Assembly: GCF_003386095.1 (NCBI RefSeq)
Contig: NZ_QREG01000003.1
Location: 186,001 to 250,000 of the forward strand
Length of the DNA: 64,000 bases
DNA from: Marinoscillum furvescens DSM 4134
GTDB lineage: Bacteria; Bacteroidota; Bacteroidia; Cytophagales; Cyclobacteriaceae
Direction: 5' to 3'
The number at the start of each line of letters is the position of its first letter. Position 1 is the stretch's first letter. Both the position numbers and the translations under genes were made by a program. The notes under the pieces are model-generated. The model had not been told where the DNA came from. It ran no database searches and worked only from the letters and a program-made list of their open reading frames with translations. Below are positions 1 through 64,000 of this stretch, in pieces.

Positions 1-537
1 ACCATGCTCCATTAATCGTATTTGCACATTCGATGTATGTGTACGAAGCAAGGTGTCAGGGTTCTTCTCTATGAAATAGGTATCCTGCATTTCTCGTGCA
101 GGGTGGTTTTCTGGAAAATTTAAAGCAGTAAAATTGTGAAAATCATCTTCAATCTCCGGCCCCTCTGCCACATTAAAGCCTTGACGTTCAAAGATTTGAA
201 TGATGCGATTTTTCACTTGTGATAACGGGTGCATAGAGCCAACGTCCTCCCGGGATGGAAGTGTTACGTCAATGTCTGCAGCCTGATCGTTCGCATTTTG
301 CGCTTCCAATGCATCAACAAGCTCCTTAAATTTTGTCTGAGCATTTTGCTTTAACACATTCAGCAAACTCCCCATCTCCCGCTTCTGCTCATTTGGGACA
401 GATTTAAACTCATCAAAGAGCCCAGCAAGCACACCTTTACGACTAATAAATCGAAGCCTAAATTTCTCTAAATCTTCATTTGTATTCGCTGTAGCAGTCG
501 ATATTTCGCTCAGGTACGCTTCTATCTTATCCTTCAT
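1..537 (-). CDS. pheS: Phenylalanyl-tRNA synthetase alpha subunit, 5' part (runs off the left edge)
   Basis: This is the start of the alpha subunit of the cytoplasmic Phe-tRNA synthetase (PheS2PheT2), which charges tRNA-Phe. The reading frame opens at an ATG at 537 and stays open to base 1, giving 179 codons of a protein usually about 340 residues long, so the 3' half lies outside the window. The translation begins MKDKIEAYLSE. It shows a helical tRNA-binding N-terminal arm (about residues 1-90), then the start of the class II catalytic core with the family signature FPENHPAREMQDTYF followed by LLRTHTSNVQIR. The nearest upstream gene is a WecA/TagO-like transferase on the same strand, 81 bp away. 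A minus-strand -7-like box (TATTTTTG, bases 602 to 595) and a 23-bp palindrome lie in that gap. Identity is secure; the truncation is only the window edge. Confidence 0.96.
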   Translation of the reverse strand, partial: MKDKIEAYLSEISTATANTNEDLEKFRLRFISRKGVLAGLFDEFKSVPNEQKREMGSLLNVLKQNAQTKFKELVDALEAQNANDQAADIDVTLPSREDVGSMHPLSQVKNRIIQIFERQGFNVAEGPEIEDDFHNFTALNFPENHPAREMQDTYFIEKNPDTLLRTHTSNVQIRLMEHG

Positions 538-567
538 GGTCTCTGTATGGTGTTCTCTACCTTTTTA

Positions 568-590
568 CTTAAATGGAGTCTCCATTTAAG
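568..590. repeat. 23-bp perfect palindrome in the pheS 5' region
   Basis: Two 11-bp arms, CTTAAATGGAG and CTCCATTTAAG, flank a single central base at 579. Neither strand continues into a T-run, so it is not an obvious intrinsic terminator. It lies between a possible -7 box (595-602 on the minus strand) and the pheS start, so it would fall at the start of the pheS transcript or act as a protein-binding site. Its function is unknown. Confidence 0.6.
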
Positions 591-618
591 ACAGCAAAAA
601 TAATAAAGTCGGATAGTC

Positions 619-1722
619 TTACGCAGATTTACTCATGTAAACATCCATATCACCAGAGACACTTGCACTTTTAGCGAGTCTTAGCTTTCGAAGCAGTAAA
701 ATCTCAAAAGGCAAGGTCAACAAAACAGTCACGCCTAGTGCACAGATCAGAAGTGGTCCGTTGGTCATCCAATTACTCAAATACAGTGTACTCGAAAAGA
801 TGATTACGTTGAAAATAAGTAAAACAAGTGTCGCTTTCGAGTGATTCAGGCCTAACCTTAATAATCCATGATGTAAGTGATTGCGATCGGGATCAAGAGG
901 ATTTTTGCCATTCCGAAATCGTATAGCAAACACTCTGGATGTATCGTAAATAGGAAGTATCAGAAGTGCTATAGCTAACCCAACCGTGGCATCTCCTCCA
1001 AGTGTAACTCCATCAAACACAATAGTGCCCGAATTGATAAATTTTATCGCCAAGGAAGAAATCATAAAGCCCAACATAAGAGAACCAGTATCCCCCATGA
1101 AAACTTTAGATGGATGCCAATTGAAAAATAGAAATGCTAACAATGCTCCAATAGCCGATATACAAACCACAGCATAAGTCGACTCCCCAATACTGAGAAA
1201 AGACCAACCTAAAACTGACAAAATAAAAACAGCAACGCTTCCTGCCAAGCCATCTATGCCGTCAATTAAATTAAAACTATTGGTTAGACCAACGATCACA
1301 AACAATGAAAGTGGGATGTGAAACCAGGCAGGCATCTCATATATCCCAAAAATGCCATAGAAACCCGTAAGCTTAATGTCTGTAAAATTCACAACCAATA
1401 CTGCGGCGAATACCTGCGTCAACAACTTATTCTTAGCAAGTAGGCTAGATATATCATCTCGAACCCCTAAAATAAATATGACCACCAGGCCAAAAAGAAA
1501 ATATTTGATTTCTACTAAACCTGCGAGAGGCACAGCCATCAGCAAGGCCATCATAAAACCAATAAAGATGGCTACTCCCCCCAAAGATGGAGTACTTATC
1601 TGGTGGACTTTTCGTCGATCTGGGATGTCCAAAAGATCTACGGAGCGACTGACTTTTATAATTACTGGCAGTAAAATAAAAGTCATAAGAAAGGCGGCGA
1701 TGATAGATAAGGTCAAATACAT
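619..1722 (-). CDS. WecA/TagO-type undecaprenyl-phosphate sugar-1-phosphate transferase
   Basis: A polytopic membrane protein of 367 residues. It is expected to move a HexNAc-1-phosphate from a UDP-sugar to undecaprenyl phosphate, the first step of a lipid-linked glycan. It carries the MraY/WecA family motifs in order: DIPDRRKVH near residue 32, the Asp pair in RDDIS near 88, the loop NSFNLIDGIDGLAG near 150, FMGDTGSL near 208, and the His-rich cytosolic loop PDRNHLHHGLLRLG near 278. About ten hydrophobic segments are visible. The length fits WecA/TagO/RgpG enzymes, and the HLHH loop argues for a GlcNAc-type substrate rather than MraY. It is the last gene of the minus-strand polysaccharide region, 114 bp beyond wcaJ, and may have its own promoter. 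The sugar specificity cannot be read from sequence alone. A WecG/TagA-type enzyme 4 kb away is the natural next step after GlcNAc-PP-undecaprenol. Confidence 0.9.
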   Translation of the reverse strand: MYLTLSIIAAFLMTFILLPVIIKVSRSVDLLDIPDRRKVHQISTPSLGGVAIFIGFMMALLMAVPLAGLVEIKYFLFGLVVIFILGVRDDISSLLAKNKLLTQVFAAVLVVNFTDIKLTGFYGIFGIYEMPAWFHIPLSLFVIVGLTNSFNLIDGIDGLAGSVAVFILSVLGWSFLSIGESTYAVVCISAIGALLAFLFFNWHPSKVFMGDTGSLMLGFMISSLAIKFINSGTIVFDGVTLGGDATVGLAIALLILPIYDTSRVFAIRFRNGKNPLDPDRNHLHHGLLRLGLNHSKATLVLLIFNVIIFSSTLYLSNWMTNGPLLICALGVTVLLTLPFEILLLRKLRLAKSASVSGDMDVYMSKSA

Positions 1723-1836
1723 CAGTTAGTGTGTTGACTATACCTACGAAAATAGCCATATATCTGGATTTCGTACTATTCTTTCGCTGAATAGTGATTT
1801 TCAGGTGGTCAGCACACCGAATTCATGGATATACCT

Positions 1837-3222
1837 CTAATAGGCGTTTTCCGACCCTCGGATAATTGAGATGACCGTCAATACGATAATCTTAAAATCC
1901 AGCAATAAGGACCAGTTTTTGACATAGAAGCGATCCAGTCTTACCCTACCACTCATATCACTAAACTGAGCTGTTTCCCCTCTGAATCCTTTTGCTTGAG
2001 CCAAACCAGTGATGCCAGGCTTTACTGCATGCCTCTGAATAAACCGATCGATTTTTGGCTGAAATTGTTCATTAAGTTTAATCGGATGAGGTCTAGGCCC
2101 TACCACAGACATATCTCCAAGAAATACATTTATAAATTGAGGCAACTCATCGATACTGGTTTTGCGTAGTATCGCCCCCACTTTAGTAATCCTCGGATCA
2201 TTTTTTGTCGCTTGTTTAGAATCAGCCTCCTGATTCACTACCATGGTTCGAAATTTCCAACAAAGAAATGGCTGATTATCTCTTCCATTTCTATTCTGCT
2301 TGAAAAATATTGGACCCTTCGATTCAAGTTTGATTAACAAACCAATGATAGGAATCAACCAGGAAAAAATGAATAATATAACCAGAGAAGAAAAAATCAA
2401 ATCAAACCCGCGTTTAATTGCCTGGTTCAACCGATTGTCAAGTGGAATAGCACTTACATTGATAATTGGGATATTCCCGTATTTCTGAATAGTGAGGTTT
2501 TTATGACCTAGCCTGCTAAACTGAGAGATAATCTTAATTTTGATCAGATTGTTTTCAGCAAAATCTATCAGACCTTTTATCTGCTCATCATACAACCTCG
2601 GCAAGCAGCAAAAAATCACATCCACAGCATTGCCTTTTATGTAGGAAGCTATTTGATCAATAGTACCCAGGTAGCGCCCTCTAGCTTTTTCAGTATCATC
2701 ATCAAAATAACCGATAAACTTATACCCCAGCCCCTTATTTACTCTAAAGTGAGTTTCCAGTTCTATAGCTAACTCCCCGTACCCAACGATCACTACATTT
2801 CGCGTATTAAAACCTTTTCGACGATAGTACCGAATGAAGAAATGCCAGCATGTCCTCCACAAAATCAATAAAACTGTAAAGGCCAGGTAAGTCATGAAAA
2901 GGTGCTGCCTTGAATAATAGAACGGTTTGGCAACAAACCAAAGCGCAAACACTATGGAAAGGTTTATCACCAATCCAGTAAGCACTTTATTGATATGATC
3001 AATCAATCTGTACTCACGACTAATCTCATGAAGCTTGGTAGAAAAGAAAATTACTAACCAAACTCCATTCAAAATGAGCTGCAGGGTGGTATAACTGTCG
3101 TTTTGGTAAAAGACAGTCCCAAAGCGAAAATAGTTTGCGATAAATATCCCTGCATTTAAGCAGAGTAAATCTGCAAGCAAAAATAAGATCGGAAAAAATC
3201 GTGAGTATCTCTGGCCAGGCAT
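1837..3222 (-). CDS. WcaJ-type polyprenyl glycosylphosphotransferase (EPS initiation)
   Basis: A 461-residue monotopic phosphoglycosyl transferase of the WcaJ/CpsE group. It would load a hexose-1-phosphate (often glucose or galactose) onto undecaprenyl phosphate to start an exopolysaccharide repeat. The N-terminal 120 residues contain about four hydrophobic segments. A CoA-binding/Rossmann-like middle domain follows (VIVGYGELAIELE, near residue 145), then a further membrane helix near 280. The C-terminal bacterial sugar transferase domain has the motifs KQNRNGRDNQPF, WKFRTM, KTSIDELPQFINV and MSVVGPRPHP. Length and domain order are typical. It lies just downstream of fcl (48 bp) on the same strand. 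A -7-like box on the minus strand (TATATTTG, bases 3250 to 3243) suggests a separate start of transcription, although no matching -33 element was found. Confidence 0.93.
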   Translation of the reverse strand: MPGQRYSRFFPILFLLADLLCLNAGIFIANYFRFGTVFYQNDSYTTLQLILNGVWLVIFFSTKLHEISREYRLIDHINKVLTGLVINLSIVFALWFVAKPFYYSRQHLFMTYLAFTVLLILWRTCWHFFIRYYRRKGFNTRNVVIVGYGELAIELETHFRVNKGLGYKFIGYFDDDTEKARGRYLGTIDQIASYIKGNAVDVIFCCLPRLYDEQIKGLIDFAENNLIKIKIISQFSRLGHKNLTIQKYGNIPIINVSAIPLDNRLNQAIKRGFDLIFSSLVILFIFSWLIPIIGLLIKLESKGPIFFKQNRNGRDNQPFLCWKFRTMVVNQEADSKQATKNDPRITKVGAILRKTSIDELPQFINVFLGDMSVVGPRPHPIKLNEQFQPKIDRFIQRHAVKPGITGLAQAKGFRGETAQFSDMSGRVRLDRFYVKNWSLLLDFKIIVLTVISIIRGSENAY

Positions 3223-3270
3223 ATTCCTTCAATTAGCAAACGCAAATATAGCTAATTGCGTGCCAATTAT

Positions 3271-4200
3271 TTACCACCCCGATTTATCCACTGAATCGTA
3301 TACTGAACGAATACCATCCAAAAGATCAATCTTGGGTTTCCAGCCCAACTTTCTCAAACGAGAACTATCCATTAATTTTTTCGGTGTACCGTCTGGCTTG
3401 CTGGCATCAAAAACTAGCTTTCCTTCAAAACCAACAACAGCTTTGACAGTCTCAGCCAATTCCTTAATACTAAGATCCGATCCAAACCCAACATTTATGG
3501 TTTGTCCATCACTGTAGTTCTCCATTAAAAAGAAACACGCTTCAGCTAAATCGTCTACATGAAGAAACTCTCTCAATGGCGAACCTGTACCCCATACTAC
3601 CACTTCTTTATCTCCATTGATTTTGGCTGAGTGGAATTTACGAATCAATGCCGGTAAGACATGTGAGTTATTTAAGTCATAGTTATCATTAAGCCCATAC
3701 AAGTTTGTAGGCATGGCACTGATGAAATCAGATCCATATTGATCCCTATACGTTTCGCAGAGCTTGATGCCCGCTATTTTCGCTATAGCATAGGGTTCAT
3801 TAGTAGGTTCCAATGCCCCGGTCAGTAGGCTGTCTTCATGAATGGGCTGATCCGCAAACTTTGGGTAAATACAAGAGCTTCCGAGAAAGAGCAATTTCTC
3901 TACCCCAGCTGTATATGCCTGATGGATCACATTGGCCTCAATCATGAGGTTTTCGTATAGAAACTGGCCTCTGTATATATTATTAGCATTGATGCCTCCA
4001 ACCTTAGCTGCCGCTAAAAACACGTATTCAGGTCTTTCCGATTCGAAAAAAGCCTTTACAGCCGATTGGTCTGTCAAATCCAACTCTTTCGATGTTCGGT
4101 ATACGAGGTTCGTATACCCCTCATTTTGCAGTTTTCGAACGATGGCAGACCCTACCATCCCTTGATGACCCGCTATGTATATTTTAGAGTTTGTATTCAT
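3271..4200 (-). CDS. fcl: GDP-L-fucose synthase
   Basis: A 309-residue extended SDR that converts GDP-4-keto-6-deoxy-D-mannose to GDP-L-fucose by 3,5-epimerisation and NADPH-dependent 4-reduction. The NADP-binding start is [18 protein letters not shown], with the Fcl-specific GHxGMVGSA. The active-site region has FLGSSCIYP near 105 and the catalytic pair in [10 protein letters not shown] (Tyr near 136, Lys near 140). AMPTNLYG and [18 protein letters not shown] are also Fcl signatures. Length is normal. The partner gmd, which makes the substrate and usually sits directly upstream, is not in this window. In its place are a transposase remnant and a GDP-mannose 3,5-epimerase. The substrate must therefore come from a gmd elsewhere in the genome, or the enzyme has been left without its partner. 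A hairpin terminator lies just upstream at 4246-4279, so it may be expressed only weakly from the main operon. Confidence 0.95.
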
Positions 4201-4245
4201 AAATTAAATAGAGCCTGCTGAAAAACTAGCCGTATTAAAACACCT

Positions 4246-4279
4246 AAAACCCGTTCAAAACTATAATTGAACGGGTTTT
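4246..4279. terminator. Perfect 13-bp hairpin, probable bidirectional terminator
   Basis: The arms AAAACCCGTTCAA (4246-4258) and TTGAACGGGTTTT (4267-4279) pair perfectly around an 8-base loop that contains the TAG stop of the transposase remnant. A and T tracts on both sides fit a bidirectional intrinsic terminator. It is part of the insertion-sequence scar and separates GDP-mannose epimerase from fcl. Confidence 0.7.
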
Positions 4280-4737
4280 GTAGTTGCAAGAGGTCTTAAT
4301 GTAAGTTCAATGGCTGATATCCATGCGTTTCTTAGTTGTTGCATTGCTGAAAAAGTAAGGCACAGGGGTTGCTCCCCGGCCAATTTGACCAGTTTGAGAA
4401 CCAAGATGATGGAGGCAATCCATGATTGACTGGTTTTTTTCAACCTGGCTCTGATCCGGCTCATTCCGTACCCATTTTTAGCCTGGCCAAATTTCCCTTC
4501 AATAGGATTTCTTTCCCCCGGTCTTACGTGCTTTCCCACTGCCTTAGAGGATGGTCTACCCAGTGGTTTGGCCGCCAGCATGATTCCCTTTTCTTTGAGG
4601 CTTTTTCTGTTAGCTCGGCTACAGTAGAGTTGATCTGCAAGTACTCTGGCTGGATAGACCCCAAACCTTTCTTTGTATTTTTCCACGTATTCCATCAGAT
4701 GGCTACCTTCATTGAAAGCGTCCCATGATATCAGCAA
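4261..4737 (-). pseudogene. Truncated IS5-family DDE transposase (C-terminal part)
   Basis: The frame encodes about 158 residues of a DDE transposase. Visible are ISWDAFNEGSHLMEYVEKY, then VLADQLYCSRANRKSLKEKGI (with the second catalytic Asp), LGRPSSKAVGKHVRPGERNPIEGKFGQAK (with the catalytic Glu) and the conserved tail YGMSRIRARLKKTSQSW. The N-terminal DNA-binding region and the first catalytic Asp are absent. A TAG stands two codons before the TTG at 4737, so this is a decayed fragment and not a short gene. It lies in the same direction as the polysaccharide operon, between GDP-mannose epimerase and fcl. It probably marks the site of a past rearrangement. Confidence 0.88.
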
Positions 4738-4745
4738 CTCCTAAA

Positions 4746-5711
4746 CTATTGTTTATTTTCTATTTGTTCTAATATCCATTTATAGGTTTTCTCTGTACCC
4801 TCACGAAGTGACATATTTGGAGCCCAGCCGAGCTTTTCTCTTATTAATCTGTTATCAGAGTTTCTTCCTGCAACACCTGTAGGTCCTTCGATATTAACTA
4901 TAGTCAATTTCTTACCAGAAATATCAACAATCATTTTTGCGAAATCATTAATTGAAATCATTTCCTCGGAACCAATATTTACAGGACCAATAAAGTCAGA
5001 ATCCATTAATCTTCGAACTCCTTCTACACATTCATCAACTATCAAAAATGATCTAGTTTGTTTTCCATCTCCCCATACTTCAATAGCTCCTCCATCAGGT
5101 GCCTCTGCCACCTTCCTACACAATGCGGCTGGAGCCTTCTCCCTTCCACCGTCCCATGTTCCCATGGGACCAAAAATATTATGGAATCGTGCAATTTTCA
5201 CATCGATACCATGATTTCGGTTGTAGGTAAGATAGAGCCGTTCACTAAACAGTTTTTCCCAACCATATTCACTATCCGGCGCTGCAGGATAAGCGGAATC
5301 TTCGGAACATTTAGGGTTGTTTGGATCCATTTGATTATATTCAGGATACATGCAAGCTGAGGAAGAATAAAATATCTTTTTTATCCGTTTTTTCTTTACT
5401 TCTTCCAATACATTTAAGTTACAAAGCGCTGAATTGTGCATTATATCAGAATCGTTATGTCCGGTGAAAACAAAACCTGCACCACCCATATCTGCGGCTA
5501 GCTGATAAACTTCATCTAAATCATCACTTACCACTTCAGACACTATATTAATATCTCGCAAATCACCTATAACAAATTCATCTGCATTGTTATTCCCATA
5601 TTCATTTGACTTTAAATCAACTCCTCTTACCCAATAACCTTCCTCCTTGAGTCTATTTACAAGATGGCCTCCAATAAATCCACCTGCTCCACAAACTAGT
5701 GCTTTCTTCAT
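4746..5711 (-). CDS. GDP-mannose 3,5-epimerase (GME-like SDR)
   Basis: A 321-residue extended SDR closely resembling the plant-type GDP-D-mannose 3',5'-epimerase, which yields GDP-L-galactose (and some GDP-L-gulose). Motifs: the NAD-binding VCGAGGFIGGHLVNRLK, the GME-specific LAADMGGAGFVF, FYSSSACMYPEYNQ, the catalytic YGWEK, RFHNIFGPMGTWDGGREKAPAA, WGDGKQTRSFLIVDECVEG and the C-terminal GRNSDNRLIREKLGWAPNMSLREG. These match GME much better than GalE, Gmd or RmlB. Length is typical for bacterial members. It lies two bases after the WecG-like gene, so it belongs to the same operon. Its stop codon abuts an IS remnant. Predicted role: supplying L-galactose (or L-gulose) for the polysaccharide. 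Confidence in the family is high; the in vivo product is inferred. Confidence 0.88.
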   Translation of the reverse strand: MKKALVCGAGGFIGGHLVNRLKEEGYWVRGVDLKSNEYGNNNADEFVIGDLRDINIVSEVVSDDLDEVYQLAADMGGAGFVFTGHNDSDIMHNSALCNLNVLEEVKKKRIKKIFYSSSACMYPEYNQMDPNNPKCSEDSAYPAAPDSEYGWEKLFSERLYLTYNRNHGIDVKIARFHNIFGPMGTWDGGREKAPAALCRKVAEAPDGGAIEVWGDGKQTRSFLIVDECVEGVRRLMDSDFIGPVNIGSEEMISINDFAKMIVDISGKKLTIVNIEGPTGVAGRNSDNRLIREKLGWAPNMSLREGTEKTYKWILEQIENKQ

Positions 5712-5713
5712 AT

Positions 5714-6463
5714 TTATCTTTTCAATTTTTTCAGTATTAATTCCGCAAAATTATAATAAATGAACAAAGGAACAATTTTAAAGTATCTCTTCCACAACCT
5801 TCTTGGTTCTACCAACAATCTAAAAAACCATTCTAAAGCATTTTTTTGCATCCATGCTGGAGCTTGTCTTACATTGCCAATATGGAAATCAAAAGCTGCT
5901 CCAACACAACATACAAAATCTACATTTGTATATTGTGAAAGATACGCTGCAAATTCTTCCTGCTTAGGAGTACTTAAACCTATCCATACAAAATTTGCTT
6001 GTGATGCATTGATAATCTCCGCAATTCCTTCATAATCGTATTCTTGAACCGGCTGAAATGGAGGACAATATGTTCCAACAATTTTTGCTCCAAACATATT
6101 TTCACACACATCCTTAAGCTGATCTGCCACCCCTTCTTGCCCTCCACACAAAAAATGAGCCACATTGCTCTTGGAAGCTTTCATTGTCTCCATGAAAAAA
6201 TCAGGTCCATAGCACCTTGTCATTTCTATTTCCCCCTTAAGTCTTCCTACCCAAACTCCAGGCATACCATCAGGTAGGTTTGTATAAAAGGATCGAAGAA
6301 TTGACTTGAAGCTGCTATTTTTCTTTGAATGCACAAGTCCATGAGCTCCAGACGCACTTACACATCTCGATCTCCCATTATTTACTTCGGCAAGCAACTT
6401 GGGTACAATTTTATCAATACTCCCAACATAAAGTGGAATTTCTAAAACCTCAGTAGATTTCAT
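5714..6463 (-). CDS. WecG/TagA/CpsF-family glycosyltransferase (GT26)
   Basis: A 249-residue cytoplasmic-face glycosyltransferase of the family that adds ManNAc(A) or a related sugar to a lipid-linked GlcNAc. Family signatures: ASGAHGLVHSKKN, LPDGMPGVWVGRLKG, GPDFFMETMK, the Rossmann stretch HFLCGGQEGVADQLK, GTYCPPFQP, WIGLSTPKQEEFAAY and the membrane-associating C-terminus WFFRLLVEPRRLWKRY. Length is standard. It overlaps the preceding SDR gene by 14 bp and is followed after 2 bp by GDP-mannose epimerase. The WecA/TagO-type initiator at the end of the locus is the logical producer of its acceptor. No WecB-type UDP-GlcNAc 2-epimerase is visible in the window, so the donor sugar is uncertain. 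Confidence 0.9.
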   Translation of the reverse strand: MKSTEVLEIPLYVGSIDKIVPKLLAEVNNGRSRCVSASGAHGLVHSKKNSSFKSILRSFYTNLPDGMPGVWVGRLKGEIEMTRCYGPDFFMETMKASKSNVAHFLCGGQEGVADQLKDVCENMFGAKIVGTYCPPFQPVQEYDYEGIAEIINASQANFVWIGLSTPKQEEFAAYLSQYTNVDFVCCVGAAFDFHIGNVRQAPAWMQKNALEWFFRLLVEPRRLWKRYFKIVPLFIYYNFAELILKKLKR

Positions 6464-7415
6464 CTTTCAACCATTTGGAGGTAATTTCTATTCCTTCTTT
6501 CCAATCAATCATCTTTTCACCGACCTCATTAACGGTTTTACCCATTGGAGCAGGGTTACTTGTCGTCATACTTCTAAATCTACTTGAAGTAATAGGGAAT
6601 TTAATTCCTAAACTGGAAAGCACATCACCGCATAGAGCCAAACCATATACTACACTTGTATTCACCGTTCTTACATCTCTACCGCAAAGTTTATTAGAAA
6701 ACTCATTCACCCAATCAAACAACAGTATAGGCTCATCACCTACATAGAATACCTCCTTATCCAAGCGATCGATGTGTTCTATAAAATGCATTACTTGATT
6801 GCAAATATTCATTACATATCCATAAGATCTAATCACACCTTTTTTATTTGGGTGTATATATTTCCCCTCATATAGTACTCTCCAGAACTCAGATGGATAT
6901 CTTAAATGCCACTTCCCCCAAACGTTAGTCGGCCTAATAATCAACCACTTGAAATTATAATTTCCTGAGATAAGATTCTTTTCTGATTCAACTTTGGATT
7001 CCCCGTATATAGTATGTGGTTTGTACTCAAAAAAATTATTTAATGGAAAATCAGTTTGATTAACAAACTGAGTAGAAGTATGAATGAGACTCTTCGTTGA
7101 ACTAGTTTTACTTGCTGCCTTAAAAACATTCTCTGATCCTTGAATATTTACGGCATAATCCTCAAGTTTAAGATGAGGCTCACAACTTGTTTCTGCTGCC
7201 AAATGAATTACACAATCGGGATGATGCTTACTAAAAACCAATTGTAAACTACCATAATCAAGTATGTCGCACTTCTCCCATATAGAATTTTTAAACTTTT
7301 GTTTTGGATTCGCGGTATCCACATTGACAATCGATACGTTCGGATAGTTATCAAGTAAATATTCGTGAAAGTTAGTCCCGATAAATCCAGAACCCCCTGT
7401 TATTAATATTTTCAT
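6450..7415 (-). CDS. NAD-dependent epimerase/dehydratase (extended SDR)
   Basis: A 321-residue nucleotide-sugar-modifying SDR. The coenzyme-binding motif is ILITGGSGFIGTNFHEYL at the N-terminus. VIHLAAETSCEPHL near residue 70 and the active-site YGESKVESEKN near 138 are also visible. In place of the usual Ser-Ser pair before the Tyr it has HTSTQFVNQT, so a Thr or Ser would complete the catalytic set. RPTNVWGKWHLRYP follows. The C-terminal substrate domain is not diagnostic, so the reaction (epimerase, reductase or dehydratase) cannot be named. It overlaps the GT4 gene upstream by 4 bp and the WecG-like gene downstream by 14 bp, so it belongs to the coupled operon. It may act on a nucleotide sugar or on a lipid-linked saccharide. 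Confidence 0.85.
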   Translation of the reverse strand: MKILITGGSGFIGTNFHEYLLDNYPNVSIVNVDTANPKQKFKNSIWEKCDILDYGSLQLVFSKHHPDCVIHLAAETSCEPHLKLEDYAVNIQGSENVFKAASKTSSTKSLIHTSTQFVNQTDFPLNNFFEYKPHTIYGESKVESEKNLISGNYNFKWLIIRPTNVWGKWHLRYPSEFWRVLYEGKYIHPNKKGVIRSYGYVMNICNQVMHFIEHIDRLDKEVFYVGDEPILLFDWVNEFSNKLCGRDVRTVNTSVVYGLALCGDVLSSLGIKFPITSSRFRSMTTSNPAPMGKTVNEVGEKMIDWKEGIEITSKWLKDEIY

Positions 7416-8569
7416 GCTAAAAGTTTTTTATAAATTTCAACTAATTGTTCATAAAATTTTTCGAATTCAAATTTCTCTTCAAACCTAAGTCTACCATTCT
7501 TACCCATTTGAATACGAAGTTCTTCTGATTCAATCAGTTTTAAGAGAGCTTCTGCGAGCTTCAGATGATCGTTAGGAGGCACCTTAAGCCCAGTAACACC
7601 TTCTTCTATCTGCTCAATAGTTCCTCCAATATCAGTGCCAATCACAGGCCTTTCTAAGGCCATTGACTCAATTACAACACCTCCAAAAGGCTCTGGAAGG
7701 CAAGAGGTTAAAACTGATACATCAAGAGCCAAATAAGCGGCTTTAATATCTTCAACGCCTCCAGTAAAAATCACCTTGTCTTCAACTTCACATTCTTTTA
7801 CTAATTCCTTTAGAGCATCTAATTGATCATTATTTCCAGGGAAGGGATCTCCTATCATCAAAAATCTTAGATTATCGTAATCACGTAATTCCCTGGCTGC
7901 CTTAATCAAAACCTCCTGTCCCTTTCTATACAATTTTAGCCTTCCAACTACGCCGATGTTCGTTGTATCACTAATCCCCCAAACCTTCTTAAATTGCTCA
8001 ACCCGATCTTTTGATATTCCTTCAAATTCCTTCTTTGGAAAACCATTATATAAAACCCTAACCTTTCTGTTTTTGATCTTAAGCCTAAATTGTTCAGCGA
8101 TTGGCGTTGATACTGACAGAATAAGGTCTGAATTCCTTAACATTATTTTTCTGTAAAAGAGCCACAATAATCCAAATTCTTTAAATGATTCTCGAATGTG
8201 CCAGACATGAGGTATTTTACATTTTCTGGTCACAAACCCTGGAGTAAGAATCAGTGCAGTATTGGTATGAACTAAGTCAGGAAGATACTGATTTAGCAAA
8301 GCCCTAAATTCCTTTCGAGATGCTAAATACTCCTTAATGAAAAGGTAAAAGGATTTAATACTTTTGAAGGTTTGTCTATCTACACATGCCAAGTTCGGCA
8401 TAACTTTTACTTCTATGTTATTAGACTCCAATTCCTCTATCAGTGGGCCGTCTTCTTTCAAAATCACTAAAACTTCGTGATTATCTTTTACCAGCCGAGA
8501 AGAAAGTCTTAAAAGTGATCGACTAGCACCATACAAATCTGCAATAGAGTGGACTAAGATAATTCGCAT
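7412..8569 (-). CDS. Glycosyltransferase family 4
   Basis: A 385-residue GT-B retaining glycosyltransferase. The N-terminal acceptor domain begins MRIILVHSIADLYGASRSLLRL, with the glycine-poor loop typical of GT4. The C-terminal donor domain contains IGVVGRLKLYRKGQEVLIKA, VIFTGGVEDIKAAYLALDV and the E-x7-E type site in EPFGGVVIESMALERPVIGTD, followed by GTIEQIEEGVTGLKVPPND. It is predicted to add one sugar to the growing repeat on the inner face of the membrane. Donor and linkage are not predictable. It begins 1 bp after the CapK-like gene and overlaps the next SDR gene by 4 bp. Confidence 0.92.
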   Translation of the reverse strand: MRIILVHSIADLYGASRSLLRLSSRLVKDNHEVLVILKEDGPLIEELESNNIEVKVMPNLACVDRQTFKSIKSFYLFIKEYLASRKEFRALLNQYLPDLVHTNTALILTPGFVTRKCKIPHVWHIRESFKEFGLLWLFYRKIMLRNSDLILSVSTPIAEQFRLKIKNRKVRVLYNGFPKKEFEGISKDRVEQFKKVWGISDTTNIGVVGRLKLYRKGQEVLIKAARELRDYDNLRFLMIGDPFPGNNDQLDALKELVKECEVEDKVIFTGGVEDIKAAYLALDVSVLTSCLPEPFGGVVIESMALERPVIGTDIGGTIEQIEEGVTGLKVPPNDHLKLAEALLKLIESEELRIQMGKNGRLRFEEKFEFEKFYEQLVEIYKKLLA

Positions 8570-8570
8570 G

Positions 8571-9884
8571 CTAAAAATCCTTTATGACAAACTTCATTTT
8601 TCCTTTTATATCAGGTATTTCCTTTACTATTTCATAACTCAAAGATGCTTTGCCTCCAGTCTTTTGGATCAAAGAATATTCTATTTTCTTAAGTAGTGTA
8701 TCTAAATTATGTGTTCCTTTAGGTACGACCCTAATTAGTATCTGATATTCACTTTTTTGAACTACTTGAAATCTCTTCACCTGATCAACATAATCATCAA
8801 AAATAGTTGTTAAGTATTCCCCTGATATAACTGTACCACCAATTAATAAATTATCAGTGATTCTTCCCTTAACCTTCTCCATGAGTGGCAAACTCATCCC
8901 ACAACTGCATTGAGTCTTATCGCTATACTTACCTCTATCACCATTCTGATACCTTATAAGTGGAAATGCATAATCCTCTAAATCAGTCACCAACAGATCG
9001 CCGATTCCGTAATCGTCTTTGTTAATAAACTCAACTTTTTTAAGGTCTGACAAAACATGTAACCCCTCTTTATTTGGACACTCTGCTGCAATAAAATAGA
9101 CTTCACTGCACCCATATTGATCACAAACTGGGGAATTAAAAGCTTTACTTATTTTTTTCTCCTGCACAGTCGTAATTGGAGAAGCTGTTAACCAAACAGT
9201 TTTTGGAGACGGGACTTTTATGCCATTTTCAATAATGTAGTCAGCAACAGAATCTATAGCTCCAACATATCCATGTACCATCTTAGGCTGATGACTTTTT
9301 AACCCATCGATAAATTCTTTGATGCTTTTTTCACAAATATTAGTGGCATCCAGCGAAATCAAATTTTGAGGCCAATAGATAAGTTTCATTGCGGCCTTGT
9401 GAAAGTTAGAGTAAGGTAACGGCCTATATGCGGTAGCTATATTATCAGTTGGATCAATGTCCCACCAAGACTGAATTCTCCACTTTTGAGCCTCTCTTAC
9501 CACTCTTTTATGTCTTCCCACTCGTAAAGGAACTCCAGTACTTCCACCGGTTGTGATATCCTTTAAATCATTTTTACTGTATGTTCTAGATATTAGTGAG
9601 TCATAATTATTTAGTATGTCAGCTTTAGTCAAAATAGGGACTTGTTTGTAAAATTTCTCTGAGCTAATGTCTCTGGGATGCAATCCAATACTAGAAAACT
9701 TCTTATTGTAGAATGGAACTGTTTCATACGCATGATTCAGTAATTTCTTAGTTCTTGTCCAACTTAACTGCGCTAATTCTTCAGTAGAAAGGAATTGATT
9801 CCTTATACTTTGCTTGTATGAGACAAACGCAGAAGGTTTAGCAAAGCTATATTTTATTAAAAACTGTATAGTCTTAATATCCAT
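8571..9884 (-). CDS. CapK/PaaK-like adenylate-forming enzyme
   Basis: A 437-residue member of the phenylacetate-CoA ligase-like branch of the acyl-adenylating superfamily. The ATP-binding loop TTGGSTGVPLRVGRHKR lies near residue 108. The adenylate-site stretch CDQYGCSEVYFIAAECP is near 250, the hinge region GDLLVTDLEDYAFPLIRYQNGDRG near 297, and a small C-terminal domain with a Lys-rich end (KGKMKFVIKDF) closes the protein. These enzymes activate a carboxylic acid as an acyl-AMP. Relatives named CapK occur in capsule clusters, but their substrate is usually unknown. Lying between Wzy and a GT4 gene (10-bp overlap upstream, 1 bp gap downstream), it probably helps decorate the glycan with an acyl or amino-acyl group. 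No acyl-carrier protein is visible nearby. Confidence 0.87.
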   Translation of the reverse strand: MDIKTIQFLIKYSFAKPSAFVSYKQSIRNQFLSTEELAQLSWTRTKKLLNHAYETVPFYNKKFSSIGLHPRDISSEKFYKQVPILTKADILNNYDSLISRTYSKNDLKDITTGGSTGVPLRVGRHKRVVREAQKWRIQSWWDIDPTDNIATAYRPLPYSNFHKAAMKLIYWPQNLISLDATNICEKSIKEFIDGLKSHQPKMVHGYVGAIDSVADYIIENGIKVPSPKTVWLTASPITTVQEKKISKAFNSPVCDQYGCSEVYFIAAECPNKEGLHVLSDLKKVEFINKDDYGIGDLLVTDLEDYAFPLIRYQNGDRGKYSDKTQCSCGMSLPLMEKVKGRITDNLLIGGTVISGEYLTTIFDDYVDQVKRFQVVQKSEYQILIRVVPKGTHNLDTLLKKIEYSLIQKTGGKASLSYEIVKEIPDIKGKMKFVIKDF

Positions 9885-11247
9885 TTTGACTACTATTTTT
9901 AGATGACAAACCCATGATAAATATCAAGTTCAGGAATATTGTCAAAGAAGCAAACTCTAACCATAAGTCCATAATTAGTTGAGAAAATAATAACACGGTC
10001 AAAATCGGGATCGCTCCTACAAAAGAAATAATAATACTCTCAGATCTAGTATTTCTAATGCTGTATAGAATTCTAAACAAATACATCAAAATGATAAACC
10101 CAATCAATCCAAATTCAGCTATTACCGATAATAAAGAACTAGAGGGCATTGCTAAAACAGAGCCTCTGAATCGAGCTTGCTGCTTATCATTCCACAATGG
10201 AAATATAATTTGTCTAGTTTCATTAGACATTGATATCGGAAAGTACGATGGATGCGGATTCAGGTAATCTCCTGTCAAGATTAAAGCAGCTCTGCTTGAA
10301 TATTGACCAGCACCTAAACCAAACATGAATGTACCTATATCCTTCTTCACGACCTTTTGATAGGTCTGCTCAAAAGCAAATATTTTCTGAAACTTATATT
10401 GATCTGAAAAATCAACAGAAATAAGTCTTTCAATAACTATAGATATTAATTTGAAATTGCCAGGCTGGACTTTTGCGAACAAGATTGTTCCAAATATTGA
10501 TATAACTATAAATACGGATACTTGAATGAATGTTGACCTAACCCTCCTTTTATTAATCTTAAAAAATACAAAAGCATGAATGAAAGACTTAAAAAATTGT
10601 ATTGAATAATAAAAGATGAGTGCTATTGTTGCCATGATAATTCCAATCATGTAACTAGAGATTAATGCTCCGAGAAAGGAAGCAAGAATTGCTATACTAA
10701 TAAGATTAATGTTTCGAGTGTATTGCCTGCTTATTGTCTGATAATTCAACAACAATAAAAAGCCTTGAAAAAGCATCTTTATAGAGTATACATGTGAGCT
10801 TTGAGACAATGTAGTCCCAATAACTTTGTCCCAAGCGTTTCCTGTAAATTCTAGTTGGAAGCCTTGGAAAAGGGCTAACTGAGCTAGACCTATAAAAAAT
10901 TCAACAATTGATAACCATGCCACAGTTCTAAATAGAAATTCATAATCATCCCTATCCAAGTATCTAAAACGAAATAGATACATGTAGAATGGTAGTAGAA
11001 GCAAAAGAGATAGGCTTACATTGTAAAACGACTTTTCACTACCGAAAACTAGGCCAATCCCAACATAGAATATGGTAAAAAGCAAGACTTGTAGGAAAGC
11101 ATTTCGATTAGCATAAATTTTTGTCGTAAAAAACCCAACAAGAAAAATTAAAAGCGGGATGATATGTACCAGAGGTTGCATAAAACCTTTTATTGGCATC
11201 CATGAAAGTACTAAAAGAGCAAATATTATTGACTTATTTCCCATCAA
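9874..11247 (-). CDS. O-antigen/EPS polymerase, Wzy-like
   Basis: A 457-residue integral membrane protein with roughly eleven to twelve hydrophobic segments and a long loop between about residues 275 and 370, containing GLGAGQYSSRAAL and NPHPSYFP. This topology and loop are typical of Wzy/Wzc-associated polymerases (O-antigen ligase/polymerase superfamily), which join repeat units on the periplasmic side. Primary sequence is poorly conserved in this family, so the call rests on topology and context: Wzx is two genes upstream and Wza/Wzz are in the same operon. It overlaps the GT-B-like gene by 4 bp and the CapK-like gene by 11 bp. A WaaL-type ligase is the main alternative. Confidence 0.8.
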   Translation of the reverse strand: MMGNKSIIFALLVLSWMPIKGFMQPLVHIIPLLIFLVGFFTTKIYANRNAFLQVLLFTIFYVGIGLVFGSEKSFYNVSLSLLLLLPFYMYLFRFRYLDRDDYEFLFRTVAWLSIVEFFIGLAQLALFQGFQLEFTGNAWDKVIGTTLSQSSHVYSIKMLFQGFLLLLNYQTISRQYTRNINLISIAILASFLGALISSYMIGIIMATIALIFYYSIQFFKSFIHAFVFFKINKRRVRSTFIQVSVFIVISIFGTILFAKVQPGNFKLISIVIERLISVDFSDQYKFQKIFAFEQTYQKVVKKDIGTFMFGLGAGQYSSRAALILTGDYLNPHPSYFPISMSNETRQIIFPLWNDKQQARFRGSVLAMPSSSLLSVIAEFGLIGFIILMYLFRILYSIRNTRSESIIISFVGAIPILTVLLFSQLIMDLWLEFASLTIFLNLIFIMGLSSKNSSQNGY

Positions 11248-12626
11248 AAGTCGATATAAATACCCTCCTCTGTTTTTCTAATCTCATACTTCCCTTTCTG
11301 GATGATATCAATTTCTTCCTGCGATATAATCTCCAGGGCTCTGGTAAGCGTTGTTTCAATTTTGGCATTACTGAGTCTAACAGGATTACCCACATCCGCT
11401 TGATTTCTATTTCTAGCGAATGAAGAAATATAGTTATCAGTTTTTGTCTTGTTTTCCAACAAGACAGCACTTCTAACCAACTTGTCTTTTAGCTGTGATA
11501 AAACTACATTTTTAATGTTAGTTATCTGATCGCTTAAGTTATAATTAGTTTTTCGAGTATCTAGAACATCTTTTATAGCAATTGCATTTCTTAGCAACGA
11601 CTTGTCATTTCCTCCATACATATACTTCTGAAGGAGCTCCTTACGTTCATTCGAAGGTTTAAATGTTATTCCGTTACTTATTTTTTCAATAATGTTTATG
11701 AATTCATTTTTATTGATCCATTCGAATAACTCAAAGTATTTTCCTTTTCTCTCTTCTGGAAGTTCATGGAGATTAAGATTAAATACTTGTTTATCCATAA
11801 CCAGTGCCTCAAACAAAGAGGTAGAACTGTATGAAAACACCAAATTCGCATTAAGTAAATCATCAGTAAAATCGCTATCTCCTACAACTGAAATGTTACT
11901 AGATTGATTTAATAAACTGTAAGCATTTTTGTCTTCTCCCGGATGTATTCTCATTCGGAAATTAACATCTTTAAACTTACTTGCGGCATCATTTAACCAA
12001 TCAATCAGCTCTTGTCTTGCTACGTAATAATCATGATTTATCGCTGATTTATAATCAGCATGATAATTCTTTTTAAACTTAGACCATTGCTTCTCATCCA
12101 TGTCACCCAGAGAAAAATCAGAGACTATTAATACCGTCTTATTTTGTGGATTGTCAACGATATTCTGACTATTAAGATTAGTGGATACCTGTAGTTTAGG
12201 ATTGCCAGTAATATAAATTTTCTCAGGAGCTATATCTGACTGATTTATTAAAAGATCTGAAAAGAAAGAACCCCAGACAAAATGTGCAACAATGTGCCTG
12301 TTGTATTTGCTCTTAAATTTTGTGTTTAATTTTTCTTCATAAAGTGCGGGATTAATTATTTGCTCGGCATGAGTTGCAACCATTCTTGCTTCTGATCTCA
12401 TTGCCCTGGAAAGCTGTTCAGGCGTCCGCTTTACGTTATAACTCGGAAGCATCATGACATCTGATTTTTCGCTTGTTCGTCTTAAAAAATCATACCCAAA
12501 TGCGGAATAAAAAAAATTATAATTATCTAGCTCATAAGAAATTCCTACTGATTTTAAAAGAATTCCTATGCATGTATTAACAAGTGTCTCTCTCAGCGCA
12601 TTATCTACCAAAAATGTTGCTTTCAT
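11244..12626 (-). CDS. Predicted GT-B-fold surface-carbohydrate biosynthesis protein, function unknown
   Basis: A soluble 460-residue protein that I do not recognise precisely. The middle contains AHFVWGSFFSDLL and EKIYITGNPKLQVSTN. Then comes a stretch typical of GT-B enzymes related to polysialyl/CDP-glycerol transferases: VNFRMRIHPGED (HP-E donor-site type motif near residue 233), VVGDSDFTDDLLNANLVFSYSSTSLFEAL near 255-285, and VMDKQVFNLNLHELPE. The SSTSLFEAL sequence mimics the nucleotide-sugar-binding SSS motif of such transferases. There is no signal peptide or membrane segment. The start overlaps the end of wzx by 26 bp and its stop overlaps the wzy start by 4 bp. A role as a transferase, possibly for the nonulosonic acid made by the genes just upstream, is an inference from position. 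Confidence 0.6.
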   Translation of the reverse strand: MKATFLVDNALRETLVNTCIGILLKSVGISYELDNYNFFYSAFGYDFLRRTSEKSDVMMLPSYNVKRTPEQLSRAMRSEARMVATHAEQIINPALYEEKLNTKFKSKYNRHIVAHFVWGSFFSDLLINQSDIAPEKIYITGNPKLQVSTNLNSQNIVDNPQNKTVLIVSDFSLGDMDEKQWSKFKKNYHADYKSAINHDYYVARQELIDWLNDAASKFKDVNFRMRIHPGEDKNAYSLLNQSSNISVVGDSDFTDDLLNANLVFSYSSTSLFEALVMDKQVFNLNLHELPEERKGKYFELFEWINKNEFINIIEKISNGITFKPSNERKELLQKYMYGGNDKSLLRNAIAIKDVLDTRKTNYNLSDQITNIKNVVLSQLKDKLVRSAVLLENKTKTDNYISSFARNRNQADVGNPVRLSNAKIETTLTRALEIISQEEIDIIQKGKYEIRKTEEGIYIDF

Positions 12627-14040
12627 TAAATATTCTCCTTATGTCTGATTTATTAATTAAGTAAGTGTATAACAAGAAACACACAATAAATAGAATGCAC
12701 TTCAAAAACGTGCTAAATACAATCCCTCCATGAAAATCAAGAAAACCTGCACAAACTACCATGCCAACACCAACTATTGTTTTAAAGAAAAAGAGTAGTA
12801 TGGATTTAATTTCGTTCCATTTAAAAGTGGGGTAAAGAAAATTCAATCCAACAAGCAGTCCAATAAACAAAAATATAAAGGAAAGCACACTTCCGACAGC
12901 CACACTTAAAATATCAAACTTATATTCCAATATAAGTAAGCTGAAGCAAACATTAAGAAACAGTGCAATCAAAACAATTAAGAGTCTTTTCTTCTGTTTA
13001 TTGAGGGTGAAATAGACATTCGTGATTATACCCCCACTAAAATAAAATATGTGTCCTATTAGCAGTAACCTGGCTGCATCAATTCCTGGCTTATAATCAG
13101 TGAGAAACTCTTCAGTAATAATTGGAATAAGAATATATATAATTCCAATCACGGAAGTGTAAAAAAAGACCAGTATTTGCGAGTAATTCAAAATTATTTT
13201 CAAATTAAAAAAAGCTTTGTCCTTACCATATTTCGCTGAAAACGAAGTGTATAGAACTGAATTAACAGAGCCGGATATTAGTATTAGTGGATTTATTAGT
13301 AAATATGCCAGTCCATAAAGTCCCAAAGATATATCGTCAAATAAGTTTGCAATAATCAGACGATCTGATAATGTAATTAAATAATTCGAAATAACGATCA
13401 GCAAAATAGGTGAACCGTCAGAAATTAAGTTTTTGAGTGTATGATTTTTGATCCCAAAGTTAATTTTAGCTTTATTAATTCCTTGAGTAACCAGAAGTGT
13501 TAGAAAATAGCGTATCAATTGACCTATTAAAAAACCCAAAAATGAAAGTTTATAGGCTAAAAAAATGCTGATAACTGAAAAAAAACCGCTTAAAAATGAA
13601 ATTAAACCGACTTCCTTAAACCTGTTTTGGCCTCTGAAAAGGATCCCAATATTGTAGGAAACTAAGTTGAAAAGGAGAGCGGGTGCGAATAAATAACAAT
13701 AAGCCGCTTCAATATTCAGTAAAGCTGGACCAAATAATATAAACAACAAGACCAATAGTCCTCCCATCAACCATGAAAAACTATACGCATTACTTTGAAA
13801 GTGATTTGCGGTTTCGATTTCCCCTTGAGCAATGAAGATCGGCAAACGCCTTTGGATACTTTCTGAAGCCCCCAGTTGAAAAATGGGGCTAAATTTTAAA
13901 ATAATATTGAAAATCATCCAAATTCCCCACTTCTCTGGTCCCACTAATTTAGCAACCAGAAATGCTGCTGTAAAATTGAATAATCCACCAAGTGTGGATC
14001 CCGAAGCAAACCTAAGAATGTTCTTTACTATAGAATTCAA
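12601..14040 (-). CDS. Wzx-type polysaccharide flippase (MOP superfamily)
   Basis: A 479-residue membrane protein with about fourteen hydrophobic segments and the N-terminal signature of polysaccharide transporters (FASGSTLGGLFNFTAAFLVAK, then GPEKWGIWMIFNIILKF). It would move the undecaprenyl-PP-linked repeat unit from the cytoplasmic to the periplasmic face. Length and topology match the Wzx/RfbX group. Its ATG overlaps the legF stop (ATGA) and its 3' end overlaps the next gene by 26 bp, so translation is probably coupled. The coding sequence is strongly A+T-rich (two adjacent 60-base lines at 13141-13260 count to 30% G+C), unlike the housekeeping genes in the window. Confidence 0.9.
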   Translation of the reverse strand: MNSIVKNILRFASGSTLGGLFNFTAAFLVAKLVGPEKWGIWMIFNIILKFSPIFQLGASESIQRRLPIFIAQGEIETANHFQSNAYSFSWLMGGLLVLLFILFGPALLNIEAAYCYLFAPALLFNLVSYNIGILFRGQNRFKEVGLISFLSGFFSVISIFLAYKLSFLGFLIGQLIRYFLTLLVTQGINKAKINFGIKNHTLKNLISDGSPILLIVISNYLITLSDRLIIANLFDDISLGLYGLAYLLINPLILISGSVNSVLYTSFSAKYGKDKAFFNLKIILNYSQILVFFYTSVIGIIYILIPIITEEFLTDYKPGIDAARLLLIGHIFYFSGGIITNVYFTLNKQKKRLLIVLIALFLNVCFSLLILEYKFDILSVAVGSVLSFIFLFIGLLVGLNFLYPTFKWNEIKSILLFFFKTIVGVGMVVCAGFLDFHGGIVFSTFLKCILFIVCFLLYTYLINKSDIRRIFNESNIFGR

Positions 14041-14711
14041 GATCTGTTAATAATCGTTTCTGCTAGTAGCCAATCATGCTCGGTATCAATATCAATCGAA
14101 CTTATTTCATCCATGACATACTTCCGAATTTTTTTGAAATCAGTCATTGGACAATTCACGATGGATTCCTTATTAAGGATATAGATCGCACCATTAAATT
14201 CCCATACCTTCGGGCAATCTTGCCTTCTGGTGAATCGCCCAATCTTAGACTTCTGAAGGAATTGATCATCATCTTCTTCATAGAGCACATAATAAGGATT
14301 TGACTTAGTTTCAGTGACTCCCACCACCATGTCAAGATCATCTGAATAAATATCCAAAGCTTCCTGTATATGCTTATCATTTCTAAACGGAGAAGTAGGT
14401 TGAAGTAGAACTATCGGATCTGAAGATTTTTCCATGCTCTCCAAAAAATTAACTGCATGCAAAATGACATCCCTTGTTGAGGAGTTGTCTGTTGCTAATA
14501 TACTAGGCCTTATAAAAAACACCTTCAATCCGGTTTCTTCAACGACAGATTTGATCTCTTCGTCATCAGTAGAAACTATGATTTTTTCATCAGGGAACAC
14601 TTTTCTTGCGGATTCAATAGCATAGTGAATCAATGGTTTTCCTGCTAATTTTCTAATGTTCTTTCGCGGTATGCCTTTCGATCCACCTCGTGCTGGAATT
14701 AATGCAAACAT
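14037..14711 (-). CDS. legF: Acylneuraminate/CMP-legionaminic acid cytidylyltransferase
   Basis: A 224-residue enzyme that transfers CMP from CTP to a nonulosonic acid, giving the activated donor. The CTP-binding P-loop-like motif is at the N-terminus (ALIPARGGSKGIPRKNIRKL), followed by GKPLIHYAIESARK, STDDEEI, LLQPTSPFR near 100 and the conserved Asp-containing end (ISSIDIDTEHDW). Length is that of NeuA/PseF/LegF. The gene context (ptmE, legG, legI, formyltransferase, legC, legB upstream) points to a legionaminic-acid-type sugar rather than sialic acid. It starts exactly at the last base of the ptmE stop codon and overlaps wzx by 4 bp. Confidence 0.9.
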   Translation of the reverse strand: MFALIPARGGSKGIPRKNIRKLAGKPLIHYAIESARKVFPDEKIIVSTDDEEIKSVVEETGLKVFFIRPSILATDNSSTRDVILHAVNFLESMEKSSDPIVLLQPTSPFRNDKHIQEALDIYSDDLDMVVGVTETKSNPYYVLYEEDDDQFLQKSKIGRFTRRQDCPKVWEFNGAIYILNKESIVNCPMTDFKKIRKYVMDEISSIDIDTEHDWLLAETIINRS

Positions 14712-15760
14712 TAGAATTTTATATGTTTAATATCTTCTTGCGCTTTTTGGAAATCCTCATGTTTTCCAACATCCAGCCAGTATCCTCTTAACGGATAGGA
14801 AGTCACCTTCATTCCACGGATAATCATATCTTCAACCAAATCGGTCGCGTTATAAAACTTCCCTTTTGGTATGAGATCAACCACACTTCTTTTCATGAGG
14901 TAAATACCACCATTTGAAAAGTAGGTGTACGTTGGTTTTTCCTTAAAATTTTGTATCGATCCGTCATTGGATGTTTCAATAACCGCATATGGAATATTTA
15001 CACGATAAGGAATTGTGACCATGGAGAGGTCAGCCCCACTTGAAATGAACTCCATAAAGAAATGCTCATAATCAAGATTAGTCAGTATATCCGAGTTTGT
15101 AAGGATCAAATAATCATGGTGAAATTCTTTTACTAATGAAAGTGAGCCTATGGTACCCAATGCTTCTGGCTCTTTGACAAAACCAATATTGATGTTGTCA
15201 TCATCTCTTTTTTCAAAAAAATCGATGAGTTGATCACCCAAATAATTTACCGTTATCCAAAAATCATCAACACCATAAAGCGCCATCCGATCTACATTAT
15301 GCTGAATAATTGGTTTATCACCAACCTTAAGTAATGGTTTCGGAGTTGTATCAGTCAACGGCTTTAATCTGGATCCCTTCCCTCCCGCCATAATCACCAC
15401 ATCTACGGGTAAATAAGATCGAATATGGCGAAGGTTGATCACGTTTACCGGAACATGATTTTTGTTGAGAATAGGAATAATGGTAATTTTTTTATCTCTT
15501 AATTCAATGATGTCATTGATACTGAAGTTTCCTTTGACAACAAAATGAGGATTTTCTTGAATGATATCATCGACTTTGTGATCGATTGAGATATCTTCAA
15601 GTAAACCCCTTCTCACATCTCCATCTGTCAAAGAACCTTTTAATTTATCGTTCTCATCCACCACAAATAATATTGCATCAGATGCAAGGTCATTAAGCTG
15701 CTTGAGTGCCTCTTTAATAGATGTTCCGGACTTTATTAGATGATCTTTAAAGTTTCTCAT
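14711..15760 (-). CDS. ptmE: CBS-domain sugar-1-phosphate nucleotidyltransferase, PtmE-like
   Basis: A 349-residue fusion of two CBS motifs (about residues 1-115, with FVVDENDKLKGSLTDGDVRRG near 33) to a nucleotidyltransferase domain (from about 120: DVVIMAGGKGSRLKPLTDTTPKPLL, then KPIIQHNVDRM and ILTNSDILTNLDYEHF). This architecture matches Campylobacter PtmE. That enzyme makes GDP-glucosamine, so the legionaminic acid pathway there runs on GDP-linked rather than UDP-linked intermediates. The neighbouring legB/legC/legG/legI/legF homologues support this assignment. It overlaps legG by 14 bp and touches legF. The CBS pair could sense an adenine nucleotide; that is an inference. Confidence 0.85.
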   Translation of the reverse strand: MRNFKDHLIKSGTSIKEALKQLNDLASDAILFVVDENDKLKGSLTDGDVRRGLLEDISIDHKVDDIIQENPHFVVKGNFSINDIIELRDKKITIIPILNKNHVPVNVINLRHIRSYLPVDVVIMAGGKGSRLKPLTDTTPKPLLKVGDKPIIQHNVDRMALYGVDDFWITVNYLGDQLIDFFEKRDDDNINIGFVKEPEALGTIGSLSLVKEFHHDYLILTNSDILTNLDYEHFFMEFISSGADLSMVTIPYRVNIPYAVIETSNDGSIQNFKEKPTYTYFSNGGIYLMKRSVVDLIPKGKFYNATDLVEDMIIRGMKVTSYPLRGYWLDVGKHEDFQKAQEDIKHIKF

Positions 15761-16862
15761 TCAGAATATTTAAAATTTTAGAAACTGTACCTTTTTTATG
15801 ATATAAATTTTCACCTAAGAACCTTCCATTCTTCATTATTTCTTTGTGGCTCTTTACAATTTCTTTTTTTTCAAAAGTAACGTCTATTACATTACCACTT
15901 CTTAGCCTTCCAGCTTGTCGATTTCCAACATTAATAACCATCTTTTGGAAGCTAGCAGCCTCAATGATGCCACTTGAAGTATTACCCAGCAAATATTCTG
16001 AACTCTTCATTGCAGCAAAATAATTTAGCCTTCCAAAATTCTCAACTATTGAAAACGAATTTGATGCAAGTTTCTTTAATTCAATAAACTTCGTCCTAAA
16101 GACCGAAGCGGAAGTATCAGCATTTGGCATTGTAATAACCACATGAACATCCTCAGAAATAGAAAGTAATGATTCACCAATAATTGAGGCAAACTTTGAG
16201 TTATCATCACTGTTCACTGTTTCTGGATGGATCGTTACTAAAACAAACTTTCTAGAATATGGAATTGAAAACTTTGCTGCTACCTCTTTCCATGATGGAA
16301 TGTCTTCTTCTATCTTATCTAAACTGATTGAACCAACTGGAAAAACACTATCACATGAACCTATAATTTTTGAGATCTTATTACCAAATAAATCTGTCGT
16401 TGGAAAATGATAGGTTGAAGCCAAAGTAATTTGGTGTCTATAAATATTGTCAATAGCTCCTAATGTTGTTTCTCCTCCATGAATATGGGCAATCTTAATC
16501 TGGTAAGGAATAGTAGACTGAACTGCCGCAGACATCTCAAAACGGTCTCCCAATGCAAAAATCAAATCATAATAATTACTTTCCCATATGTCTTTAAAGT
16601 TTTTGACAATGTTACCATAACTTTCCACTATACCAGCTTTAGCATCATCATCTAATAAGCCTTCAACAGTAATAATGTCTCCAAATTCATCCCGTTTTAT
16701 CTCATTTATAGTTTGACCATACTTCTCCAATAAATGCATACCGAAACATATAATCGTTAGTTGAAATCTGTCATGATTTGACAAGGCATTTAGGAGAGGT
16801 TTATAAATTCCATAATCAGCTCTAGAACTTGTTAATACCCCTATTTTCTTCTTAACAATCAC
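15747..16862 (-). CDS. legG: Hydrolysing NDP-sugar 2-epimerase (NeuC/LegG type)
   Basis: A 371-residue GT-B-fold enzyme that releases the nucleotide and inverts C2 of an NDP-HexNAc derivative, producing a 2,4-diamido-2,4,6-trideoxy-mannose in the legionaminic pathway. Family landmarks: IGVLTSSRADYGIYKPLLNAL at the start, LIFALGDRFEMSAAV, IAHIHGGETTLGAIDNIYRH near 128, VTIHPETVNSDD near 208 and LLGNTSSGIIEAASF near 288. Length is typical of NeuC/LegG. Its ATG overlaps the legI stop by 4 bp. Substrate assignment depends on the neighbours, since sequence alone does not separate NeuC from LegG reliably by eye. Confidence 0.88.
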   Translation of the reverse strand: MIVKKKIGVLTSSRADYGIYKPLLNALSNHDRFQLTIICFGMHLLEKYGQTINEIKRDEFGDIITVEGLLDDDAKAGIVESYGNIVKNFKDIWESNYYDLIFALGDRFEMSAAVQSTIPYQIKIAHIHGGETTLGAIDNIYRHQITLASTYHFPTTDLFGNKISKIIGSCDSVFPVGSISLDKIEEDIPSWKEVAAKFSIPYSRKFVLVTIHPETVNSDDNSKFASIIGESLLSISEDVHVVITMPNADTSASVFRTKFIELKKLASNSFSIVENFGRLNYFAAMKSSEYLLGNTSSGIIEAASFQKMVINVGNRQAGRLRSGNVIDVTFEKKEIVKSHKEIMKNGRFLGENLYHKKGTVSKILNILNEKL

Positions 16863-17887
16863 TTTAAGTCCGCCTCTGTTAATTTATGATATTGATTTAA
16901 TTCATGAACTACAACCTTACCTACAACACGTTCCCAATCCATCGGATTAATCCCGTCTCCTGGTCTAAGAGGAATCAGATCGCTTTCTTCCAAAACTTTC
17001 CCTTTTTTAACACCTCTGGCTAAGTGAATACTTTTTCTAGCAATCGATATGTTTTTCAATTCACTTAATGAAGGCTCTTTTTTTCCAGTACCTCCAATAG
17101 CCTTTTCTATGTTCCGTATCGCTTTTACCATTTCCAATAGCTCGTCTGGTTCTAAAGAAGCAGCGTGATCAGGTCCCTCCATGCTTCTATCTAAAGTAAA
17201 ATGCTTCTCGATGACAGTAGCTCCAAGAGCTACTGCTGCTACAGGCACTTCAATTCCTAATGTATGATCAGAATATCCAATTCTTACCTTACATTCATAA
17301 CCAATAGTTTTCATCGCTTTTAGATTAACATCAGAGTAAGGCGTTGGGTATTCTGTGTTGCAGTGCAATACTGTGATATCATTAAGCTCTAGATTTTCTG
17401 AAACTAAAACTTGAATTGCCGCTTTTATCTCCTCAATTGTAGACATCCCAGTTGAGAGTATTACCCTCTTCGCAATTCTTGCTAGCCTTTTCAAATAGGG
17501 ATAATTGGTAATTTCACCACTCGGAATTTTGAACAGTTCCAATCCTAGATCATTTAAATAGTCAATTCCGTCAACATCAAAAGCTGTTGACAAAAATTTA
17601 ATACCCTTTTTATTACAGTATTCTATCAATTCAATGTGATCACCTTCTGAGAGTTCTAGTTTCTTTAGCATTTCGTATTGACCATCATCTCCATCTTTCA
17701 TATTTGAAATTTGATAGTCCGCCTTTTTTGCTGACCGGCTTACTAATTTATCCGCTTTGAAAGATTGAAACTTTACAAAATCTGCACCAGCTTCAAAAGC
17801 CACGTCAATAAGCGCCTTTGCTTTTCTTAAATCTCCATTATGATTAACTCCAGCCTCAGCTATGATTATTGTTTTTGACATCATCAT
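16859..17887 (-). CDS. legI: N-acylneuraminate/legionaminic acid synthase (NeuB/LegI type)
   Basis: A 342-residue enzyme that condenses phosphoenolpyruvate with the six-carbon diamino sugar to form the nine-carbon nonulosonic acid. The NeuB TIM-barrel domain spans about residues 5-260 (IIIAEAGVNHNGD, FVKFQSFKADKLVS, FDVDGIDYLNDLGLELFKIPS, STGMSTIEEI, HCNTEYPTP, GYSDHTLGIEVPVAAVALGA, EKHFTLDRSMEGPDHAASL). A C-terminal antifreeze-like SAF domain follows (about 280-342, IHLARGVKKGKVLEESDL). Two Met codons follow the first; any of the three could be the start. It overlaps the formyltransferase by 4 bp and legG by 4 bp. Confidence 0.93.
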   Translation of the reverse strand: MMMSKTIIIAEAGVNHNGDLRKAKALIDVAFEAGADFVKFQSFKADKLVSRSAKKADYQISNMKDGDDGQYEMLKKLELSEGDHIELIEYCNKKGIKFLSTAFDVDGIDYLNDLGLELFKIPSGEITNYPYLKRLARIAKRVILSTGMSTIEEIKAAIQVLVSENLELNDITVLHCNTEYPTPYSDVNLKAMKTIGYECKVRIGYSDHTLGIEVPVAAVALGATVIEKHFTLDRSMEGPDHAASLEPDELLEMVKAIRNIEKAIGGTGKKEPSLSELKNISIARKSIHLARGVKKGKVLEESDLIPLRPGDGINPMDWERVVGKVVVHELNQYHKLTEADLK

Positions 17888-18780
17888 CCTAATTTATCTC
17901 CTACCTTTAATTTTACCTCACTTTCAATTTCAAGTATTTCAATAAATGAATCTAAAGTTTTAACCAGGAAACCACCTGAAGTTTTATTAAGAAGTTGACC
18001 AGAAGTATTTTTATATATAGGTGCTTCTGGAATTAATCTTGCCTTATTTATTGTTATCTTTTTCTCACCAAGAAAAGTAGTAGCCTTAGGTCCTGGGTGA
18101 CAAATTGCCCTTATGAAATTGAATATGTCTCTTGAATTCTGATTCCAATCAATAATTTCATCTCCTAAGCTTCTTCGTCCACAGTAAAACCCTACTGGGT
18201 GAACTGATTCTTGTTTTATAGGGGTGAAGTCCCCACTCTGGATCATTTTAATTGCTTTGTATAATATTTCCGCACATCCAACATAGGCAGCTTCTAGAAG
18301 AGTCTTGTAATCATCTTCTTCAGAAATAGGATAAGTCTCCTGCAAAATAATATCACCGGTATCTATGCCTTCATCTACAAAATGCACTGTTATTCCAAAT
18401 TCACTTTCATTGTTAATCAGAGCCCAATTGAGAATATTTCTTCCACGATAAAATGGCAGCTTCCCTGCATGACAATTAATTGTATTAAACCTCGGAAGGC
18501 CGATAATTTCCTTTCTAAAAATCTGATTAAAGCTCATCGAAACGAACAAATCACAATCGAATTCTTGTGCCTCCGAGTAAAACTTCTCAGAGTTAATATT
18601 TACCGGATGTAAATACTTTATACCATATTGATCTGAGAAACTCTTTAAAGTATTGTCTTCAGTATCTGTTCTTGGAACTATAAATTCTACGGAAATGGTT
18701 TCATCCGAAATTAAATAATCAAATGCTTTATGAGACCATGGGCCATCAGCAAAATACCCTATTTTAAACTTTTTTTGCAC
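17884..18780 (-). CDS. Sugar N-formyltransferase (methionyl-tRNA formyltransferase fold)
   Basis: A 298-residue enzyme with the formyltransferase core. The Asn-His-Asp catalytic set is visible: Asn and His in NTINCHAGKLPFYRG (near residue 105-118), and the Asp in VHFVDEGIDTGDIILQ (near 140). The following region has YCGRRSLGDEIIDW and ICHPGPKATTF, as in the linker of Fmt/ArnA-like enzymes. It would transfer a formyl group from N10-formyl-tetrahydrofolate to a sugar amine. It lies between the aminotransferase legC and the synthase legI, where legionaminic clusters carry the acetyltransferase legH, so the predicted substrate is the NDP-4-amino-4,6-dideoxy-GlcNAc made by LegB/LegC. The protein is too diverged and oddly placed to be the housekeeping Fmt. 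It overlaps legC by 17 bp. Confidence 0.85.
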   Translation of the reverse strand: MQKKFKIGYFADGPWSHKAFDYLISDETISVEFIVPRTDTEDNTLKSFSDQYGIKYLHPVNINSEKFYSEAQEFDCDLFVSMSFNQIFRKEIIGLPRFNTINCHAGKLPFYRGRNILNWALINNESEFGITVHFVDEGIDTGDIILQETYPISEEDDYKTLLEAAYVGCAEILYKAIKMIQSGDFTPIKQESVHPVGFYCGRRSLGDEIIDWNQNSRDIFNFIRAICHPGPKATTFLGEKKITINKARLIPEAPIYKNTSGQLLNKTSGGFLVKTLDSFIEILEIESEVKLKVGDKLG

Positions 18781-19912
18781 TACTTGGAATGTTTACGATT
18801 CGTTCAGCTAATAACTTAGTGTTTATTTGAGCATCCCTTTGACTGTTCTCGTACATTGGAAGTTTATACATTAACTGCCAAATGGGTCGAGTCATCACAT
18901 TGTTGGAATTTGTATATTCCATAAATTTATTCTTAGATTCTTGATCTTGAAACTCCACTGGGAACAACCAATAATTCCACTCAGTATCAACAGGAATTTC
19001 CTTCATTCGAAAAGAACCTGAATCAAGTTCTTTACAGTAGATTTCATAAACAGTCTTCTTGGATTCAATGAATTCATTGAGCTTTTCAAATTGAGCTAAA
19101 CCTAGTGCCGCATTTAAGTTAGGCATTCTAAAATTATACCCGATTTCATCGTGATAGTAGTCCCAAGCGTGAGGCACCTTTGCTGTATTAGTAAGATACT
19201 TTGCTTTGTTTGCGAATTGAGGGTCAGATGAAACAATTGCTCCGCCCCCCCCAGATGTGATAATTTTATTGCCATTAAAACTGAATGCACCCATCAGTCC
19301 AAAAGTACCAGAATGTTTCCCCTTGTAAGAACTTCCTAATGATTCTGCTGAGTCCTCTACTACAGGAATATTCCATTCATTGGCTATTTCAACTATCTCA
19401 TCTATCCTACACATAAAGCCGAAGGTATGCATTGGTACAATTGCTGAAATCCTCTTGCCGGTTGATTTATTGTAAGCTCCAGTCTCTCTAAGCTCTCCAA
19501 ATTCATTTAGAAAGTTTCTTAAAGCTAGTGGCGACAATCCCATTGTATCATAATCCACATCCACAAATACAGGAGAAGCACCATTATAACTAATGGCGTT
19601 CGCAGTAGCAACAAATGTTAGTGCTTGTGTAATGACTTCAGATTTATTGTTCACTCCTGCAATACGTAGCGCTACTTGAAGCGCTGCGGTTCCATTTACA
19701 ACGGCTGCAGCTTTTCCCGCTCCACAATAATTGGATATAGCCGCTTCGAACTTATCAACAAATTCACCAACCGATGACACAAAAGTTGAATCAATGGTCT
19801 GAGCTAAGTACCGTTTCTCTTTCTCATCAAATCGAGGTTCGTGAAGCGGTATAAAATCTTTAGTTCCATATATTGATTGAACAAGTTCAACGAAAGATCT
19901 AATCTCAGACAT
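18764..19912 (-). CDS. legC: PLP-dependent aminotransferase, LegC family (DegT/DnrJ/EryC1)
   Basis: A DegT-type aminotransferase of 382 residues that adds an amino group at C4 of the keto-sugar formed by LegB. The ATG at 19912 (MSEIRSFVELV) is preferred over an in-frame start further upstream, because it gives the usual LegC beginning and only an 8-bp overlap with legB. Landmarks: FIPLHEPRFDEKEKRYL and TFVSSVGEFVDKFE at the start, VVNGTAALQVALRIAG, QALTFVATANAISYNGASP, VVEDSAESLGSSYKGKHSG and the PLP-lysine segment FSFNGNKIITSGGGGAIV. Order in the operon is legB-legC-formyltransferase. The glutamate-dependent reaction is inferred from the family. Confidence 0.9.
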   Translation of the reverse strand: MSEIRSFVELVQSIYGTKDFIPLHEPRFDEKEKRYLAQTIDSTFVSSVGEFVDKFEAAISNYCGAGKAAAVVNGTAALQVALRIAGVNNKSEVITQALTFVATANAISYNGASPVFVDVDYDTMGLSPLALRNFLNEFGELRETGAYNKSTGKRISAIVPMHTFGFMCRIDEIVEIANEWNIPVVEDSAESLGSSYKGKHSGTFGLMGAFSFNGNKIITSGGGGAIVSSDPQFANKAKYLTNTAKVPHAWDYYHDEIGYNFRMPNLNAALGLAQFEKLNEFIESKKTVYEIYCKELDSGSFRMKEIPVDTEWNYWLFPVEFQDQESKNKFMEYTNSNNVMTRPIWQLMYKLPMYENSQRDAQINTKLLAERIVNIPSSAKKV

Positions 19913-20894
19913 TGTATATATCCGCCTTATATCGTGATAAATTATCTTTATCTGAAAACCATTTAATGGTTTTTTCAATTCCTTCTGCTAAAGTATGGTT
20001 TGGCTCCCAGTCCGTATATTTTCTAATTTTTTCATTAGAACCAAATAACCGGAATACTTCACTTTTAGAAGGTCTCAACCGCTCTCCGTCGGTTACAATT
20101 ATAGCTTCAGGATTGATTTGATTAATCATCTCTTGAGCAAGGGCTCCTATTGAAATCTCAGATTGAGTTGCAATATTAACCTCATGCCCAATCAGCTCAT
20201 TACAATTTGATATAGCATGAAATCCCCTTACAGTATCCTCTACATAGAGTAGATCACGAGTAGGAGTTATATCACCTAACTTGATCTCCTTAGACCCTGA
20301 CAATAATTGAGAGATAATTGTTGGGATTACTGCTCTCGCAGATTGGCGAGGACCATATGTATTAAAAGGACGAACGATCGTAACCGGTAAATCAAAACTT
20401 CGATAGAAAGAATCTGCAATGCTATCAGCTCCAATTTTAGTGGCAGAGTAAGGAGATTGGGGTTGCTTTAGATGCTCTTCTGTAATTGGAACAAACTGAG
20501 CCGTTCCATATACCTCTGATGTCGAGGTAACTAATATTCGTTCGATCTCAAAGTCTCTGGCTGCTTGCACAACATTTAATGTTCCTTTGATATTTGTATC
20601 AACGTAAGAATCAGGAGAATGGTAACTAAATGGAATCGCAATTAGAGCGGCTAGGTGATATACCACATCTACATCTTTCATCGCCTCTCTAACTCCATTT
20701 GGATCCCTAATATCACCTGTGAAAATTTCAACCCCATTAAGAATGGATTGGTCCAAAGTGTCCAACCATCCCCAAGAATTGAAAGAATTGTAATAACAAA
20801 ATGCTTTCACTGTACATCCCATTCTTACCAAAAGTTCTGTTAAGTGGCTTCCAATGAACCCATCTGCGCCTGTAACTAAAACTCGATTACTCAT
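19905..20894 (-). CDS. legB: NDP-HexNAc 4,6-dehydratase, LegB family
   Basis: A 329-residue extended SDR that removes water from an NDP-N-acetylglucosamine to give the 4-keto-6-deoxy sugar, the first committed step of the legionaminic pathway. The ATG at 20894 (MSNRVLVTGADGFIGSH) places the NAD motif at the N-terminus; a longer frame to 20960 would overlap wzz by 74 bp and is rejected. Other motifs: YHLAALIAIPFSYHSPDSYV, TSTSEVYGTA near 127, the catalytic YSATKIGAD near 151, RPFNTYGPRQSARAVIPTI and TPTRDLLYVEDTVRG. These match LegB/RmlB-like dehydratases and not GalE. It overlaps wzz upstream and legC downstream by 8 bp each. Confidence 0.9.
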   Translation of the reverse strand: MSNRVLVTGADGFIGSHLTELLVRMGCTVKAFCYYNSFNSWGWLDTLDQSILNGVEIFTGDIRDPNGVREAMKDVDVVYHLAALIAIPFSYHSPDSYVDTNIKGTLNVVQAARDFEIERILVTSTSEVYGTAQFVPITEEHLKQPQSPYSATKIGADSIADSFYRSFDLPVTIVRPFNTYGPRQSARAVIPTIISQLLSGSKEIKLGDITPTRDLLYVEDTVRGFHAISNCNELIGHEVNIATQSEISIGALAQEMINQINPEAIIVTDGERLRPSKSEVFRLFGSNEKIRKYTDWEPNHTLAEGIEKTIKWFSDKDNLSRYKADIYNV

Positions 20895-21972
20895 TTCTAA
20901 CATATAATATGGTGATATATAAAAATCCGATAAATATTCCAGCCACGACATAAGCTGCAAATATTATCATTCTTTTAGGCTTACTTTTCTCAACAGGAAC
21001 CTTCACCGGCTCTAAAATCGTAAAAACGGGTGTTTTTTCTTTTATTTGCAGCTTTATGGCTTCCTTTTGTTGGGCCAATTGATTGTAAACATTGAAGGAT
21101 AAATTATACTCAGATTGTAAACGCTCTTCTTCTGATCTTGCACGTGCAGTCTGGACATTTTGATTCCTATCCCTAAAAGCGGCCAAGCGATACTGAGCTT
21201 GTTCAAATGCACTTTTCCGATCTAAGTATTGCTCTTCAATGGACTCCAATTGTTGCATACTTTTAGAGATCGAATAATCAGTCACATAGTTGGTAATGTA
21301 ATTTTGAGTGAACTGAGCCATTTGAGCCGCAACAACTGGGTCCTGCATTTCCACCTCAATCTTAACCACATTCAGGTCCCAATCCATTTCTACAAAAACC
21401 CGGGAATGAAGATTATCAACTATTGATTGCTCAGCCTTAGTTAGTGAAAGGGCTACTGAATCTACTGACTTCATGCTCACACCTTCGATATCCGCAGAAG
21501 GTCGAAGTAATCCAATGAGCTTCCCAGGAATGGCCAAAATCCAACCAAACATTCCTACTTCATAATGCTCCATATAATAGTCATAAATGGAAAGCGTATC
21601 TCCAACCTCCGAGAAGAAGTATTCTTGTCTCATTAGCGTTAAGAGAAAAGGAGTACTTCTGGAAACGCTCTGGTATAGAGCAGGATTAATTCCCTGACTT
21701 CCATTTGATAGGCCTCCAAGATCAACTCCTGCCAAAGAAGCAAGACCTCCCAGAGAACCTCCTAGCTTACCTGGTTCATTGATTGCTTCAGGGATCAATG
21801 TACACGAGGTTTTATATTCTACAGGAGAAGTAAAAGCAATGATCAAACCTAAAACAACAAAAGCACTAGTAACTTTAACAATAAATAGCCTTCGAGACCA
21901 AATCAGCTTTGCCAATTCGATTAGGTCAATTTCATCCTCCTTTACAAAAGAGTTCTTTTTCTGATCCATCAC
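20887..21972 (-). CDS. Wzz-type chain-length determinant protein
   Basis: A 361-residue inner-membrane protein with a Wzz domain. A first membrane helix lies at about residues 32-50 (FIVKVTSAFVVLGLIIAF) and a last one near 338-356. Between them is a periplasmic region rich in coiled coil (about 230-300). The Pro-containing segment PVEKSKPKRM precedes the second helix, as in PCP proteins. It sets the length of the polysaccharide made by Wzy and links it to the Wza exporter encoded just upstream. There is no C-terminal tyrosine-kinase domain and none elsewhere in the window, so it resembles O-antigen Wzz more than a full Wzc. It starts one base before the wza-like stop region and overlaps legB by 8 bp. 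Confidence 0.88.
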   Translation of the reverse strand: MMDQKKNSFVKEDEIDLIELAKLIWSRRLFIVKVTSAFVVLGLIIAFTSPVEYKTSCTLIPEAINEPGKLGGSLGGLASLAGVDLGGLSNGSQGINPALYQSVSRSTPFLLTLMRQEYFFSEVGDTLSIYDYYMEHYEVGMFGWILAIPGKLIGLLRPSADIEGVSMKSVDSVALSLTKAEQSIVDNLHSRVFVEMDWDLNVVKIEVEMQDPVVAAQMAQFTQNYITNYVTDYSISKSMQQLESIEEQYLDRKSAFEQAQYRLAAFRDRNQNVQTARARSEEERLQSEYNLSFNVYNQLAQQKEAIKLQIKEKTPVFTILEPVKVPVEKSKPKRMIIFAAYVVAGIFIGFLYITILYVRNE

Positions 21973-24414
21973 CTACCTCGTCAAATTATTAATTATGATA
22001 GCCAAAGTACCGATTCCACTCGCAATACCTATCACTTCTTGTGGCGTCATTTTTCTTCTTTCAGGCTTTGCAGGCACTATAATTTCAGAGCCAGGCTCCA
22101 CATTCGGGTAATTTCTAAACCAAAGAAATCGTTTGGTCCTTTCAGCGCTTCCATTTGGATAGACAATATAGGCTTTGGATAGTTTGGCATTTGATGTTGC
22201 CCCGCCTGCTTGGGATACGTACCCTTTTAAACCAAGACTATTGGAGTATATTAGGTTACTACTAAAGTATACTTCACCGCGAACTCGCACCGTTTGAAGC
22301 TCCTTAGGGACACTTATTACATCCCCTGCTTTTAAAATTACATCCGCCTGAGACTTGGGCTTAGCCATAATTTCGTCAAGTTCTATCGCTATACTTTCTT
22401 CTCTATTGATCGCAAAGCTGCCCGCTGCTGTGGTTGAATCTCCTTTTCCCAATGCCTGAATTCTCAACTTCTTCACTAAAGCAGCACTCCCTTCATCAAA
22501 ATACTCTGTTTCTCGAATTAAAGTTCCACCGGCAGGAAAGGCGTCCTCAGTAAATCCACCAGCTCTTATAATAAGGTCTGAAATTCTTTCGGTTTTGGTA
22601 TTGAGCACGTATTTTCCGGGATATAAAACTTCTCCTTCCACTTCTACCACTTCCTGCTCCTGATAGTACGGTGATTTCCGGATTACCACTAGATCGAAAG
22701 GTTCTAGAACAAAGTTAGCATCCGCTTCGTCCAACGTAAGATCACTGCTAATCGGGAAATTGAAGAGTTCTGCGGTGAACCGATTGTCATCACGTGGACT
22801 AACGATCCTCCTGGCAACTTCTACAAATGACTTAGCAGCAGTCTCTTTAAAGCCATCAGCCAAATAAATTAAGTCTTCCACTGTCATCCCCTCGGCGTAA
22901 GGGAAATTGTCAGGAGACTGCACTTCTCCTTCTATAGCAACGGTAAACTCTTCACGTAGGTCAAAAATCGATTGCACTTTAACTACATCTTCAGACTGAA
23001 GTGCTAAGTCAAATTCACCTGAAATCACCTTTTCAGGGGCAAATGCAACGGTAGACAAAGTATAGTCTTCATTTTGACGGATAATTACTGCGCGTTTTAT
23101 AAACACATCAGGAGAGAAGCCATCCGCCAGTTCAATTAAGTCGCTAAGCATCATCCCCTCCTTCAGCTCAAACTCACCTGGATGATTTACTGCGCCCTCA
23201 ATTTGAACCCTTCCATCGAATCGATCCTTTATTTCTCCAATCGTGATCTCATCCCCAGCCTTGAGTGTAAACTCATTAAATTCTGATGATTTCACTGTCG
23301 CTACAGTCTTCCTGTTTTCCAGGTTTCTACGTAATGACACTGATTTAGTATAAGCCTTAGCGGTGGGCCCGCCTGCATAGTTCAAAACATCACCCAGGGT
23401 TTCTGAGGGCTTTACTTCGTAATAGGCCGGGCGTTTTACTTCACCTTTCATAGCTACGCGCACCAGGTAAGGTTTTACGAGTAAGACGTCCTGATCCTGA
23501 AGCATTATGTTTTCACCTTCGCCGTTGATTAAAAAGTCATAGGCGTCCAGGACTTTTAGTTTTTTACCTCCTCGGAAAACCTGAATTTCACGCAAACTAC
23601 CACTCTCACTTGGGCCTCCAGCCAAATAAAGTGCATTGAATGCCGTACCAAAAGATGACATACTGTATGTCCCCGGCATCCGAACTTCACCCACCACATT
23701 TACGCTGATGGTTCGAATTTGACCTAAAGAAACCTGAGCAAAGGTATTTTCGCCTAGCGTGCTGTAGATCGATTTGAGTTTTGATTTGATCCGAGACTCA
23801 GCTCGCTCTATCTCCAAGCCATTCAAATATATAGGCCCCACACTCGGTACGATAATACTTCCCTCAGGAGATACTTCTAGCCTATACGTTTGCTCAGAAG
23901 CACCCCACACATCGATGATGATTTCATCTCCGGGCCCTACACGATAATTTTTAGGTGTAGCAACACTCAGGCTTGGTTCAAATGTCAATTGGCGATTATT
24001 GAAAAAGTCCATGCCAAAAATCTTGAGCTCTCCACTTTCAATGGAATCTACAGGCATAAAACCTGCGAACAGATCCTCTTGGTCCCGCTGATCTTCTTCC
24101 CCTCTAGATCTTGACTGACTATCGACAGCTCCGTCTCCAGAACCGCCTCCAGCTTTTACCTCAGCAATTCGCTGACGCAGCTTGGCCAACTGGGATGCTG
24201 ACATACCACGAGCTTTTGCCATGGTCTCCAGCTGCTGCTGTGAATAACCACTAGACTCCATTCGCTCAATCAATTTTTCAACCTGAGCGTCGGACAACTC
24301 ATCCACATTAATATTCTGAAGGTTTTGAATGCTGGCGGCATCCTGTGCACTTAGGGGTACGGTAGTGGACAACACAATGAAGGCCAAACATATACTCCAA
24401 ATAATCTTCTGCAT
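21973..24414 (-). CDS. Wza-like polysaccharide export protein with multiple SLBB domains
   Basis: An exporter protein of 813 residues counted from the ATG at 24414, which gives a good signal peptide (MQKIIWSICLAFIVLSTT ending at LSAQ). An earlier in-frame TTG adds only four residues. A Gln/Ser-rich coiled segment (about 35-90) precedes the poly-export domain (YRVGPGDEIIIDVWGASEQTYRLEV, near 155). At least five SLBB repeats follow (for example VNVVGEVRMPGTYSMSSFG, MKGEVKRPAYYEVKPSETL, IEGAVNHPGEFELKEGMML, VEVEGEVLYPGKYVLNTKT, VRVRGEVYFSSNLIYSN). A C-terminal hydrophobic helix may replace the amphipathic Wza helix. It is much longer than E. coli Wza (about 380), which is common in this phylum. 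No lipobox is seen. It is the first gene of the polysaccharide operon. Confidence 0.9.
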   Translation of the reverse strand: MQKIIWSICLAFIVLSTTVPLSAQDAASIQNLQNINVDELSDAQVEKLIERMESSGYSQQQLETMAKARGMSASQLAKLRQRIAEVKAGGGSGDGAVDSQSRSRGEEDQRDQEDLFAGFMPVDSIESGELKIFGMDFFNNRQLTFEPSLSVATPKNYRVGPGDEIIIDVWGASEQTYRLEVSPEGSIIVPSVGPIYLNGLEIERAESRIKSKLKSIYSTLGENTFAQVSLGQIRTISVNVVGEVRMPGTYSMSSFGTAFNALYLAGGPSESGSLREIQVFRGGKKLKVLDAYDFLINGEGENIMLQDQDVLLVKPYLVRVAMKGEVKRPAYYEVKPSETLGDVLNYAGGPTAKAYTKSVSLRRNLENRKTVATVKSSEFNEFTLKAGDEITIGEIKDRFDGRVQIEGAVNHPGEFELKEGMMLSDLIELADGFSPDVFIKRAVIIRQNEDYTLSTVAFAPEKVISGEFDLALQSEDVVKVQSIFDLREEFTVAIEGEVQSPDNFPYAEGMTVEDLIYLADGFKETAAKSFVEVARRIVSPRDDNRFTAELFNFPISSDLTLDEADANFVLEPFDLVVIRKSPYYQEQEVVEVEGEVLYPGKYVLNTKTERISDLIIRAGGFTEDAFPAGGTLIRETEYFDEGSAALVKKLRIQALGKGDSTTAAGSFAINREESIAIELDEIMAKPKSQADVILKAGDVISVPKELQTVRVRGEVYFSSNLIYSNSLGLKGYVSQAGGATSNAKLSKAYIVYPNGSAERTKRFLWFRNYPNVEPGSEIIVPAKPERRKMTPQEVIGIASGIGTLAIIINNLTR

Positions 24415-24531
24415 ATGCAATTCCAAATTTGGGCGCTAAGTTATAAAAACGGTAAAAGCTTTAGGGTATTGTGCCTGATTTTTTGCGAATTACGCAAAGC
24501 CTCAAATTACATCACATACAATGTGAATTTT

Positions 24532-25290
24532 TTATTTCACTTTTCCCTGAACAAGAAAATGCGGGTTCAACAAATCCTCTTTATTGTAAACCACAGATGC
24601 ATTTTGACCTTTTCGAAGAACTTTACCACCCGCTTCTTCTACTATAATTTGAGCTGCAGCGGTATCCCACTCCATTGTAGGTGCATAGCGTGGGTACAAA
24701 TCCGCTGCACCTTCTGCCACCATCAATAACTTTAACGAGCTGCCCTTGCTAACAATTTCCGGATTACTGAGTGCATCCATAAAAGCCTGCGTGTCTTCAT
24801 TTAGGTGGGAACGAGAAGCTACCACTTTGAGATTTGGTTGCTCCAATGAGAATGAGTTGACGTTAATTGGATCACCATCTTTGAAGGCACCCTCTCCTTT
24901 CACTGCCCAGTACATTTCTCCTAACACAGGAGTGTAAACCACACCCAGTACTACCTCATTTTGATGAACCAAAGCGATATTCACCGTGAACTCACCATTT
25001 TTTTTTATAAACTCTTTGGTCCCATCTAATGGGTCAATCATCCAGAAATATTCCCAGTTAGATCTTTCAGAGTAATCGATCGAACGTCCTTCTTCACTTA
25101 AAATTGGAAGTTCGGTAGAATCTAAAACTGAAACAATAGCCTTATGAGAAGCCTGATCGGCTAGTGTCAATGGAGAATCATCCGCTTTTGCTTCTATGGA
25201 AAAATCTCCTGATTCGTAGATCTTTATAATTTCAGCCGAAGCTTTTTGTGCCGCTTCTTTAGCTTTATTCAGTAGTGTGTTAAAATCCAT
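24532..25290 (-). CDS. cysQ: 3'(2'),5'-bisphosphate nucleotidase
   Basis: A 252-residue Mg-dependent phosphatase of the inositol monophosphatase fold that breaks down PAP (adenosine 3',5'-bisphosphate), the by-product of PAPS-dependent sulfotransferases. The ATG at 25290 (MDFNTLLNKAKEAAQ) gives the normal CysQ length; the longer frame adds an unlikely hydrophobic leader. Metal-site motifs are present: ADDSPLTLADQASH near 38, LSEEGRS near 63, the WMIDPLDGTKEF signature near 84, and MEWDTAAAQIIVEEAGG near 204. It follows cysN on the same strand, 80 bp away. Its presence suggests real use of PAPS as a sulfate donor. Confidence 0.93.
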   Translation of the reverse strand: MDFNTLLNKAKEAAQKASAEIIKIYESGDFSIEAKADDSPLTLADQASHKAIVSVLDSTELPILSEEGRSIDYSERSNWEYFWMIDPLDGTKEFIKKNGEFTVNIALVHQNEVVLGVVYTPVLGEMYWAVKGEGAFKDGDPINVNSFSLEQPNLKVVASRSHLNEDTQAFMDALSNPEIVSKGSSLKLLMVAEGAADLYPRYAPTMEWDTAAAQIIVEEAGGKVLRKGQNASVVYNKEDLLNPHFLVQGKVK

Positions 25291-25370
25291 GGTCGGTATA
25301 AAGATGAAAAAAGGGTAATTGTCCAAAGCGGAAATCACCCTTTCAAGTTATGTTTTAATCAATCAGTTTT

Positions 25371-26663
25371 TCAGATAACCATTCCTGCAGCTACCGTCTC
25401 ATTGGTTGCATCATCGATGAGTATCACGCTGCCTGTCTGGCGGTTTTTACGGTAAGAGTCTGCCAGTACAGGCTTGGTCGTCCGCAATGAAACCCGGCAT
25501 ATATCGTTCATTTTGATATCCGTATCTTCTTCATTTCTGTGAAGTGTATTGATATCCAATTTGTAGCGTACTTCCTTAATCATCGCTTTCATATCTGCTG
25601 AAGTATGCCTTAAGGTGTACTTGCCCCTTGGAATTGGGCCTTTTTGGTTTAACCAACACAACATCACTTCTAAATCTTGCTTAGCTTCTGGCTGATTATT
25701 GGTTCTAACCAACATATCTCCTCTACTAATGTCGATCTCGTCTTCAAGCGTAATGGTCACCGACATAGGAGCAAACGCTTCTTCGATTGGCCCATTGAAT
25801 GTGTCGATCGATTTGATTTTGGAAGTAAACCCGCTTGGCAGTGCGGTGATTTCATCACCTGGCTTGAAAACTCCTCCAGCAATACGACCTGCATATCCAC
25901 GGTAATCGTGAAACTCGTCAGACTTTGGTCGAATGACCGTCTGTACCGGAAAACGACAATCGATATGATTGTGGTCACTACCGATATGCAAGTGCTCCAA
26001 CGTGTACAGCAGCGTAGACCCTTCGTACCACGACATGCTTTCGCTGCGGTTTACTACGTTATCCCCTTTCAGCGCACTGATAGGAATGAAACGCACGTCT
26101 TTGACTTCAAGCTTCGAAGCGAAATCCTCAAAGTCTGCAACGATCTTGTTATAAACATCCTGACTGTAATCCACCAGGTCCATTTTGTTGATACAAACGA
26201 CGATGTGTGGAATCTGGAGAAGGGAAGCGATAATAGAATGTCGACATGTCTGCTCTACTACGCCATTTCGCGCATCGATCAATATAAGCGCGGCATTGGC
26301 TGTTGAAGCTCCGGTTACCATGTTTCTGGTGTACTGAATATGACCAGGCGTGTCGGCTATGATAAACTTTCGCTTAGGGGTCGCAAAGTAGCGATAGGCT
26401 ACATCAATCGTAATTCCTTGTTCACGCTCATCTTTCAATCCGTCGGTCAAAAGCGCCAGGTCTGTATCCTCCAGCCCTTTACGTTCGCTAGATTGTTTTA
26501 CCTGATCCAGTTGATCTTCAAAGATGGATTTGGAGTCGAAAAGCAACCGCCCAATTAGCGTACTTTTCCCATCATCTACACTTCCTGCAGTGGTGAAGCG
26601 TAACAGCTCCATATCTAAATAGCCATTGGTGTTGGCTGTTGACTGTTGGCTAGTATTTTCCAT
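25371..26663 (-). CDS. cysN: Sulfate adenylyltransferase, GTPase subunit
   Basis: The regulatory GTPase of ATP sulfurylase, which couples GTP hydrolysis to APS formation by CysD. The ATG at 26663 (MENTSQQ) gives 430 residues; an in-frame GTG at 26696 is less likely. G1 GSVDDGKSTLIGRLL lies near 22, the switch I region LKDEREQGITIDVAYRYF near 76, G3 DTPGHIQYTRNM near 104, and G4 NKMDLVDYS near 158. Two beta-barrel domains typical of CysN follow (GYAGRIAGGVFKPGDEI and beyond). There is no CysC fusion; a separate cysC is encoded two genes upstream. Order cysC-cysD-cysN-cysQ on one strand suggests a single unit. Confidence 0.95.
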   Translation of the reverse strand: MENTSQQSTANTNGYLDMELLRFTTAGSVDDGKSTLIGRLLFDSKSIFEDQLDQVKQSSERKGLEDTDLALLTDGLKDEREQGITIDVAYRYFATPKRKFIIADTPGHIQYTRNMVTGASTANAALILIDARNGVVEQTCRHSIIASLLQIPHIVVCINKMDLVDYSQDVYNKIVADFEDFASKLEVKDVRFIPISALKGDNVVNRSESMSWYEGSTLLYTLEHLHIGSDHNHIDCRFPVQTVIRPKSDEFHDYRGYAGRIAGGVFKPGDEITALPSGFTSKIKSIDTFNGPIEEAFAPMSVTITLEDEIDISRGDMLVRTNNQPEAKQDLEVMLCWLNQKGPIPRGKYTLRHTSADMKAMIKEVRYKLDINTLHRNEEDTDIKMNDICRVSLRTTKPVLADSYRKNRQTGSVILIDDATNETVAAGMVI

Positions 26664-26745
26664 TTGAGTAAGTATTTTCAAAGTGGGTGTCCCCACAAAA
26701 TGTCATTAATTATTTAGTCAAAAGTTTCGCAGAATAATGGACTTC

Positions 26746-27651
26746 CTAGAAATAGCCTTGCTTCTTTCGATCCTCCATTGCTGTTTCAGAACGCTTATCA
26801 TCTTCCCGGTTTCCACGTTCTGTCTGTCTTGCAGCTGCTACTTCCTCTACTATTTTCTCCAACGTGTCTGCATCCGACTCCACACCTCCTGTGATGGTAA
26901 TATCACCTAGAGTCCTAAATCTGATAACTTTCTCTTCTACCGTCTCTTTGGGATCTATCTGAATAAACTCAGATACAGGCAACCACGTACCATTTCGTCT
27001 GATCACCTTTCGCTCATGCGCAAAATAAAGAGACGGGATGTCAATGTTTTCCAACAAAATGTACTGCCATACATCCATCTCTGTCCAATTACTCAGCGGG
27101 AACACTCTAAAGTGCTCGCCATGATGATGTTTCCCATTGAAGATATTCCAAAGCTCTGGTCTTTGGTTTTTTGGGTCCCACTGACCAAACTCATCTCTAT
27201 GCGAAAAGAAACGCTCTTTGGCTCTGGCCTTTTCCTCATCTCTACGTGCACCGCCTATTGCCGCATCAAACTGATTCTCCTCCACTGTATCCAGCAAAGT
27301 CACCGTTTGAATTGCGTTTCGCGATGCATTCTTACCTTTTTCTTCGGCTGCTTTTCCTTCGTCTATGGATTTCTGTACCGATCCTACCACAAGTTTGGCG
27401 CCAAGCTTCTCTACCAAATTATCCCTAAACTCGATGGTCTCCGGGAAATTGTGACCGGTATCGATGTGAACCAAAGGAAACGGAATCTTAGCCGGATGGA
27501 AGGCTTTACGAGCCAGGTGTGTAATCACGATAGAATCTTTTCCTCCCGAAAAGAGGATCGCAGGATTCTCAAACTGTGCATACACTTCCCTAAGCACATA
27601 AATGGATTCAGCTTCCAGTTCGCGAAGATGTGATAAGTTGTAGCTTTTCAT
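26746..27651 (-). CDS. cysD: Sulfate adenylyltransferase, catalytic subunit
   Basis: A 301-residue ATP pyrophosphatase-type enzyme that makes APS from sulfate and ATP together with CysN. The PP-loop is ILFSGGKDSIVITHLA near residue 30. PLVHIDTGHNFPETIEFRD, AAIGGARRDEEKARAKERFFSHRD, the VFPLSNWTEMDVWQYI segment near 185 and the C-terminal RQTERGNREDDKRSETAMEDRKKQGYF are all characteristic of CysD. Length is exact for the family. It is separated by about 75-80 bp from cysC upstream and cysN downstream. No cysH or cysI is present in the window, which favours a sulfation role over assimilation, although such genes could lie elsewhere. Confidence 0.96.
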   Translation of the reverse strand: MKSYNLSHLRELEAESIYVLREVYAQFENPAILFSGGKDSIVITHLARKAFHPAKIPFPLVHIDTGHNFPETIEFRDNLVEKLGAKLVVGSVQKSIDEGKAAEEKGKNASRNAIQTVTLLDTVEENQFDAAIGGARRDEEKARAKERFFSHRDEFGQWDPKNQRPELWNIFNGKHHHGEHFRVFPLSNWTEMDVWQYILLENIDIPSLYFAHERKVIRRNGTWLPVSEFIQIDPKETVEEKVIRFRTLGDITITGGVESDADTLEKIVEEVAAARQTERGNREDDKRSETAMEDRKKQGYF

Positions 27652-27725
27652 AATTTACTTTTCAAAATGGTGATAAGTGGTTATCTACACCAGATGTTCA
27701 AAACGATGACGTTTCGAACAATAGC

Positions 27726-28322
27726 TTATTTCAATAACGGTAGTATTTTTTCCAGTAATACATTCAATGACTCTTCCACGGTTAAACCAACCGTTTCTAT
27801 GTGCACTTCTGGGTTTTCAGGTCGTTCGAAGGGTGAATCTATACCTGTAAAGTTAGGGATTTTGCCTGCTCGGGCTTTGGCATACAAGCCTTTCACATCC
27901 CTTTTCTCGCATTCTTCTAATGGGGTATCTACGAAAACTTCTATGAAATTCTCATCCCCTACAAGAGACCTGGCAGTAGCTCGGTCTTCCCGAAAGGGTG
28001 AAATAAATGCCGTTAATACAATCAAACCGGCATCAACGAACAGTTTGGATACTTCAGAAATTCGTCGAATGTTTTCTTTTCGACTGTCGTCTGAAAAATC
28101 AAGGTCCTTATTTAACCCTGACCGAACATTGTCTCCATCTAAGATGTATGTTTGGAATCCATTCTGATGAAGATAAGTCTCCAATGCACTCGCCAAAGTA
28201 GATTTACCTGAGCCTGAAAGGCCCGTAAACCAAAGCAATTTTGGGCGGTACCCATTCTTTTTCACTCGATCTTCAAGAGTGATGGTGTGCTGGTGAGGAA
28301 TGATATTTTCGTTAGTACTCAA
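27726..28322 (-). CDS. cysC: Adenylylsulfate kinase
   Basis: A 198-residue kinase that phosphorylates APS to PAPS, the donor for sulfotransferases. The Walker A motif is [17 protein letters not shown] near residue 31. [20 protein letters not shown] near 58, the [19 protein letters not shown] segment, [15 protein letters not shown] near 108 and [21 protein letters not shown] near 140 (the lid) complete the family signature. Length is standard for a free-standing CysC. It lies 16 bp after the TviB-type dehydrogenase gene, so the sulfate-activation genes continue the nucleotide-sugar transcript. This links PAPS supply to polysaccharide synthesis. Confidence 0.95.
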
Positions 28323-28338
28323 AGCGGGATTTCTATCT

Positions 28339-29598
28339 TTAAAGACGCGAATCTACTAATTCCCTGGCTAAAAGGCCTTTCACATCGTAGATAACATCTA
28401 CCTTTTTACGAATCGTTTGCCAGTCCATATCCAAAAAGGACTGATGCCCCACAGCTACAATTACCGCTGAATAATGAGATACCTCCAGGTTTTCAAGCAA
28501 TTCAACTCCATACTCTTGCACAACTTCATTGCGCTCTGCATGCGGATCGAAGACTTCAGCTCGGATATTATAATCTTCCAATTCCCGGTATATATCTATC
28601 ACGCGAGAGTTACGTATATCAGGGCAATTCTCTTTAAATGTAATACCCAGAATCAGTACTTTGGTCTCTGGACTAAGTCTGGCCTTTTGGGAAAGCAATT
28701 TGATGGTCTGCTGGGCCACATGTGCTCCCATGCCATCGTTTATTTTTCTTCCTGAAAGAATGACCTGAGGGTGGTACCCAAGTTCCTCTGCCTTGTAGGT
28801 AAGGTAATAAGGATCCACCCCTATGCAGTGGCCTCCAACTAACCCTGGCATAAATTTTAAGAAGTTCCACTTAGTACCTGCAGCTTCTAGCACCTCTCGT
28901 GTATCGAGTCCCATACGGCCGAAAATCAGTGCCAACTCATTCACAAAAGCGATATTGATATCACGCTGGGTATTTTCTATAACCTTGGCAGCTTCCGCTA
29001 CTTTTATCGATGAGGCTTTGTAAGTCCCTGCTTCTACAAAAGAGGCATAAAACTCATCTACTTTCTCAGCTATTTCTGGAGTACTACCACTGGTCACTTT
29101 TAGAATGGTAGTTAACCGATGCTCTTTGTCTCCAGGATTGATTCTTTCGGGAGAATACCCCACATAAAAATCCTGATTGAATTTCAACCCGCTGCCCTTT
29201 TCCAAAACAGGTACGCATACATCTTCGGTGCAGCCCGGGTACACCGTGGATTCGTATACCACTATAGCTCCTTTGGTAATAAACGGAGCTATCGTTTTTG
29301 ATGCTGCTAGAAGAGGTGTTAAATCAGGCTTTTTATGATCATCCACAGGAGTGGGCACCGTGACCACAAAGAAATTACATGACTTTAGTTCTTCAGCATT
29401 ACTTGTAAAACTGAGGTTTTCAGAACTTTTAAGTTCTTCAGGCTCTACTTCAAGTGTCCGATCTTCATAGTGCTTCAATTCAGCAATTCTGGAAGGATTG
29501 ATATCAAAACCGATGGTCAAATAATGCTTGCCAGACTCTACAGCCAGCGGCAAGCCTACATAACCTAATCCAATTATTGCTACTTTGAAGTCTTGCAT
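28339..29598 (-). CDS. UDP-HexNAc 6-dehydrogenase, TviB/WbpO type
   Basis: A 419-residue NAD-dependent enzyme that oxidises C6 of a UDP-N-acetylhexosamine (GlcNAc or GalNAc) to a uronic acid. The Rossmann motif is [38 protein letters not shown] near 80, [17 protein letters not shown] near 113, [15 protein letters not shown] near 146, the substrate helix [19 protein letters not shown] near 209, and the catalytic Cys in [14 protein letters not shown] near 256 are all TviB-family features. A C-terminal UDP-binding domain follows. Which hexosamine is used cannot be told by eye. It is 11 bp downstream of UDP-glucuronate decarboxylase and 16 bp before cysC. Confidence 0.9.
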
Positions 29599-29609
29599 TG
29601 ATCGTCTCC

Positions 29610-30551
29610 TTATTTAAGAACTTTCTCTTTGAAGTACTCCAAAGTAGGCTTTAACCCTTCTCCACGGGTGTATTTGGGTTCCCAGTCCAGCACCTCTTTT
29701 GCCAACGAAATATCTGGCTTTCGCTGCTTAGGGTCATCCTTAGGTAGATCCTTGTAGATGATTTTAGACTTAGAGCCCGTGAGTTTTATGATCTCCTCAC
29801 CAAACTCTTTTATGGTAATTTCATCCGGATTTCCAATGTTTACCGGCCCGGCATAATCAGACTTAAGCAAGCGATAGATGCCTTCCACCAAATCATCTAC
29901 ATAAGTAAATGATCTGGTTTGTGAGCCATCACCAAAAGCGGTCAGGTCCTCACCTCTCAGCGCTTGAGATATAAAAGCTGGCAGTACTCTACCATCGTCT
30001 AGTCGCATACGCGGACCAAACGTGTTGAAAATACGTACAATTCTTGTTTCCAGGCCGTGATAGGTGTGATATGCCATCGTCAACGCTTCCTGAAAACGTT
30101 TCGCTTCGTCATATACACCTCTTGGCCCAACTGGATTTACATTGCCCCAGTAGTCTTCCTTCTGAGGATGTACCAAAGGATCACCATATACTTCAGAAGT
30201 AGAGGCAATTAGCATTCTAGCTCCTTTGTCTTTAGCAAGCCCCAGGCAATTGTGTGTCCCCAAAGAGCCAACTTTCATGGTCTGAATGGGCATCTTTAGA
30301 TAATCTATAGGGCTCGCGGGAGAGGCAAAATGCAAGACATATTCCAGGTCACCAGCAACATGTACATACTTAGAAACGTCGTGATGGTGGAACTCAAAGT
30401 CCTTATTTCCCATCAGGTGCTCAATATTTGAGATGTCACCCGTGAGCAGGTTATCCATGGCAATCACATGATAACCCTCAGCCAAAAACCGATCACATAG
30501 ATGCGAACCCAAAAATCCAGCACCACCGGTTATTAATACTTTTTTCTTCAC
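29610..30551 (-). CDS. UDP-glucuronate decarboxylase (UDP-xylose synthase)
   Basis: A 313-residue extended SDR that converts UDP-glucuronic acid to UDP-xylose. The motifs are characteristic: [27 protein letters not shown] near 56, [21 protein letters not shown] near 70, [14 protein letters not shown] near 117, the catalytic YDEAKRFQE near 147, [22 protein letters not shown] near 172, and [18 protein letters not shown]. The SPASP and DDGRV stretches separate UXS from other SDRs. Its start overlaps the ugd stop by 4 bp, so the two successive enzymes UDP-Glc to UDP-GlcA to UDP-Xyl are translationally coupled. Confidence 0.94.
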
Positions 30552-31861
30552 GACTGCACGGTTTTTCGTCCTACACTATAATAAGTGTATCCAAGTTCTT
30601 CCATATTCTCGAGCTCATATAGGTTTCGACCATCGAAGATGACCTTGTTAGCAAGCGCTTTTTCCATTTTATCAAATTCTGGAGTCCTGAAAACTGGCCA
30701 CTCGGTCATGATCATCAGGGCATCAGCACCTTCCAATGCATCATACTCGTCATTAGCGAAATAGATCTTATCCCCAAAAACTCCTTTTACGTTTTCCATA
30801 GCTTCGGGATCGTAAGCCTTCACTTTGGCTCCCAGACTCAGCAGCTTGGTGATATTCTCCAATGCCGGAGCCTCTCGTATATCATCTGTATAGGGTTTAA
30901 ATGCCAAGCCCCAAATCGCAATGGTTTTACCTGACAAATCACCACCAAAATACTCCTTCAATGGCTCGATCATTTTCTCTTTCTGCTTGTGATTGACATC
31001 CATCACAGAGTTGAGGATCTTAAAGTCATACTTCACCTCGCTCGCCGATTTAGCTAGTGCTTGCACATCTTTAGGGAAGCAGCTACCTCCATATCCGATA
31101 CCTGCAAACAAGAAACGCTTACCAATCCTGGAATCAGTACCAACTCCCTTTCGAACCATGTCCACATCAGCACCTAGCAGCTCACATAGATTGGCTATTT
31201 CATTCATGAAAGTGATTTTAGTAGCCAGGAATGAGTTGGCAGCATACTTTGTCAGCTCAGCAGATTTTACATCCATAAAAATGATCGGATTTCCCTGACG
31301 CACAAATGGAGCGTAAAGCTTTTCCATCACCTTTTTAGCTTTTTCGTTTTCGGCTCCAATCACTACGCGATCCGGCTTCATAAAATCCTCCACAGCAACT
31401 CCTTCTCTCAGGAATTCGGGATTTGACACCACATCGAAATCTACCTTTGCGTTCTTTGCTATCGCAGCGGTCACTTTGTCTGCAGTACCTACCGGCACTG
31501 TACTCTTGTCCACCACCACAGCATAATCTTCCAAAATATGGCCCAGGTCATCTGCCACCTTCAGTACATATTTTAAGTCTGCCGAACCGTCTTCACCTGG
31601 AGGTGTTGGCAATGCCAAAAAGATGATTTGAGCCCCTTTGATACCTTCAGCCAAATCGGTAGTGAAATCTAATCTACCCTGACGAATGTTTCGCTCAAAT
31701 AAAACCTCCAAACCGGGTTCGTAAATGGTGATCTGTTTATTTCGAAGTTTTTCTACTTTCTTTTCATCGATATCCACACAGGTAACGTGGTTTCCTGTTT
31801 CGGCAAAACATGTACCTGTTACCAACCCTACATATCCGGTTCCTACAACGGCTATTTTCAT
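30548..31861 (-). CDS. ugd: UDP-glucose 6-dehydrogenase
   Basis: A 437-residue enzyme oxidising UDP-glucose to UDP-glucuronate with two NAD. N-terminal [39 protein letters not shown] near 90, [15 protein letters not shown] near 120, [21 protein letters not shown] near 150, [21 protein letters not shown] near 205, and the catalytic Cys in [16 protein letters not shown] near 258 are all visible, with the C-terminal domain starting at [19 protein letters not shown]. It is the first gene of the minus-strand nucleotide-sugar/PAPS group. A minus-strand -7-like box TACTTTTG (bases 31958 to 31951) lies upstream, about 90 bp from the start, but no clear -33 element accompanies it. It is divergent from the acyl-CoA dehydrogenase gene. 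Confidence 0.96.
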
Positions 31862-32065
31862 GGTTCTATTCTTGTTTTTGTTCGTTAGTGTTCAATCTTA
31901 CGACGGCATCCCAAGGTGAAATGACGCTACTCGACTACTCGCGAGAGTGGCAAAAGTAAATTTTTTGGTCTTAATATCTAGCCTATCCCTTCGATATAAG
32001 ATATATGTCACACTTTTCGCTACAGCGTAGGAGAAAACCAAAGCACACTTCGTGAAGTTAAGATG

Positions 32066-32098
32066 TTGCAATAATGGCTATACTATTTGATAGCTTTG
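32066..32098 (+). promoter_or_regulatory. Bacteroidetes-type promoter of the acyl-CoA dehydrogenase gene
   Basis: The sequence has TTG at 32066-32068 and TAGCTTTG at 32091-32098, separated by 22 bp. This fits the phylum's -33/-7 consensus (TTTG and TAnnTTTG). The start codon lies 28 bp further on. Confidence 0.65.
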
Positions 32099-32126
32099 TA
32101 GCTAAACAACATTACCCCATTTAATT

Positions 32127-33293
32127 ATGATAGATGTAAAATCAGCTGAAACGCAGCTCACCCCGCATGCGGAAAACCAGCGAATGATTGCCGAAATGAT
32201 TCGAGATTTTGGCAAAAGAGAGATCGCTCCATATATGATGGAGTGGGACGAATCCCAGGAATTCCCAATTCAGGTATTCAAAAAGTTAGGAGAGCTCGGC
32301 CTGATGGGTGTACTCGTGCCTCAGGAATACGGAGGCTCAGGTTTTGGGTATCATGAATACGTTACGGCCATCATAGAGCTAGCTAAAATAGATGGATCTA
32401 TTGGTCTATCAATGGCCGCACACAACAGCCTCTGCACGGGACACATTCTCCAACATGCCAACGAAAGCCAAAAAGCTCGGTTTTTACCGAAGCTAGCCAC
32501 CTGCGAGTGGCTGGGTGCGTGGGGACTCACAGAACCCAACACAGGTTCTGATGCTGGCAACATGAAAACAACGGCAGTAAAAGAAGGTGACGAATGGGTG
32601 ATCAACGGCGCCAAAAATTTCATTACCCATGGTATTTCTGCAGATGTGGCAGTAGTCATCGCCAGAACCGGTGAGCCCGGTCAATCAAGAAATGGCTCTG
32701 CATTTATAGTGGAAAGAGAGACCCCCGGCTTCTCTGGCGGCAGAAAAGAAAATAAACTTGGAATGAGATGTTCAGAAACAGCTGAAATGATTTTCGACAA
32801 CTGTCGCATACCCGCTGAAAACCTCATCGGTGAAGTAGGCGACGGATTTGTGCAGTCGCTAAAAGTACTTGATGGAGGACGGATATCAATTGCTGCCCTC
32901 AGCTGCGGGATTGCGGAAGGTGCCCTCGATGCTGCAACTGCATACGCTCAGGAGCGCCATCAGTTTGGCAAACCCATCGCTTCATTTCAGGGAATATCGT
33001 TCAAATTGGCAGAAATGGCAACAAAAGTAGAAGCGGCAAAGCTGCTCACAAGTCAAGCGGCGGATTTGAAAAACCAAGGCAAACCCATGACTAAAGAATC
33101 CGCCATGGCGAAACTCTATGCATCCGAAATTAGCGTGGAAGTGGCCGATGAAGCAGTACAAATTTTCGGGGGCTATGGCTATACCAAAGACTACCCTGTG
33201 GAGAAATTCTACCGTGATGCCAAGCTCTGTACCATCGGTGAGGGCACTTCTGAGATTCAGAAATTGGTCATTTCCAGAGAACTATTGAAATAA
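32127..33293 (+). CDS. Acyl-CoA dehydrogenase
   Basis: A 388-residue FAD enzyme that introduces the alpha-beta double bond into acyl-CoA during beta-oxidation or branched-chain amino acid breakdown. N-terminal helical domain to about residue 120. The FAD-binding beta domain has [19 protein letters not shown] near 130 and [18 protein letters not shown] near 155. The C-terminal helical domain has [26 protein letters not shown] near 275, [22 protein letters not shown] near 345 and the catalytic-Glu segment [16 protein letters not shown] at the end, placing it in the short/medium-chain (butyryl-CoA-like) group. It stands alone on its transcript; the downstream rpsU has its own promoter directly after the stop codon. 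Confidence 0.95.
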
Positions 33294-33295
33294 TC

Positions 33296-33326
33296 TTTGC
33301 CATGCTTAAAAATTATTCTATTTTTG
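33296..33326 (+). promoter_or_regulatory. Bacteroidetes-type promoter of rpsU
   Basis: TTTG at 33296-33299 and TATTTTTG at 33319-33326 are separated by 19 bp, an exact match to the phylum's housekeeping promoter (TTTG-N19-TAnnTTTG). The -33 element begins 3 bases after the acyl-CoA dehydrogenase stop codon, and rpsU starts 21 bases after the -7 box. Confidence 0.85.
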
Positions 33327-33346
33327 CAGGCTCAAAATAAGGAATC

Positions 33347-33541
33347 ATGATTGTAGTAAACGTAAAAGAAAACGAGTCAATCGACAAAGCGCTTAAAAGA
33401 TTCAAGAAGAAGTTCGAAAAAACGGGCACTCTTAGAGAGCTACGTGAGCGTACTTTTTTCACCAAGCCTTCTGTAAAAAGAAGAACTGAGGTAATCAAAG
33501 CTGAGTACCGTCAGCACATGCGCGAGCAAGAAAACAAGTAA
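33347..33541 (+). CDS. rpsU: 30S ribosomal protein S21
   Basis: A 64-residue basic protein of the small subunit platform, near the anti-Shine-Dalgarno end of 16S rRNA. It begins MIVVNVKENESIDKALKRFKKK, then FEKTGTLRELRERTFFTKPS and a basic C-terminal region, which is a full match to the S21 family. It is encoded directly after a consensus promoter and before xerC and hpf, an order common in Bacteroidota. A strong 15-bp hairpin follows the gene before xerC. Confidence 0.97.
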   Translation: MIVVNVKENESIDKALKRFKKKFEKTGTLRELRERTFFTKPSVKRRTEVIKAEYRQHMREQENK

Positions 33542-33571
33542 TCCCTCAGGGATAAATCATATGAAATTACT

Positions 33572-33607
33572 AAGTTAGTATTTCTCGATGGTGAGAAATA
33601 CTAACTT
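33572..33607 (+). other. Perfect 15-bp hairpin between rpsU and xerC
   Basis: The arms AAGTTAGTATTTCTC (33572-33586) and GAGAAATACTAACTT (33593-33607) pair fully around the loop GATGGT. The 3' arm ends 3 bases before the xerC ATG at 33611, so the xerC initiation region would be occluded. The T-run after it is weak (TTTCT), so it may be a leaky terminator of rpsU, an RNase processing site, or a translational control element. Confidence 0.7.
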
Positions 33608-33610
33608 TCT

Positions 33611-34486
33611 ATGATTGATCCATTCCTCAGATACTTACAGGCAGAAAAGCGTTACAGTAAGCATACGCTCATCGCTTATGAAAAAGATCTGGATCAATTT
33701 TCTGAATATCTCAAGGTTACCTTCGAGATAGTAAAGTCTGAAGAGGCAACTCACGCACATCTGCGAGGTTGGGTGGTTGAGTTGATGGAAGCTGAAAACT
33801 CTCCACGCACCATCAACCGTAAAATTGCCACGCTCAAATCTTATTACAAATTCCTGCTTTCCCGGGGGTACATTGCAAAAAATCCTGCAAGCAGGCTCAA
33901 GCCGCTTAAAACTGACAAGAAACTCCCCACTTTCGTAAGGGAAAGCGAAATCACCACATTACTGGATCAAGTAGAGTTTACTCAAGACTTCCATGGCCTG
34001 AGAGATCGACTCATCATAGAAATGCTCTACGCCACGGGGATGAGACTTTCAGAACTTATCCACCTCAAAGACCTGGACATCAACTCTTTTCAGGGTACTG
34101 TAAAAGTTTTAGGAAAAAGAAATAAGGAAAGAGTCATACCAATTGGCAAATTTCTCGTTAAATTAATACAAGATTACCAGCGAGCACGAAACGAGCTTTT
34201 CGGCAAATGTGATTTTTTGCTGGTAACTGACAAGGGAGTCAAACTTTATCCAATGGTGGTGTATAAAACAGTACAAAAATACCTTTCGCTAGTCACTACG
34301 GCCAGCAAGAAGAGTCCGCATGTACTTCGCCACACTTTTGCCACCCACCTGCTAAACAAAGGAGCAGACCTCAATGCCGTGAAAGATTTACTGGGGCACA
34401 GCAGCTTGTCTGCCACCCAGGTGTATACACACAATTCAATGGAGAAGCTCAAGTCTGTTTTTGACCAGGCTCATCCAAAAGCTTAA
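33611..34486 (+). CDS. xerC: Tyrosine recombinase XerC/XerD type
   Basis: A 291-residue site-specific recombinase that resolves chromosome dimers at dif. N-terminal SAM-like DNA-binding domain (about residues 1-85, with YSKHTLIAYEKDLDQF and SPRTINRKIATLKSYYKF). In the catalytic domain the nucleophile set is visible: Arg in YATGMRLSELIHL near 145, Lys in VLGKRNKERVIP near 170, HVLRHTFATHLL near 240 (His and Arg), GHSSLSATQVYTH near 262-275 (His and the catalytic Tyr). Length and position between rpsU and hpf match the xerC of Bacteroidota. No phage or integron genes are nearby. Whether it is XerC or XerD cannot be separated by eye. Confidence 0.9.
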   Translation: MIDPFLRYLQAEKRYSKHTLIAYEKDLDQFSEYLKVTFEIVKSEEATHAHLRGWVVELMEAENSPRTINRKIATLKSYYKFLLSRGYIAKNPASRLKPLKTDKKLPTFVRESEITTLLDQVEFTQDFHGLRDRLIIEMLYATGMRLSELIHLKDLDINSFQGTVKVLGKRNKERVIPIGKFLVKLIQDYQRARNELFGKCDFLLVTDKGVKLYPMVVYKTVQKYLSLVTTASKKSPHVLRHTFATHLLNKGADLNAVKDLLGHSSLSATQVYTHNSMEKLKSVFDQAHPKA

Positions 34487-34515
34487 TACGTTTTTAACCC
34501 TAAAATTTAAGAATC

Positions 34516-34815
34516 ATGAAACTACAAATGCATTCTATTCACTTCGACGCTGATCAGAAATTGGTTGATTTCATTCAAAAAAAAGCCAATAAACTCGATA
34601 CTTTCTATGACAGAATCATCGATGGTGAAGTTTTCATGAGACTCGAAAAAGACAATGAGAGAGAAAATAAGCTGCTCGAAATAAAGCTAAACATTCCCGG
34701 ATCACAGCTATTTGCTAAAGAAAAATCCAAATCCTTTGAAGCAGCTGCAGACGAGGCAGTAGAGGCCCTAAGGCGACAGCTCAAAAAGCACAAAGAAAAG
34801 ATGACAGCCCATTAA
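34516..34815 (+). CDS. hpf: Ribosome hibernation-promoting factor, short form
   Basis: A 99-residue HPF/RaiA (YfiA-like) protein that binds the 30S decoding region in slow growth. It begins MKLQMHSIHFDADQKLVDFI, with KKANKLDTFYDRIIDGEVFMRL and, near 70, the Lys-rich SKSFEAAADEAVEALRRQLKKHKEK that is conserved in the family. It lacks the C-terminal dimerisation domain of long HPF. It is 29 bp after xerC, so the two are probably co-transcribed, and it ends at a strong terminator. Confidence 0.95.
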   Translation: MKLQMHSIHFDADQKLVDFIQKKANKLDTFYDRIIDGEVFMRLEKDNERENKLLEIKLNIPGSQLFAKEKSKSFEAAADEAVEALRRQLKKHKEKMTAH

Positions 34816-34820
34816 ACGAA

Positions 34821-34848
34821 AAAAGCCCCGCAAATGCGGGGCTTTTTT
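34821..34848. terminator. Bidirectional terminator between hpf and cysS
   Basis: A GCCCCGC/GCGGGGC stem (34825-34831 and 34836-34842) with an AAAT loop is followed by six Ts and preceded by an A-tract. It can end the hpf transcript on the plus strand and the cysS transcript on the minus strand. Confidence 0.93.
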
Positions 34849-34869
34849 ATTTTGATCGCCAGTCGATTA

Positions 34870-36351
34870 TTATTCTTCAAACGCCCAATCAACACCGGAC
34901 TTCATATCTTTTACGATCACTCCTTCGGCCTTCAGCTTGGCACGAAGCTCATCTACCTTGTCGTAATCTTTAGACTCTTTTGCTGCTTTATATTCGGATA
35001 GAATTACCTCCAATAAGTTATCCGTAGAAATTTCAGATTCCAGTTTTAGTCCAAGCACGTCTTCAGTAAAGGCTATAAACGTCTGTTTCATCCTATTGAA
35101 TGTCTCCTCTCCAATATCTGTGAACTTTAGCTGCCCCGTTTGGATAGAATTAATTTTCTTCACAAGATTAAACAAATGACCAATTGTAAGTGCGGTATTA
35201 AAGTCGTCATTCATGGCATAATGACAATTGTCGCAAATCTTATTGATTTGATCCACTTGCTTTTGGTTCAGATCACCCTCCGCATTTTGAGGGTATTCGT
35301 AAGATTTTATTAGCCTCAGACCATTGGCCAGTTTAGTGTAGCCTTTTTGCGCAGCATTCAAAGCCTCATTAGAAAAATCTAAAGTACTGGCATAATGCGA
35401 CTGAAGCATAAAAAACCGTATGGTCATGGGGCTGTAGCCACGTTCTAGCAATTCATGATTCCCTGTGATGAGTTGCTCAGGCAAAAACGAATTCCCCAAT
35501 GATTTACTCATTTTTTGACCATTCACTGTGAGCATATTCGTATGAAGCCAATACCTCGCTCCTTCTTTGCCAGTACTACCAGCGTTTTGAGCGATTTCAC
35601 ACTCGTGATGTGGAAATTTTAAATCCATACCACCACCATGAATATCAAACTCCTCTCCGAGGTATTTGGTGCTCATCACAGAACATTCCAGGTGCCAGCC
35701 AGGGAAACCGTCACTCCATTGAGTGTTCCAACGCATGATATGCTCAGGAGCCGCCTTTTTCCAAAGGGCAAAATCCAGCGGATTGCGTTTATCTGACTGT
35801 CCGTCAAGCTCTCTAGTTTGATTTAGCAGGTCTTCTGTCTTACGACCACTCAGCTTACCGTATTGGCGGTCCTCATTATACTTACTGATATCAAAATAGA
35901 TGGAACCATTCGACTCGTATGCATACCCATTGGCTAACAACTCCTGAATCATCTTGATTTGCTCCATCAAATGTCCAGTAGCAGTAGGCTCGATATCGGG
36001 TGGTAGGGCGTTGAAAGTATCCATCACCTGTCGAAAGTCGTTGGTGTATTTCTGCACAATTTCCATTGGCTCCAGGTTTTCCAACTTCGCCTTCTTAGAG
36101 ATTTTATCTTCCCCGCTATCCAGCAAGTGACCAACATCTGTAATGTTACGGACATACCTTACCTTATACCCTAGAAACTGCAGGTAGCGGTAGATTACAT
36201 CAAATGAAATAAAAGTCCGTACATTGCCCAAATGCACGTCGCTGTACACAGTAGGCCCACACACGTACATTCCTACATGAGGGGCATTCAATGGCACAAA
36301 TTCTTCCTTTTGCTTTGTCAGCGAGTTAACTACTCGGAGTTTTCCGATCAT
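34870..36351 (-). CDS. cysS: Cysteinyl-tRNA synthetase
   Basis: A 493-residue class Ia synthetase. The zinc ligand and HIGH-type motif are close together near the N-terminus (GMYVCGPTVYSDVHLGNVRTF, first Cys near 31, HLGN near 41). WHLECSVMSTKYLGEEFDIHGGG near 216 and FPHHECEIAQ near 246 add further zinc ligands. The KMSKS loop is GQKMSKSLGNSFLP near 283. A C-terminal helical anticodon region ends the protein. Length is slightly over the E. coli enzyme (461). It is divergent from rimP and convergent with hpf. Confidence 0.97.
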   Translation of the reverse strand: MIGKLRVVNSLTKQKEEFVPLNAPHVGMYVCGPTVYSDVHLGNVRTFISFDVIYRYLQFLGYKVRYVRNITDVGHLLDSGEDKISKKAKLENLEPMEIVQKYTNDFRQVMDTFNALPPDIEPTATGHLMEQIKMIQELLANGYAYESNGSIYFDISKYNEDRQYGKLSGRKTEDLLNQTRELDGQSDKRNPLDFALWKKAAPEHIMRWNTQWSDGFPGWHLECSVMSTKYLGEEFDIHGGGMDLKFPHHECEIAQNAGSTGKEGARYWLHTNMLTVNGQKMSKSLGNSFLPEQLITGNHELLERGYSPMTIRFFMLQSHYASTLDFSNEALNAAQKGYTKLANGLRLIKSYEYPQNAEGDLNQKQVDQINKICDNCHYAMNDDFNTALTIGHLFNLVKKINSIQTGQLKFTDIGEETFNRMKQTFIAFTEDVLGLKLESEISTDNLLEVILSEYKAAKESKDYDKVDELRAKLKAEGVIVKDMKSGVDWAFEE

Positions 36352-36419
36352 TCGATTTATTATTTATAAATAACTAGTTATGACGAACTTGACGCTAATT
36401 GGTTTGTTTCTACGTCAAA

Positions 36420-36450
36420 TTTGAAATGACTATTTTTTCTGTTAGCTTTG
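36420..36450 (+). promoter_or_regulatory. Bacteroidetes-type promoter of the rimP-nusA-infB operon
   Basis: TTTG at 36420-36423 and TAGCTTTG at 36443-36450 are 19 bp apart, an exact consensus match. Transcription would begin near 36457, giving a leader of about 57 bases that contains the hairpin at 36476-36495. A possible opposite promoter for cysS (TATATTTG read on the minus strand, bases 36463 to 36456) overlaps the start region; that one is less certain. Confidence 0.85.
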
Positions 36451-36475
36451 CATTGCAAATATAGAATTAAGGTTC

Positions 36476-36500
36476 GAGGGGACGCAAGTCCCCTCTTTTT
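36476..36500 (+). terminator. Terminator-like hairpin in the rimP leader (possible attenuator)
   Basis: An 8-bp perfect stem, GAGGGGAC/GTCCCCTC, is capped by a GCAA (GNRA) tetraloop and followed by five Ts. It lies about 20 bases after the predicted start of transcription and 14 bases before the rimP ATG. All of rimP-nusA-infB would be downstream of it, so some form of readthrough control is plausible. Confidence 0.75.
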
Positions 36501-36513
36501 ATTCATAAGAATT

Positions 36514-36984
36514 ATGATTATCCAAAAGCAAGTCGAGCAGGAAGTGCTACAAATGGTCGAGGCGATCATCGCAGACGAGCCCGCTCTTTTTGTGGTAAAA
36601 GTGATTCTCAAAGGCAATCCTGGCAACCAAAAACTTATCGTATTGCTAGATGGCGATGAAGGCATCACCATCGATCAATGCAGCAAAGTAAGCCGGGGAC
36701 TCTCTGCCGAGCTTGAAGAAAAAGATCTTATAGACGGAAAATATCACCTCGAAGTTTCTTCCGCAGGAATTGATTTTCCACTGCAATCAGTACGTCAATA
36801 TCAAAAGAACGTAGGAAGGTCACTCAAAGTCACAATGATTGGGGGTGATGTACTCACAGGCGAATTGGCGGAAGTTAATGACGATTTCATTGTGCTCAAT
36901 GAGCAGAAAAAGAAAGAATCAATTGAGCACAAGATCAGTTTAAGAGATATAGATAAATCAATGGTATTAGTTTCATTCAAATAG
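36514..36984 (+). CDS. rimP: Ribosome maturation factor RimP
   Basis: A 156-residue factor for 30S maturation. The ATG at 36514 (MIIQKQVEQEVLQMVE) is chosen because the longer frame would translate the leader hairpin. The N-terminal domain has VKVILKGNPGNQKLIVLLDGD and ITIDQCSKVSRGLSAELE, followed by YHLEVSSAGIDFPL (the conserved LEVSSPG-type motif, here with Ala in place of Pro). A C-terminal Sm-like domain follows (VTMIGGDVLTGELAEVNDDFIVL). It is 3 bp before nusA, in the near-universal rimP-nusA-infB order. Confidence 0.93.
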   Translation: MIIQKQVEQEVLQMVEAIIADEPALFVVKVILKGNPGNQKLIVLLDGDEGITIDQCSKVSRGLSAELEEKDLIDGKYHLEVSSAGIDFPLQSVRQYQKNVGRSLKVTMIGGDVLTGELAEVNDDFIVLNEQKKKESIEHKISLRDIDKSMVLVSFK

Positions 36985-36987
36985 ACA

Positions 36988-38229
36988 ATGGATACTGGAG
37001 TTTTAATTGAGTCGTTTGCGGATTTTGCCAGAGGCAAAAACATCGATCGTCCTACGATGATCCGAATTCTTGAGGACGTGTTTCGTACGATGATTCGCAA
37101 AAAGTATAAAACTGATGACAACTTTGACATCATTATCAATACTGACAAAGGAGACCTGGAAATCTGGAGGTTCAGAGAAATCGTAGACGACAACTCTGAG
37201 GACATTTGGGATCACGATAAAATCAGTTTGACTGAAGCGCGTAAAATCGAACCAGATTTTGAAATCGGTGAAGAAGTTTCGGAAGAAATAAAACTAGAAG
37301 ATTTCGGAAGACGTGCCGTGATGACGGCCCGCCAAACACTCATCCAAAAGATCAAAGACTTAGAAAAAGATATTCTTTTCCAAAAATATAAAGAACTCGT
37401 TGGAGAGATCATTACGGGAGAAGTGTATCAAACTCTCAGCCGTGAAATATTGTTGATAGACGGAGAAGGCAATGAACTTAGCCTTCCTAAAAACGAGCAA
37501 ATTTCCAAAGATCGCTATCGCAAGGGAGACTCTGTAAGAGCTATTGTACAGCGTGTGGAAATGGTCAATGGAAATCCAAAAATCATCCTATCCAGAACTT
37601 CACCTACTTTCCTCGAGCGTTTGTTTGAGAGTGAAGTACCTGAAGTATACGATGGATTGATCACCATTAAAAACGTAGTGCGTGAGCCTGGTGAGCGAGC
37701 CAAAGTAGCAGTGGAGTCTTACGATGACCGCATAGATCCAGTAGGAGCTTGTGTAGGTATGAAAGGATCACGTATTCACTCGATCGTACGTGAGCTACAA
37801 AATGAAAACATTGACGTAATTAACTTCACCGACAACATGGAGCTCTACATTGCACGTGCACTAAGCCCTGCAAAGATTGTCTCTATGAAACTTGGTGAGG
37901 ATAACAACAGAGTTTCTGTTTATCTGAAACCAGATCAAGTATCTTTGGCCATCGGTAAGGGTGGTCAAAACATCAAACTCGCCTCCCGATTGGTAGGATT
38001 AGAGATTGATGTATTCCGAGAAATTGATGATGCAGAGGACGAAGATGTGGATCTGAACGAATTTTCAGATGAAATCGAAAGCTGGGTCCTTGAAGAACTC
38101 AATAGAATCGGATTGGATACAGCTAAGAGTGTACTTAAACTTTCAGTAGAAGAGCTAGTACGCAGAACCGATTTGGAAGAAGAGACTGTTCAGAACGTAC
38201 AAAACGTTCTCAAACAAGAATTTGAATAA
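36988..38229 (+). CDS. nusA: Transcription termination/antitermination protein NusA
   Basis: A 413-residue RNA polymerase-associated factor. The N-terminal polymerase-binding domain spans about residues 1-130. An S1 domain (about 135-200, VGEIITGEVYQTLSREILLIDG) is followed by two KH domains (KH1 with DPVGACVGMKGSRIHSIVREL near 250, KH2 with VSLAIGKGGQNIKLASRL near 317). A short acidic tail with one helix-hairpin-like repeat follows. It lacks the two C-terminal acidic repeats of E. coli NusA, as is usual outside the Proteobacteria. It lies between rimP and infB in one operon. Confidence 0.97.
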   Translation: MDTGVLIESFADFARGKNIDRPTMIRILEDVFRTMIRKKYKTDDNFDIIINTDKGDLEIWRFREIVDDNSEDIWDHDKISLTEARKIEPDFEIGEEVSEEIKLEDFGRRAVMTARQTLIQKIKDLEKDILFQKYKELVGEIITGEVYQTLSREILLIDGEGNELSLPKNEQISKDRYRKGDSVRAIVQRVEMVNGNPKIILSRTSPTFLERLFESEVPEVYDGLITIKNVVREPGERAKVAVESYDDRIDPVGACVGMKGSRIHSIVRELQNENIDVINFTDNMELYIARALSPAKIVSMKLGEDNNRVSVYLKPDQVSLAIGKGGQNIKLASRLVGLEIDVFREIDDAEDEDVDLNEFSDEIESWVLEELNRIGLDTAKSVLKLSVEELVRRTDLEEETVQNVQNVLKQEFE

Positions 38230-38259
38230 ACCGGCTTATTTATACAGGAGAAATTTTAT

Positions 38260-41217
38260 ATGGCAGAAGAAAAAACTTATCGATTAAGTCAAGTTGCTAG
38301 AAAACTAAACGTAGGACGCGGGACCATCGTTGACTTCCTTGAAGGAAAGGGTTTTGACGTAGACAGTAGTCCCAACTCAAAAATTACCCAGGAGCAATTT
38401 TCATTGCTTTCCAAGGAGTTTGCTTCTTCTGCCATGGAAAAAGAAGAAGCTTCTGGGCTTACTATTGGTAATAAGCACACCGACAACATGGTCATTAAAG
38501 CTACTGGAGAGGAGCAGAAAGGCCGTGATGATGAGGAAGAAATCCTCATCAAGGACAACAGTGCCAAGCCTAAGCAAGAAGAAAAATCCGAAAAACAGGA
38601 CGAACCAGAAGACGTTAGCTCGCTTTTGGAAAGCCGAAAGCTAGAAGGCCCTAAAGTAGTAGGAAAAATCGACCTGAAAGGTGCCAAAAAGAAACCTGAA
38701 GCTCAGGAGACGCCAAAAACAGAAGAGCCTAAAGAGGAGAAAGCAGTAGAAACACCTAAGCAAGAGGAACCTAAGAAGCCGGAGGAACCTAAAGAGGAAA
38801 AAGCTGCTGAGCCTAAAGCTGAGGAACCTAAGAAGGAAGAACCTAAAAAGGAAACACCAGCGGAACCAGAACCTCCTAAGGCAAAAGAAGAGCCGAAAAA
38901 AGAGGAACCGAAAAAGGCTGAAGAACCTAAGCCTGAGCCTGAGCAACCAAAGGCTAAAGAAGAAGCTCCAAAGAAAGAAGAAGCTCCTAAAGCTAAAAAA
39001 CCTGTAAAGGAGGAAGCTCCTAAAAAAGAGGAGAAACCAGCCGCGGAGGAGAAGAAAGAAGAAAAGCCTGCTGATTCCAAAATAGAGGCTAAAGCAGACT
39101 CTTTGAAAGGGCTTACCGTACTTGGTAAAATCGAACTACCACAAGACAAGAAAAAAGCCAAGCCCGTGGCTAGCTCGGATGAGCGTAACAAAGACCGCAA
39201 GAAAAAGCGTCCTCGTAAACGCATCAACAGCCCTTCACAGCAGCGTGGAGGTAATGACCGAGGTGGCCAAAGAGGTGGCAAACGTGATACACGCAAAACT
39301 GAGGAGCTTTCAGACAAGGAAATCCAGGATAAGATCAAGGCAACCCTTGCCAAACTATCCGGAGGAAAAACTGGAAGCAATACCGGCAGATCTAAGTACC
39401 GAAAAGACAAACGTAGTGCAAAAGCGGAGGCGGAAGAAGAACGCCTACAAGCTGAGCAGGATGAAGCTAAGAAGCTAAAAGTAACCGAGTTTATCTCGGC
39501 AAGTGACCTGGCCTCTCTTATGGATGTGTCTGTAAACGACGTAATATCTACTTGCATGTCACTGGGTATGTTCGTATCGATTAACCAACGTCTCGATGCT
39601 GAATCCATCACTGTCATCGCCGATGAGTTCGGGTTTGAAGTAGAATTTACCAGCGAAGACGATGAGGTAGAAGTAGAAGAAGTAGAAGATAGCCCGGAAG
39701 ATCTGGCAGACAGAGCACCTATTGTGACCATCATGGGTCACGTAGATCATGGTAAAACCTCACTTCTGGATTTCATTCGTGACTCTAAGGTTACTGAGGG
39801 TGAAGCTGGAGGTATTACACAGCACATTGGTGCTTACGATGTAGTCACCGAGACTAATAAGCGAATCGCATTTTTGGATACTCCGGGACACGAAGCCTTT
39901 ACGGCGATGCGCGCACGTGGAGCTAAAATTACAGATATTGCTATCATCGTGGTAGCTGCGGATGACGCGGTGATGCCTCAGACTAAAGAAGCCATCAATC
40001 ACGCGCAGGTAGCAGGTGTACCTATCGTCATCGCTATCAACAAAGTAGATAAGCCAAATGCTAATCCTGATAAAATCAAGGAGGAGCTTTCTGGAATCAA
40101 CATACTAGTAGAAGACTGGGGCGGAAAATACCAGTGCCAGCACGTGTCTGCCAAGACCGGAGAAGGCATCGATGAACTTCTGGAAAAAGTATTGCTAGAA
40201 GCAGAATTGCTAGAGCTAAAAGCCAACGCAGACAAGCCTGCAGTAGGATCGGTAATTGAAGCTACACTAGACAAAGGCCGAGGCTATGTAACTACATTAA
40301 TGGTACAAGCAGGTACCATGCGAGTAGGCGACGTGGTATTGGCCGGATCAAACTTCGGTAAGGTGAAGGCAATGTTTGACCACCGAGGTAAGAAAATGAA
40401 AGAAGCAGGCCCATCTACACCAGTGCTTATGCTCGGTCTGGATGGTGCGCCTCAGGCTGGTGACCGCTTCAATGTGATGGAAACTGACCGTGAAGCTCGT
40501 GAAATCGCAACCAAACGTGAGCAAATTCAGCGTGAGCAGTCCATCCGTACCAAGAAGCACATCACACTTGATGAGATTGGCAGACGACTGGCCATTGGAA
40601 GCTTCAAAGAACTTAACGTGATCGTAAAAGGTGACGTGGATGGATCCATTGAGGCCCTTTCTGATTCACTCTTGAAGCTTTCTACAGAAGAAGTTCAGGT
40701 AAACATCATACATAAGGCTGTAGGCCAAATCTCTGAATCTGATGTATTGCTAGCCAGTGCTTCAGATGCCGTAATCATTGGTTTCCAGGTGAGGCCATCA
40801 GGCGGAGCACGGAGACTTGCCGAAAACGAAGAAATCGAAATCCGTCTGTACTCGATCATCTATGATGCAATCAATGATGTGAAGGATGCAATGGAGGGTA
40901 TGCTAGAGCCTACCACCGAAGAAGTAATCACGGGTAATATAGAAGTGAGAGAAGTCTTCAAGATTTCTAAAGTAGGTACAGTAGCGGGATGTTACGTTAC
41001 CGATGGCACCGTGAAACGATCCAACAAGGTGAGACTTGTGAGAGATGGTATCGTGGTATACGAAGGAGAAATCAATCAGCTCAAGCGTTTCAAAGATGAC
41101 GTTGCTGAAGTGAAGCAAGGTTACGAATGCGGTGTGTCAATCAAAAACTTCAACGACATCAAAGTCGGTGATGTAATCGAAGGATTTACCGAGAAAGAAG
41201 TGAAGCGAACGCTTTAA
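38260..41217 (+). CDS. infB: Translation initiation factor IF-2
   Basis: A 985-residue GTPase that delivers fMet-tRNA to the 30S subunit. An IF2_N-like segment is at the N-terminus ([26 protein letters not shown]). A low-complexity Lys/Glu/Pro/Ala region follows at about residues 105-280 with repeats such as [11 protein letters not shown] basic region ([11 protein letters not shown]) and a second IF2_N segment (about 400-450) come next. The G domain starts with GHVDHGKT near 493, then [16 protein letters not shown] and [10 protein letters not shown]. Domains II-IV reach the C-terminus. The extension is long, giving about 490 residues ahead of the G domain. A strong terminator follows at 41246-41269. 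Confidence 0.97.
38700..39060 (+). repeat. Low-complexity repeat region inside infB
   Basis: Degenerate repeats of units such as GAGGAACCTAAG and GAAGCTCCTAAA encode the EEPKK/EAPKK-type linker of IF-2. They are in frame throughout. They appear as a purine-rich block and could vary in copy number between strains. Confidence 0.8.
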
Positions 41218-41245
41218 GCTTTAATAAACATATTTTGAATAGTAG

Positions 41246-41269
41246 CAGGCTCCAAATGGAGCCTGTTTT
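41246..41269 (+). terminator. Terminator of the rimP-nusA-infB operon
   Basis: An 8-bp stem, CAGGCTCC/GGAGCCTG, with an AAAT loop is followed by TTTTC, 29 bases after the infB stop codon. Confidence 0.9.
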
Positions 41270-41358
41270 CGTTTGGGGCAGTTCTTCGTCTGTTGCCAGT
41301 GAGGTAATTGTGCTTAGGAGCTGCTTGAGCTAAAGCCAAAATCTATTAGATTCGCTTT

Positions 41359-44247
41359 GTGCGCATTTCAGGATTAATCACAAGTCTGCTATTGAGTCTA
41401 TCGCTGCTGGCTGCAGCCCAGCAGCAACGTTACCTATATTATGACCTGAGTGAGGCCGTAGCTAGTGAGGTAATCAAGGGCATTGTAAAGGATGAACAGG
41501 GGCTAGTTTGGTTTGCGACAGACCAGGGCGTACTCAGCTATGACGGCAACCAAACCCGGCTATACAACAAGGGTTTGCAAAGCAACTACACCAAAACCTT
41601 CTTATCGACTAAATCAGGCCAGCTCATAGTAGTGAATGACCGTGGCATGCGCGAAATCATTCGCACTCAGGACTCTGTATACTTTGCTCCACTACAATTG
41701 GACAACTATACATTTAACGAACCTTTGGAATACCCTAAATCACTTTATCAAGATCAGAGAGGCAACATCTGGGTTGGTGAAGTAGATGGTGTAGTACGCA
41801 TCAATGCCAACGGGTTCAAAAGATTTGAACTGGGGCCTGATTTTCAATCCATAAGCTATCATAGGACTTTCACTTTTCAGGAAGACGCATTTGGCACACT
41901 TTGGATTGCTCCATATAAAGGCTCACTACTAAGGTACCTGCCAGAGTCTGATCAACTACAGCCCGTAAATATTGATTTACCTGTATCCGACGTTACTGGA
42001 TTTGCCGTACTAAGAGGTGACTATCTGGTGATAGGAGGAAAAGAAGGAGTTTTTCAGATAAAAACCGACAGTGAGCAAAACATTCTGGAAACACGTTTTT
42101 TCAATTCCGTTGACAACATTTCAGCATTAGCGGTACAAAAAAATCAGGTATATATCGGCACCTGGGATGAAGGACTGTATGTCTTGCCGTATGGTACTCA
42201 AGTACCTGAAAAAGTAACAGAAGTGGATTTTGTAGATGTGGTGGACTTTTTCCATGATGAACGTGCCAACGAAATCTGGGTTGTAGGAAGTGAAAATGTA
42301 GGGCTCATTTCCTTTTCTGAAATCACGTCACCGGCCTCTATTGGGAGTTTTCGAATAGAAGCTGCTACGTTTGGTGATAACCAAAACCTGTATTACTCCA
42401 TTGGTCAGGAAATAAGGCAGGCAAACCTATCCAGTGCCTTACCCCCCACAACGCTTACCAGCTCTAAAACCAACTATTTTGATCAACTACTCGCTGATAA
42501 GGACAAACTTTGGGTTGGTGATTCTTTTGGGTCTATCTACTTCCTGGATATCACCAACAACCAACTCACCAAAGTGAAAGACAGCACGGGAGTAGCTATC
42601 AAATACATCTTTAACGACGCACAATCCAACAAATGGTTTGCAGGAGATCCAGAAAAAGTGATCCGAATCGAAAGCCAAACAAACGACATCACCTTTTTTG
42701 AGCTACAGGGATCTATTGTGTTTGCCCAAAGTGCGAGCACTCAAACACTCTATTGCGGCACAAACGATGGACTCTATACTTTCAACAACAACTCAAAGAG
42801 TTTTGTACGCCATAAAGCCACAATGAATTTCTCCCCAACCAAACCTTTAGCTATTGAAGATATTTGTTTTGACTTACAAGACAACATGTGGATAGCCACA
42901 AACCAGGGGTTGCTCCTCAAGCGATCTGGAGAAAACCGTCTGTTACGCCATGAACTTCCAGGCATGCCCGAAGACGAACCGTACAAAGCCATCGTCTGGA
43001 AAGATGGTTTGGTCTGGCTGGCCAGCGACTATGGGCTTACGGCTTACAATGGTGAAGAAGCCATACTTTATACCACTAAAAACGGGTTGCCGTCTAAGAT
43101 TCTCACCTGGAGAGGCCTGAAAACATACACAGACGGAGTATTTATCTCCACAGCCAAAGGAGCTGCCCTTATCCACAGTGAACAGGTTAAATTTGAAAAA
43201 ACCCCTGTTCCAAGCCTGAAGTCCATCATCAGCGGAAACAAATCGCTCGTACCAAATGAAAATGGTCAGGCAGTAATCCCTTACAAAGGAAACCTCCAGG
43301 CAGAATTTGTAACGCTCACTTATCCGGGATTAGACATTAGATACCAAAGCCGAGTAATAGGACTCGATGACACATGGTCAGAACCTAGTGACAACCGACA
43401 GGTAAATTTTCTTGGGTTTTCTGAAGGAGAGTATATACTGGAGGTTCGCGCCCGCGAAACAGGATTGCTGTGGAGTGCCCCTGTTCAATATGCCTTCATC
43501 GTAGAGGTTCCCTGGTTTCGTACCTGGTGGGCATACCTGCTCTTCGCTACAGGTGTAGCAGCCATTCTCATCCTATCCACCAGAGCGTACAATTATCACC
43601 TTATACTCCAGAAACGAAGATTCAAAAAAATCATTGACGAACGTACACAGGAAATCAAGCGTCAGAAAAATGAAATAATAGAACAAAAAAATAGAATCAT
43701 CCAGCAAAAAGAAGAGCTGCTTTCAAAAACTGAAGCCATCCACAAATCCAAGCAAGCACTCTCTGATGCTGATGTAAACTTTCTCCACCTCAAGGAAAAG
43801 CAGCTTCAAGATCAGATCGAATATCGAAACAAGCAGATCACTACGCATACGCTCCACATCATCCAAAAAAACGAATCCCTCAGAGAGCTAAAAACCAAGC
43901 TGGAAACCATTGTAAAGTCTTCACAAAAAGCGCCTCACCAAGAGATCAAAAAAACCATCAAAATCATCGATGAAAGTTTCCGATTGGACAAAGACTGGGA
44001 AGATTTCAAGCTTTACTTTGAACAGATCTACACGGGCTTCTACACCAAACTCAAGGTGAATTGCCCGGCCCTCACCACCCAGGAGCTCAGACACTGTGCC
44101 CTCATCCGACTCAATTTGTCACTACAGGAATGTGCCACCATACTGGGGATCTCTCCAGACAGTGTAAAAGTCTCTCGGTCCCGCATTCGCAAAAAACTCA
44201 ACCTCGAAAAAGGTCAGGGATTAACGGATTTCATACTATCCATCTAG
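41359..44247 (+). CDS. Membrane-spanning sensor and LuxR-type regulator of the starch locus (SusR-like)
   Basis: A 962-residue protein beginning at a GTG with a signal-anchor (MRISGLITSLLLSLSLLAAAQ). The periplasmic part is a two-component-regulator propeller with repeated D-x-x-G-x-hydrophobic-W-hydrophobic motifs (DEQGLVWFATDQGVL, DQRGNIWVGEVDGVV, DAFGTLWIAPYKGSLL, DLQDNMWIATNQGLLL). A Y_Y_Y-type Ig-like domain is near 640-715 (IRYQSRVIGLDDTWSEPSDNRQ). One membrane helix lies at about 720-745. A long cytoplasmic coiled coil (about 750-860) precedes a LuxR/GerE-like HTH (about 905-955, LTTQELRHCALIRLNLSLQECATILGIS). There is no histidine kinase or receiver domain. It lies directly upstream of susC, so it is the likely activator of the glucan locus, sensing oligosaccharide in the periplasm. 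Confidence 0.88.
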   Translation: MRISGLITSLLLSLSLLAAAQQQRYLYYDLSEAVASEVIKGIVKDEQGLVWFATDQGVLSYDGNQTRLYNKGLQSNYTKTFLSTKSGQLIVVNDRGMREIIRTQDSVYFAPLQLDNYTFNEPLEYPKSLYQDQRGNIWVGEVDGVVRINANGFKRFELGPDFQSISYHRTFTFQEDAFGTLWIAPYKGSLLRYLPESDQLQPVNIDLPVSDVTGFAVLRGDYLVIGGKEGVFQIKTDSEQNILETRFFNSVDNISALAVQKNQVYIGTWDEGLYVLPYGTQVPEKVTEVDFVDVVDFFHDERANEIWVVGSENVGLISFSEITSPASIGSFRIEAATFGDNQNLYYSIGQEIRQANLSSALPPTTLTSSKTNYFDQLLADKDKLWVGDSFGSIYFLDITNNQLTKVKDSTGVAIKYIFNDAQSNKWFAGDPEKVIRIESQTNDITFFELQGSIVFAQSASTQTLYCGTNDGLYTFNNNSKSFVRHKATMNFSPTKPLAIEDICFDLQDNMWIATNQGLLLKRSGENRLLRHELPGMPEDEPYKAIVWKDGLVWLASDYGLTAYNGEEAILYTTKNGLPSKILTWRGLKTYTDGVFISTAKGAALIHSEQVKFEKTPVPSLKSIISGNKSLVPNENGQAVIPYKGNLQAEFVTLTYPGLDIRYQSRVIGLDDTWSEPSDNRQVNFLGFSEGEYILEVRARETGLLWSAPVQYAFIVEVPWFRTWWAYLLFATGVAAILILSTRAYNYHLILQKRRFKKIIDERTQEIKRQKNEIIEQKNRIIQQKEELLSKTEAIHKSKQALSDADVNFLHLKEKQLQDQIEYRNKQITTHTLHIIQKNESLRELKTKLETIVKSSQKAPHQEIKKTIKIIDESFRLDKDWEDFKLYFEQIYTGFYTKLKVNCPALTTQELRHCALIRLNLSLQECATILGISPDSVKVSRSRIRKKLNLEKGQGLTDFILSI

Positions 44248-44275
44248 ACAACTACTCCTGCGAACTGTCCTAAAA

Positions 44276-44360
44276 GGTTAACGAGTCGTTAACTCGTGCA
44301 TCTTACGCTTACTCCCTTATCCCTCACCAAAAAATTCTTTGAGTTAACCTTTTGTTAACC
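44276..44360. promoter_or_regulatory. Array of four GTTAAC boxes upstream of susC
   Basis: GTTAAC occurs at 44277, 44288, 44343 and 44354. Within each pair the spacing is 11 bp, and the two pairs are 66 bp apart, so all four lie on one face of the helix. The first pair also forms a perfect GTTAACGA-G-TCGTTAAC inverted repeat (44277-44293). The second pair is a direct repeat of GTTAACC. This is the only stretch over 300 bases without a gene in the window (44248-44605). I found no TAnnTTTG-type -7 box in the rest of it, which would fit a promoter depending on an activator. The SusR-like regulator just upstream is the obvious candidate. Confidence 0.65.
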
Positions 44361-44605
44361 TCACAAATCTCCTTGTATCTGTACCTGAAGTGCCATTTTG
44401 GCGCTTTTCCACCGGGAGACGAGTAGCTTCTTTCCCACCCATTTCCGACCCTTCTGATAACCTATTGTGCCCCCTTACACATTGGTGAATTGCCCATTGT
44501 CCTTTGATATTAGAGTCTGGGTTTTGAAATATTCACATTTAGCAAAGTGATTCTCAGCCCACTATTGCGAATTATTCAAAATGTATCATCTATTAATGAA
44601 AAAGT

Positions 44606-47600
44606 ATGAAGAAGAGTTACTTTAAAGCAAGTTTAGCCGTCATACTCACGCTGCTTACTAGTATTAGTCTACTAGCTCAGGAGCGTGTGGTATCAGGAAC
44701 GGTAACGGATGCATCAGATGGAAATCCCATCCCGGGAGCCAACGTAGTGGTAAAAGGTACTACGTCTGGAACAGTAACTGATATTGATGGCAACTATACC
44801 ATCAGTGTATCAGACGAAACCGTATTGATATTCTCATTTATAGGATATGCCTCAACAGAAGTATCTGTGGGCAACCGATCCACAGTAGACGTTGCACTTA
44901 GTCTTGACATACAGTCACTTTCAGAAGTAGTCGTCATAGGCTATGGTGAGCAGGAAAAAGGAGACGTTACAGGCGTGGTAGCAGCAGTGGATGCTGATGA
45001 ATTTAACAAAGGCGCAATTGTATCTCCACAAGAACTTCTCACTGGTAAAGTGGCCGGAGTACAAATCACCTCAAATAGCGGTGAGCCTGGAGGTAAATCA
45101 ACAATTCGTATACGTGGTGGTACTTCTATAACCGCAGGAAATGAACCCCTATTTGTAATAGATGGTGTACCTATCACCAACGACGCACACGATCCAGGAG
45201 GACAAAGCGGCGGAAGAAACCCGCTAAACTTTCTCAACCCGGCCGATATTGCCAACATCACCGTACTAAAGGATGCTTCTGCCGCAGCTATCTATGGTTC
45301 TAGAGGAGCAAATGGCGTAGTGATCATCACTACCAAGAGTGGTAAAAAAGGCGACAAAGCACGAGTAACCTACGATGGCTACTTCTCTGTAGCTGAAATG
45401 GCTGGTGAAATCAACATGCTCAATGCAGATGAGTTTAGCAATGTAATCATTGCCAAGCATGCGGATAAAATTGGCCTAATAGGTGAAGCTAACACCAACT
45501 GGTATGACCAAATCACCCAAAGAGCGCTAGGACAAAACCACAACCTCTCTGTAAGCGGTGGCACTGACAATGCAAGTTATCGGGTCTCGGTAAACCATCA
45601 GGACATAGAAGGAGTTATCAAAAACTCCTACACACAGCGCACTGGCGTAAGCCTCAACTACAACCAGTCGCTCCTTGATGACAAGCTCAACATTACTGCC
45701 AACATCAAAAGCTCGTATACCAAAGACCGTTTCGATGCTGGAGCCGTAGGTGCTGCTATCGTATTTGACCCTACTCAGCCAGTATACGACGCTGGAAGCC
45801 GATGGGGTGGATATTTTGAATACGATGCTGACCTTGCTCCCGACAACCCGGTTTCTTCTACAAATCAGGTCCAGGGCTTTGGCGAATATGTCCGAAATCT
45901 GGGTAACATCCAGATCGAATACAAACTCCCTGTGGAGGGTCTATCGGCAAAGGCTAACCTTGCTTACGATGTGAATTTTGGAGAACGCAGAAGGTTTCAG
46001 CCTTACACGCTGCGTAACCAATCTGCTGATAGTGGAGAGGTACGCATCGAAAACCTAAAGCGGATCAATCCGCTAATGAATTTCTTACTAACCTACAAGA
46101 AGGATCTTCCATCCATTCAAAGTGCCATTGATGTAACTGGTGGATACGAATTCCAGCAGTTTAGCTCAGACTTTCCTTCTTACAGAGCATACAACCTTCC
46201 TACGAATGTGTACAGCTTTTACAGTGCCAACGTAGCAGAAGAATCAGAAACGTTTAACTTCCACCAGAGCAACCGCATCATCTCTTTCTTTGGCAGATTA
46301 AACTACTCACTGCTTGATCGCTACTTGCTTACTGCGACAGTTCGAAGAGACGGCTCATCGCGATTTGGACCAGACAACCAATATGGTATATTCCCTTCAC
46401 TGGCACTAGGTTGGAGAATAATAGACGAGCCTTTTATGGCTGGAGTATCTAATATTTTCAGCGATCTAAAAGTACGTGCTAGCTACGGTATCACCGGAAA
46501 CCAGGAATTTAGCAATTACCAATACCTTGCTACTTACACTCCAGGCCAAATCACTGCACAGTACCAGTTTGGAAATGACTTTGTAAGCACAATAAGACCA
46601 AATGGCTATGATCAAGGAATCAAGTGGGAAGAAACCACCTCATTCAACTACGGAATAGATTTTGGCTTTTTTGACGGACGCCTTACAGGTAGTGTAGAAT
46701 ACTACGAGAAATACACGGATGACCTGTTGTTTGAAGTAGCCGTCCCGGCTGGCACCAACCTCACTAACAGAATCATCACCAACATTGGTGAAGTAGAAAA
46801 TAAGGGTATCGAGCTTGCACTAAATGGCTATATCATTGACAATGCAGACTTCCAATGGACAGCAGGCTTCAACATAGCGCACAACAAAAACCGAATTGTT
46901 ACCCTTGACGGATCAGATAGCGAAGATTTTGAAGGTTTCCTTACAGGAGGAATCAATGGAGGTACGGGTAACAACATCCAAATCCTCAAAGTAGGCGAGC
47001 AGGTGAACTCCTTCTATGTATTCAAAGCGAAACTAGACGAAGATGGGCTTCCGCTCGAAGATGGTATCGACCACAACGAGGATGGCCAAATCAACCTGGC
47101 TGATATCTACGAAGACACCAATGGTGATGAAACAGTAAATAGCGAAGATCGCGATATCTACAAAAGCCCGGCACCAGACCTGATCATGGGTCTTACCTCA
47201 AACATGAAGTACAAAGGGTTTGATTTCTCTTTCACTGTACGAAGCAACGTAGGCGGCTATGTATACAACAACATCGCCTCATCTAGTGGATTCTATAACG
47301 GCATGGAAGGCGCCTCCAACTGGCTCCAAAATGTGCATGCCTCTGTGTTAGAAACCAACTACTCCACTCCTCAGTATTTTTCAGATTACTATGTGGAGGA
47401 TGCATCATTTGTACGCATAGATAACGTATCCCTCGGCTACACCTTCAGCCAACTGGAGCAAGCCAACATCCGCGTATACGGTACGGTGCAAAATGCTTTT
47501 GTGCTATCTGGATACTCTGGGCTAGACCCAGAAGTAGGCGGCGGTATAGACAACAATCCATACCCCAGAGCACGAACCTTCCTGTTGGGCCTTAGCCTTG

Positions 47601-47608
47601 GATTTTAA
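44606..47608 (+). CDS. susC: SusC-like TonB-dependent outer-membrane glucan transporter
   Basis: A 1000-residue outer-membrane receptor. Signal peptide MKKSYFKASLAVILTLLTSI to LLAQ. A carboxypeptidase-regulatory-like domain (about 28-110, GTVTDASDGNPIPGANVVVKG, FSFIGYASTEV) is followed by the TonB plug (about 115-235, QELLTGKVAGVQITSNSGEPGG, IRIRGGTSITAGNEPLFVIDGVPI, ILKDASAAAIYGSRGANGVVIITTK) and a large beta barrel. A Ca-binding-like DHNEDGQINLADIYED is near 835. The C-terminus ends in an aromatic residue (LGLSLGF). It has no N-terminal FecR-interacting domain, so no anti-sigma pair is needed. susD follows after 23 bp, and two GH13 enzymes follow later, so the cargo is an alpha-glucan such as maltooligosaccharides. 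Confidence 0.95.
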   Translation: MKKSYFKASLAVILTLLTSISLLAQERVVSGTVTDASDGNPIPGANVVVKGTTSGTVTDIDGNYTISVSDETVLIFSFIGYASTEVSVGNRSTVDVALSLDIQSLSEVVVIGYGEQEKGDVTGVVAAVDADEFNKGAIVSPQELLTGKVAGVQITSNSGEPGGKSTIRIRGGTSITAGNEPLFVIDGVPITNDAHDPGGQSGGRNPLNFLNPADIANITVLKDASAAAIYGSRGANGVVIITTKSGKKGDKARVTYDGYFSVAEMAGEINMLNADEFSNVIIAKHADKIGLIGEANTNWYDQITQRALGQNHNLSVSGGTDNASYRVSVNHQDIEGVIKNSYTQRTGVSLNYNQSLLDDKLNITANIKSSYTKDRFDAGAVGAAIVFDPTQPVYDAGSRWGGYFEYDADLAPDNPVSSTNQVQGFGEYVRNLGNIQIEYKLPVEGLSAKANLAYDVNFGERRRFQPYTLRNQSADSGEVRIENLKRINPLMNFLLTYKKDLPSIQSAIDVTGGYEFQQFSSDFPSYRAYNLPTNVYSFYSANVAEESETFNFHQSNRIISFFGRLNYSLLDRYLLTATVRRDGSSRFGPDNQYGIFPSLALGWRIIDEPFMAGVSNIFSDLKVRASYGITGNQEFSNYQYLATYTPGQITAQYQFGNDFVSTIRPNGYDQGIKWEETTSFNYGIDFGFFDGRLTGSVEYYEKYTDDLLFEVAVPAGTNLTNRIITNIGEVENKGIELALNGYIIDNADFQWTAGFNIAHNKNRIVTLDGSDSEDFEGFLTGGINGGTGNNIQILKVGEQVNSFYVFKAKLDEDGLPLEDGIDHNEDGQINLADIYEDTNGDETVNSEDRDIYKSPAPDLIMGLTSNMKYKGFDFSFTVRSNVGGYVYNNIASSSGFYNGMEGASNWLQNVHASVLETNYSTPQYFSDYYVEDASFVRIDNVSLGYTFSQLEQANIRVYGTVQNAFVLSGYSGLDPEVGGGIDNNPYPRARTFLLGLSLGF

Positions 47609-47631
47609 TCACCACAAAAAGAGCAATAAAC

Positions 47632-49200
47632 ATGAAAAATATATTTAAACTAATGATCGTAATGGTGGTGACCCTGTCGGCTTGTACCGACCTGGACGTA
47701 CCACCAAAGAGTGACGCAACTGGCGAGTTGATCTTCAACGACCCAGCAACCTACGAGGCATTTCTAGCGAAAATCTATGCAGGGTTTTCCCTTACGGGAC
47801 AGCAAGGTCCTGCCGGAGCTGGTGACATCAGAGGAATAGATGAAGGTGCATCTAATTATGTGAGACAATACTGGCAACTACAGGAGCTACCTACAGACGA
47901 AGCTGTAGTAGGCTGGGCAGATGGTAATTTGCCTACACTCAACACCCAGACCTGGACAGATGACAATGAATTCATCACAGCCATGTACTACCGAATTTTC
48001 TTCAATGTATCGCTTGCCAATGAGTTTTTGCGCGAAGCTTCAGAAGAAAAACTTACCGAACGAGGGTTCGATGAGGACACAAAAGCTACCATACAACAGT
48101 ACCGCGCAGAGGCACGTTTTGTAAGAGCGCTAAGTTACTGGCACGGACTAGACCTCTTTGGGAACATCCCTTTCTACACGGAGGAAGATGCTATTGGGTC
48201 TGAAGCTCCGGACCAGGCTACTCAGCAAGATGTCTTTACCTATATCGAAAATGAACTGATCGATATCGAGACTCAGCTCAAAAGTTTTGTATCTACGCCA
48301 TATGGGCGTGCAAGCAAAGAGGCGCTTTGGGCACTACAAGCTAAGCTATACTTAAACGCTGAAGTATATACCGGCACTGACCGATCTGCAGACTGTCTGG
48401 CAGCATGCGAAAAAATCATCAACTCGGGAGCGTTTGCCCTGGCTGATGACTACCAGCTCAATTTCGGAGCTGACAACCACACGTCTAGTGAAATCATCTT
48501 TGCGGCTTTGTTTGACGGTGAGCACATCAGAACCTGGGGCGGCACTACTTATCTGGTAAACGCAGCTATCGGTGGCACCATGGATCCTGCCAACTATGGC
48601 GTAGCGGGTGGCTGGAGTGGTCTTCGAACCACAAGCGCACTGGTAAACCTCTTCCCAGATGAAACAGGTGACCTGGACGGTAGAGCTATTTTCTATACAG
48701 ATGGTCAAACCAAAGAAATCACGAGCATTACGGATTTCACCAATGGCTATGCCGTACCGAAGTTTACAAACATCACTTCAAATGATGCACAGGGGTCTGA
48801 TGAAACCCACCCAGATACTGATTTTGCTTTCTTCCGACTTGCAGATGTCTACCTGATGTACGCAGAGTCTGTGGTACGCGGTGGAGGCGGCAGCAGTGCT
48901 ACTGCTGTGGAATACGTCAACATGCTCAGAGAGCGGGCCTATGGCAGCACTGCAGGCAACATCACTGCAGCTGACCTAACGTTGGATTTTATCCTGGATG
49001 AGCGTGCGCGTGAGCTATACTGGGAAGGCCACAGACGTACAGATTTGATTCGCTTCAATCAGTTTACTGAAAATGGTGTTTGGCCATGGAAAGGTGGAAC
49101 TCAGGCAGGACAGACCACAGGTGCTTACCTGAACCTGTACCCTATCCCTTCGGCAGATTTGATCGCCAACCCTAAGCTGAAGCAAAACGACCAATACTAA
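47632..49200 (+). CDS. susD: SusD-like surface glycan-binding lipoprotein
   Basis: A 522-residue lipoprotein of the RagB/SusD family that lies over the SusC barrel and captures oligosaccharides at the cell surface. The lipobox is at VTLSACTDLD (Cys18). TPR-like helices carry the family features QYRAEARFVRALSYWHGLDLFGNIPFYTEED near 160-190, ALWALQAKLYLNAEVYTG, and C-terminal AFFRLADVYLMYAESVVRGGG and DFILDERARELYWEGHRRTDLIRFNQF. The C-terminus (YLNLYPIPSADLIANPKLKQNDQY) is typical. Length is normal. It is encoded between susC and the SusE/F-like gene with no terminator in between. Confidence 0.95.
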   Translation: MKNIFKLMIVMVVTLSACTDLDVPPKSDATGELIFNDPATYEAFLAKIYAGFSLTGQQGPAGAGDIRGIDEGASNYVRQYWQLQELPTDEAVVGWADGNLPTLNTQTWTDDNEFITAMYYRIFFNVSLANEFLREASEEKLTERGFDEDTKATIQQYRAEARFVRALSYWHGLDLFGNIPFYTEEDAIGSEAPDQATQQDVFTYIENELIDIETQLKSFVSTPYGRASKEALWALQAKLYLNAEVYTGTDRSADCLAACEKIINSGAFALADDYQLNFGADNHTSSEIIFAALFDGEHIRTWGGTTYLVNAAIGGTMDPANYGVAGGWSGLRTTSALVNLFPDETGDLDGRAIFYTDGQTKEITSITDFTNGYAVPKFTNITSNDAQGSDETHPDTDFAFFRLADVYLMYAESVVRGGGGSSATAVEYVNMLRERAYGSTAGNITAADLTLDFILDERARELYWEGHRRTDLIRFNQFTENGVWPWKGGTQAGQTTGAYLNLYPIPSADLIANPKLKQNDQY

Positions 49201-49228
49201 TCACTCACGGATCTAAAAATTGGACACA

Positions 49229-51109
49229 ATGAAACATTCAATATATACATTATTAGCGCTGGTCGCACTCCTCTTCTCCGCTTGTGAGATGGATGAGATA
49301 GACACAGCAAAACTCACTGATTTTGCTCCCGGGCTTGCCTACCTGGCACCTGCTGATGGCGGCAAAATTGTAAAGGGTAATTTCGATATTACCGCAGCAT
49401 TTGCTGACGGTATGGCATCACCTCTTGCCAGTGTGAATCTAGCCCTGATGGATGCTAGTGAAAACGAGCTTTTCACCACCAGTGCCAACCTTTCAGGAAC
49501 ACGCGACACTTTGAAAGTAGCTGCTGCTGACTTCAATGCTGCAGCTCTTGAAGTAGGTGTTTACACACTTAAAATCACAGTGACTGATAGCAAAGGACAG
49601 GTAAATAACATCTCCTCCACATTTGAAATCAGTAAGTTGCCTTTCGCTGCAAACAACGACGAAATGTACATCGCTGGTGGTTTCAATGGCTGGTCATGGG
49701 ATTCACTGAAGTTGGTAGAAGACCACATCTGGGAGATCAAGGAAATCGAGCTAGACGGTGGTGAGTGGAAATTCAAAAACACCAAAGACTGGTCTGATGC
49801 AGACTGGGGAGACTCAGATTGTGATGGCGTAATGGAGGTTACCACCGGTGGTGGAGCAAACACCAACTGTAGCTACAGTGGTTTGGTAAACATTCGATTC
49901 AACGACAACACGCTACAATACACCGTAGAGCCTGCAGTGACACTAGAGCAAAACGTAATGTCGCTATACCTACACGGGACGTTTAACAACTTCCAGGGTG
50001 ACGAATATGCCTTCACACAATCAGAGGATCACGTTTGGGTACTCGAGGAAGTGGTTTTGAAGCCAGGAGATTCTTTCAAGTTTTCTGAAGGAGCTTACTC
50101 TGGTCGTACATTTGGTGATGTGGAGCCTGATAGCATTGCAGACAAATCTGCGCCTAACATCGTGCTACCACAAGACATCAAAGAAGGTGTATACAAGGTG
50201 ACTTTCAATGATGAGACTTTAGCTTATAGCCTTGAATTTGTTCGCAACCTGTTCCCAGACAACCTGTATCTGGTAGGTAGTGCTACCTCAGCAGGATGGG
50301 ATCCATCAGGTGCTTTACAGTTCAATGTAGTATCTGAAGGCAAATTCGAAATCTTTGCTTCTTTAGTTGTAGGCGAGTTTAAATTCCTACAAGAAAGAGA
50401 CTGGGCCGGTGACTGGGGCAAAGGAGCTGACGGTGAGATCATTCAGGAAGGCGAAAGCAATATCGCTGTAGACGCTGACGGTCTGTACCGAATCGTTGTT
50501 GACTTCAACAATTACTCTTACACCGTAGCTACACTTCCTGCCGAATTGTATCTCGTGGGTGGATCTACTTCAGCTGATTGGGATCCGTCAAACTCTGTGA
50601 AGTTTGTGAAAACCGACAATGGTAAATTCCAAATCTATACCTATCTGACCGTAGATGGTGGTGGATTTAAATTCCTACAGGAGCAAGCCTGGGATGGCGA
50701 CTGGGGTAAAGGTGACGATGGAATGCTCAAGCAAGAAGGCGAAGACAATGTGACCGTGGGTGCCGATGGATTCTATCGAATCGATGTAGACTATACTGCT
50801 GGGACATATGCTGTGACTGCCTCCAACTGGGGCATCATAGGCAGTGCTACACCTGCCGGATGGGATGCAGACACGGATATGACTCTTGTAGCAGCTCAGA
50901 AAGGCAACTACTCATGGACAATCGATGCTACCCTGACAGATGGTGAGCTGAAATTCCGTGAAAATGACGGTTGGGATGTCAACTTTGGAGACTCTGGAGC
51001 CGATGGTACGCTAGACGCAGGTGGTGACAACATCGCAGTAACTGCCGGCACCTATACCATCACCATGACCCTGGACCCAATCAACGGCTACACTTACAGT
51101 ATCAAGTAA
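49229..51109 (+). CDS. SusE/SusF-like lipoprotein with five tandem starch-binding modules
   Basis: A 626-residue surface lipoprotein (the ATG at 49229 is used, since the longer frame begins with TTG). The signal peptide ends at LFSACEMDE (lipid Cys19). An Ig-like domain (about 25-135) is followed by five related beta-sandwich modules: IAGGFNGWSWDSL near 145, LYLHGTFNNFQGDEY near 240, LYLVGSATSAGWDPSG near 345, LYLVGGSTSADWDPSN near 440 and WGIIGSATPAGWDADT near 525. Each has the glycine/aspartate-rich W-containing segment (DWGKGADG, DWGKGDDG, NFGDSGADG). Known SusE and SusF carry two and three such CBMs, so five is a larger set. Modules three and four are nearly alike and may come from a recent duplication. 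It ends before a terminator-like hairpin. Confidence 0.88.
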   Translation: MKHSIYTLLALVALLFSACEMDEIDTAKLTDFAPGLAYLAPADGGKIVKGNFDITAAFADGMASPLASVNLALMDASENELFTTSANLSGTRDTLKVAAADFNAAALEVGVYTLKITVTDSKGQVNNISSTFEISKLPFAANNDEMYIAGGFNGWSWDSLKLVEDHIWEIKEIELDGGEWKFKNTKDWSDADWGDSDCDGVMEVTTGGGANTNCSYSGLVNIRFNDNTLQYTVEPAVTLEQNVMSLYLHGTFNNFQGDEYAFTQSEDHVWVLEEVVLKPGDSFKFSEGAYSGRTFGDVEPDSIADKSAPNIVLPQDIKEGVYKVTFNDETLAYSLEFVRNLFPDNLYLVGSATSAGWDPSGALQFNVVSEGKFEIFASLVVGEFKFLQERDWAGDWGKGADGEIIQEGESNIAVDADGLYRIVVDFNNYSYTVATLPAELYLVGGSTSADWDPSNSVKFVKTDNGKFQIYTYLTVDGGGFKFLQEQAWDGDWGKGDDGMLKQEGEDNVTVGADGFYRIDVDYTAGTYAVTASNWGIIGSATPAGWDADTDMTLVAAQKGNYSWTIDATLTDGELKFRENDGWDVNFGDSGADGTLDAGGDNIAVTAGTYTITMTLDPINGYTYSIK

Positions 51110-51160
51110 GCGCCACCTTTGATTTGAAATACTGTTCATACTATTTCTCATAAACAACTC

Positions 51161-51188
51161 AAAGGGCCACTATGGTGGCCCTTTGTTT
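51161..51188 (+). terminator. Hairpin terminator between the SusE/F-like gene and the amylase gene
   Basis: A perfect 10-bp stem, AAAGGGCCAC/GTGGCCCTTT, with a TATG loop is followed by GTTTTC, 51 bases after the SusE/F stop. It probably lets only part of the transcript through to the two enzymes downstream. Confidence 0.8.
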
Positions 51189-51207
51189 TCACTCTCATAA
51201 AACTCCT

Positions 51208-54200
51208 ATGGCAATGAACAATCAATGGATCACTCGCGGATGCTACATGACCTTGCTATGCCTACTGGCGATTGCCACCCAGGCCCAGCTTATCAGTATT
51301 AGTCCTGCAGACGCTAGTGGCGAAGAACAATTGACCATCACTTTTAATGCCTCTGAGGGCACGGCTGGCCTTGCAGATGCAAGTTCGGTTTACATGCACT
51401 CTGGCGTAATTACCACAGCACCGGATGGCACAGACTGGGAGCATGTAGTTGGCAACTGGGGACAGGATGATGGCCTGGGTAAAATGACCAAAGTAGATGG
51501 CTCTGATACCAAATGGCAAATCACCCTCACACCCAGAGACTACTACAGCGTGCCGGCAGGCAAAAACATTTTCAGGCTTTCTATGGTCTTTCGCGATGCA
51601 GCAGGCACAGCTGAAGGCAAAGGCACACCAGGTACTTACGATTGGGGAACGGTAGCATCTAATGGTGACATTTTTGTAGACCTTAAAGTAGATGCTTACG
51701 TAAACATCTCCGCACCTACGGCAAGCAATGTCTTTTTAGAAGCAAATAGCACACTACCAATCACTGCTGAAGCTTCTGCCGACGTGAGCTCCATGAAGCT
51801 ATTTGTGGATGACATAGAAAAAGCCAGCGTGACTTCCGGGACCACCATCAGCTACGAATACCAAGCCACCAAATCTGAAACCATTACCATCAAAGTCACA
51901 GCCACTATCAATGGCTCAGAAGTACAAAGCAGTACCACAGTGACCATTGCACTACGCTCGGCAGTTCCTGTGGCAGCTCTGCCTCAAGGAGTGAAAAAAG
52001 GGATCAACTACCATGAAGACCAGACCAAGGTAACCTTAGTGCTGGAAGCTCCTAAAAAAGACTTTTGCTATGTGGTAGGAGATTTCAACGACTGGCAGAT
52101 TGATGACAACTATCTAATGAATCGGACTCCTGATGGCGAGCTGTTTTGGATCGAACTGTCTGGTCTCACACCAAAAGCCAACTACGTATTTCAATATTGG
52201 GTAGAAGGTGTCATCAAAATCGGTGACCCGTATGCCGAGCTAGTCGCAGACCCTTGGAATGACCAATACATCGACGCAAGCATCTATCCGGATCTTCCAG
52301 TTTACGGCAAAACGGAACATGGCATAGCTACGGTCTTGAAAACAGGTCAAGAGTCTTACAACTGGGCCGCTTCCGAGCAGACCTGGACGCCTCCGCGTAA
52401 AGACGAACTCGTGATCTATGAATTACTGGTTAGAGACTTTGTAGGCTCGCATTATTATCAGGACCTCACTGATTCACTTTCTTATCTCAAAAACCTTGGG
52501 ATCAACGCCATTGAGCTGATGCCCATAATGGAGTTTGAAGGCAACAATAGCTGGGGATATAACCCATCATACTTTTTTGCGGTAGACAAATACTACGGCA
52601 CCAAAAATGATCTAAAGCAGTTTATCGAGGCTGCTCATCAGCACGGCATAGCCGTAATTCTGGACATGGTGCTCAACCATGCATTCGGACAAAATGCGAT
52701 GGTACGTATGTACTGGGATGACGCCAATAGCACAGTATCAGCTGACAACCCGTGGTTCAATCCGGTCGCTACACACCCGTTCAATGTGGGTTTTGATTTC
52801 AATCATGAGAGTCAATACACCAAAGATTTTGCAGACACAGTCAACCGCTACTGGCTAGAAGAATACCATTTTGACGGGTACAGATTTGACCTTTCGAAAG
52901 GTTTTACACAAACCAATTATGGTGACGATATTGGAAAATGGTCTGGCTATGACCAGAGTAGAATCGATCTACTCTCACGCATGGCTGAAAAAATCTGGTC
53001 TTATGACGATGACGCATACGTTATTCTCGAGCATTTTGCAGACGGCAGTGAAGAAACCGTACTGGCCAACAAAGGAATGATTCTTTGGAGAGGACTCAAT
53101 CACAGCTATCGAGATGCGCTGAAAGGACACGGTGCAGATTTAGGAGGAGCAAGCGCACGATCTCATGTTAGCTTCATGGAAAGCCATGATGAGCAGCGAT
53201 TGGCGTATGATATGAAAGTAGACGGACACGCCTCGGGCAGTTACAATACCCGGGACAAACTCGTGGCTCTAGAGCGGCTAAAAATGGGCGCCGCGTTTCA
53301 TTTCCTACAGTCAGGACCCAAAATGCTGTGGCAGTTTGGCGAGTTGGGCTATGACATAGATATTAATTACATCGATCGATTGGCTGAAAAACCACTCCCA
53401 TGGGGTGAAGACAACCTTGGGTATTATGAAGACACCATAAGGCAATATGTATACGATACTTATGCTGCTGTATTGGCTCTGAGAAATGCATATCCTGTAG
53501 CCATTCGCACAGGTTCTTATAGTGCCAACCTCGGAAGTGACCTCAAGCAATTTTCGATTACTCACCCAGAACTGGACATCAATGTCATTGGAAACTTCGG
53601 ATTAGAAGCAGCAGCTATTGATCCTAATTTCCCTAAAACAGGCTCATGGTTCGATTATTTTTCTGGAGAAGAAATCAATGTGACCAACCGAAACGGAGAG
53701 ATTTCGCTTAAGCCGGGAGAGTTTCATGTATACACGGGAAAACGAATATCGAATGGCTTCCCTAATGTAGTCGCGGTATACGAAAACCCTGTGACGGTAG
53801 ACCCGGGCGTTTTTACGATCAGTGAAGAAATCACGATCACTTTTGATGCGACAAAAGCTAGCCCTGATGGCACCAACGGACTGGTAGGAGCTGCTAAAGT
53901 GTACATGCACGCTGGAGTGGTCACAGATGGCCCGGATAGTGAAAAACTTTCTAAAATGGTCGGCACACAGACCGACGATGGACTTGGCGAGATGACTCCC
54001 GTAAGTGGCAAAGCCAATCAATGGCAAATCACACTTACACCGAAGGACTATTTTGGACTTGCTGATGGTACAGTGGTATACCGAATTGGCATGACCTTTC
54101 GCGATTCGGACAACACCAACAGAGCCAAAGGATTTAGAAATCGCACCGTTTTTCTGGAGGTGACACAAGAAGGAGAACTCATCACGATCTCTCCTGCTGA

Positions 54201-54837
54201 CTTTTCCGTAAGTGATGAAATCACAATCACTTTCAATGCCGCGCTAGGCAACAGAGGACTACTAGATGCTGCCAAAATCTACATGCACTCGGGTATAGTC
54301 ACCTCAGATGTGGACGCACCTACCGGAAACGACTGGACCAATGTGGTAGGCACCTGGGGTGCAGATGATGGCGTGGGCGAATTGACCAAAGTATCGGGCA
54401 CCAACGAATGGAGCATTACGCTCACCCCAGAAGAATACTATGACATCTCTGGTGAGGCGTACTGGATCGCCATGGTGTTTAGAGATGCATCAGGCAATGC
54501 CAAAGGGTCTGGAGCTACTGGTGAAATCACTGGTGGATTTATAGATGGCGCAGGAGATATCTACATGAAGATCCCGCTGCGCAAAACCGGTCCTTTGAGC
54601 ATCAAGCAATCGCCTGTGACCCCCTACCCCAACCCTGCGGTGAATACGCTGCAGATTCCCAATCCCGAAAACCAGTTGCGCACGCTACAAATAGTAGATG
54701 CTGCTGGCCGTGAAATACTCGTGGAAAAATCAAGCACTTCAAAACTGGACGTCTCCGGACTCACAGAAGGGCTTTATCTCCTACGAATTTGGCAGGGTAG
54801 TACTGCCAGTCATCACCGATTTGTAATCAAGAAGTAG
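51208..54837 (+). CDS. Secreted multidomain GH13 alpha-amylase with a type IX sorting tail
   Basis: A 1209-residue protein from the ATG at 51208 (an earlier frame would start in the terminator loop). Signal peptide to about residue 33. Module A (about 35-160) has VYMHSGVI, DDGLGKMTKVDGSDTKWQITLTP and MVFRDAAGTAEGKG. An Ig-like domain (about 170-250) and an E-set/CBM48-like domain (about 265-370, CYVVGDFNDWQIDDNYLM) follow. The GH13 domain (about 395-790) has DMVLNH, nucleophile D561 in YRFDLSKGF, acid E608 in VILEHFAD and D661 in ESHDEQR. Modules B and C (about 845-960 and 965-1110) repeat module A. The C-terminal 80 residues are a type A Por/T9SS sorting domain (PYPNPAVNTLQI, GLYLLRIWQG). 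It would hydrolyse starch or a related glucan outside the cell. Confidence 0.92.
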   Translation: MAMNNQWITRGCYMTLLCLLAIATQAQLISISPADASGEEQLTITFNASEGTAGLADASSVYMHSGVITTAPDGTDWEHVVGNWGQDDGLGKMTKVDGSDTKWQITLTPRDYYSVPAGKNIFRLSMVFRDAAGTAEGKGTPGTYDWGTVASNGDIFVDLKVDAYVNISAPTASNVFLEANSTLPITAEASADVSSMKLFVDDIEKASVTSGTTISYEYQATKSETITIKVTATINGSEVQSSTTVTIALRSAVPVAALPQGVKKGINYHEDQTKVTLVLEAPKKDFCYVVGDFNDWQIDDNYLMNRTPDGELFWIELSGLTPKANYVFQYWVEGVIKIGDPYAELVADPWNDQYIDASIYPDLPVYGKTEHGIATVLKTGQESYNWAASEQTWTPPRKDELVIYELLVRDFVGSHYYQDLTDSLSYLKNLGINAIELMPIMEFEGNNSWGYNPSYFFAVDKYYGTKNDLKQFIEAAHQHGIAVILDMVLNHAFGQNAMVRMYWDDANSTVSADNPWFNPVATHPFNVGFDFNHESQYTKDFADTVNRYWLEEYHFDGYRFDLSKGFTQTNYGDDIGKWSGYDQSRIDLLSRMAEKIWSYDDDAYVILEHFADGSEETVLANKGMILWRGLNHSYRDALKGHGADLGGASARSHVSFMESHDEQRLAYDMKVDGHASGSYNTRDKLVALERLKMGAAFHFLQSGPKMLWQFGELGYDIDINYIDRLAEKPLPWGEDNLGYYEDTIRQYVYDTYAAVLALRNAYPVAIRTGSYSANLGSDLKQFSITHPELDINVIGNFGLEAAAIDPNFPKTGSWFDYFSGEEINVTNRNGEISLKPGEFHVYTGKRISNGFPNVVAVYENPVTVDPGVFTISEEITITFDATKASPDGTNGLVGAAKVYMHAGVVTDGPDSEKLSKMVGTQTDDGLGEMTPVSGKANQWQITLTPKDYFGLADGTVVYRIGMTFRDSDNTNRAKGFRNRTVFLEVTQEGELITISPADFSVSDEITITFNAALGNRGLLDAAKIYMHSGIVTSDVDAPTGNDWTNVVGTWGADDGVGELTKVSGTNEWSITLTPEEYYDISGEAYWIAMVFRDASGNAKGSGATGEITGGFIDGAGDIYMKIPLRKTGPLSIKQSPVTPYPNPAVNTLQIPNPENQLRTLQIVDAAGREILVEKSSTSKLDVSGLTEGLYLLRIWQGSTASHHRFVIKK

Positions 54838-54853
54838 CCTAAAAAAACATAAT

Positions 54854-56692
54854 ATGAAGAAGTATCTATTTATTGCCTGTGCTGTGCTGGTGACGATGAT
54901 CACCACTGCTCAAGCTCAAAACAAAAACATTGAGCGCGTAGAGCCTCCTCACTGGTGGGTGGGAATGGAAAACTCCAAACTACAATTGCTTATAAAAGGC
55001 GACAATATCGGAGGCACTACCTCGATAAATGTAAAGCCAGAAGGCCTTAGCATAGTTAAAATCCACTCTGTGGAAAACACTGACTATCTCTTTGTAGATG
55101 TGGAACTAAGCAAAGCTGAAGCAGCCGAGTACCAGTTGACGCTAAAACAAAATGGGAAGAAGGTGGGAAGCTGTACCTATGAGCTAAAAAAGCGCACCAC
55201 CTCTCGAGATGTAATAGACAACAGTGATGTACTCTACCTGATCACCCCAGACCGATTCGTAAACGGCAACCCTGAAAATGATAGTGTAGACCCGCTTAGA
55301 GACAAGCTAAACAGGGAACACTACAATGGCCGCCATGGAGGTGATCTCCAGGGCATCCTATCTAAGCTGGACTACATGGAAGACCTGGGCGTCACCACGC
55401 TTTGGTTAAATCCTGTGCTAGAAAATGCCATGCCAGAGGTTTCTTATCACGGCTATGCCATCACAGACTACTACCAGGTAGACCCACGATATGGTAGCAA
55501 TGAGCTCTACAAGAAGCTGTCTGATGAACTCTCCAAAAGGAATATGAAGCTGGTGATGGACATGGTCTTCAACCACTGCGGATCAGAACACTGGTGGATC
55601 AAAGAGCCCCCAATGGAAGACTGGGTGCACTTTGGCACCAACTATACCAATACCAATCACGCCATGGCTTCTATACCAGACCCTCATGGTGCAGATGCTG
55701 ACCGTGAGCTAATGGAAAAAGGCTGGTTCGTGTCGGTAATGCCCGACCTCAACCATGACATCCCGTTTTTGGAAGAATACCTGATTCAAAACAGCATCTG
55801 GTGGATAGAATATGCTGGCCTGGAAGGCATCCGAATGGATACGTACCCTTACAACAAAGCCGAAACCATGCAGCGCTGGGCCGAACGCGTACTCGCGGAG
55901 TACCCGGACTTTTACCTGGTGGGTGAAACCTGGATAGGCGATGAACTGCAAGAGGCTTACTGGGCTCCTCAGCCAGGCGCTGATTACAACTCTAAACTCA
56001 CCAGCATTACGGACTTCCCACTTTGCTATGGGCTGCACAATACCTTTAAGCCAGAGGGGGACATCCGTGCAGTATATGATGTTTTGAGCAAGGATTACGC
56101 GTACCATGATCCTATGGCCAACAAGATATTTGCTGACAACCATGACATGGATCGCTACTACTACACCATCGGCGAAAACCTGGATAAGTTTAAAAATGCG
56201 ATGACTGTGCTGCTTACTACCCGCGGTATTCCTCAGATTTACTACGGCACGGAAATGCTCATGAGAAAGTATGGTGAACACGGAGACCTTCGAGAGGATT
56301 TTCCAGGAGGATGGACTGGCGACGAGCGAAACGCATTTACGGCCGAAGGACGTACCGAAGAAGAAAATGAAGCCTTCGACCACCTTCGAATCCTCCTCAA
56401 TTGGCGCCAAACCAGCGAAGCAGTAGCCTCGGGCACACTTAAACACTTTGTGCCGCACGACAATGTGTATGTATACAGCAGAGAAAGTGCCAGTCAAAAA
56501 ATCGTGGTTTTTGTCAACAACAGCAATGAACCACGCTCAGTCAGTTTGGACAGATTTCGTGAGATCATTAAGCCAAATGTCACTGCAACGAACGCCCTAA
56601 ATGGCGAGCAGATGACCATCGGCACGTCACTCTCCATGGAGCCAAACAGTAGTTTGATTTTAGATATTCCAATAGAAATGGATGCCAACTAA
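54854..56692 (+). CDS. susA: Periplasmic neopullulanase/cyclomaltodextrinase (SusA-like GH13)
   Basis: A 612-residue enzyme with signal peptide MKKYLFIACAVLVTMITTAQAQ. It has a short cyclomaltodextrinase N-terminal domain (about 25-120, RVEPPHWWVGMENSKLQLLIKG) and a GH13 catalytic domain. The site residues are D329 (GIRMDTYPYN), E358 (LVGETWIG) and D431 (ADNHDMDR), with DMVFNHCGSEHWW (region I) and GGDLQGILSKLDYMEDLGV before them. A beta-sandwich C-terminal domain follows. It would cut maltooligosaccharides brought in by SusC/SusD. It begins 16 bp after the amylase gene, so the two are co-transcribed. A strong terminator follows. Confidence 0.94.
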   Translation: MKKYLFIACAVLVTMITTAQAQNKNIERVEPPHWWVGMENSKLQLLIKGDNIGGTTSINVKPEGLSIVKIHSVENTDYLFVDVELSKAEAAEYQLTLKQNGKKVGSCTYELKKRTTSRDVIDNSDVLYLITPDRFVNGNPENDSVDPLRDKLNREHYNGRHGGDLQGILSKLDYMEDLGVTTLWLNPVLENAMPEVSYHGYAITDYYQVDPRYGSNELYKKLSDELSKRNMKLVMDMVFNHCGSEHWWIKEPPMEDWVHFGTNYTNTNHAMASIPDPHGADADRELMEKGWFVSVMPDLNHDIPFLEEYLIQNSIWWIEYAGLEGIRMDTYPYNKAETMQRWAERVLAEYPDFYLVGETWIGDELQEAYWAPQPGADYNSKLTSITDFPLCYGLHNTFKPEGDIRAVYDVLSKDYAYHDPMANKIFADNHDMDRYYYTIGENLDKFKNAMTVLLTTRGIPQIYYGTEMLMRKYGEHGDLREDFPGGWTGDERNAFTAEGRTEEENEAFDHLRILLNWRQTSEAVASGTLKHFVPHDNVYVYSRESASQKIVVFVNNSNEPRSVSLDRFREIIKPNVTATNALNGEQMTIGTSLSMEPNSSLILDIPIEMDAN

Positions 56693-56717
56693 TGGACCAT
56701 CAACCACAACCAACCGT

Positions 56718-56747
56718 AAGCCCTACTTCCCTGGAAGTAGGGCTTTT
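56718..56747. terminator. Bidirectional terminator after the glucan locus
   Basis: A 13-bp perfect stem, AAGCCCTACTTCC/GGAAGTAGGGCTT, with a two-base nominal loop is followed by TTC. It lies between two convergent genes and can stop both transcripts. Confidence 0.92.
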
Positions 56748-57992
56748 CTATAGGTGCAGTCTGATCCCCAGCGAAAGCATTGATGAAAAAACATTTATTT
56801 CTTCTGCTGGGAGTATATATTCTTCCGGTTGCTGGATGTCGATTTGTGGCAAGGCAATCGGCTCATGACCAGCTAGCTCTCCCTGGGCTTCCACCGAAAC
56901 CCGATTGGTCAAAAAATAAGAAGAGCGGAACAAGAGGGTAGCGCCATTGGCCAATCCAGAGATCTGGTAATCATTATACCTTGTTTCGGATGACAAGTAG
57001 CCAAAATGGTCATATTGGAGTCCACTCCACCCCAGGCCTACCGCATGTTGCCATTTGCTACCAGTACCTCCATAATAAGGCTTCAACCGATACAGCGCCC
57101 AGACTCTCGTCACATAGTGTGTAAACTCTTTCGTCGCATTAATTTCAGCGTTTGCCTCATACAGAAGTGACACCCAACCACTTTGTCTGGTATGCTTTTC
57201 TACTCCTATTTCCAGTCTTGGAGAGAGCGTAATCCCTATTCCGAATCTCCAAAAATGATTGTCCTGTTGATAGGTATCTTCCAACTTCGTTTGCCAACCA
57301 TCATATTTCTTCTTCACTTGTCCATCGAAATCAAACCTTCTGAAGCCGACCCCAAGCACCTGAAAACTGATAAAGGGAACGTAATAGATAGAATGCATAC
57401 GCTTTTTCCATCCCTCGTCAAATCTAAGCCGCTCTAGCCGCCTCCTACCCTGCTCAGTACGTATCAAGGCGTCCGGGTCTTGAAGCAAATAACGTTGTGT
57501 TCGCTCTCTCACCAAACCCAATGCATCGCCCTGGCCCTGAAGTTCATGTTGTAAGTTTATCCCACTTGACCCTTCCAAAATACCGGTAATAATGGCGAAT
57601 GGGGTCACAATAAACACAGTTCCTAATGCGATGTAAAAACCTGGACCAAAATAGTCATCACTCCCTATGCCGCCAAACACATACATAAGCAGTAAAGACT
57701 CGCCAGCCGCAAAGCCTTTAAGCCACCCACTCCAAAACGAACCTTGTCTACGAAAACGAAATGCACGGATTTGACTTGCTTCCAGTTGAAGTACTGCAGC
57801 CGACTCAGGATCAAACAGCCGTAGACCAGCGGTATCCAGCTGCATTAAATACCCCGAAAGTGTATCTCCGCTCATTAAAGCTACTTTAGTAGCAACCAAC
57901 CGCTTGTCCAGCTCTCTTTCTGGAAAAGGCTGCGAAAACAACCAATTACTTGTCAGCAAAATCACCAGACATATTGCAAAGCGAAAATCCAT
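56748..57992 (-). CDS. Hypothetical exported protein, possible outer-membrane barrel
   Basis: A 414-residue protein I do not recognise. The signal peptide (MDFRFAICLVILLTSNWLFSQ) is followed by a short beta-rich domain (VALMSGDTLSGYLMQLDTAGLRLFDP, resembling domains that assign a cost or value to a text-like property). A hydrophobic stretch is near 105-145 (LLLMYVFGGIGSDDYFGPGFYIALGTVFIVTPF). An RG-rich charged segment comes at about 155-200. The C-terminal half (about 205-414) alternates aromatic and polar residues (FRRFDFDGQV, WRFGIGITLSPRLEIGVEK, YRLKPYYGG, ending SLGIRLHL), as in a small outer-membrane beta barrel. It is convergent with the glucan locus; no link to it is evident. Confidence 0.6.
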   Translation of the reverse strand: MDFRFAICLVILLTSNWLFSQPFPERELDKRLVATKVALMSGDTLSGYLMQLDTAGLRLFDPESAAVLQLEASQIRAFRFRRQGSFWSGWLKGFAAGESLLLMYVFGGIGSDDYFGPGFYIALGTVFIVTPFAIITGILEGSSGINLQHELQGQGDALGLVRERTQRYLLQDPDALIRTEQGRRRLERLRFDEGWKKRMHSIYYVPFISFQVLGVGFRRFDFDGQVKKKYDGWQTKLEDTYQQDNHFWRFGIGITLSPRLEIGVEKHTRQSGWVSLLYEANAEINATKEFTHYVTRVWALYRLKPYYGGTGSKWQHAVGLGWSGLQYDHFGYLSSETRYNDYQISGLANGATLLFRSSYFLTNRVSVEAQGELAGHEPIALPQIDIQQPEEYILPAEEINVFSSMLSLGIRLHL

Positions 57993-58142
57993 ATCGAAAA
58001 TAGAGGTGACTATCTAAAGATAGCTTAACCGATTGTCTTTCTGACCATTGCACTCTTTTTTACTGACATTTTGCTGTCCGCATACTAAACAATTGAAGAC
58101 CATAACCGCTTCTATCTACGACACATCAATATTTTTTACACT

Positions 58143-58796
58143 ATGGAGAAGGTCATTGTTATCGTGGGAATGGGCGGAGGCATTAGTTACGCCGCAGCGT
58201 TAAAATGGGGACGTGAGGGCTATCACATCGCCATGATTTCGCGCAATGAAGAAAAATTAAAGGCTTTTCAAGAAATGCTTCTCAATGATGGCATCAAGTG
58301 CAGCTACTTCGTGGCTGATGCAGCAGTCCAAAAAACTCTTACGGAGGCTTTTCGGTCTATCAAAGTAGCGCATGGAAACCCTGAAGTGCTGCTTTATAAT
58401 GCAGCCCGTAAAAAGGATAAAAACATCTTGAGAGAGTCGATCGCTTCTTTGGCCACAGACTTTAAAACCAATGTAGGTGGTGCTGTGCATGCCGTAAAGC
58501 AAGTAGTGCGGGCTATGAAAAAGGCTAACAAAGGCACCATACTGTTTACAGGAGGAGGACTAGCAATAGATCCACACCCAAACCACGGATCTCTGGCGCT
58601 CGGAAAAGCCGCCTTGCTCAATCTGTGTAAACAACTCTCTCAGGAGCTCAACTACACCAACATTAAAGTGGGCACCGTGGTGGTAAAAGGCTTTGTACAG
58701 GCCAAAGACCTCCGCTACAACCCTACCGCTATCGCTGAGGAGCTTTGGAAAATACACAGCCAGGAGGGTAAGCAAACCAATGTAGTAGAGTATTGA
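58143..58796 (+). CDS. Atypical short-chain dehydrogenase-like protein
   Basis: A 217-residue SDR-fold protein. The nucleotide-binding turn is VIVGMGGGISYAAALKWGREGY, a shortened form of the usual GxxxGxG. AMISRNEEKLKAFQ, FVADAA and LLYNAARKK (NAG-like) follow. The strand before the catalytic site reads ILFTGGGLAIDPHPNHGSLALGKAALLNL, so the usual YxxxK has Leu in place of Tyr and no catalytic Ser is clear. Lys is kept. It is likely a non-standard or inactive reductase, or a binding protein for a nucleotide. It stands alone with 150 bp upstream. Confidence 0.75.
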   Translation: MEKVIVIVGMGGGISYAAALKWGREGYHIAMISRNEEKLKAFQEMLLNDGIKCSYFVADAAVQKTLTEAFRSIKVAHGNPEVLLYNAARKKDKNILRESIASLATDFKTNVGGAVHAVKQVVRAMKKANKGTILFTGGGLAIDPHPNHGSLALGKAALLNLCKQLSQELNYTNIKVGTVVVKGFVQAKDLRYNPTAIAEELWKIHSQEGKQTNVVEY

Positions 58797-58876
58797 ATAC
58801 TCAGATTTTTTGGGTTCCCTTATTCATATATCTTTTATGTACTCTAATTTAGGCCCAAAGAAAAAACAGCTTCACT

Positions 58877-59338
58877 ATGAATTGGATACGCCGAATCGGC
58901 CTTTTACTGCTTATCGCCCTGGTCATCATACAGTTTTTCCAGCCCGAAAAGCCAGAAGTGATCACCGAAAACCCAAATGATATACACGAAGTACTCACTA
59001 TCAAACCAGAAGTCAGTCAAATCTTAAAAACAGCGTGCTATGACTGCCATTCCAATGAAACCAACTATCCCTGGTACGCTAATGTAGCGCCCATTTCATG
59101 GCTGGTCATTCATGATGTGGAGGAAGGGCGCCATGAACTCAATTTTAGTGAATGGGCTACCTACTCTGACAAAAAGAAACATCATAAGCTGGAGGAAGCC
59201 ATGGAAGAAGTGGAGGAAGGCGAAATGCCACTTGAGGTATACACCATCACACATGGAGATGCTAGTCTGTCAGAAACTCAAATTGCTGAACTAGTAAGTT
59301 GGGTAAAATCCGAAATGAGTAAAATCGTGGTAGACTAA
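58877..59338 (+). CDS. Haem-binding domain protein (CxxCH)
   Basis: A 153-residue protein with an N-terminal membrane anchor (WIRRIGLLLLIALVIIQFF) and one c-type haem motif, TACYDCHSNETNYPWYANVAPISW near 52-75. The region YDCHSNETNYPWYA is typical of the Haem_bd family seen in Bacteroidota. HHKLEEAMEEVEEGEMPLEVYTITHGDASLSETQI completes the pattern. It is anchored in the membrane facing the periplasm; its electron partner is unknown. It begins 80 bp after the SDR-like gene and ends before a terminator-like hairpin. Confidence 0.88.
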   Translation: MNWIRRIGLLLLIALVIIQFFQPEKPEVITENPNDIHEVLTIKPEVSQILKTACYDCHSNETNYPWYANVAPISWLVIHDVEEGRHELNFSEWATYSDKKKHHKLEEAMEEVEEGEMPLEVYTITHGDASLSETQIAELVSWVKSEMSKIVVD

Positions 59339-59370
59339 CACCGAGCTATTTGGCTTCTCTAAAACATTTA

Positions 59371-59415
59371 AGGCTGTCACAATTGCATCAAAGTGCACAT
59401 CGTGGCAGCCTTTTT
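59371..59415 (+). terminator. Terminator-like hairpin after the haem-binding protein gene
   Basis: AGGCTGTCAC (59371-59380) pairs with GTGGCAGCCT (59402-59411) with one T:G wobble, followed by a T-run (59411-59415). The loop is long (21 bases). Confidence 0.6.
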
Positions 59416-59425
59416 ATGTGCCCTG

Positions 59426-60163
59426 CTACTCTGTGATTCGCTTTCTGAGTTTTACAGGGCTTCGTTTCTTACGCATGCGCATATTGAGCAGCTCCACCAC
59501 CAGCGAGAAGAACACCGCAAAATAAATGTAGCCTTTTGGCACATGCTGATGCAATGCTTCCACCATGAGCATAAAGCCAATCAATATCAGGAAAGACAAG
59601 GCCAAAACCTCCAGAGTTGGATGCTTGCTAATAAAATCACTGATGGACTTACTAAAGACCATCATGATACCGATAGAAACCACCACTGCAATAACCATGA
59701 GAATAATCTCTTCGGTAAGGCCTATGGCCGTGAGTATAGAATCAAATGAAAAGATCACATCCAGCAATATGATCTGGATGATCACAGAGGTGAAGCTTTT
59801 CACTTTTGTATCTGACTCGTGATGTTCTGGCCCTTCCATCTTATGGTGGATTTCCATAGTACTTTTAAAAAGTAAAAACAGTCCTCCACCGAGTAAAACA
59901 AGGTCTCTACCACTGATCTCCAGCTCAAAGACAGTAAATAAAGGCTCCGTAAACGTGATAATCCAAGTCACCCCTAACAATAGCCCAACTCGGAAAATAA
60001 GAGCCAGGGCAAGACCGAGGTTTCGTGCTTTCCCCTGCTGAGCTTGCGGCAGTTTATTGGTGACTATCGAAATAAAAATAATGTTGTCGATACCCAGTAC
60101 AATTTCTAAAAAAGTAAGCGTGAGTAGTGCTATCCAGGTAGCTGGCTCCAGAAATATTTCCAT
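59426..60163 (-). CDS. TerC-family membrane protein
   Basis: A 245-residue integral membrane protein of the TerC/YgdQ family. About seven hydrophobic helices are visible. The two conserved acidic membrane motifs are LEIVLGIDNIIFISI near 19-33 and LDVIFSFDSILTAIGLT near 136-152. The C-terminus is basic (RMRKKRSPVKLRKRITE). The family is associated with metal ion homeostasis (manganese efflux in better-studied members); this protein's ion is not known. The gene lies between metK and the haem-binding protein gene, convergent with the latter. Confidence 0.9.
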   Translation of the reverse strand: MEIFLEPATWIALLTLTFLEIVLGIDNIIFISIVTNKLPQAQQGKARNLGLALALIFRVGLLLGVTWIITFTEPLFTVFELEISGRDLVLLGGGLFLLFKSTMEIHHKMEGPEHHESDTKVKSFTSVIIQIILLDVIFSFDSILTAIGLTEEIILMVIAVVVSIGIMMVFSKSISDFISKHPTLEVLALSFLILIGFMLMVEALHQHVPKGYIYFAVFFSLVVELLNMRMRKKRSPVKLRKRITE

Positions 60164-60196
60164 ACAAAAAAGTTAAGCCTACAAACCCTATTAAAC

Positions 60197-60226
60197 AAAA
60201 AAGGGCTACCAAAAACTGGAGCCCTT
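60197..60226 (-). terminator. Terminator of metK
   Basis: On the minus strand the sequence AAGGGCTCC, a loop, then GG-T-AGCCCTT forms a stem with one bulged base, followed by six Ts. It lies just downstream of the metK stop at 60250. Confidence 0.8.
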
Positions 60227-60249
60227 CTTAAAATCATAATGTCATTGGA

Positions 60250-61503
60250 TCACAGTCCAAAAGACTCTTTCACCCGGTCCACATAGTCTAGTTTCTCCCA
60301 GGTGAAGGTTTCAAATGTTATCTCTTTGGTTTCACCTTCTCCGTTGGTAAACGAACGCGTCACCGTCTCAGGCTTTCTACCCATATGCCCATAGGCCGCA
60401 GCATCCTGATACATCGGTGTTCTCAGCTTTAAGCGCGTCTCTATTCCATAAGGAGTCATATCGAAGATGTCCTGCACCTTTTTTGCTATTTCTCCATCTG
60501 TAAGGTCCACGTTAGCAGTGCCATAGGTATCCACAAAAATGCCCATCGGCTCCACCACCCCAATGGCGTAAGAAACCTGTACAAGTACTTCTTTGCATAC
60601 CCCAGCAGCTACCAGGTTTTTGGCAATGTGTCTGGTAGCATAAGCCGCAGATCGGTCTACTTTAGAGGGGTCTTTCCCAGAAAAAGCACCTCCACCATGA
60701 GCTCCTTTGCCTCCGTAAGTATCTACGATGATCTTTCGCCCGGTAAGGCCAGCATCACCATGAGGACCACCTATTACAAATTTGCCGGTAGGGTTGATAT
60801 GGTATTTGATGTCGTCGGTAAACAGCTTTTGAAGCTCAGGCGAAAGCTGCGCTTTTACTCGAGGAATCAGCAATTCTATGATGTCTTTTTTGATCTTACC
60901 CAGCATAGCCGCCTCTTCATCAAAGTCATCATGCTGTGTAGATACCACTATTGCATCTATGCGAATAGGCTGATTGTCATCAGAATATTCAATGGTCACC
61001 TGGGCCTTGGCATCAGGTCTCAGGTAGGTGATTTCTTTGTTTTCTCGTCGCATCGCTGCCAGCTCTATGAGGATGCGATGAGATATATCCAGTGCCAGCG
61101 GCATATAATTGGCCGTCTCGTCGGTAGCGTAGCCAAACATCATACCCTGGTCGCCAGCCCCTTGCAAGCGTGGGTCTTGTCGGTCCACTCCCTGATTGAT
61201 GTCTGGAGACTGCTCATGTATAGCAGACAGTATACCGCACGAGTTGGCCTCAAACATATATTCCGATCGGGTATAACCAATTCGTTTGATCACATCGCGG
61301 GCGAGTTGCTGTACATCCAGGTAAGTTTTTGATTTTACTTCACCTGCAAGCACTACCTGACCTGTAGTTACCAGTGTTTCACATGCCACTTTAGACTGAG
61401 GGTCAAAAGCCAAAAAATGATCTACTAATGCATCAGATATTTGATCTGCAATTTTATCCGGGTGTCCTTCAGAAACTGACTCTGAGGTAAATAGATATGA
61501 CAT
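60250..61503 (-). CDS. metK: S-adenosylmethionine synthetase
   Basis: A 417-residue enzyme making S-adenosylmethionine from methionine and ATP. Motifs: [19 protein letters not shown] at the N-terminus, [11 protein letters not shown] near 114, [21 protein letters not shown] near 131, [23 protein letters not shown] near 240 and [20 protein letters not shown] near 272. Length is slightly over the average because of a short insertion near 340. It starts 59 bp after the RsmI-like gene; no SAM riboswitch could be found in that short gap. A -7-like box on the minus strand (TAAATTTG, bases 61534 to 61527) may serve it. Confidence 0.97.
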
Positions 61504-61562
61504 ATATAAAGCTCTTTAGAGGGTTGCAAATTTAGAATTTTAGGTGAATTTATGATGGTCTT

Positions 61563-62276
61563 TTAAGAGAATTGACCAATACAATACACCGCAGGCACTT
61601 TATGGAAATCTTTTTTGCTGTTTTTCCACCTGCTCACAGGCTGGGTCTTCACATACTCCTGCTTCCCAAAAAGGTCCACACCGACGCATAATTGCACATT
61701 TTGGCTCAGCTGGGTGGTCAGATCTTTCATTAGCTGCATGTTTCTAAATGGAGTCTCCATAAAAACCTGTGTATATCCCGTTTTTTTCAGGTTACTTTCC
61801 AGCTCTTTGATGGCCTGTATACGCTCTTTTTTCTGAATGGGCAGGTACCCATGAAAGGTAAACCGCTGACCACTAAAGCCGGAGCTGATCACCACTGTCT
61901 GTATAGAAGACGGTCCTGGCAGGGGTACTACCTGTATACCATGCTGATGGGCATACGCCACGGCCAATGCCCCCGGATCTGCCAGACCGGGCAAGCCAGC
62001 CTCTGACATCACTCCGATGTTTTTCCCCTGCATAGCCGGAGCAAAAAATTTATCTAGCTGCTGGTGGCTCGTCTTTTTGTCGAGCACCTCAAACTGTAGT
62101 TCGGGAATCTCCACCCCCAGTTTTAAGCTACTGATAAACCTCCTGGACGTTCGTACGTTTTCTACTAAAAAGTGTGAAGTATTTCGTACCACATCCAGTA
62201 CCATCGGTGCCAAAAATGAAGCGTCGTTCTGGTCAGAGAGATAAGTGGGTATTAAAAATAAGGAGCCTTTTGTCAT
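61563..62276 (-). CDS. RsmI-like SAM-dependent methyltransferase
   Basis: A 237-residue tetrapyrrole-methylase-fold protein. The ATG at 62276 (MTKGSLFLIPTYLSDQND) is taken; a longer frame would start within the divergent gene. GVMSEAGLPGLADPGALAVAYAHQHG near 92 and VVPLPGPSSIQTVVISSGFSGQRFTFHGYLP near 117 are the RsmI-family signatures; FMETPFRNMQLMKDL is also conserved. The first segment differs from true RsmI (TPIGNL is replaced by PTYLSD), so it may be a paralogue of 16S rRNA 2'-O-methyltransferase RsmI with another target. It precedes metK, which makes its cofactor. Its ATG overlaps the divergent ATG of the DUF2905 gene. Confidence 0.85.
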   Translation of the reverse strand: MTKGSLFLIPTYLSDQNDASFLAPMVLDVVRNTSHFLVENVRTSRRFISSLKLGVEIPELQFEVLDKKTSHQQLDKFFAPAMQGKNIGVMSEAGLPGLADPGALAVAYAHQHGIQVVPLPGPSSIQTVVISSGFSGQRFTFHGYLPIQKKERIQAIKELESNLKKTGYTQVFMETPFRNMQLMKDLTTQLSQNVQLCVGVDLFGKQEYVKTQPVSRWKNSKKDFHKVPAVYCIGQFS

Positions 62277-62484
62277 GGGAAAATCTTTGATCGTTATCGG
62301 TCTCGTGTTAATTCTTTGCGGTGTATTGATCACTTATGGTGGGAAACTAGACTTTTTCGGTAAGCTCCCCGGTGATATCGTTATCGAAAGAGAAAACACT
62401 ACATTCTATATTCCGATCACCTCTTGCCTATTGATTAGCGTGTTGTTGTCACTGCTGTTTTTCTTGTATGAGAAGCTACGCTAA
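62275..62484 (+). CDS. DUF2905 family small membrane protein
   Basis: A 69-residue protein with two hydrophobic helices (KSLIVIGLVLILCGVLITYGG and ITSCLLISVLLSLLFFLYEKL) and the conserved loop FFGKLPGDIVIERENTTFYIPI, a full match to the DUF2905 pattern. The ATG at 62275 is preceded by a good AAGGAG ribosome site (62259-62264). A longer reading to 62245 would run through that site. Its ATG shares two bases with the ATG of the opposite gene. It overlaps the end of the hydrolase gene by 9 bp on the other strand. Function is unknown. Confidence 0.88.
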   Translation: MGKSLIVIGLVLILCGVLITYGGKLDFFGKLPGDIVIERENTTFYIPITSCLLISVLLSLLFFLYEKLR

Positions 62485-63237
62485 AAAGTCCATCACCAGC
62501 TCTCCCAGTTCTTTAGGTTTCTCAGCATGCACCCAGTGGCCTGCACCTGGCACCATTTTGATCGTGGCATCTGGAAAGTGATCTTTGATGAGGTCATGAT
62601 CACTTTCCTGAATGTAATCACTGGCTCCCCCACCTATAAATAATGTAGGCCCAGAAAAGGAGGCTCCATCCACCAAGCCCTCGCCTATCTTTTGGATATT
62701 GGATTCTATTACGGGTAGATTGAGCTTCCACACAAAATTATTGGATTCATCCCGAGACAGATTCTTAAGGATAAACATCCTTACGCCAGCTTCCTTGATC
62801 ACTTTTGACAGCTGTTCGTCCGCTTCCTTTCTACTACCAATCGAGTCCAGTTGCACACTATGAAAGCCTTCAAATATTTGACTGTGGTGTGGAGGATAAT
62901 ATTTTGGAGCTATATCCACCACTATTAGTTTGTCTACAGCCTCTGGGTAGCTCGTCGCAAAGGTCATAGCAGTCTTGCCTCCCATCGAGTGTCCTAGCAC
63001 ATAAATGGAGGATAAGCCCTCATCATCCATAAGTTTCTTTAGATCCTCCGCCATGGCTTCATAGGTCATTTCCTCACTGTGTGGAGAGTTGCCATGGTTT
63101 CGCTGGTCAATGAGGTACACCGTAAAGTGCTCTGCCAAAGCTTTACCATGAGTTTGCCAGTTGTCCGACGAACCAAACACCCCATGCAGTACAAATAGCG
63201 GGTGCCCAGTACCGTATTTTCTAAAATTTAATTTCAT
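62476..63237 (-). CDS. Alpha/beta hydrolase, YbfF-like esterase
   Basis: A 253-residue single-domain hydrolase. The oxyanion segment FVLHGVFGSSDNWQ and LIDQRNHGNSPHS are near the N-terminus. The nucleophile elbow GHSMGGKTAM (Ser near 96) and the C-terminal His in VPGAGHWVHAEKP complete the triad with an Asp near 210. The arrangement matches the YbfF/acyl-CoA esterase-like group. The physiological substrate is unknown. It is 3 bp after pdxJ, so the two form an operon; its 3' end overlaps the DUF2905 gene. Confidence 0.88.
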   Translation of the reverse strand: MKLNFRKYGTGHPLFVLHGVFGSSDNWQTHGKALAEHFTVYLIDQRNHGNSPHSEEMTYEAMAEDLKKLMDDEGLSSIYVLGHSMGGKTAMTFATSYPEAVDKLIVVDIAPKYYPPHHSQIFEGFHSVQLDSIGSRKEADEQLSKVIKEAGVRMFILKNLSRDESNNFVWKLNLPVIESNIQKIGEGLVDGASFSGPTLFIGGGASDYIQESDHDLIKDHFPDATIKMVPGAGHWVHAEKPKELGELVMDFLA

Positions 63238-63240
63238 TTT

Positions 63241-63969
63241 TTATCCTTCTTTAGAGTCACGTATCTGTCTCAGGTACATTTGAATGGTATTTTCCAACCC
63301 ATAATAAAGGGCATCGCAAATCAGCGCATGTCCGATAGAGACCTCATCCAAATCGGGAATCTGTTGTTTTAAGTACGCCAGGTTGTGCAAATCCAGGTCA
63401 TGCCCTGCATTGAGGCCCAGGCCAATCTCCTTTGCACGTTTGGCTGCAGCCACGTAATTTTTCACAGCCTCAGCTCTGTCCTGATGAAAATGAGCAGCAT
63501 ACGGTTCTGTATAGAGCTCTATACGGTCTGCACCTATTTTTGATGCTCCGTCTACCATTTTCAGGTCAGGGTCCACAAAAACAGACGTCCGCACCCCCAT
63601 ATTTTTGATTTCTTCGATGATCTCAGAAAGTTTTTCTTCGTGAGTCACCGTATCCCATCCTGCGCATGAGGTGAGTACATCAGGCCCATCGGGAACGAGT
63701 GTGGCCTGTGCCGGACGTACCTTTTCTATGATCTCCATAAACCGCTCATCCGGATACCCTTCTATGTTGAACTCTGTGGTAACCACATCTTTAAGGTCCA
63801 TGACATCCGTATATCGGATATGACGTTCGTCGGGCCTTGGATGCACCGTTATGCCTTCTGCCCCGAATCTTTCACAGTCCCTGGCTGTTTGTACCACATT
63901 GGGATTATTGCCCCCCCGAGCATTGCGCAGGGTTGCAATTTTGTTGATGTTTACGCTAAGTTTGGTCAT
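63241..63969 (-). CDS. pdxJ: Pyridoxine 5'-phosphate synthase
   Basis: A 242-residue TIM-barrel enzyme of the DXP-dependent vitamin B6 pathway that joins 1-deoxyxylulose 5-phosphate and 3-amino-2-oxopropyl phosphate. Visible features: [24 protein letters not shown] at the start, [13 protein letters not shown] near 38, [16 protein letters not shown] near 92, [27 protein letters not shown] near 124, [17 protein letters not shown] near 178 and [16 protein letters not shown] near 208. Length is standard. It is complete, with its start 31 bp from the right edge of the window. Confidence 0.96.
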
Positions 63970-64000
63970 GAATAGCTACACTGATTTTCACGCAAATTTG

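What the first reader, a model, noticed from the sequence alone, without database searches (positions are those of the whole stretch)
44276..44360. Four GTTAAC boxes phased on one helical face upstream of susC
GTTAAC occurs at 44277, 44288, 44343 and 44354: two pairs, 11 bp within each, 66 bp between pairs (6 x 11). All four therefore face the same side of the DNA. The first pair is also a perfect 17-bp inverted repeat (GTTAACGA-G-TCGTTAAC). GTTAAC is seen only sporadically elsewhere (single copies inside cysS and the TviB-type dehydrogenase gene). No -7 consensus box was found downstream of it. The regulator encoded directly upstream has a LuxR-type HTH but no kinase, so this looks like its operator for cooperative binding or looping.
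Basis: partly seen in the sequence, partly recalled or inferred. Interest (0 to 1): 0.7.

Follow-up and report, generated by a model that had tools for sequence, protein, structure and literature searches.

The report
Operator of a propeller-type starch regulator
The four GTTAAC boxes are two conserved tandem sites, probably bound by the membrane sugar sensor encoded just upstream, and with a third weaker site at the promoter they appear to be how that sensor switches on a starch-uptake operon; no experiment has yet shown it.

Summary
Confirmed and extended. GTTAAC lies at 44277, 44288, 44343 and 44354. Exact GTTAAC-N5-GTTAAC occurs twice in the 5.96-Mb genome, both here. Downstream of 16 relatives of the upstream regulator (32-57% identical), 15 of 16 keep at least 11 of 12 box bases at 11-bp spacing; other spacings tested reach 0-2 of 16. 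Consensus: TTTGTTAACCnTTTGTTAACC. In 390 family genomes the motif (up to 1 mismatch) occurs in 12 of 15 with the regulator and 10 of 375 without. Corrections: the two pairs are inverted copies of one site; the 17-bp palindrome is not conserved; same-face phasing between pairs is not established; a third site, 44456-44472, was missed. Its TTGT stands 40 bp before a -7-like element in the window and 14 relatives, and more distant relatives peak at the same distance. The regulator has a propeller/Y_Y_Y sensor, a membrane segment, a coiled coil and an HTH, no kinase, and precedes a starch operon. Most likely it is a SusR-like one-component activator using an upstream operator and a promoter-proximal site. 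It does not match the SusR family model.

The parts
41359..44247 (+). Regulator gene, 962 aa: signal peptide (read by eye), Reg_prop propeller, Y_Y_Y domain, one membrane helix, coiled coil, C-terminal HTH; no kinase or receiver
   Evidence: Pfam; phmmer to HTCS sensor structures 4a2l and 3v9f; AlphaFold model, mean pLDDT 78.6; alignment of 8
44077..44199 (+). HTH region of the regulator (about residues 907-947)
   Evidence: Alignment A1; helices 907-917, 922-929, 933-947 in the model; GerE E 2.6e-4, below Pfam's cut-off
44275..44295 (-). Site 1: first GTTAAC pair, an inverted copy of site 2
   Evidence: Leave-one-out profile scan: minus-strand hit (score 6 or more) upstream of the core here and in 7 relatives, 8 of 17
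44343..44360 (+). Site 2, the core: GTTAACCTTTTGTTAACC, tandem half-sites 11 bp apart
   Evidence: A core was picked downstream of the regulator in all 17; leave-one-out profile ranks it first in 15 of 17; spacing control and shuffles
44456..44472 (+). Site 3: weaker promoter-proximal site GATAACCTATTGTGCCC, same direction as site 2
   Evidence: Rule-based search found such a site in 14 of 17; one more (L006) assigned by eye; none in L130, L132
44482..44484 (+). Candidate -33 TTG, 17 bp after the TTGT of site 3
   Evidence: TTG at this offset in 6 of 15, the commonest offset
44505..44512 (+). Candidate -7 element TGATATTA (3 of 6 consensus bases here; 3-5 of 6 in relatives), 40 bp after the TTGT of site 3
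   Evidence: Offset scan
44388..44408 (+). Weak hairpin plus T run, possible terminator of the regulator mRNA (uncertain)
   Evidence: Read; below the scanner's threshold; no consistent hairpin across relatives
44606..47608 (+). susC, predicted first target gene
   Evidence: TIGR04056 817.8 bits; Pfam
47632..49200 (+). susD
   Evidence: PF07980
49220..51109 (+). SusE/SusF-like starch-binding protein
   Evidence: PF16411
51172..54837 (+). GH13 alpha-amylase with DUF4961 and type IX sorting domain
   Evidence: Pfam
54854..56692 (+). GH13 cyclomaltodextrinase/neopullulanase-like
   Evidence: PF09087, PF00128, PF10438

Best explanation
The boxes are the upstream operator of a membrane-anchored, kinase-less (SusR-like) activator of the starch operon. 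The propeller/Y_Y_Y domain probably senses a maltooligosaccharide in the periplasm (inferred). The signal passes through one membrane helix and a coiled coil to a cytoplasmic HTH (domain order shown, signalling inferred). Each site is two TTTGTTAACC half-sites 11 bp apart on one DNA face, fitting two HTH subunits side by side (inferred from sequence). The strong core (site 2), with an inverted copy in about half of the relatives (site 1), loads the protein (inferred). A weaker site 3, whose TTGT lies 40 bp before the -7 element and next to the -33 region, places it against RNA polymerase as a class-II activator (position shown, contact inferred). Distal and proximal sites are probably bridged by one oligomer with a short DNA loop (inferred).
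For: A core in 17 of 17 with the regulator, 32-57% identity in the 16 others. Window-defined pattern against shuffles in 16 relatives: 0-1 of 500 shuffles as good in 15, 9 of 500 in L101, Fisher-combined p about 1e-24; of 16 spacings tested only 11 bp is conserved, 15 of 16 against 0-2 of 16. Co-occurrence in 390 genomes: 12 of 15 with the regulator, 10 of 375 without, p 1.3e-14; 13 of 23 sites lie 28-306 bp downstream of a regulator copy (coordinates). The one same-genus genome without a full-length orthologue has no site at up to 2 mismatches. Controls: at least 11 of 12 box bases in 0 of 30 SusR-family downstream regions and 1 of 40 other C-terminal relatives; none upstream of the regulator. 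Fixed 40-bp distance from site 3 to -7: mean 4.07 of 6 against 1.81 at other offsets (sd 0.43, best other 2.8), 0 of 20,000 random offset sets as high. A second set of 38 C-terminal relatives also peaks at 40. A susC, susE or GH13 homologue follows on the same strand in 16 of 16 relatives.
Against: No binding, expression or start-site data exist. Activation rather than repression is inferred from geometry and from SusR. The window's own -7 element matches 3 of 6 bases and its site 3 is weak. Site 1 is found in only 8 of 17, and phasing between sites is not significant. Three of the 15 genomes with the regulator have the core only at 2 or more mismatches. Counts alone do not separate motif from chance: the pattern read backwards occurs about 28 times in about 26 of the 390 genomes (my count) against 23 times for the motif; at 2 mismatches in the genus the motif gives 15 matches and the control 19, at 3 mismatches in the own genome 11 and 9. 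It is the position beside the regulator that is exceptional (control matches in 1 of 15 regulator genomes). Ten motif genomes lack the regulator; in 9 of these 10 the fetched 3-kb locus shows no relative of the regulator, its tail or SusC, and the tenth (L164) has a distant tail relative about 1.1 kb away on the other strand; 3 of the 10 sites lie in open frames. The tandem rule and the 40-bp rule were first seen by eye, then tested, and I had looked at part of the second set before testing it.
Confidence: 0.75

Rival explanations
1. The sites bind the upstream regulator, but it acts as a repressor or anti-activator: the distal pair and the proximal site close a loop that blocks the promoter until sugar releases it.
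For: Site 1 is inverted relative to site 2, as in some looping operators (recalled).
Against: Site 3 lies upstream of the -33 region at one fixed distance, the usual place for an activator; none of the three sites overlaps or follows the -7 element. SusR is an activator according to PMC3878776 (passages and section 7 read).
Confidence: 0.1
2. The boxes are bound by another protein, for example a global carbohydrate regulator or nucleoid protein, and merely sit in the same intergenic region.
For: Ten of 375 genomes without the regulator carry a near-match, though the reversed control pattern is at least as common there.
Against: Presence follows the regulator (12 of 15 against 10 of 375); the own genome has only this locus at up to 1 mismatch; the site lies directly downstream of the regulator also where the first homologous gene is susE or GH13 rather than susC (L009, L106, L130, L131).
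Confidence: 0.1
3. The palindromes act in RNA, as a 3' end or leader element of the regulator transcript.
For: The pair 44277-44293 is a perfect inverted repeat and lies between the regulator's stop codon and a weak hairpin.
Against: The 8-1-8 palindrome is not conserved while the 11-bp direct repeat is; no Rfam family at gathering score; the same unit occurs in both directions.
Confidence: 0.03

Closest known systems
SusR (Bacteroides thetaiotaomicron BT3705 and relatives; NCBIfam NF058541)
   Same: Membrane-spanning one-component regulator of a starch operon with a cytoplasmic C-terminal HTH; predicted paired sites 67 or 77 bp apart (PMC3878776). In 10 of the 30 family loci fetched (capped list) I see TACTTTTTT-type sites 64-65 bp apart downstream.
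   Different: No match to NF058541; propeller/Y_Y_Y sensor; half-site TGTTAACC in 11-bp tandem; distal pairs inverted to each other; three sites.
TPR-type C-terminal relatives (frames of about 555-620 codons, for example L013-L024, L070-L076)
   Same: Share the last ~190 aa and, in part, the 40-bp site-to--7 distance. In 6 of 14 chosen loci the best upstream match lies 64-65 bp from the proximal site in the same direction; in 5 of 14 a match at 32-33 bp is among the three best, weakly in L072 and L074.
   Different: TPR-like sensor instead of a propeller (tested for one, P0001); half-sites vary (GTNNACC, GTTGCC).
Hybrid two-component systems (4a2l/3v9f-type sensors)
   Same: Same sensor type: Reg_prop and Y_Y_Y; phmmer hits 4a2l, 3v9f, 3va6, 3ott.
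   Different: No histidine kinase, receiver or AraC-type HTH.
BT3442 family (NCBIfam NF053779)
   Same: The tail, residues 782-950, matches this model's C-terminal part, E 9.6e-6.
   Different: 24.6 bits against a cut-off of 940; no match of the N-terminal part.

Membership tests
SusR family (NF058541) | Match to the curated profile (cut-off 480 bits) | tested here: not met
   No match of the 962-aa regulator at E 0.01; none in the own genome at E 1e-40
SusR family (NF058541) | Membrane-spanning, no kinase, C-terminal HTH | tested here: met
   (membrane helix near 720-745 read from sequence and model; no dedicated predictor run)
SusR family (NF058541) | Two direct-repeat sites 67 or 77 bp apart (published prediction) | tested here: not met
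   Sites 1 and 2 are 66 bp apart but inverted; sites 2 and 3 are direct but 113 bp apart
SusR family (NF058541) | TACTTTTTT-type half-site | tested here: not met
   Absent from 44248-44605 by reading; seen in pairs in 10 of 30 SusR-family loci
Hybrid two-component system | Periplasmic Reg_prop/Y_Y_Y sensor | tested here: met
Hybrid two-component system | Histidine kinase, receiver and AraC HTH | tested here: not met
   No such Pfam domain at E 0.001
LuxR/GerE-type HTH regulators | GerE domain above Pfam's gathering score | tested here: inconclusive
   21.0 bits against 23.5; Sigma70_r4_2 20.0 against 25.7
Class-II activator operator | Site next to -33 at fixed distance from the -7 element | tested here: met
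   By sequence only:
Class-II activator operator | Contact with RNA polymerase and activation | not testable with these tools
   Needs expression and footprinting data

The most novel reading that the evidence does not exclude
Membrane-tethered one-component activators of Bacteroidota, with propeller or TPR sensors but one kind of coiled-coil/HTH tail, share one promoter grammar: tandem half-sites 11 bp apart, a proximal site whose half-site starts exactly 40 bp before the -7 element, and a stronger distal site 32 to about 150 bp upstream, sometimes inverted. DNA would be looped while held at the membrane, and operons for such regulators could be read from sequence alone.
Probability: 0.45. 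Interest if true: 0.7.

Novelty: new variant of a known kind. Interest (0 to 1): 0.52.

Why it matters
Polysaccharide-use operons of Bacteroidota are numerous, and the paper read here states that DNA sites of SusR remained uncharacterized in 2013 (PMC3878776, section 7). A conserved operator with a fixed distance to the promoter lets regulators of this tail type be matched to operons, predicts transcription starts, and gives a small testable system for activation by a DNA-binding protein that stays in the membrane.

Tried and rejected
Same-face phasing between pairs: Rayleigh tests at 10.5 bp gave p 0.016-0.029 on all values, but 0.09-0.24 on distinct values, 0.14 (site 1 to core, with the two 24-bp values) and 0.71 (core to site 3) after merging near-equal spacings, and 0.28 for a combined set; I do not claim it. 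Exact four-box pattern in 390 order genomes: only the own genome, because relatives differ by a base or in spacing. Autoregulation: no site at 11 of 12 or better in about 400 bp upstream of the regulator (112 bp in L128) in the window or the 16 relatives (best 9). Other GTTAAC-like hits in the genus: a site conserved in three genomes (L116-L118) lies between other genes and was not pursued. Flammeovirga-like relatives (name recalled, from no call; L102-L105, 28-29% identity in the tblastn piece) have no boxes and, by reading, no intergenic region with susC in the 700 bases printed; their best hits lie in a kinase-like ORF; they are dropped from the counts of 17. Terminator between sites 2 and 3: not consistent. 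The sigma-70 hit at 44504 is at chance level (1 found, 1.1 expected). RNA element: no Rfam match. The tail alone has no phmmer hit in the PDB at E 0.01.

Rows dropped before counts: duplicates L061-L064 (same regulators as L003, L008, L004, L009), L100 (=L007), L126 (=L005), L127 (=L006), judged by equal downstream sequence or contig length; L102-L105 as above, L022 and L027 as near-duplicates, and ten loci without a tail match. Site choices by hand: the 17 cores were picked by eye before the profile was built; L006's site 3 was reassigned by eye (rule score 7 of 12); L130/L132's inverted partner at 24 bp was assigned by eye. Of seven literature searches none listed, by title and abstract start, a GTTAAC-type operator for a propeller-HTH regulator; the library is open-access only. 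PMC3878776: passages and section 7 read; PMC7366714: passages only; all others: listings only.

Full report
Observation. The hexamer is not over-represented in the window (7 found, 14 expected by shuffling), but the arrangement is unusual: exact GTTAAC-N5-GTTAAC occurs at two places in the 5.96-Mb genome, both here. With up to 3 mismatches to the extended consensus the own genome has 11 matches, no more than the reversed control (9), and only site 2 is perfect; the next best has 2 mismatches and lies in an ORF.

Neighbourhood. Upstream is a 962-aa protein with Reg_prop repeats, a Y_Y_Y domain and a weak GerE/sigma-region-4-like HTH, no kinase. Its sensor is related to solved HTCS sensors (4a2l, 3v9f); its tail matches the C-terminal part of the BT3442 family model, far below that model's cut-off. 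The AlphaFold model (8 sequences, mean pLDDT 78.6, pTM 0.55) gives strands through about residue 715, a long helix 723-783 that begins with the hydrophobic segment, a coiled coil of low confidence, and helices at 907-947. Downstream on the same strand are susC, susD, a SusE/F-like protein and two GH13 enzymes: a starch or maltodextrin operon.

Conservation. I collected relatives of the regulator from genome contigs, the genus (6 genomes, 5 with a full-length copy), the order (7 of 390 genomes at E 1e-120) and the family (15 of 390). After removing duplicates and four distant copies without the operon (L102-L105) there are 17 including the window. A core site can be picked downstream of the stop codon in all 17; a leave-one-out profile ranks that core first in 15 of 17 (in L009 site 1 and in L131 site 3 score higher). 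In 16 of 16 relatives a susC, susE or GH13 homologue follows on the same strand. Using only the window's pattern, the best match in the first 350 bp (500 for L129) is 12 of 12 in 9 relatives, 11 of 12 in 6 and 10 of 12 in one (L101); Fisher-combined p is about 1e-24. Sliding the spacing from 6 to 21 bp shows that only 11 bp is conserved (15 of 16 with at least 11 of 12; each other spacing 0-2 of 16). Controls: 0 of 30 SusR-family genes and 1 of 40 other C-terminal relatives reach 11 of 12; upstream of the regulator none does.

Specificity across genomes. TGTTAACCNTTTGTTAACC with up to one mismatch occurs 23 times in 22 of 390 family genomes. The reversed control pattern occurs about 28 times in about 26 genomes (my count), so the total is at chance level; what is not at chance is where the motif falls. 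Twelve of the 15 genomes with a regulator have it, 10 of the 375 without (Fisher p 1.3e-14), and 13 of the 23 sites lie 28-306 bp downstream of a regulator copy (coordinates). The other ten are scattered, as chance would give: 9 show no relative of the regulator, its tail or SusC in the 3-kb locus, the tenth (L164) has a distant tail relative about 1.1 kb away on the other strand, and three (L166, L167, L171) lie in open frames of 684, 155 and 123 codons.

Anatomy. The half-site is TTTGTTAACC, repeated after 11 bp. Site 1 is an inverted copy of site 2; a minus-strand hit of the leave-one-out profile (score 6 or more) occurs upstream of the core in 8 of 17 at 64-95 bp. The 17-bp palindrome of site 1 in the window is incidental. 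A third site was found by rule (GTTAACNNNTTGTNNCC, at least 9 of 12) in 14 of 17, 83-147 bp downstream of the core and in the same direction. Measured from its TTGT, the match to TAnnTTTG (the -7 consensus given in PMC7366714, passages read) peaks at exactly 40 bp: 3.76 of 6 over all 17, including three without a valid site, against a mean of 1.81 (sd 0.36) over offsets 10-89 and 2.59 for the runner-up, its neighbour 39. Over the 15 with a site (one assigned by eye) it is 4.07 against 1.81, best other offset 2.8, 0 of 20,000 random sets as high. TTG is commonest at offset 17 (6 of 15), where a -33 element would lie. In the window the -7 element is TGATATTA at 44505-44512, a poor match, so its promoter may depend strongly on activation (inference).

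Wider family. The last ~190 residues are shared with regulators that have other sensors, TPR-like in the one scanned (P0001). In 38 such downstream regions a joint score of tandem half-sites and -7 element is highest at the same 40 bp (11.29 of 17; mean 10.61, sd 0.19 over 28 offsets; runner-up 10.95 at 37). Fifteen of 38 loci score 12 or more; none of the ten with long frames (about 780-990 codons) does. I had looked at part of this set before, so the test is not wholly independent. In 14 loci chosen for good proximal sites, the best upstream match is 64-65 bp away in L013, L014, L016, L017, L020 and L024; a match at 32-33 bp is among the three best in L011, L012, L070, L072 and L074; three (L019, L073, L076) show neither. 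Members of the SusR family proper show a different half-site (TACTTTTTT) in pairs 64-65 bp apart in 10 of the 30 loci fetched, in line with the 67/77 bp predicted for Bacteroides (PMC3878776, section 7).

Mechanism. Shown by sequence: conserved tandem sites, orientation, fixed distance of site 3, co-inheritance with the regulator. Inferred: that the regulator binds them, that it activates, that sites 2 and 3 are bridged, and that the ligand is a starch oligosaccharide. The family name SusR is not given to this protein, because the defining profile was tested and not met; 'works like SusR' is a separate and likely statement.

Limits. The tandem rule and the 40-bp rule were noticed by eye before testing; relatives within the genus are not independent; phasing between sites was tested and is not significant after merging; no experimental data were available.

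Noticed in passing
L004 and L008, about 340-405 bp after the regulator's stop codon: A short ORF (20 codons, MKKPYQLSI.YHLV.EEAPC) precedes susC in both relatives; it may be a leader peptide. Read by eye.
   Followed up: no
L116, L117, L118 (three genomes of the genus): A GTTAAC pair at 11 bp, with a third box 8 bp on in L116 and L117, between divergent genes of about 265 and 471 codons; not beside the regulator studied.
   Followed up: partly
L112 (G002:C29, near 12278): GTAAACCATTTGTAAACC lies directly after another regulator gene with the same tail type, in front of a further gene: a likely second operator of the wider family.
   Followed up: partly
   Followed up: partly
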